From positions 1-22,018 of IMG/VR virus record IMGVR_UViG_3300020428_000109: a DNA stretch of 22,018 nt, one strand, 5' to 3'. Below the pieces are notes generated by a model. The model saw nothing but the letters and a program-made list of their open reading frames with translations. It searched no databases and had not been told where the DNA came from. The position numbers were made by a program, and so were the translations under genes. This stretch comes from a virus. The first letter of the stretch is position 1, and each line of letters begins with the position of its first letter. Below, in pieces: positions 1-22,018 of this stretch.

Positions 1-159
1 CACACAGACCAGTTACACAAGTTTATAAAAGACAATGAACATCATCTGAAAGAAAGCAGTTTTAAAGATGTCCAACAAGACCAAACAGAATTAAATGGTG
101 ACGGTAACCGTGACAGGGGCCGTTACGGAGAAGACTTAACCGTCAAAGGAGATAAACTA
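1..159 (+). other. Open reading frame upstream of and in phase with the first gene
   Basis: The reading frame of the gene starting at 160 stays open back to base 1 with no stop codon and no ATG, GTG or TTG start. The other two forward frames are closed by stops at 26-28 and 47-49, and at 36-38. Either this is the 5' part of a longer protein that enters from outside the window, or an upstream gene ends in another frame at 28 or 38 and this is untranslated leader. The AAGGAG at 146-151 ahead of ATG 160 favours the leader reading, or an internal start. The hydrophilic, acidic in-frame translation does not settle it. Confidence 0.4.
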
Positions 160-1302
160 ATGTCAGGATTCCAATTCCAACCAGGCAATCCTTTTGCTAA
201 AGCAAAGGCGGCCGCTGAAAGAGCAAAAGTCGAAGAGGGTGCCTTTAAACGCATGGCCACAGACCAAGAGGAAGAAGAACGCCTCAAAGCTCAGAAGAAA
301 GCAAAACGTATGAGCAAAAAGTCTGCTGACATGGAGAAAGAAACAGACCCAGGCATGAAAGAAGAACACCAGTTAGACGAGTATGGTACGATGGCAAACG
401 ATAATCCATCTGCAAATACTGGTGGAATGAGAATTTCAAATAAGGCTGCTGCCGCCGCTGGGAAACGAGCGAAGGCTAAGAGTATGGCCAAACGAGAAAA
501 ATTGTCCGATACCATTAAAAAGGGTACAATCAAGAAAGGGCCTATGAAAGGTTACATGACGGATGATGTGGATCAAGAACTTCTTGACAAATTAGATTCC
601 GTTGACGAGGGTGTTGCTAAGAACACACTTGACATTTATCAGGCACACAAAGATGCCAAGAAGGCAGGGAAAACTCAGGGTTCATCTATGAAAAAGATGG
701 CGAAGAAAAATACCTTGATTGCAAATCCTAAGACACAACAGGTGAAAAAGGTATCCAAAGACCGCGCTAAGTTTGCAGTCAAAAGAGGATTTGTATATGC
801 CGAGGATTGGACTGACGAAGAATTAGATGCATTGTTTGAAATGGATTACAAAGCTAAGTTCAATGCAATGCTCAAGAAAACAGGTAAATCTCTTGCTCAA
901 ATGTCTGCTGATGAGAAGAAAAAGTTCTTCAATCATGTCGATGATGCTCACACTGCAAAAAATGAATCGTGGGAATTAGAGGAAGCATCTGCCGCTGCTG
1001 ATGCCAAGAGAGATTACGCACAGGATGACAAAAGAGGACTTGCCCCTTTAAAAAAGGACAGTAAGCCCAAGGTGAGTGGTGCATCAAATGCTAAGGAGAT
1101 TGAACATATCATTCCACAACTGAGAAAAACTATGACAGTTGGCAAGGGTGTTCAATTCCATGATGGTAAAACGCATGATATATCAAAAATGCACGCTGCT
1201 AAGTTTCTGAAGAAGTATATGGACAGTAAACCCGCTCAGAAAACAGATATGCAGAAACATGCTCAAGCCAGTCACAAGAATTTTATGTCACATGTTTCTT
1301 GA
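160..1302 (+). CDS. Lysine/alanine-rich conserved phage protein, probably virion-associated
   Basis: A 380-residue, strongly hydrophilic protein rich in Lys, Ala, Met and Glu, with no membrane segment or signal peptide. The N-terminal third is mostly charged helix. The C-terminal third has short helical motifs with the pattern of proteins next to structural genes in marine T4-like phages: an internal stretch around SADEKKKFFNHV and a C-terminal one ending near KKYMDSKPAQKTDMQKH. I assign no biochemical function. A late gene product that binds DNA or serves as an assembly or scaffolding factor would fit the composition and position, but this is inference. The ATG at 160 has an excellent AAGGAG at 146-151 with 8 bases of spacing. 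The frame is open upstream to the window edge, so a longer form cannot be excluded. The TGA stop directly abuts a late promoter. Confidence 0.75.
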   Translation: MSGFQFQPGNPFAKAKAAAERAKVEEGAFKRMATDQEEEERLKAQKKAKRMSKKSADMEKETDPGMKEEHQLDEYGTMANDNPSANTGGMRISNKAAAAAGKRAKAKSMAKREKLSDTIKKGTIKKGPMKGYMTDDVDQELLDKLDSVDEGVAKNTLDIYQAHKDAKKAGKTQGSSMKKMAKKNTLIANPKTQQVKKVSKDRAKFAVKRGFVYAEDWTDEELDALFEMDYKAKFNAMLKKTGKSLAQMSADEKKKFFNHVDDAHTAKNESWELEEASAAADAKRDYAQDDKRGLAPLKKDSKPKVSGASNAKEIEHIIPQLRKTMTVGKGVQFHDGKTHDISKMHAAKFLKKYMDSKPAQKTDMQKHAQASHKNFMSHVS

Positions 1303-1310
1303 TATAAATA
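1303..1310 (+). promoter_or_regulatory. T4-type late promoter (TATAAATA)
   Basis: TATAAATA is the exact consensus of T4 late promoters, which are read by RNA polymerase carrying the gp55 sigma factor with gp33 and the sliding clamp. It begins on the base after the TGA stop of the upstream gene and lies 35 bases before the ATG of the large structural protein, leaving room for a short leader with AGGAG at 1335-1339. The 12 bases TTGATATAAATA recur identically at 20431-20442, again fused to a stop codon. Confidence 0.8.
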
Positions 1311-1345
1311 AAAGAATTAGTTAAAAAACCTAAAAGGAGAGAAAA

Positions 1346-3163
1346 ATGTCAGGTTGGGGAAAAGCGGATGATAAAACATCCACAGGAACTATTACCATCA
1401 CTGCGCCTACCATTACTTTCAACGGTGCTTCTGCTGTTGATTCTAATGTCATCACTTCATCTTCACATGGTTTCCGTAATGGAGACTATGTAAAGTACAC
1501 TGATGGTGGTGGGACACAGATTGTTGGTCTTACGGATACGTCTAGTTACTATGTGACTAACGTAACTACAAACACGTTACAGTTGGCGGATTCATATCAC
1601 AAAGCGATGATGAATTTGCCTGAACCATTAACCTTTACAGATGGCGCTGGTGCTTCACATACGTTGACTCTTGAGTTCGACAAGGCGCATCGTGCATCTG
1701 TTGCTGGTGGTTCAACTGCATTTACTACAGAATCTGCTGTCGGTGACGTAATGGTAACAGGAGCACAAGAACTTCTGATTACTGAAATCGCTAGTGACAC
1801 TGCTTGCACAGTTATCGCATTTGACCGACAAACTGCGCCTGCTTCTGCTTCTGGTGCAAACTACACGTTGAACGAGAAACCCACTTCTCTTGGTGCAGAT
1901 GCCAATACCGATAACACTCTGGTGTTTGGTGTTGACAACACTGAGATTGTGCGTGGTTCTGACAACATTGTAAGTATTGCTGTAGGAGAGGAAGGTACTC
2001 AATACCTTGAAGCACCTACAATCACTGTTGCTGGGCCGACTGCAAGAACTATTGCCACCACTGCTGTGACCACTGCTTCTGATAGTATCACTATTAGTGA
2101 CCATAATCTTACCACTGGTGCTAAGTTGACTTACGCTGATGCTTCTGGAACTGCAATCACAGGGTTGTCTGATGGAACTACCTATTTTGCAATCAAGGTT
2201 GACAATGACACTATCAAGTTGGCAACAAACTTGACCAATGCGAATGCTGGTACTGTAATCACTCTCAGTGGAACTGGTAACAACTCACAGACACTTACAG
2301 GTGTAACTGCTACTGCTACAGCCGCAGTCGCTGGTGGTGTCATAACAGGATATACTATAACAGAGGTTGGTTCTGATTATCTTGCGCCTCCTGCTGTAAC
2401 GGTTCCTATACCAGATAGGACTATTCCTACTTCTGGAGTCACAGTAGGGACTGACTCAATTGCATATACTGCTCATGGATTGACAGAAGCATTTGAAGTC
2501 AAATACCAAGACGGTGGCGGTACTGCTCTTGCTGGTTTAGTTGACAATACATCCTATTTCATATCACACGTTGGTCTTGCTGCTAATACTTTCAGACTTG
2601 CTACTAGTTCGACTCTTGCTGCTGGTACGGAATTGGGTACGGTTGTTATCGCTAATACATCTGGTGGATTTACTTGTGCAGCCGCGACACTCGCTGTTGC
2701 TGACAGAGTTGTAATCACTGGAACATTTGGTGGTTCTGGTTCTATCAACTCATACTCAACTGGAACCATATACAAGGTTTCTGCTGTAACAGGTACTTCA
2801 CCTAACGTAACTGGATTCACATTGACTGATGAATCAGGTGGAGCTTTGACAACGGTTGCTGGTACACCTACTGGTGTTACTTACAAGGCTGGTACTATTA
2901 TCGACTTAACTGGAACTGGTAACAACGCACAGACATTTGAGATTCTTGCTACCAACACTGGTGTCACACAGGGAACTGCTACTGCATCCATTGGTATTGG
3001 TGCTGCTGGTGACCAAGGTTCAAGTGCTGCTCACTCTGGTTGGATTCGCCGTAAGGAACTCACAGGTAATAATGCTGGTCGAGTGCAATACGAGGTATTG
3101 GTTGCTTTGTCTAAGAACGGTATTACCAGTGATGCTGATGACGATACACAGTTCTCAGAATAG
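1346..3163 (+). CDS. Large repeat-containing virion structural protein
   Basis: A 605-residue protein rich in Thr, Gly, Ala, Ser and Val, beta-strand-like throughout and with few charges, typical of surface or tail/neck structural proteins. Three diverged repeats of about 45-50 residues start near residues 38, 252 and 375. Each runs from a His-Gly-like turn through KYTDGGGT/TYADASGT/KYQDGGGT to a YY/YF-x-V and L-A ending. A partial fourth ends at GTGNNAQTF. Short segments near residues 219 and 345 (YLEAPTITV, YLAPPAVTV) form another pair. The last 45 residues (SGWIRRKEL, then GRVQYEVLVAL, then DADDDTQF) match the conserved C-terminal cap I know from marine T4-like structural proteins. The start has AGGAG at 1335-1339, and a late promoter lies just upstream. 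The exact virion location is unknown. Confidence 0.8.
   Translation: MSGWGKADDKTSTGTITITAPTITFNGASAVDSNVITSSSHGFRNGDYVKYTDGGGTQIVGLTDTSSYYVTNVTTNTLQLADSYHKAMMNLPEPLTFTDGAGASHTLTLEFDKAHRASVAGGSTAFTTESAVGDVMVTGAQELLITEIASDTACTVIAFDRQTAPASASGANYTLNEKPTSLGADANTDNTLVFGVDNTEIVRGSDNIVSIAVGEEGTQYLEAPTITVAGPTARTIATTAVTTASDSITISDHNLTTGAKLTYADASGTAITGLSDGTTYFAIKVDNDTIKLATNLTNANAGTVITLSGTGNNSQTLTGVTATATAAVAGGVITGYTITEVGSDYLAPPAVTVPIPDRTIPTSGVTVGTDSIAYTAHGLTEAFEVKYQDGGGTALAGLVDNTSYFISHVGLAANTFRLATSSTLAAGTELGTVVIANTSGGFTCAAATLAVADRVVITGTFGGSGSINSYSTGTIYKVSAVTGTSPNVTGFTLTDESGGALTTVAGTPTGVTYKAGTIIDLTGTGNNAQTFEILATNTGVTQGTATASIGIGAAGDQGSSAAHSGWIRRKELTGNNAGRVQYEVLVALSKNGITSDADDDTQFSE
2268..2936 (+). repeat. 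Pair of ~25-bp direct repeats inside the structural gene
   Basis: The string GGAACTGGTAACAAC followed by CACAGACA with one changed base occurs near 2270-2293 and again near 2911-2934. The copies encode GTGNNSQTL and GTGNNAQTF. They are the best conserved DNA remnants of the protein repeats and could allow repeat-number change by recombination. The span given covers both copies and the divergent DNA between them. Confidence 0.6.
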
Positions 3164-3172
3164 GACTGACAA

Positions 3173-3619
3173 ATGGCAGATTCTAAATTAACTGAACTCA
3201 CGGCTGCTACTTCGGCAGCAGCCGCTGATTCACTCTACTTAGTTCAGAGTTCTACTAGTAAATCTATTACTAATGCTAACTTTTTCGCTAGTATTGCGAC
3301 ACCTGTTTCCTTTGGGGATACGGTGTCTATTGGTGATCACGAAACAGTAACAGGTGCTGGTGTTCTCGCTGCCGACAAGAACGTGCATGTAATTACAAAT
3401 CCAGGCTCTGGTGGGACATTAACATTACCCACTGGTGCTACAGGCCAATTAAAAATTATCGTTATGTCCTCAAACACTAGCGCAGTGACAATGACTCTTG
3501 ATGATAGTGATTTGGGACATGACACGATAACTTTTAATAATGCTGGAGATACTACAACTCTCATCTATGCCGCCAGTAAATGGTGGTCTATTGGAGGAAG
3601 TGCTACTGTAGCAAATTGA
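3173..3619 (+). CDS. Small virion/tail-fibre-like structural protein
   Basis: A 148-residue Ser/Thr/Ala-rich protein. Its N-terminus, MADSKLTELTAATSAAAADS then LYLVQSSTSKSIT, follows a pattern widespread in phage tail fibre and appendage proteins of marine viruses: a short helix, an alanine-rich turn, then strands ending in a polar 'ITNANF' segment. The rest alternates short beta-like stretches (GGTLTLPTGATGQLKIIVM, TTTLIYAASKWWSIGG) as in jelly-roll-like or fibre-head folds. ATG 3173 lies 9 bases after the preceding stop, with AGGA at 3162-3165 overlapping that stop, so translation is probably coupled to the 605-residue protein. A role as a minor capsid or appendage component is inferred from composition and context. 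Confidence 0.65.
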   Translation: MADSKLTELTAATSAAAADSLYLVQSSTSKSITNANFFASIATPVSFGDTVSIGDHETVTGAGVLAADKNVHVITNPGSGGTLTLPTGATGQLKIIVMSSNTSAVTMTLDDSDLGHDTITFNNAGDTTTLIYAASKWWSIGGSATVAN

Positions 3620-3636
3620 TAATTAAGATGATGTAA

Positions 3637-4014
3637 ATGGTTGAGTTGAATGAAGAGAATTACCTTGTTTATGCTTTAAAAAATTATAATAGTCCAGAGT
3701 GTTCTGGAATGGATGATTTTGAAGAGGATATAAAAAGATTTAAATATCTGAAAAGGTTGTTTCGTAGATATGAAAGAACTGAAGAATTAAATGACAGGTT
3801 AATTTTAAACCATCTTATAGTTCTTTATAATGTATTTAATCAAGCAGCCACACCATTGTTGTTTTACAAGACGGACAAACAACATTGGCCAATACTGAAG
3901 ACATTTTTAGTTTTCTTAAATAGGATGCCGATTGAACAAATAGTGAGTGGTGGGACAAGGGGTGATGACATACCACTAGATTATAAAATAATAAACATTC
4001 TTAGGAAAATTTAA
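3637..4014 (+). CDS. Conserved phage protein, DUF7207-like
   Basis: A 125-residue mostly helical protein. The central part (RFKYLKRLFRRY, then NDRLILNHLIVLYNVF) followed by LLFYKTDKQHW and LKTFLVFLNRMP matches a family I know from T4-like marine phage genomes, where it sits beside late genes without assigned function. The gene ends exactly where the next begins (TAA 4012-4014, ATG 4015), so the pair is probably translationally coupled. The ribosome binding site is weak (an AAG-type match in the preceding 15 bases). Family name from memory; function unknown. Confidence 0.65.
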   Translation: MVELNEENYLVYALKNYNSPECSGMDDFEEDIKRFKYLKRLFRRYERTEELNDRLILNHLIVLYNVFNQAATPLLFYKTDKQHWPILKTFLVFLNRMPIEQIVSGGTRGDDIPLDYKIINILRKI

Positions 4015-4551
4015 ATGTCTAGAGTAGTTGATTCATTAATTGCATATCGAATATTGAGGATGTTCTCAACTCCTGTCACTCAGCATCCAGCTTATCAGTT
4101 AGGCATTATCAATAAAGATTATGAAAAAATAAAAGAACCATCTACCTCTCAGGAGTTAGATGCTTACACCTTGCTAGACAGACTCGCGTTTAAAATAAGA
4201 CGAGCTCTTATGAAGTCTCCAGACAGAACTGCGAAAAGACTTCTGACATTTGCTGCCGCTATTGCCATACTCAGGGAAGAGAAAAACATAGAGAGTATGC
4301 CAGAAGAAGACTTTGAAGTATTGATTGACTTATATTCACAAGATGAAAGGGTAATCAACGAAGCAAAACTTCTGGAAACCGATAGGGTTCCTTTTAGTTG
4401 GTTCACCTTAGATGAAGAGATTGCGAACGCTGCCGGCCCGATGGGCGGTGGGAATATCGCTGGAATAGGTACGGGCCCACAAGGAGAACCAGGCAGGAAT
4501 CCTTCACTCATGCCCATGCAAAGAAGAAAGAAAAAGAAAAAGGGTGGGTAA
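4015..4551 (+). CDS. Conserved T4-like marine phage protein, probably structural
   Basis: A 178-residue protein. The N-terminal segment SRVVDSLIAYRILRM and the central LLTFAAAIAILREE match a conserved family found with virion genes in T4-like cyanophages and relatives. The middle is helical. The C-terminal 45 residues change to a flexible glycine-rich part (AAGPMGGGNIAGIGTGPQG) ending in a basic tail of consecutive lysines, which suggests a disordered nucleic-acid or protein-binding end. The start abuts the previous stop, and AGGAAA at 4003-4008 gives 6-base spacing. The next gene starts immediately after the stop (4552). Function not established; a head or tail accessory role is an inference from position. 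Confidence 0.7.
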   Translation: MSRVVDSLIAYRILRMFSTPVTQHPAYQLGIINKDYEKIKEPSTSQELDAYTLLDRLAFKIRRALMKSPDRTAKRLLTFAAAIAILREEKNIESMPEEDFEVLIDLYSQDERVINEAKLLETDRVPFSWFTLDEEIANAAGPMGGGNIAGIGTGPQGEPGRNPSLMPMQRRKKKKKGG

Positions 4552-4989
4552 ATGTCGGAACAAACTTTAGAGACCAAATTAGCTCTCGTAGAAAATGACC
4601 TAAAGAAAATGGATGGGTTTTTCGGGAGACTAGATTTATCGATTGAAAAAATCACAGAACTCAATGTGTCCATCAGAGAGATACTTTCTGTACACGAACA
4701 GAGGATTTCCTCAAACGAGGAAGAAATAGAAAGAATGGATATAAAATACGAACAACTTCACTCCAGAATTTCTACTGTTCAACGAGAGTTATCTGCTGAA
4801 ATAGAGAGGGACACTGCAACCATCACGGAAGCATTGTCTGACCTTAGAACTCACATGGTGGAACAGTCGCAGAGAGAAGAAGAAAGAATTCGTGCGGTAG
4901 AACGTAGACAATGGATTATTATGGGCGCAGCTGCTGCCCTTGGATTTATACTAGGAAATGCTGGACTTATAACTAAGTTTATGTCCTAG
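4552..4989 (+). CDS. Coiled-coil protein with C-terminal membrane anchor (DUF7201-like)
   Basis: A 145-residue protein. Residues about 5-115 form a long heptad-patterned, highly charged helix (repeated L/I at a and d positions, many Glu/Arg). A single hydrophobic segment follows near residues 122-142 (WIIMGAAAALGFILGNAGLI) just before the end. The layout is that of a tail-anchored coiled coil, as in several phage proteins near lysis or tail genes; I recall similar ones called DUF7201 in marine T4-like phages. The N-terminal bulk should lie in the cytoplasm with the last 25 residues in the inner membrane. It begins on the base after the preceding stop, with a GGGTGGG purine run upstream. A holin-like or membrane-tethering role is possible, but unsupported by any diagnostic motif. 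Confidence 0.65.
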   Translation: MSEQTLETKLALVENDLKKMDGFFGRLDLSIEKITELNVSIREILSVHEQRISSNEEEIERMDIKYEQLHSRISTVQRELSAEIERDTATITEALSDLRTHMVEQSQREEERIRAVERRQWIIMGAAAALGFILGNAGLITKFMS

Positions 4990-5005
4990 AGGACAATTTT
5001 TTGTT

Positions 5006-5947
5006 ATGGTTATAACCCTCCCCAATCGTGATGCTGTTTGGTTTGCAGAGTACGAAAAAGGCAAACACATTGATGATGAAGTTGTTATGTGGAACGCCAA
5101 CGAATGTGAAATACACCACAACTACGACTACAAAACTCCACTCCAATGCAAATCTTTTACTGAAATAAGTGCCAGACACGGCCTAGGTACTAACGAGAAT
5201 CAGTCACCCCCCAACTACAAACATTATTCAATGCCAGAATATTGGATGCTAGACACACTTATTATAAATCAATACATACTTGCGGATGGTGGTTTAGAAG
5301 AAGACTACCATGACCACTACACTTTGATGTTGGGCAATAGAAGACCTCATCGACATATGATGTGGGATTTGTTTTGTTTGTACGATATGAGGAATGCCCA
5401 CAGCACGTTTCAAGGCATAGGTGTAAAAATTGACATAGACCAAGACCACAATGATGAGTTGGGAAGGGTGAATTGGAATCCCAACAATCAACGGAAAACA
5501 CATATGCCACCGCCTTGGTACAAACATGTGCTTTTTGATGTCGTTGTGGAGACTCACGAGACTATCCAATTTTACACGGAAAAGACATTCAAACCCCTTT
5601 TATTTAAAAAAATACCCTTGATTTTTGGGGCGAAAAACATGTATGATCAATTAAGAGAGTGGGGATTTATGTTTTGTAGCGATGTGATTAATTATGATTT
5701 CGTGGTGGAACCACATAGTTATATGAGGGCGAAGAAGTTGATAGAGGAACTAAGACGTATAATGAGGACATATTCGCCACAGGAGTTGGCAGATATTACT
5801 AGGCCGTCTAGAGAACACAACTATAGACAGTACATAGACTTGTGTAGAAACTACAAATGGCCCCATCCTATAGAACCATCTGTTAGTTATCAAAGACTCA
5901 TTGACAGGGCTAATAAAATAGCAAACACCCTTGACATTGACCTGTAG
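5006..5947 (+). CDS. Putative glycosyltransferase (GT10/fucosyltransferase-like C-terminal domain)
   Basis: A 313-residue soluble protein. Near residues 182-225 it carries the pattern of the C-terminal domain of fucosyltransferase-like GT-B enzymes: VVVETHETIQFYTEKTFKP followed by LLFKKIPLIFGAKNMYDQL and REWGF. In that family the E, the TEK and the K-P residues help bind the nucleotide-sugar donor. The N-terminal half, rich in His, Asn and Tyr, is not recognisable and may hold the acceptor domain. A product that adds sugar to phage DNA, a virion protein or the host envelope would fit; the sequence does not say which. It sits between the late block and the replication genes. GAGG at 4988-4991 is rather distant from the ATG at 5006. 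The last codons contain the possible -35 of the primase promoter. Confidence 0.6.
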   Translation: MVITLPNRDAVWFAEYEKGKHIDDEVVMWNANECEIHHNYDYKTPLQCKSFTEISARHGLGTNENQSPPNYKHYSMPEYWMLDTLIINQYILADGGLEEDYHDHYTLMLGNRRPHRHMMWDLFCLYDMRNAHSTFQGIGVKIDIDQDHNDELGRVNWNPNNQRKTHMPPPWYKHVLFDVVVETHETIQFYTEKTFKPLLFKKIPLIFGAKNMYDQLREWGFMFCSDVINYDFVVEPHSYMRAKKLIEELRRIMRTYSPQELADITRPSREHNYRQYIDLCRNYKWPHPIEPSVSYQRLIDRANKIANTLDIDL

Positions 5948-5959
5948 TTCTGTTAGTAT
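5931..5959 (+). promoter_or_regulatory. Possible sigma70-type promoter ahead of primase
   Basis: TTGACA at 5931-5936 is followed after 17 bases by TAGTAT at 5954-5959 (4 of 6 matches to TATAAT). It overlaps the 3' end of the glycosyltransferase-like gene. Initiation would fall at about 5966, the ATG of the primase itself, so a transcript from here would be leaderless or nearly so. The octamer CTTGACAT is shared with the boxes at 18355 and 21775. Confidence 0.45.
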
Positions 5960-5965
5960 AGGACT

Positions 5966-6988
5966 ATGTTATATGTAGATGTAAAATATCTCACACTGAT
6001 ATCTCATCAGTTTGAATTGTTCAAACGCAAAAACGACTATCTGTTCAATGTGAGATGTCCTTTTTGTGGAGACTCGCAGAAGAAGAAAAACAAGATGCGA
6101 GGATATTTCTACAAGATTGACAATAGTATGGTGTATAAGTGCCACAACTGTGGGTATGGTGCATCGTTTGGCAATGTGTTGAAACAACTTGACCCGATGA
6201 ATTACAAACAGTATTGTATTGAAAAGTACACTGAGGATGAGAAGAAAACATGGCAACCCAAGGGTGACAATTGGACTCCCAACGGACACAAACTTTTTGA
6301 TACAGAAGTAAAGCCTACAAGACTTATAGATAATATAATGGATAAAGTTTCTGCTTTACCATATGACCATGAGGCCGTAAAGTATGTTGAGTCTAGGTTA
6401 ATCCCAAGAAATAAATGGGACAGATTATATTACATTGACAACATCAAAGATGTAATCCAGTTGAATGAAAAATATCGTAACTCCATAGTTACAAGTGAAC
6501 CTCGACTGGCAATACCGTTCTTTGATAAGTTTGGTAAACTTACCGCAGTTTCTTTGAGAGCCATGCGTGGAGAGAAATTGAGGTACATACAAGTAAAGGT
6601 GGTGGAAGATGTTCCAACGATTTTTGGAATGGATAATGTGGATGAGCGGGAACCGATTACCGTTGTGGAAGGCCCACTTGATAGCTTATTCTTGCATAAC
6701 AGTATCGCTTGTGCTGGTACTTCATTCAATAAAATTGATACTTTAGGATTTGACAAGGATTTGGTCAAGATTGTTTTTGACAATCAACCAAAGAACAAAG
6801 ATGTTTGTCGCCTTGTAGAAAAATATATAGACTTGGGATACCAAGTTTGTGTGTGGCCAGAATCAATCGTTGAAAAAGATATAAATGATATGAGGATGGC
6901 AAATTTGGATGTTCAACTTATTGTTGATACATACACCTCTAGTGGTTTGGAGGCAAAACTTAAATTTACTAAATGGAAAAAATGTTAG
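5966..6988 (+). CDS. 61: DNA primase, T4 gp61 type
   Basis: A 340-residue primase that would make RNA primers for lagging-strand synthesis, working with the replicative helicase (gp41 in T4). The N-terminal zinc ribbon is clear: CPFCGDS with C31 and C34, then CHNCG with C59 and C62. RGYFYKID between them matches the family. The TOPRIM catalytic part follows at VVEGPLDSLFL (metal-binding Glu) and IVFDNQPKNKD (acidic DxD-like loop). The length is close to T4 gp61 (342 residues from memory). The start at 5966 gives the expected N-terminal distance to the zinc ribbon. AGGA lies only two bases before the ATG, too close for normal initiation, which together with the promoter placement suggests leaderless translation or coupling. 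Confidence 0.92.
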   Translation: MLYVDVKYLTLISHQFELFKRKNDYLFNVRCPFCGDSQKKKNKMRGYFYKIDNSMVYKCHNCGYGASFGNVLKQLDPMNYKQYCIEKYTEDEKKTWQPKGDNWTPNGHKLFDTEVKPTRLIDNIMDKVSALPYDHEAVKYVESRLIPRNKWDRLYYIDNIKDVIQLNEKYRNSIVTSEPRLAIPFFDKFGKLTAVSLRAMRGEKLRYIQVKVVEDVPTIFGMDNVDEREPITVVEGPLDSLFLHNSIACAGTSFNKIDTLGFDKDLVKIVFDNQPKNKDVCRLVEKYIDLGYQVCVWPESIVEKDINDMRMANLDVQLIVDTYTSSGLEAKLKFTKWKKC

Positions 6989-6998
6989 GGAGTTAAAT

Positions 6999-7304
6999 AT
7001 GGAAACAACATTGACTAACGACTTCATGGCTGGTATAATTCTTCTAGTGGCATTTGCAGGTTTTATCTGTTATTTTGCACTGAAGAGAGATGACGATCCG
7101 CATCCAGCGGAAAGCATTGTTAAACCAGAAGTCAAAAAAAGTGCAGTCAACACTAAAAAGTGGGAAGGAACTAGGTCTGACCTACAAAAAATGACAAAGA
7201 AGCAAATCGATGAGCTTGCTGCTGATGTTCTTGATTTAAAACTTGACCGTAGACAAGTCAAACAGAAATTAGTAGACCAAGTATGGACAGAAATTAACAA
7301 ATAA
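6999..7304 (+). CDS. Small single-pass membrane protein with SAP-like C-terminal helices
   Basis: A 101-residue protein. Residues about 9-28 (MAGIILLVAFAGFICYFALK) form one transmembrane helix after a short N-terminus. A charged linker leads to a C-terminal helix-turn-helix-like segment, KMTKKQIDELAADVLDLKL then DRRQVKQKLVDQV. This resembles the SAP/Rho-N type of small nucleic-acid-binding motif (leucine and lysine spacing, 'K..L...A..L.L....K..L...V'). That comparison is by eye only. The frame extends further upstream, but ATG 6999, ten bases after the primase stop with GGGAG at 6988-6992, is the natural start. The topology suggests a DNA- or protein-binding domain held at the inner membrane. 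No family is recognised. Confidence 0.65.
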   Translation: METTLTNDFMAGIILLVAFAGFICYFALKRDDDPHPAESIVKPEVKKSAVNTKKWEGTRSDLQKMTKKQIDELAADVLDLKLDRRQVKQKLVDQVWTEINK

Positions 7305-7313
7305 GGAAAGTTA

Positions 7314-7988
7314 ATGAGTGAAGTTAGTCTTGTTGGGATGACAACTCCCAGCGCCTCTACTGACTGTCGTACAGCGGCAGAATTAGTTGCATACGCTGCT
7401 AGGGTGAGTAATCCTGAGAACCAAAATAATACCAAGACTGCTCCAGGCTTGTTGCGGTATCTGATTAAACATGGTCACTGGTCTCCATTTGAGATGGTGT
7501 CAGTGACTATGGAAATCAAAACTACTCGTGATATAGCAAGGCAAATACTGAGACATCGTAGTTTCTCTTTTCAAGAATTCAGTCAACGATACGCTGTATC
7601 AGAAGAATTTGTGACAAGAGAGACCAGACTACAGGATTTAAAAAATCGCCAGAATAGTATAGAAATCGGCGAAGAGATTGAGGCAAGACAGACCGCCGAA
7701 GAGTGGAATATGAAACAAAAGAAACTTATAAATCTAGTAAAGGAAAATTATGAGTGGGCCCTTGACAAAGGTATTGCCAAAGAACAAGCGAGGGCGATAC
7801 TACCAGAGGGGAACACTATGTCCACTTTATACATGGCCGGCACTTTGCGTTCATGGATTCACTATTGCGAACTACGAAGAGCGCATGGAACTCAGAAGGA
7901 ACATATGTTGGTTGCCGATAAATGCTGGAATGTATTAGGAACACACTTCAAAGACGTAGTAAAAGCTGTGGAGTCCGCTAGTGAGTAG
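7314..7988 (+). CDS. thyX: Flavin-dependent thymidylate synthase
   Basis: A 224-residue enzyme that converts dUMP to dTMP using methylenetetrahydrofolate, FAD and NADPH. The ThyX signature RHRxxxxxxxS is present as R80-H81-R82 through S90, in RHRSFSFQEFSQR, which contacts FAD and dUMP. The upstream HGHWSPFEMVSVTMEI and C-terminal LPEGNTMSTLYMAGTLR segments are also typical. Length is normal for the family. It replaces the T4 Td enzyme, as in many marine phages. ATG 7314 lies nine bases after the preceding stop, with AAGGAAAG upstream. The next gene starts inside its last codons. Together with dCMP deaminase and ribonucleotide reductase in this window it completes a route to dTTP precursors. 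Confidence 0.95.
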   Translation: MSEVSLVGMTTPSASTDCRTAAELVAYAARVSNPENQNNTKTAPGLLRYLIKHGHWSPFEMVSVTMEIKTTRDIARQILRHRSFSFQEFSQRYAVSEEFVTRETRLQDLKNRQNSIEIGEEIEARQTAEEWNMKQKKLINLVKENYEWALDKGIAKEQARAILPEGNTMSTLYMAGTLRSWIHYCELRRAHGTQKEHMLVADKCWNVLGTHFKDVVKAVESASE

Positions 7989-8799
7989 ATATAAAGCATT
8001 TGAAAGGATATTTCACTCATCAGAAGACAGTGCTGAAGACGTATCAAGAATCGAAGAAAAATTAAAATATCACAACAAAGAGTGCTATGAGAGACAAGAA
8101 CCTATCTCTTTGAGTTGGTACTCTACAGACGATGAACAAACTTATCAAAACAATCTTACAAAACGCCCAGAGATGTTGGAACAATATGGGTGGAAAGACT
8201 ATCGTATTGATTACAATTTGAATAAGTGGGGATTTCGTGAGAGTGATTTTAATTTGGAATACCACCACGAGAACATAATCGCTACGGGCGAGTGTTTTAC
8301 ATTTGGTACAGGTTTGAATGAAGGTCAAATATGGCCCACTATGGTGGAGTGGGAAACAGGAACAAAGGTGTGGAACTTGGGATTGCCCCTTGCCCCACTT
8401 GATGTCACGTTTAGGATTTTGTATAGTTGGTTACCTGTACTAAAACCCAAACAAGTTTTATTATTAGAGAACAGTCAACTCGCTAGAGAAGTGTGGATAG
8501 ACGAAACGCCAGAACCGATTGGGTTCTTCTCACCAGAACATGAGACATGGAAACGTGCGTTGGCAGAAGACAAAGCGGAGAGATATATCTCTCGACAGAA
8601 AAATTTGATGGCGATAAACGAATTGTGTGCTGAAGAGGGTGTAGAACTACTAACTATATCCGCTTCTGAAAGACATGATATTGGTATGAAAGCTTGGGAA
8701 ACTAGTGAGGGACAAGAGTTTGCTCTATGTAGAGACCTCATGCATCCAGGCTTTCATTTCCAACGTGCCATCGCTGATAGGTGGTTAGAGGAACTATAA
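7981..8799 (+). CDS. SGNH/GDSL-like protein with Cys at the nucleophile position
   Basis: A 272-residue protein. At residues 100-113 the segment IIATGECFTFGTGLNEGQ aligns with block I of phage SGNH-like proteins, whose usual form is G-C/D-S-x-T-x-G. Here the motif reads G103-E104-C105-F-T107, so the Ser is replaced by Cys (codon TGT). VWNLGLPLAPLD fits block II. D252-L-M-H255-P-G at the C-terminus fits block V with the catalytic Asp-His pair. SGNH enzymes are esterases or acyltransferases, so a Cys may make this a thioesterase-like enzyme or an inactive relative. The start is GTG at 7981, overlapping the end of thyX by 8 bases, with GGAG at 7969-7972. The stop overlaps the nrdA start (TAATG). 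The N-terminal 90 residues are not recognised. Confidence 0.65.
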   Translation: MSRYKAFERIFHSSEDSAEDVSRIEEKLKYHNKECYERQEPISLSWYSTDDEQTYQNNLTKRPEMLEQYGWKDYRIDYNLNKWGFRESDFNLEYHHENIIATGECFTFGTGLNEGQIWPTMVEWETGTKVWNLGLPLAPLDVTFRILYSWLPVLKPKQVLLLENSQLAREVWIDETPEPIGFFSPEHETWKRALAEDKAERYISRQKNLMAINELCAEEGVELLTISASERHDIGMKAWETSEGQEFALCRDLMHPGFHFQRAIADRWLEEL

Positions 8800-10598
8800 T
8801 GCCAAAAAGAGAATACCAAGGTATCTTTATTGATACCGCTAGAGACCAGTTGTTTGATAAATTGGGTCTACAAAGATTAAAAGAAAGTTACATGAAAGAA
8901 GAGGAAGAGTCTCCGCAAGAAAGATTTGCCTTTGTATCCAAGACATTTTCTAGCAATTTAGAACATGCTCAAAGATTGTATGAATATTCAAGTAAACACT
9001 GGTTATCGTATTCAACACCCATACTCTCATATGGTAGGTCAAAACGTGGTCTGCCTATTTCTTGTTTTTTAAATTACATCGATGACACTGCGGAGGGATT
9101 AGTTGAAAACTTATCAGAAACAAATTGGCTCTCTATGCTTGGCGGTGGTGTGGGTATTGGGTTTGGCATTAGGGCCGCTGATGATAAGTCAACTGGTGTC
9201 ATGCCTCACCTCAAAACCTACGATTCCAGTTCCTTGGCATATCGACAGGGACGCACCAGAAGGGGTAGTTACGCCGCTTACCTAGACATCTCTCATCCAG
9301 ATGTCACAGTTTTCTTGGAGATGCGTAAACCAACAGGTGACCAAAACTGGAGATGTTTGAATCTACATCATGGTATCAATATCACTGACCGATTCATGGA
9401 ATTAATTGAACGGTGTATGAAAGACCCCGATGCTGATGATAGATGGAACTTGACTGACCCACACACAGGTGAAGTCAAAGATACTGTATCAGCGAAAGAC
9501 CTTTGGCAAAAGATACTAGAAATGCGTATGGAGACAGGTGAACCATATATTCACTATATCGACACCAGTAATAGGCACCTACCAGAGTTTCAAAAAGAAT
9601 TGGGACTGAGAATAAATCAGTCAAATTTATGTTCGGAAATTATTTTACCTACAAATGAGAAGAGAACAGCAGTATGTTGTTTATCCTCAGTGAACTTAGA
9701 ATATTATGACGCATGGTCGAGAGACAATATGTTTTTGAAAGATGTGGCAGAGATGTTGGACAATGTATTACAGTTCTTCATCGACAACGCACCAAAACAA
9801 GTTTCACGAGCGGTTTACTCTGCTACCCAAGAAAGAAGTATCGGTATCGGTGCTCTTGGTTTCCATGCTTACTTACAGAAGAAAAACATTCCTTGGGAAT
9901 CTGCTATTGCCAAGGGTGCTAACATGAGAGTATTTCGACTTATAAGGAGTAAATTGGATGAAGCAAACTTATCAATCGGTAAAGAAAGAGGCGAAGCTCC
10001 TGATGCTAGAGGCACAGGAAGGCGGTTTAGTCACGTTATGGCTATTGCTCCCAACGCTAGTTCTAGTATTATTATGGGAAACACCTCGCCAAGTATTGAA
10101 CCGTATCGTGCGAATGCTTACAGGCAAGACACTCTTTCTGGAGCGTATCTCAATAAGAATAAGCATCTGGATGGTATCATTAAAAATAAAGTATCGAGCA
10201 GTGATGAAGTCAATTATGACGAAATATGGTCATCGATAATATCCAATGATGGGTCAGTTCAGCATCTAGATATTTTGAATGAGCAAGAGAAATCCGTGTA
10301 CAAAACTGCCATGGAGATTGACCAGCGATGGTTGATTGAACTTGGTGCTGACCGTCAAGCATTTATTGACCAATCGCAGTCTCTTAATTTATTTTTCAGA
10401 CCAGACGCAAATATCAAATATCTACATGCAGCCCATTACCTTGCTTGGAAACAAGGTCTCAAGACATTATACTACTGCCGCTCAGAGAAATTGGGGAAGG
10501 CTGATAAAGTGTCGAAGAGAATTGAACGACAGGCAATCAAAGAGATTGATTTTCAAAGTATGATAGATGGTGATAATTGTGTTGCATGTGAAGGATGA
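8799..10598 (+). CDS. nrdA: Class Ia ribonucleotide reductase large subunit, no ATP cone
   Basis: A 599-residue catalytic subunit that reduces ribonucleoside diphosphates to deoxyribonucleotides with NrdB. Active-site residues are visible: C89 (LPISCF), N276-C278-E280 in NLCSE, C293 in AVCCLSS (redox partner of C89), radical-path Y558-Y559 (TLYYCRS) and the C-terminal electron-transfer pair C594/C597 (CVACEG). Compared with E. coli NrdA (761 residues) the first cysteine sits about 135 residues closer to the N-terminus, so the N-terminal ATP-cone activity regulator is absent. The frame is open to 8781, but ATG 8799 overlaps the previous stop as TAATG with GAGG about 8 bases ahead, the usual layout here. 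The queC-like gene starts within its last codons. Loss of the ATP cone should make the enzyme insensitive to dATP shut-off (inference). Confidence 0.95.
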   Translation: MPKREYQGIFIDTARDQLFDKLGLQRLKESYMKEEEESPQERFAFVSKTFSSNLEHAQRLYEYSSKHWLSYSTPILSYGRSKRGLPISCFLNYIDDTAEGLVENLSETNWLSMLGGGVGIGFGIRAADDKSTGVMPHLKTYDSSSLAYRQGRTRRGSYAAYLDISHPDVTVFLEMRKPTGDQNWRCLNLHHGINITDRFMELIERCMKDPDADDRWNLTDPHTGEVKDTVSAKDLWQKILEMRMETGEPYIHYIDTSNRHLPEFQKELGLRINQSNLCSEIILPTNEKRTAVCCLSSVNLEYYDAWSRDNMFLKDVAEMLDNVLQFFIDNAPKQVSRAVYSATQERSIGIGALGFHAYLQKKNIPWESAIAKGANMRVFRLIRSKLDEANLSIGKERGEAPDARGTGRRFSHVMAIAPNASSSIIMGNTSPSIEPYRANAYRQDTLSGAYLNKNKHLDGIIKNKVSSSDEVNYDEIWSSIISNDGSVQHLDILNEQEKSVYKTAMEIDQRWLIELGADRQAFIDQSQSLNLFFRPDANIKYLHAAHYLAWKQGLKTLYYCRSEKLGKADKVSKRIERQAIKEIDFQSMIDGDNCVACEG

Positions 10599-11211
10599 AT
10601 TAGAAAAACTAATACCAATAAATAAAAAGATTGCGGTGGTTGTGAGTGGTGGCTGGGACTCTGCCGTTCTCTGGTATATGACTAAATCCATATGCCTCGC
10701 TAGAGAACAAGAGTGTAACCCATTCACAGTCCCAAAAATTGATGGGGCCGTCCACTACGCAAACAAGGTGTTAGAGTGGTCTTGCCGAAGACTCGATATA
10801 CCTGTAATCAGTACGACAATAGTAGGACAAATTACCTCTGATAATCCCTCTGACTATGTAACGAGCGGAGCATATGAGATTTTTGAGAAGGGGTATGCAG
10901 AGTATCTACTGAATGGAATGAATAAGTATCCCCCCATGCAACGAGAGATGTTGCCTGAGGGGTATCCTCTTCCCAACGATAGATGGGAACCTAAACCAGA
11001 ACACAAGGAGTATGTAGGGCATCCATTTGCAAACCTAACAAAAGACCAAACTATCCAGTTGGGATTTGATTTGGGGATTGCCGATGAGATTATGCCTATT
11101 ACACACTCTTGTACTGAATTGGATAGAGGACGGTGTAACACATGTTGGTGGTGCAAGGAACGAGAATGGGGTTTTAAACAAATTGGAAAAAAGGATATAG
11201 GAAATGAGTAA
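10567..11211 (+). CDS. QueC-like PP-loop enzyme (7-cyano-7-deazaguanine synthase family)
   Basis: A protein of up to 214 residues with both hallmarks of QueC. There is an N-terminal PP-loop, VVVSGGWDSAVLW (SGGxDS at 27-32), for ATP binding, and a C-terminal four-cysteine zinc site, C182-x7-C190-x2-C193-x2-C196 (SCTELDRGRCNTCWWC). HPFANLTKDQTIQLGFDLGI fits the QueC segment before that site. QueC converts 7-carboxy-7-deazaguanine to preQ0, a precursor of tRNA queuosine and of 7-deazaguanine DNA bases in some phages. No FolE, QueD, QueE or DpdA is visible here, so the substrate must come from the host or from genes elsewhere, or the enzyme acts on something else. The start is uncertain: ATG 10567 (32-base overlap with nrdA) or GTG 10588 (11-base overlap). 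Neither has a clear Shine-Dalgarno sequence. Confidence 0.75.
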   Translation: MVIIVLHVKDELEKLIPINKKIAVVVSGGWDSAVLWYMTKSICLAREQECNPFTVPKIDGAVHYANKVLEWSCRRLDIPVISTTIVGQITSDNPSDYVTSGAYEIFEKGYAEYLLNGMNKYPPMQREMLPEGYPLPNDRWEPKPEHKEYVGHPFANLTKDQTIQLGFDLGIADEIMPITHSCTELDRGRCNTCWWCKEREWGFKQIGKKDIGNE

Positions 11212-11419
11212 AGTAGTAGTACAGTATAGGGATTCATGTAGTTATTGCCATGACGCAAAGGGGTTTTTGCGAGGCATGGAAATTACGTTTGAAGAGGAGT
11301 ATCAGCCCGTAGGACAGGTGCCCCAAATTCTTGTTGATGGTAAAACAATTGGCGGATATGAAGACTTACTCGCCTTATCACAATCACAGACACAATGGGA
11401 TGAGACATTCAATGGGTAA
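11204..11419 (+). CDS. Glutaredoxin
   Basis: A 71-residue thiol-disulfide carrier. The redox motif C12-S-Y-C15 follows a beta strand (VVVQYRDSCSYC). The cis-proline signature is VPQILVDG (V39-P40), and GGYEDL is the glutathione-binding end of the fold. The length is short but complete for a minimal phage glutaredoxin (T4 NrdC is 87 residues). Its place between the queC-like gene and nrdB suggests it re-reduces the C-terminal cysteine pair of NrdA. It overlaps the preceding stop by 8 bases and nrdB by 8 bases. AAGGA at 11191-11195 serves as ribosome binding site. Confidence 0.92.
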   Translation: MSKVVVQYRDSCSYCHDAKGFLRGMEITFEEEYQPVGQVPQILVDGKTIGGYEDLLALSQSQTQWDETFNG

Positions 11420-12389
11420 ATTAACAGACGAAAGAACTTACTTCAAACCTTTTAACTATCCGTGGGCATACGAGGCTTGGTTGAAACATGAACAGTCTCA
11501 CTGGTTACATACTGAAGTGCCTATGGCTGAGGATGTCAAGGATTGGAAGAACCATCTATCAGTTGAGGAGAAAGCATTCCTCACTAACATCTTTAGATTT
11601 TTTGTACAAGGTGATGTTGATGTTGCTGGTGGATACATCAACAACTATTTGCCTTACTTCCCACAACCAGAGGTTCGCATGATGCTTGCTGGATTTGCTG
11701 CTAGGGAAGCATTGCACGTTGCCGCCTATGCACATCTAATTGAGACACTTGGTATGCCAGAGTCAACGTACAATGAGTTCTTGGAATATCAGGCGATGGC
11801 GGATAAACACGATTACTTCATGGATTTGTCAATGAAGAACGGAACAAAGGAAAGTATTGCCACAAACATTGCAGCTTTTAGTGCGTTCACTGAGGGTATG
11901 CAATTATTCTCTTCATTCATTATGTTGTTGAACTTCCCCCGACATGGTAAAATGAAGGGTATGGGTCAAATTGTTACTTGGTCTATTGTTGATGAGACAA
12001 TGCACGCTGAGTCGATGATTAAGTTGTTCAGAACATATGTCGAAGAGAACCGTGAGATATGGAATGACAAAACAAAGAGCCAGATTTATACTATCGCTGA
12101 AAAGATGGTAGAACTTGAAGACCAATTCATTGACTTGGCATTTAAGATGGGCCCGATGGAGAACTTAACAAGCGAAGAGGTGAAGCAGTACATTAGGTAC
12201 ATCGCTGACCGTAGACTTATAAGTATGGGGATGCGAGGAATATTCAAAGTGAAAAGAAATCCAGTGTTGTGGGTAGAAGAAATGATTAACGCTCCCACAC
12301 ATACAAACTTCTTTGAGAACAGAGCAACGGACTATGCTCGCGGTGCGCTTTCGGGCGATTGGGGCGATGTCTGGGGGAACGCCGCCTAA
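11412..12389 (+). CDS. nrdB: Class Ia ribonucleotide reductase small (radical) subunit
   Basis: A 325-residue diiron protein that makes the tyrosyl radical for NrdA. All ligands can be placed with the same spacing as in E. coli R2: D68, E99, H102 and radical Y106 (in EALHVAAY), then E161 (FTEGMQLF), E195 and H198 (DETMH). The D68-E99 (31), D68-Y106 (38) and E161-E195 (34) distances equal those of E. coli D84-E115, D84-Y122 and E204-E238. A normal tyrosyl-radical enzyme is therefore expected rather than a radical-free variant. The frame extends to 11331, but that stretch lies inside the glutaredoxin gene; ATG 11412, with a purine run about ten bases ahead, is the natural start. The C-terminus ends in GDWGDVWGNAA, the part expected to dock on NrdA. 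The stop overlaps the next start (TAATG). Confidence 0.95.
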   Translation: MGKLTDERTYFKPFNYPWAYEAWLKHEQSHWLHTEVPMAEDVKDWKNHLSVEEKAFLTNIFRFFVQGDVDVAGGYINNYLPYFPQPEVRMMLAGFAAREALHVAAYAHLIETLGMPESTYNEFLEYQAMADKHDYFMDLSMKNGTKESIATNIAAFSAFTEGMQLFSSFIMLLNFPRHGKMKGMGQIVTWSIVDETMHAESMIKLFRTYVEENREIWNDKTKSQIYTIAEKMVELEDQFIDLAFKMGPMENLTSEEVKQYIRYIADRRLISMGMRGIFKVKRNPVLWVEEMINAPTHTNFFENRATDYARGALSGDWGDVWGNAA

Positions 12390-12556
12390 TGGTGAAAATT
12401 GAGTGCGAGAAGTGTGAGGCAGTATTTGATATGACACATGATATGGATAGCAGTTACTACCAAATACGTTTTTGTCCCTTTTGTGGTGGGGAAATAGACA
12501 CCACAGAGTTTAATCCCAATGATGTGGAGGATAATTGGGATGAGGAAGACGTTTAG
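12389..12556 (+). CDS. Small zinc-ribbon protein
   Basis: A 55-residue protein with two CxxC pairs, CEKC near residues 6-9 and CPFC near residues 30-33 followed by GGE, the pattern of a rubredoxin-like zinc ribbon. The C-terminal third is very acidic (NPNDVEDNWDEEDV). Such proteins in phages may bind nucleic acid or a partner protein; no specific function can be given. ATG 12389 overlaps the nrdB stop as TAATG and GGGGGAA lies about ten bases ahead. The 3' end overlaps the next gene by 17 bases. Confidence 0.7.
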   Translation: MVKIECEKCEAVFDMTHDMDSSYYQIRFCPFCGGEIDTTEFNPNDVEDNWDEEDV

Positions 12557-12860
12557 AAAATATAGACTAATTACGGTATGGGCAATCATCGTTGGTGCTA
12601 TAATGTATCCAGTAATGTTGTTCATACCGAATTACTCTAACTGCTGGTATTACTCACTGCAAAGGTTAGTCTTTGAGGGATTCCAAGGTAAAGTGATACC
12701 TGTAGCAAGTCGGAGGTGGAGAGGTTATCATTGCGTTTATCAAGATGGTGACGGTGAATTATGGGAATATACTATGGAACGTATGCCTAGGAACTTGCCT
12801 TGGTATCGGATGTTAGTATATCGTGGGGTAGTGAGGAAGTATCGTGGAAAACTTAACTAA
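12540..12860 (+). CDS. Small inner-membrane protein with conserved aromatic domain
   Basis: A 106-residue protein with a basic N-terminus (MRKTFRKYR), one transmembrane helix at about residues 10-30 (ITVWAIIVGAIMYPVMLFIP) and a soluble domain rich in Trp, Tyr and Arg. Characteristic stretches are SRRWRGYHCVYQDGDGELWE and NLPWYRMLVYRG. The helix is a probable uncleaved anchor, with the positive residues predicting an inside N-terminus. I recognise no family. ATG 12540 is chosen over upstream in-frame codons because GGAGG at 12526-12530 is placed 9 bases before it. It overlaps the zinc-ribbon gene by 17 bases and dCMP deaminase by 17 bases. Its place among nucleotide genes may be incidental. 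Confidence 0.6.
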   Translation: MRKTFRKYRLITVWAIIVGAIMYPVMLFIPNYSNCWYYSLQRLVFEGFQGKVIPVASRRWRGYHCVYQDGDGELWEYTMERMPRNLPWYRMLVYRGVVRKYRGKLN

Positions 12861-13308
12861 ATTTGATTATGCTCATATGCAGGCCGCTGAGGTGTATGCC
12901 AACCTATCCAGTGCTAGGAGACTCCAAGTCGGTTGTGTCATAGTAAAGGAACATAAAATAATCAGTATCGGTTATAATGGTATGCCGAGTGGTTGGGATA
13001 ATGATTGTGAAGACTTTTTCCTTGACACAACATTTGCAGTGCATGAAAATGACAGAGAGATTTATGGTGAATACAAAACTAAACCCGAAGTCCTACACGC
13101 AGAGACCAACGCTATAGCGAAGGTTGCTAGAAGTAATGAAAGTGCCGTAGGTGCTACCATATATACTACCCATGCCCCATGTCTGGATTGTGCGAAGTTG
13201 ATTTATCAGTCTGGTATAAGTAGAGTGGTGTGGAAAAATCCATACAAATGTACGAAAGGATTAGAGTTCTTAGGAAGGTGTGATATCGAATGTATCTGTA
13301 TCGAATAA
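12844..13308 (+). CDS. cd: dCMP deaminase
   Basis: A 154-residue zinc enzyme that turns dCMP into dUMP, the substrate of the ThyX encoded upstream. The cytidine/deoxycytidylate deaminase motifs are clear: H85-A-E87 (LHAETNAIAK), where H85 binds zinc and E87 shuttles protons, and P-C113-LD-C116 with the other two zinc ligands. GYNGMPSGWDNDCED upstream is typical of dCMP deaminases. It is shorter than T4 Cd (193 residues), lacking part of the C-terminal tail. The start is GTG at 12844 with GAGG at 12832-12835. Its end overlaps the next gene by 19 bases. Confidence 0.93.
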   Translation: MENLTKFDYAHMQAAEVYANLSSARRLQVGCVIVKEHKIISIGYNGMPSGWDNDCEDFFLDTTFAVHENDREIYGEYKTKPEVLHAETNAIAKVARSNESAVGATIYTTHAPCLDCAKLIYQSGISRVVWKNPYKCTKGLEFLGRCDIECICIE

Positions 13309-13841
13309 AAGATTTGACAACTCAAATAGAGATGGATTTCTATCGCACGTTGTCAAAGACTGTCGATTGGTATGACCACGATATAGTACATGGAGTTGTT
13401 AAAAAAGGTACGGATGTAAGTTTCTATAAACCATCAACGAATTACAATCTCACAGTGTTGGACAGGCATCACTATCCAGCAAGTGCTATTGCCAAGAGGT
13501 ACGGTATAAAACCATCTTATGTTGCTATGGTTCACTCTGCTGGAAATACCTCTGTGGGAAAACATATAGATAATAAACTGAGACAGGTGAATTTTAGTTT
13601 TCCAATATATTATGGAACCAAGGAACACTATCGGGAAATTACATACTATGATGGAGATAGTATCGTGGAGAGTCACAAGTACGCATGGCCTTGTTTGATA
13701 AATGCAAAACAACCGCACAGTGCGTCTAACCATTATAATATTTTATCATGTATGCTACAGATATCCACAGTGCAACCGTGGGACGAGGTAGTAAACAATT
13801 TGAAAGAAAAGGGGTTGATAATTGAGACTAGTGAGTTTTGA
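13290..13841 (+). CDS. Possible Fe(II)/2-oxoglutarate oxygenase-like protein
   Basis: A 183-residue protein. The central part looks like a double-stranded beta-helix oxygenase of the aspartyl/asparaginyl hydroxylase type. H-x-D occurs in VGKHIDNKLRQVNFSFPIYY, and a later His in CLINAKQPHSASN could be the third iron ligand. The arginine that usually follows and binds 2-oxoglutarate is not evident; the segment reads YNILSCMLQIS. Either the cosubstrate is bound differently or the protein is not an active oxygenase. The gene overlaps dCMP deaminase by 19 bases, with AGGAAGG at 13271-13277 about 12 bases before ATG 13290. It overlaps the methyltransferase gene by 20 bases. Target unknown. Confidence 0.45.
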   Translation: MYLYRIKDLTTQIEMDFYRTLSKTVDWYDHDIVHGVVKKGTDVSFYKPSTNYNLTVLDRHHYPASAIAKRYGIKPSYVAMVHSAGNTSVGKHIDNKLRQVNFSFPIYYGTKEHYREITYYDGDSIVESHKYAWPCLINAKQPHSASNHYNILSCMLQISTVQPWDEVVNNLKEKGLIIETSEF

Positions 13842-14490
13842 TGACTTTAAACTAGCGGTAAGTGATGACACATTTGAACCGACAACAATCAGTAAGATTG
13901 CATCTAAATTAGATTTAGATGTCGAGGGTAAATATTTACTTGACCTTGGTTGTGGTGTCGGCCCAATAGCAATACATTTTGCCAAATGTGGCGCGGTGGT
14001 GACTGCATCTGATGTGAATGAAAAGCACGTTGCGTACACTGAGATGAACGCACATAATAACGAGGTGGACATAGATGTTATTCAGTCTGATTTGTTTGAA
14101 TCGGTGCTAGATACATATGACATCATTTTTTGTGATGTTTCTGGTATTCCTAAGTTTGTTGCTGATGCCACAGCTTGGTATCCAAGTGGTGTACCTGTAG
14201 CAGACGATACTGGAAATAACTTGGTACATAAGGTCATCGAACAATCACCAGAACATCTAAACAAGGGTGGAGAACTTTATATTTGTTCTAGTAGTCTAAG
14301 CAATCAGTTTAAGACTATCCGTAAAATCAGAGACCATTTTTCAGAAGGTGAGTTGTTTTACAAGAAAGCAATACCATTCTGTCCTGAGTTATATCCTCTA
14401 GTTGAGGAAGGCAAGTTAGACCAGACCAACTATGATAAGAAGGGTAGCAGATATGTTTGGTATCTTTACGTTTACAGGGCTGTGAAGTGA
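13822..14490 (+). CDS. Class I SAM-dependent methyltransferase
   Basis: A 222-residue protein with a clear Rossmann methyltransferase core. Motif I is LLDLGCGVGPIAIHFA (residues 39-54), an acidic residue after the second strand is in TASDVNEKHV, and DIDVIQSDLFES fits the adenine-binding region. The catalytic loop that is NPPY in HemK/RsmC-like enzymes reads CDVSGIP (residues 104-110), so the target is unlikely to be a standard N6-adenine or N5-glutamine methylation. The overall layout still resembles PrmA/HemK-type small enzymes. The start is TTG 13822, supported by AAGGGG seven bases ahead; GTG 13831 is an alternative. It overlaps both neighbours (20 bases upstream, GTGA downstream). Substrate unknown: DNA, tRNA, protein or a nucleotide are all possible. 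Confidence 0.75.
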   Translation: MRLVSFDDFKLAVSDDTFEPTTISKIASKLDLDVEGKYLLDLGCGVGPIAIHFAKCGAVVTASDVNEKHVAYTEMNAHNNEVDIDVIQSDLFESVLDTYDIIFCDVSGIPKFVADATAWYPSGVPVADDTGNNLVHKVIEQSPEHLNKGGELYICSSSLSNQFKTIRKIRDHFSEGELFYKKAIPFCPELYPLVEEGKLDQTNYDKKGSRYVWYLYVYRAVK

Positions 14491-14981
14491 CAGACAAAAA
14501 GAACGAGGCAGTCATTGTTGTGGATGCGTGGAAACACCCCTATGTACATGACACTGAAAGATATCCAAGACTTGAATATGAATGTGCTGCCTTTGGAACA
14601 TATCTGGACAGTGTTCTTGATTGGTTGAGAACACAGTATCACATTTATCATTGCGGAGGCGGTAAGGCTCTCATGGATGAGATTGATTGGACGCCAGATA
14701 CCGTACTAAAACACATGCATGACAAAAAATTGCCCGAGACACATGACATGTATTATATCATGGGGTTTCATTTGGGTAGATGCACTCATACAAAAGGTTG
14801 GAACTTACAGGAAAGAGTCGGATATGCTAAGGTAGGTGTAGTGTGGAATCTTAGTATATTATTTCCAGAGGACTCTTATAAAAAATTACGAAAAGGAATT
14901 AAATTGTATAATTACATACCGATGCAAGGATTCACGGAAGACTGTGGATTTTGCACAAATATTGAGAACCCTTTACAGTGA
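14487..14981 (+). CDS. Unknown protein, faintly isochorismatase-like
   Basis: A 164-residue soluble protein that I do not recognise firmly. The N-terminal strand AVIVVDAWKHPY, with Asp after the hydrophobic stretch, an internal SVLDWLRTQYHIYHCGG and later YYIMGFHLGRCTH recall the order of strands in isochorismatase-like cysteine hydrolases (D, K, C). The lysine is not placed and the match is weak. Cysteines and histidines are frequent (HCGGG, GRCTHTKG, DCGFC), so metal binding is another possibility. The start is GTG 14487, forming a GTGA overlap with the methyltransferase stop and an AGGG seven bases ahead. The next gene again begins in a GTGA overlap. Tight coupling suggests it works with its neighbours. 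Confidence 0.55.
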   Translation: MTDKKNEAVIVVDAWKHPYVHDTERYPRLEYECAAFGTYLDSVLDWLRTQYHIYHCGGGKALMDEIDWTPDTVLKHMHDKKLPETHDMYYIMGFHLGRCTHTKGWNLQERVGYAKVGVVWNLSILFPEDSYKKLRKGIKLYNYIPMQGFTEDCGFCTNIENPLQ

Positions 14982-15172
14982 AAAAGACAACGAGTAAATA
15001 CGCAAAGAAACCAAAACTCAAACCAGTTCCCAAAGAAGAAGCATGGGACAGATTATGGGGTGGTGATAAGACCATAAATAGTAATTCCACAAGTGAGGAA
15101 TTACCTGATGGTTATGAATGGAACGAAAAGAAAACGAAAATCATCCCGAAAGAGAATACCGAAGACTCATAG
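14978..15172 (+). CDS. Small basic hypothetical protein
   Basis: A 64-residue highly charged protein with a lysine-rich N-terminus (KKTTSKYAKKPKLKPVPK) and a C-terminal segment PDGYEWNEKKTKIIPKE. No domain is recognised; it is probably at least partly disordered. Its start is GTG 14978, overlapping the previous stop as GTGA. The Shine-Dalgarno match is poor (GAGAA about ten bases ahead), so it may depend on coupling to the upstream gene. The GIY-YIG-like gene begins inside it and overlaps by 65 bases in another frame. The overlap makes one of the two starts less certain. Confidence 0.5.
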   Translation: MKKTTSKYAKKPKLKPVPKEEAWDRLWGGDKTINSNSTSEELPDGYEWNEKKTKIIPKENTEDS

Positions 15173-15467
15173 GGTTTATTGTACATATTTTCCTGATGGT
15201 AGATATTATATCGGGTATTCTTGTAAATCAGATAAACTCTATGAAAAGTATTACGGCAGTTCAAAGATTGTTCAAGAGTATGTTGGAGAACTAAAGAAGG
15301 TGACTATCGCGGAGTTTACGCAAAAGTCACATGCAAAGATGCAAGAGTTTTTATTACAGTGGGAGAACAGAGAAGACGAACACTGTATAAATGACATGTT
15401 AAATATAAGATTGCGTAGAAGTCACTTAAAAGATTTCACGCCTGTTAAATGGAGACCACATGAGTAA
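15108..15467 (+). CDS. GIY-YIG-like endonuclease domain protein
   Basis: A 119-residue protein. VYCTYFPDGRYYIGYSCK (residues 23-40) matches the GIY-YIG core (VYC in place of GIY, YYIGY for YIG). KYYGSSKIVQEYVGE fits the helix with the YxGSx turn found in T4 Seg-type and other phage enzymes, and a later Glu-rich stretch (LLQWENREDE) could carry the catalytic Glu. The family includes homing endonucleases and repair nucleases. Here no DNA-binding domain such as NUMOD3 follows, so the protein is a minimal nuclease. A basic N-terminal stretch (KRKRKSSRKRIPK) may bind DNA. ATG 15108 is chosen because GAGGAA at 15095-15100 is well placed; GTG 15093 is also in frame. It overlaps the preceding gene by 65 bases and the next by 8. 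Confidence 0.6.
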   Translation: MVMNGTKRKRKSSRKRIPKTHRVYCTYFPDGRYYIGYSCKSDKLYEKYYGSSKIVQEYVGELKKVTIAEFTQKSHAKMQEFLLQWENREDEHCINDMLNIRLRRSHLKDFTPVKWRPHE

Positions 15468-16170
15468 ACACACATTCATATACGGTGGGCCAAGAAATGG
15501 TTCTTGGCACATGCAGTATTATCTAACATCAACTGACGCCACCCTGTACAGTGGCACAGAAAATATAGACCATTCTCACGATGGGATATCTGATGGAGCC
15601 CAAGGAACTATCTTCAAGAGAGTTGTTGGCGATTCCCTTTATGATAGTCTGGAGTTCGCTGACTATACGAAGGGCGGCAATCTATTTGAGGTTGCTATGT
15701 TGATGCCGAATTTCTGGGATGCAAACTTGGGTAAGATAGAGGCAGCTGGAAAGTTTTTAGTATGCAAGGGCACTGATGGATTTGATGTGTCCGGCATTGA
15801 CCACAATAAAGTGTATGTGCAAAAACCACTTGCAGACCAGTGGCGTTCTTATGCACTCGCAAGATTGATTGGTAAATTTCAATGGGAAACTGGTGAGACC
15901 CCATCTGGTGAGGTAACATTAGATGGTGCAGATATCACTGAGATGAAAAACTTTTTTGTTAGTAGGATGACTGCTGCCTTTGATAATTATGAGACCTACA
16001 AGGATGACAGTAATGTCACGCTCAAAACTTTCGCTCAAGTGATTGCTCTTGACACTGCCAGTCCCTTGATAGCAACCCCCACTCACACATATACCACCGA
16101 GGCTTCTGATTTCTTATCTGATACCTCTTTCATGTCCGCTCTCTTGACCAGAGAGTCATCGTTGTTCTAG
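15460..16170 (+). CDS. Hypothetical protein with sulfotransferase-like N-terminus
   Basis: A 236-residue protein without membrane segments. The opening HTFIYGGPRNGSWHMQYYL has the shape of the first strand and phosphate loop of sulfotransferase-like P-loop proteins (hydrophobic strand, G-G-P-R-x-G-S). It lacks a recognisable PAPS 3'-phosphate segment, so this is a faint similarity. VYVQKPLADQWRSYALARL and the Ser/Thr-rich C-terminal 90 residues are not recognised. ATG 15460 overlaps the GIY-YIG-like gene by 8 bases and GGAG lies nine bases upstream. Its TAG is followed immediately by the next ATG. The function is unknown. Confidence 0.55.
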   Translation: MSKHTFIYGGPRNGSWHMQYYLTSTDATLYSGTENIDHSHDGISDGAQGTIFKRVVGDSLYDSLEFADYTKGGNLFEVAMLMPNFWDANLGKIEAAGKFLVCKGTDGFDVSGIDHNKVYVQKPLADQWRSYALARLIGKFQWETGETPSGEVTLDGADITEMKNFFVSRMTAAFDNYETYKDDSNVTLKTFAQVIALDTASPLIATPTHTYTTEASDFLSDTSFMSALLTRESSLF

Positions 16171-17166
16171 ATGTCTTTTCTATTACTTCTGATATTCTCT
16201 GCTCTGGCGGTATCCGCTGTAGCAGCTTGGTTCTCAATAGTGGGTTTGATGGCAATATTCCCTGCCGCTGCTGTTGCGATTCTTTCGATGGGAGTGGTGC
16301 TGGAGATTGCCAAGTTAGTCACCGCATCATGGTTATATAAAAACTGGGATACTGCTGGTGTCTTGCTGAAAACGTATTTTACCTCAGCTGTGGTTATCCT
16401 GAGTATAATTACATCGATGGGTATCTTTGGATTCCTGTCTAAGGCACACTTGGAACAGACTATATCACAGGGGGGAACCAATGTCCTACAGATTCAGAAC
16501 TTGGAAAGACAAATACAGAATGAAGAAAGACTTATCACCGATGGAGAGACACTTTTATCACAGTTGGATGATACAGTCGCTACACTCATCGAATATGACA
16601 GAATCAGAGGCAGACAAGGTGCTATTGCTGTCAGAGAAGGACAACAGGCACAACGGAACGAAATCACTACATCGATTCAATCCAGCATTACGAGGATTGA
16701 TGAACTCAGTCAAAAACTACTCCCGCTACAGGAAGAACGAATGGCGCTCGAGGTTGAAGTCGGGCCAATAAAATACATCTCAGAGTTAATTTATGGGGAA
16801 TCTGATAAAGAGACCCTTGACAACGCCGTACGTTTTGTGATAATATTATTAGTATTGGTATTTGACCCATTGGCGATACTGTTGGTAGTATCAGCGAATA
16901 TGACATGGGCGCAACTAAAAGGTGAAAGAATCACTTTCGCCAAGTTAGACGATGATGCGGTGCATGAGGAGATTATACCAGAACAACAACCAGAAGACGG
17001 CGTTGTGGGTGGACTAGGTGATGAGGTACAACTACAGGCCGCCGTACTAGATGACACAGATGTTTTGGAGATAGATGACACTCAACTCAGAAAATTGGAC
17101 AGAAGCACTAGAGATAAACTCAGATGGCTCATTGATAGGAAAAGAGATGAACGGAGTCCTACTTAG
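16171..17166 (+). CDS. Large conserved phage membrane protein with coiled coil
   Basis: A 331-residue inner-membrane protein. Hydrophobic segments at about residues 2-30, 31-52 and 68-90 form an N-terminal membrane bundle. A long charged coiled coil spans about 105-200 (IQNLERQIQNEER, ITRIDELSQKLLPLQEER). A further helix follows at about 220-245 (FVIILLVLVFDPLAILLVV), then an acidic, largely disordered tail with a final charged helix. ITSMGIFGFLSKAHLEQT and VFDPLAILL are hallmarks of a conserved protein in T4-like cyanophages and other marine phages, known only as a hypothetical membrane protein. It begins directly after the preceding stop with no good ribosome binding site, so translation is probably coupled. 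It might shape the host membrane or anchor a complex; no function is established. Confidence 0.75.
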   Translation: MSFLLLLIFSALAVSAVAAWFSIVGLMAIFPAAAVAILSMGVVLEIAKLVTASWLYKNWDTAGVLLKTYFTSAVVILSIITSMGIFGFLSKAHLEQTISQGGTNVLQIQNLERQIQNEERLITDGETLLSQLDDTVATLIEYDRIRGRQGAIAVREGQQAQRNEITTSIQSSITRIDELSQKLLPLQEERMALEVEVGPIKYISELIYGESDKETLDNAVRFVIILLVLVFDPLAILLVVSANMTWAQLKGERITFAKLDDDAVHEEIIPEQQPEDGVVGGLGDEVQLQAAVLDDTDVLEIDDTQLRKLDRSTRDKLRWLIDRKRDERSPT

Positions 17167-18115
17167 CTGCGGTTGTTCTATGACTCTAGGTGCGGAACTT
17201 GGAGAATTTAAGGATTACTTTGTTCCAAACGATAAAACAACGCAATTTCGTAATGTAGATGGTAGTTATAGGAATGAACATAGATTTCCGACACTATTGG
17301 CAAAGAAAATGGGGTTGTCTTCTCACAACATTGCCAAGGGAGGTTCATCCAACTATAGGACAGTGAGGATGCTACGAGATTATTTTGCTAATGATGAGAA
17401 TCCTATACCTAGTATGACCTTGGTTCAATTGACTGATGCATCTAGGTTTGAAATACATGGCGGTGATGAGTTGTGTTATGACATACAGAAACACATGGAT
17501 AAATCTGAAGCACCAGTGAGTATGGGTGCTGTCATCGCTGGTGGTATTTACTCACCAGATGGTGACGATATAAATCCAATAGAAGAGTATGGACAAGTTA
17601 TGTCTACAATGGGTGAACAGTGGGATGAGGTTAGTTGGCAATCTCTTTTCAAGTATCAATCATATCCCCACACCCTGATGGATTTGATGAGACAGGTTTT
17701 ATCATTGGTAGACATGTTCAGACAGGCACAGTGTAGATTTTACATCATGGATATGTTTGCACTAGAAGGTCAAATGAGGAGAGTTATTGGAGACTTGGAA
17801 ACCATCGAAAAATCTGAGAACTTGTTCATCCCCAAAGACTCATGCCAATTTATTACTCTGCACTCAAACGCAAATATCAGAAAAAAATACTTCACCTATC
17901 TTAAAAAAACAAATATGCTGAATAATTTTAGGAATCTTTACAATAAGGTGATGGCCGTACCAGAGTTTAGTTCGATACGTTACAGTGAATTCACAGACAA
18001 GAAAAACAAGGAAAAGTTTGTTGGGGTCATGCCCCACGGACACCCAGACGAGAAGTGTCACTCGTTTATTGCTGACACAATATATAATGATATGAAGGAG
18101 AAAAGGTTATGGTAG
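17147..18115 (+). CDS. SGNH-like hydrolase family protein
   Basis: A 322-residue protein. LLSCGCSMTLGAELGE at the very N-terminus is the block I motif of phage SGNH-like proteins with the form G9-C10-S11-x-T13, keeping the nucleophilic Ser. HNIAKGGSSNYRTVRML, with Gly and Asn, resembles blocks II/III. GHPDEKCHSFIADTIY near the C-terminus supplies the Asp and His of block V. The middle of the protein (about residues 110-230) is not recognised. In marine phages such proteins are common and have been linked by others to esterase or acyltransferase roles, but no substrate is known. ATG 17147, with AGGA at 17137-17140, overlaps the membrane-protein gene by 20 bases. The 5' extension to 17075 in this frame is unlikely. 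It overlaps the next gene by 7 bases. Confidence 0.65.
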   Translation: MNGVLLSCGCSMTLGAELGEFKDYFVPNDKTTQFRNVDGSYRNEHRFPTLLAKKMGLSSHNIAKGGSSNYRTVRMLRDYFANDENPIPSMTLVQLTDASRFEIHGGDELCYDIQKHMDKSEAPVSMGAVIAGGIYSPDGDDINPIEEYGQVMSTMGEQWDEVSWQSLFKYQSYPHTLMDLMRQVLSLVDMFRQAQCRFYIMDMFALEGQMRRVIGDLETIEKSENLFIPKDSCQFITLHSNANIRKKYFTYLKKTNMLNNFRNLYNKVMAVPEFSSIRYSEFTDKKNKEKFVGVMPHGHPDEKCHSFIADTIYNDMKEKRLW

Positions 18116-18348
18116 TTGACGTAACAAAACAGGAATTAGTATCACAATTGACCAACAATGTGATGTCTATGCTATACAAGAAAAAGGATGGCACAGAGAG
18201 GACAGTCGTAGCGACATTGATTCCTGACCATCTTCCCGAAGTGACCAACCCCAGAAAAGAGCAAGACCATCTTGTGACGGTGTTCGATACTGATAAAAAA
18301 CAGTGGAGAACCCTAATTTTTGATAATATTCAGAAAATTCTTTCCTAA
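18109..18348 (+). CDS. WYL_2/DUF2693-like small protein
   Basis: A 79-residue protein whose core, YKKKDGTERTVVATLIPD and VTVFDTDKKQWRTLIFDNI, has the strand pattern of WYL_2 (formerly DUF2693), a small SH3/Sm-like barrel present in many phage genomes. The leading hydrophobic-charged helix (VTKQELVSQLTNNVMSML) is in place. Such proteins may bind nucleic acid or nucleotides as small regulators, but no function is proven. ATG 18109 overlaps the previous stop by 7 bases, with AAGGAG at 18095-18100 and AAAAGG close behind. It is the last gene before a promoter-bearing gap. Confidence 0.65.
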   Translation: MVVDVTKQELVSQLTNNVMSMLYKKKDGTERTVVATLIPDHLPEVTNPRKEQDHLVTVFDTDKKQWRTLIFDNIQKILS

Positions 18349-18354
18349 ACACAC

Positions 18355-18390
18355 TTGACATGCACGGCTTCTTTGTGTTACTATATAATA
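18355..18390 (+). promoter_or_regulatory. Sigma70-type promoter
   Basis: TTGACA (18355-18360) is followed after 18 bases by TACTAT (18379-18384), which overlaps a perfect TATAAT at 18384-18389. The latter would need a 23-base spacer, so TACTAT is the likelier -10. It lies in the largest gap of its region, 18349-18409. A start at about 18391 would give a short leader containing AAAGGAG at 18397-18403, six bases before the ATG. This is the strongest host-type promoter in the window and would be read early. Confidence 0.65.
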
Positions 18391-18409
18391 GTAATCAAAG
18401 GAGTCCGTT

Positions 18410-18907
18410 ATGGCACGCAATATTGAACCAACTAAGAAAGTCAGGCGTAGGCGAAAGCCGATGTCTGAGGAGCAACGCAAAGCTGCTTCGGAAAGACTAG
18501 CAAAAGCTCGTGAAAAACGAGCAAAATCAAACCCACCCAAATACAAGAATGTCCATCCAGATGTATTGGCGTTACCTGATGATGACCCTCTCTCTAGAGT
18601 GAAGGTCATGGGTTGGATTAAGGAGAACAGAGAACATCTCAGTTCTGCTAAATCTGATGAAAGACGCAATGTGAAAGGTGCAATCGCCAAGGTGGCGAAT
18701 CTGCAATCTTATATAAACATCATGGAAAGTTATTTGAGGTCTGGAACGTGGAGCGGTATGTTCTATGGTTCTGACCAACAGAATAAAATTAATATGCGTT
18801 GCCTTGTGCCCGCATATGATGAGGACGGCAATATCAAAAGGTCTCATGGTGTATACTACGAGGACTTAGGATATGTATGGGGGCGGGAACCAGATGAAAA
18901 AACATAA
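18410..18907 (+). CDS. Basic conserved T4-like marine phage protein
   Basis: A 165-residue protein with a very basic N-terminus (KKVRRRRKPMSEEQRKAA, then ERLAKAREKRAKS) that could bind nucleic acid. It continues into a conserved central part, PPKYKNVHPDVLALPDDDPLS, then helices KVMGWIKENREHLSSAKS and an aromatic C-terminal segment (SGTWSGMFYGSDQQNKI, VYYEDLGYVWG). I recognise this arrangement from uncharacterised proteins shared by T4-like cyanophages and related marine phages. It is the first gene after a sigma70-type promoter and has an excellent AAAGGAG six bases ahead of its ATG, so strong early expression is likely. A DNA-binding or transcription-modifying role is inference. Confidence 0.7.
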   Translation: MARNIEPTKKVRRRRKPMSEEQRKAASERLAKAREKRAKSNPPKYKNVHPDVLALPDDDPLSRVKVMGWIKENREHLSSAKSDERRNVKGAIAKVANLQSYINIMESYLRSGTWSGMFYGSDQQNKINMRCLVPAYDEDGNIKRSHGVYYEDLGYVWGREPDEKT

Positions 18908-19556
18908 GAGAATTCTTCAACCACCCGAACCAGACCCCAATTTAGTACCCATCACAGGCTTAGAGCCTCGTAGATGGTGTGTACGCAAACCTGACCTACA
19001 AGATAACATCGATGAGGTCAGACGAGAGTTTGTGGGCCAACCTGAGATTTGCCATAAACTTGTGGAACACATCATATATCTGCGTAGATATGTTGACGTT
19101 CACACCCACTGGTCAGAGTTTCAGAACATCGTACAAAAATATCTGCCTGTTTTATTGAAAGAGTATGACGTTCGCTGGATGGTTAGTATGTTAGACACTA
19201 TGGTGGACTTTGGTACACCCTTACAGAAAGCCACAGCGATGACTATTTCGACTTTCGTAAAAGACATCAACATGATTCATTTCACGTTGTTGGATCATGT
19301 TGTGGATGGCAGGATGGTTGGGAATAAAAAGGTTGCCAAACGTGCTACGTTATCAGGCATGACTACTTGTGACATCATTACTGGTGACACTTTGAGTGAT
19401 ATGAACGTAAGACTCAATAAGACAGCAGAACTTGACCCCACAGTGGATGCCATATGGCGAGTAATTAAAGGTAAACTGCGAGATGAACCAGAATTGCCTT
19501 TATACTGGTTATGTTTCCAAAATCGATTTCCAGAACGTCAGAGGTTCTTCCTATGA
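18894..19556 (+). CDS. Hypothetical protein upstream of RNase H
   Basis: A 220-residue helical protein with no membrane segments or known motif. The N-terminus is proline-rich and basic (MKKHKRILQPPEPDPNL). The body is helical with several Trp, His and Arg residues (HIIYLRRYVDVHTHWSEF, VRWMVSMLDTMVDFGTP). A polar segment MTTCDIITGDTLSDMN precedes the end. ATG 18894 overlaps the previous gene by 14 bases, with a GGGGGCGGGA run just upstream. The frame opens slightly earlier (18873), but that leaves a poorer start. It ends in an ATGA overlap with RNase H, suggesting a partner in replication. The length is close to the T4 gp59 helicase loader, but I see no sequence match. Confidence 0.6.
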   Translation: MKKHKRILQPPEPDPNLVPITGLEPRRWCVRKPDLQDNIDEVRREFVGQPEICHKLVEHIIYLRRYVDVHTHWSEFQNIVQKYLPVLLKEYDVRWMVSMLDTMVDFGTPLQKATAMTISTFVKDINMIHFTLLDHVVDGRMVGNKKVAKRATLSGMTTCDIITGDTLSDMNVRLNKTAELDPTVDAIWRVIKGKLRDEPELPLYWLCFQNRFPERQRFFL

Positions 19557-20434
19557 TATTGATTGATTATAACCAAATTAGTATATCCAACTTGATGGCT
19601 GAGTTGAACAACCGTCCTACTGACAACATTGATTTTGATTTAGTCAGACACATGATACTTAACACCATTCGTGGATATCGTAAAAGATGGCACGAGGAGT
19701 ATGGTGAGTTAGTTATTGCTTGTGATAATCGTAGGTACTGGCGAAGACAAGTGTTCCCATACTACAAGGCAAGTCGTAAGAAAGTTCGTGAGGACAGTGG
19801 TTTTGATTGGAATACTATTTTCGATTGTCTAGGTACGATACGGCAAGAACTTGATGAGTACATGCCGTACCCTGTAATTGATGTCAATGGTGCGGAGGCG
19901 GATGATGTTATCGGTGCGTTGGCAGAGTACAGTCAAGACAATGACCTGAGTGAAAATCTGTTTGAGGAACCAAAACCGATGCTGATTATATCGGGAGACC
20001 ATGATTTTCAACAGTTGCAAAAATACGGCAATGTCAAACAGTGGTCACCATTGAGAAAGAAGTTTGTGGTTTTGAATTCATCTGCTGCTGAGACATTGAT
20101 GGAACACATCATCACTGGCGATAAAGGTGATGGTGTGCCCAACATATTATCTGAAGATGATTGTTTCACCACTGGCAAGAGGCAGAGACCTATTCGCAAA
20201 ACCCTGCTTGCCGAGTGGAAATCAAAGAGGCCTGAGGAATGGGTTACAGGTGATATGGCTGCAGCTTATATTCGTAATAAGCAGATGGTTGACCTATCTC
20301 AAACACCACAGGATATCAAGGATGAAATCGTTCTTCAATACGAATTACAGAAGAACAAGGGCAGAGGCGATGTGGTAGAATATTTCAACAAGTTTAACCT
20401 TAATCGCCTCATGGAAAGTATCAATGAGTTTTGA
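19553..20434 (+). CDS. rnh: RNase H / 5'-3' exonuclease, T4 Rnh type
   Basis: A 293-residue FEN1-family nuclease that removes RNA primers and short DNA stretches during lagging-strand synthesis. Metal-binding acids are in place: D5 (MILIDYNQ), D58 (VIACDNRRYWRR), E115/D117/D118 (GAEADDVIGAL), D149/D151 (SGDHDFQQL) and D190/D193 (GDKGDGVPN, the helix-hairpin-helix-like loop). PYYKASRKK is the lysine/arginine arch segment. T4 RNase H has 305 residues, so this is full length. The frame reaches back to 19511, but ATG 19553 makes the usual ATGA overlap and starts directly at the conserved strand. GAGG lies about ten bases upstream. The TGA stop abuts a late promoter. Confidence 0.93.
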   Translation: MILIDYNQISISNLMAELNNRPTDNIDFDLVRHMILNTIRGYRKRWHEEYGELVIACDNRRYWRRQVFPYYKASRKKVREDSGFDWNTIFDCLGTIRQELDEYMPYPVIDVNGAEADDVIGALAEYSQDNDLSENLFEEPKPMLIISGDHDFQQLQKYGNVKQWSPLRKKFVVLNSSAAETLMEHIITGDKGDGVPNILSEDDCFTTGKRQRPIRKTLLAEWKSKRPEEWVTGDMAAAYIRNKQMVDLSQTPQDIKDEIVLQYELQKNKGRGDVVEYFNKFNLNRLMESINEF

Positions 20435-20442
20435 TATAAATA
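20435..20442 (+). promoter_or_regulatory. T4-type late promoter (TATAAATA)
   Basis: A second exact TATAAATA, starting on the base after the rnh TGA stop and 29 bases before the next ATG. The TTGATATAAATA context is identical to that at 1299-1310. The leader carries GGAG at 20461-20464 before ATG 20472. It would switch on the DUF6433-like gene and its followers late, independently of the early unit starting at 18410. Confidence 0.75.
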
Positions 20443-20471
20443 GAGTTGTGATTATACAATGGAGTTAGCAC

Positions 20472-20942
20472 ATGAAATTTAGACAAATGAATGAGGGCTT
20501 TGAATGGGTATTCAAGGTCGATAAAGTAGAACAACAAGTTACCCGCTTAAAAGAATGGGCCAAGACTAATCAGGCCCTAGTCCCATTAGTCCGTATCGGA
20601 GTTGGCGCTGAAAAGGTAGAATGGAGATTACCCGATGGTACTCCAGAGACAGCGAAGATTGACAAAGATATGCCAGAGGGCATGGGTGGGACTACTATTC
20701 AATTGGAGTGGCGCCGAATCAAACAATTCTATGACCCAGAAAGCAATATGAACAATCTCCCAGATTGGAAACGAGAGATGAATTGGTTACAAATTCTGGA
20801 GGGATTGCATCACACTGAGGCATCTATACTCACCGCCATCAAAGACGGCAAACTGCTCAAAGAAATCCCCAAATTAAAGAAACTGATGTCACCGTTGGGC
20901 ATCACGGAGTATAATGGCAAACCGAGGCGGAGGAAAAAATGA
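20472..20942 (+). CDS. DUF6433-like conserved phage protein
   Basis: A 156-residue helical protein. The C-terminal half, REMNWLQILEGLHHTEASI then LTAIKDGKLLKEIPKLKKL, matches a conserved marine T4-like family (REM..xQ.LEGL...EA..L...KDK.L) that I recall as DUF6433. The N-terminal half (WVFKVDKVEQQVTRLKEW, then ALVPLVRIGV) fits the same family's helix bundle. The C-terminus is basic (GKPRRRKK). Function unknown. It follows a late promoter, so it is probably made late, perhaps as a DNA-packaging or virion-associated factor, but nothing in the sequence shows that. The start has GGAG with seven-base spacing. The stop overlaps the next ATG (ATGA). Confidence 0.7.
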   Translation: MKFRQMNEGFEWVFKVDKVEQQVTRLKEWAKTNQALVPLVRIGVGAEKVEWRLPDGTPETAKIDKDMPEGMGGTTIQLEWRRIKQFYDPESNMNNLPDWKREMNWLQILEGLHHTEASILTAIKDGKLLKEIPKLKKLMSPLGITEYNGKPRRRKK

Positions 20943-21178
20943 CGGCGATTAACAGAAACCAAATGGTCAAGACGATGGAACATGTGCTTGAAGGTCAAAT
21001 GGCCCGACACAGAATCAACATCGAAGTATTACTTGACAGGGGCGTTGGGGTGGCAGAACACCCTGATATCATGGACACAATAGAAAAAGAACTAGGAATG
21101 ATGAGCGAGTATGCAGATAAATTAGCAATGCTTGAAATCGTGAAGTCGGGTAAATTATCAAATGGAAAGAGCTTCTAG
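20939..21178 (+). CDS. Small conserved helical phage protein
   Basis: A 79-residue all-helical protein. The spacing of HRINIEVLLDRGVGVAEHPD followed by TIEKELGMMSEYADKLAML matches a small family common in T4-like marine phages ('H..N..V....G..EHPD.......E......Y..KL'), none with known function. It starts in an ATGA overlap with the preceding gene, with CGGAGG a few bases ahead, and overlaps the next gene by 17 bases. It is probably cotranscribed from the TATAAATA promoter at 20435. Confidence 0.65.
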   Translation: MTAINRNQMVKTMEHVLEGQMARHRINIEVLLDRGVGVAEHPDIMDTIEKELGMMSEYADKLAMLEIVKSGKLSNGKSF

Positions 21179-21692
21179 ATTCTTTCTCTTCAAATGTGGT
21201 GGATGGAAGAACGAATACTGGATTGTTGACGAACACAGTCTACAGGATGTACCAAAACCACGAGAGATGATTATCAAATTCTCTCAAGTTGAGAAAGTTA
21301 GAGATTATGTCATAGGGCAGAATAAGAACAATCTGCCTATCGTTGATAGGTGTCGAGATAGGACAGGGTGGCACACACCCGAAGGCCGTGAACGTATACG
21401 ACAGGCAAAGTTAGGTAGTAAACACCCTCACGCCGATGGCCTGACCGAAGACCACAGACGCAAGATATCCGCCACAATGACAGGTACACGCCGTGGGGAG
21501 TTCAATCCCATGTATGGGCGGAAACATAGTCCAGAAACAGTCGCCAAGATTCGCCAGAAGGCGTATGAGCGCCCTAAAATGCGATGGTGTGTTGAACCAT
21601 CTGGTAAAGCTCACCTAGTTAGGGCGGATGGCGTCATCCCAGAAGAGTGGCAATGGGGTAGATTCTATGACAAATACCGCCCTGTTGACTAA
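21162..21692 (+). CDS. NUMOD3-type DNA-binding protein without visible nuclease domain
   Basis: A 176-residue basic protein. Two NUMOD3-like modules are visible: TPEGRERIRQAKLGSKHP near residues 72-89, and LTEDHRRKISATMTGTRRG then NPMYGRKHSPETVAKIRQK near residues 94-131. NUMOD3 is the modular DNA-binding element of phage homing endonucleases of the GIY-YIG and HNH types. The C-terminal WCVEPSGKAHLV...VIPEEWQWGRF is the 'G..iPe.W..GR' ending common in that group. No GIY-YIG or HNH catalytic domain is found in the N-terminal 70 residues. It may be a degraded homing endonuclease, a standalone DNA-binding protein or the other half of a split enzyme. It overlaps the previous gene by 17 bases and is followed by a large stem-loop. 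Confidence 0.65.
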   Translation: MERASRFFLFKCGGWKNEYWIVDEHSLQDVPKPREMIIKFSQVEKVRDYVIGQNKNNLPIVDRCRDRTGWHTPEGRERIRQAKLGSKHPHADGLTEDHRRKISATMTGTRRGEFNPMYGRKHSPETVAKIRQKAYERPKMRWCVEPSGKAHLVRADGVIPEEWQWGRFYDKYRPVD

Positions 21693-21696
21693 GCCC

Positions 21697-21751
21697 TTGA
21701 TTCATAAGGGAAAAGAAATTTCAATTATTTTCGCTTTTCCTTATAAATCAA
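21697..21751 (+). terminator. Large stem-loop, probable transcript end
   Basis: Arms 21697-21715 and 21734-21751 pair over 17 base pairs with one C-A mismatch and one bulged G, around an 18-base loop that ends in TTTTCG. The stem starts four bases after the stop of the NUMOD3 gene and sits before the promoter at 21775, where a transcription unit should end. The stem is AT-rich and no T-run follows the second arm, so it may stabilise the 3' end or work with a factor instead of acting as a simple intrinsic terminator. The right arm also contains TATAAATC, one base from the late promoter consensus. Confidence 0.5.
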
Positions 21752-21774
21752 TGACTTACGAAGGCGGCTTTCTC

Positions 21775-21803
21775 TTGACATTTGCTTGGAAGTATGTCAT
21801 GAT
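21775..21803 (+). promoter_or_regulatory. Possible sigma70-type promoter
   Basis: TTGACA at 21775-21780 is followed after 17 bases by CATGAT (21798-21803, 4 of 6 matches). Another -10-like TATGTA at 21807 is too far. It lies in the 145-base gap after the stem-loop and would start transcription near 21810, leaving a leader of about 28 bases with GAGAGAAAAG before ATG 21838. The CTTGACAT box matches those at 5930 and 18354. Confidence 0.5.
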
Positions 21804-21837
21804 CACTATGTAATTAATTGAGAAATGAGAGAAAAGT

Positions 21838-22018
21838 ATGATTGATTTTGTTGCTGCAAAGAATGGTGGTTTAGAGTTCATTACTATTTGTGATACTCAT
21901 ATTTTTGGTGCTACTCTTGAAGAGTGTGCTGAAATTATCGCAAAACAAGGACTCGCCAATCGCGTGATGGGTTCTTCTTCAATGGACTTTGCTGATGAGT
22001 ATGGTTTTGAGACCGCTG
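21838..22018 (+). CDS. Start of a small unknown protein, cut by the window end
   Basis: Sixty codons are visible from ATG 21838 without a stop. The encoded sequence starts MIDFVAAKNGGLEFITICDT, then HIFGATLEECAEIIAKQGL, and goes on to a Ser-rich turn and DFADEYGFETA. It looks like a small mixed alpha/beta protein and I do not recognise a domain. It has its own promoter-like box upstream and a GAGAG ribosome binding site, so it is probably the first gene of an early unit. The 3' end lies outside the window. Confidence 0.6.
   Translation, partial: MIDFVAAKNGGLEFITICDTHIFGATLEECAEIIAKQGLANRVMGSSSMDFADEYGFETA

Follow-up and report, generated by a model that had tools for sequence, protein, structure and literature searches.

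A QueC-like gene between nrdA and nrdB

The window analysed here is a 22,018-base virus fragment, which contains matches to a T4-type primase, an exonuclease and baseplate-like proteins, and which we read from this gene content, rather than from a classification tool, as part of the genome of a T4-like marine phage. Between the genes for the two subunits of ribonucleotide reductase it carries an intact ORF for a QueC-like protein (Table 1), which shares 32 bases with the 3′ end of nrdA and 8 bases with the beginning of a glutaredoxin gene (grx) and is followed next by nrdB, the true start of which is probably downstream of the TTG at 11331. This placement, already pointed out in the preliminary description of the DNA, is confirmed by Pfam and PHROG matches of the flanking genes, and about 40 related contigs of IMG/VR show the same gene order, nrdA – QueC-like – (grx) – nrdB. 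Further along, downstream of a dCMP deaminase gene, a 183-aa ORF (13290-13841) resembles a 2OG-Fe(II) oxygenase by eye, and yields no Pfam or PHROG match.

Table 1. Coordinates of the QueC-like gene, its sequence elements and the flanking genes in the 22,018-base window
Feature	Position	Strand	Basis or remark
nrdA, large subunit of class I ribonucleotide reductase; left boundary of cargo slot	8781..10598	+	Pfam/PHROG
QueC-like PP-loop/zinc protein, 214 aa	10567..11211	+	intact ORF; Pfam; AF2 model; dN/dS
PP-loop SGGWDS, residues 27-32	10645..10662	+	translation
PF(x)4K element, residues 153-159	11023..11043	+	common to QueC and Cap9; P153 and K159 invariant
Predicted zinc site C182-x7-C190-x2-C193-x2-C196, followed by KEREW	11110..11154	+	cysteines invariant
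Glutaredoxin (grx), second slot occupant	11204..11419	+	Pfam PF00462, PHROG 22
nrdB, small subunit of ribonucleotide reductase; right boundary of slot	11331..12389	+	Pfam/PHROG

The gene is real and is under purifying selection. Its dN/dS ratio is 0.063 in comparison with L003 and L005, the only two relatives for which it could be computed, dS being saturated in the others; synonymous changes thus greatly exceed non-synonymous ones, indicating that the gene is maintained. In an alignment of 38 sequences, S27, G28, G29, D31 and S32 of the PP-loop, P153 and K159, and the four zinc-site cysteines together with E198 and W201 are all invariant. Motifs were also scored in 85 family sequences and in 12 canonical controls (eleven phage QueCs and the Erwinia QueC). 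SGGxDS is present in 85/85 family sequences versus 0.05% of shuffled ones, and the four-cysteine pattern in 84/85 versus 0.3%, which excludes chance; the PF(x)4K element is found in all 12 controls and all 85 family members, but also in 20% of shuffles. Translation and family conservation therefore corroborate the intact PP-loop and C-x7-C-x2-C-x2-C site noticed earlier, and the spacing was rightly called almost that of QueC, being one residue shorter than the canonical C-x8-C-x2-C-x2-C.

Profile matches and predicted fold

The Pfam QueC model (PF06508) matches the protein at 35.1 bits, above its gathering score of 22 bits, over residues 150-206 only, a stretch of 57 residues at the C-terminal end, and it detects 34 of the 38 aligned family members at E 0.01. 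The match to PHROG 1550 is likewise limited to the C-terminal part. TIGR00364, the NCBIfam QueC equivalog, yields 28.2 bits, as opposed to a cut-off of 150.3, and with the full-length QueC model two true phage QueCs reach 200-251 bits versus 25-30 bits for the QueC-like family, again over the C-terminal part only. A phmmer search of the PDB with the single window protein returned no match; a family profile was required, and it placed QueC and Cap9 on top (2.5e-6 and 2.7e-5, respectively).

An AF2 model computed from the alignment of 38 relatives has a pLDDT of 87.7 and a pTM of 0.88. In VIA-align comparisons, the model is closest to Cap9 (Z 14.2, rmsd 2.8, 159 aligned) and QueC (Z 13.9, rmsd 3.4, 168 aligned), followed by LarE (Z 12.8) and QatC (Z 12.5), and Foldseek ranks QueC first. 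The prediction bears out the QueC-like fold proposed in the preliminary description; in this model closeness to Cap9 and to QueC is practically tied, and a common fold shows no function. Judged by its predicted fold, the protein falls, as a divergent member, into the QueC/Cap9 branch of PP-loop ATP pyrophosphatases, which bears zinc.

Loss of QueC substrate motifs and search for a deazaguanine pathway

According to a 2026 mutagenesis study, the QueC signature consists of SGGxDS, the zinc site, YxQxHxxE, VPxRN and YPDC, with Y35, R99, Y131 and Y189 being essential (PMC13329287). The three latter motifs are absent from the window protein and, in its family, are rare or missing and no more frequent than roughly expected by chance: YxQxHxxE, which contains Y35, occurs in 9/12 controls and 0/85 family sequences; VPxRN (R99) in 12/12 and 5/85, with 3.5% of shuffles matching; and a YPDC-like motif (Y131) in 11/12 and 6/85, with 11% of shuffles matching. 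In a profile alignment, the GYPLPNDR stretch of the window protein (GYPxPNDR across members of its clade) falls on GYPDCRDEF of QueC. Its tyrosine, Y133, varies within the clade, however, being F or another residue in L035 and L039, and the YPDC motif was therefore counted as lost. As judged from these sequences, the protein is not a canonical QueC and would not recognise 7-carboxy-7-deazaguanine (CDG) in the way QueC does.

We also searched for the remaining genes of the deazaguanine pathway. The genome of the window being represented by 22 kb only, pathway absence is read from close relatives, and in three of their records of about 165 kb each (G001-G003) no FolE, QueD, QueF, TGT, DpdA or second QueC was found. 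DpdA was probed with phrog_887, for which there was no positive control, and with phrog_7068, which matched 3/3 control phages. Of the radical-SAM proteins of G001, seven or eight were scanned, which are of twitch-domain or B12-binding types, and none of them passes the NCBIfam QueE model. The canonical phage QueCs examined, in records with usable annotation, adjoin QueD, QueE, FolE, QueF or a transferase. Taken together, the lost motifs, the low equivalog score and the missing pathway genes speak against a role in deazaguanine modification of DNA, which the preliminary description had in view, or of tRNA; the alternative it allowed for, an enzyme acting on a different acid, is supported.

Two candidate indicators were set aside. 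PF01702 was replaced by the two PHROGs as a test for DpdA, since it misses known phage DpdA-like proteins, such as those at L282:2771-3694 (−) and L283:90-1130 (+), and is unfit to declare DpdA absent. FolE and QueD genes in remote relatives (both in G013, QueD in G014, FolE in G015) were not accepted as a sign of the pathway: they are located at a distance from the QueC-like gene, and no canonical QueC was seen in G013-G015.

Distribution and phylogeny

A first scan of IMG/VR yielded 70 loci and a wider scan 204 relatives, the 80 best of which were carried forward. Among cultured phages (50,697 records), tblastn gave no match at E 1e-3, whether the query was the window protein or one of two remote family members, and a family query at E 1 gave weak matches only, with annotated QueC genes among them. 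In 84,980 prokaryote genomes the narrow pattern CWWC[KAV]ERE was not found, and a wider pattern picked up two contigs, both from Bdellovibrionales/Bdellovibrionia MAGs; such scans demand an exact motif, so that members lacking it are missed. Judging from these searches, the family appears to be a nearly virus-only branch, and we found no description of it in the literature, as represented mainly by openly readable papers. The two Bdellovibrionales contigs (L269 and L270), which may be prophage, bacterial or misbinned, carry their QueC-like genes inside radical-SAM islands that include a carbamoyltransferase-like gene.

In a tree of 62 rows, obtained by a quick method with SH-aLRT support only, canonical QueCs are separated from the family with 100% support, and the family comprises an nrd-slot clade (98%), to which the window protein belongs, and a sister clade (89%). 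The nrd-slot clade was labelled by sequence motif, and the location of its members was taken from the loci themselves.

The nrdA-nrdB interval as a cargo slot

The interval between nrdA and nrdB was surveyed in 77 loci (L166-L242) fetched by nrdA similarity, four of which do not span it. A QueC-like gene is present in at least 34 of them, plus L196; the interval is empty in 18 and has other contents in 21, including 2OG-oxygenase-like, IscU/IscA-type, thioredoxin, desaturase, nitroreductase-like and GIY-YIG genes, identified by a family scan in some cases and by reading the sequence in the others. In marine T4-like contigs, the stretch between nrdA and nrdB is thus a general cargo slot, or hot spot, which would account for the QueC-like gene being there. 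We therefore rejected the position in the nrd operon as an indicator of nucleotide chemistry, the interval being empty or occupied by unrelated genes elsewhere. It follows from the overlapping reading frames that the gene is co-expressed with the reductase, but not that the two have a chemistry in common; of the earlier proposal of co-expression with dNTP supply, the co-expression part stands, and the connection to dNTPs is weakened.

Association with radical-SAM genes

Radical-SAM genes are present in 21/21 family-bearing records of the first set, with 8-17 of them in most of the long ones. Those records had been chosen for carrying the QueC-like gene, and a control set was therefore picked by nrdA or primase. 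In the latter, radical-SAM genes occur in 8/9 family-bearing versus 2/11 family-free records (Fisher two-sided ~0.005, calculated by hand and confounded by shared phage ancestry), at a density of 16 genes per ~389 kb and 4 genes per ~459 kb, respectively. After clustering at 80%, 19 of the 49 family clusters directly adjoin a radical-SAM gene, and 18 of these are among the 29 sister-clade clusters, members of which mostly reside within islands of twitch-domain radical-SAM genes; many of the linked enzymes are NF033640 twitch-domain proteins scoring above cut-off. The gene order nrdA – radical SAM – QueC-like – QueC-like – nrdB in L039-L041 carries the linkage into the clade of the window itself. 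There is no radical-SAM gene in the 22-kb window, most nrd-slot members, including the window gene, have none adjacent, and several sister-clade members (e.g. L045, L051 and L052) have none nearby.

The islands deserve a brief description of their own. Those at L081-L082 (G016), L083-L084 (G021), L085 (G018), L086 (G012) and L088 (G020) contain radical-SAM genes that are mostly of the twitch-domain type, up to 17 of them in 41 kb (G021), and some of islands L081-L086 and L088 also hold a NodU-like carbamoyltransferase and Fe-S assembly-like genes. Two QueC-like paralogues, either within one island or in tandem, are found in L085 (8680-9342 and 16641-17444), L041 (4523-5149 and 5149-5832) and L232; in the second, the motif at the C terminus is altered (FWC or CVEKEW), and the two could form a cooperating pair. 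A small cysteine-rich protein of 106-126 aa ending in EPCGMS-K and lacking a Pfam match (L086:15022-15342, L085:18581-18961) is encoded next to the second QueC-like paralogue and to a radical-SAM gene, and could be a substrate. Among cultured phages, only Vibrio phages K566 and K567 (OZ196521.1 and OZ196593.1) match one of the twitch-domain radical-SAM queries; no QueC-like gene was detected in them, and they may serve as laboratory models for these enzymes.

Possible function

We consider it reasonably probable that the protein is a non-QueC, ATP-dependent carboxylate-activating ligase, repurposed in the manner of Cap9 and QatC, and tied to a radical-SAM system; the first half of this statement, i.e. 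that it is a ligase other than QueC, is by itself highly probable. ATP would be bound at SGGWDS and used to activate a carboxylate with the release of AMP and PPi, which the fold and the conserved ATP site make the most likely chemistry, and the activated carboxylate would then be passed to an amine, as in QueC, Cap9 and probably QatC, with the zinc module playing a structural or catalytic part. The enzyme may share a pathway with the phage-encoded twitch-domain radical-SAM enzymes and cooperate with them in the modification of a protein, a peptide or a surface metabolite. A protein or peptide substrate is plausible by analogy with QatC, and so is a small molecule. As a bolder suggestion, and a rather doubtful one for now, the family could represent a third case, borne by viruses, of the QueC fold serving ends other than nucleobase synthesis, in which an ATP-dependent ligase and a battery of twitch-domain radical-SAM enzymes would make up a new phage pathway of protein or peptide modification.

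Several other readings have to be weighed against a ligase working with radical-SAM enzymes. The protein might, like Cap9, attach CDG or a related acid to a protein of the phage or the host at its N terminus, perhaps as counter-defence or as a mark on a virion protein: Cap9 is the top structural match of the predicted model, the C terminus of the sister clade, T-R-S-C-E...C-G-x-C, resembles that of Cap9, and QatC sets a precedent in which the CDG-binding Tyr/Asp pair can be lost with protein modification retained (PMC13279940, PMC13329287). The YxDC and RN motifs of Cap9 are missing here, however, and an unsystematic look at the neighbourhoods read brought to light no CD-NTase, QatB or Cap10-like partner, so that we regard this reading as unlikely. 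It is decidedly unlikely that the protein makes a small amide or thio-acid, derived from a sugar or a cofactor, as a building block for genes of the surface-polymer type, in the way of WbpG-type amidotransferases or LarE; the NodU-type carbamoyltransferases of some islands, the sugar-nucleotide and PLP-type enzymes read from sequence in some, and the nearness of LarE to the predicted model would agree with it, but the accessory genes differ between phages, and neither the LarE cysteines nor the WbpG pattern CxxC(x)6CxC corresponds to this zinc pattern (PMC13329287).

It is very unlikely that the protein has diverged strongly and yet still works as a preQ0 synthase (or CDG amidase), using host CDG for modification of phage DNA or host tRNA. 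QueC is the best curated family match, its fold ties with that of Cap9 in comparison with the model, and GYPxPNDR aligns on the corresponding QueC stretch; on the other side, Y133 is not conserved in the clade and the canonical motifs are absent, no DpdA or TGT was found for base insertion in the close relatives, the canonical phage QueCs examined adjoin deazaguanine genes and those of the family do not, and the full-length QueC model scores many times lower than with true phage QueCs. Finally, action on the reductase or on nucleotides, although the nrd-slot members form one clade that keeps its place and its overlapping frames, is to be given hardly any credence, as the interval is empty in 18 and filled with other genes in 21 of the 77 nrdA relatives and the sister-clade genes are located elsewhere.

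Two consequences may be mentioned. Phage queC genes have been counted in virome surveys as a sign of preQ0 in viral DNA (e.g. PMC9301287); since the present family reaches PF06508 and the PHROG labelled 'QueC-like' by its zinc module alone, survey counts may mix two different things. In addition, a QueC-like branch tied to the unexplained radical-SAM islands offers a specific enzyme, together with a set of partners, as a handle on the question of what the islands produce.

Comparison with known systems

With canonical QueC (7-cyano-7-deazaguanine synthase, cluster 1 of PF06508), the window protein has in common SGGxDS, the predicted four-cysteine zinc site at the C terminus, the PF/PL(x)4K element and the predicted fold; it differs in the loss of YxQxHxxE, VPxRN, YPDC and the essential tyrosine after the first cysteine, in the lack of deazaguanine pathway genes around it, and in its placement in a separate, fully supported clade. 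LarE, TtuA/NcsA, TilS and GMP synthase have the same nucleotide-binding fold (Z of about 11-13 with the predicted model), but are without the C-terminal zinc module of the QueC/Cap9 type and give weaker profile matches. As for the partners, the accessible parts of two earlier reports describe marine T4-like phages, i.e. phages of the same kind, as enriched in radical-SAM genes, with 12 in one genome (PMC5332604), and leave this enrichment unexplained (PMC5332604, PMC7029224); unlike here, no QueC-like partner is reported in those parts.

QatC of the qatABCD defence system offers an instructive parallel, as it has the QueC fold and keeps the PP-loop, has lost the same CDG-recognition motifs, does not restore the function of queC, and presumably has QatB, at its N terminus, as its target, so that it probably acts on protein (PMC13329287, PMC13279940). 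It is much larger, however (~400 aa, with N- and C-terminal extensions, versus 214 aa), has a C(x)19CGxCxxRR pattern instead of C-x7-C, and sits together with qatA, qatB and qatD, whereas the neighbours of the window gene are nrdA, grx and nrdB, with no QatA, QatB or QatD recognised. Cap9, which carries out N-terminal deazaguanylation in type IV CBASS, is similar in its minimal single-domain size, in its match to the predicted model (Z 14.2) and in PF(x)4K, and has T-Y-S-C-E...C-G-x-C where the sister clade has T-R-S-C-E...C-G-x-C, the C-E...C-G-x-C part being present in both. The Cap9 motifs Y/FxQ(x)5E, RN and YxDC are not found in the window protein, and no CD-NTase gene is adjacent to its gene. 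Recent work has revealed protein modification by QueC-type enzymes of defence systems, namely Cap9 and probably QatC; the family described here constitutes a large branch carried by phages, and thus on the side of the viruses.
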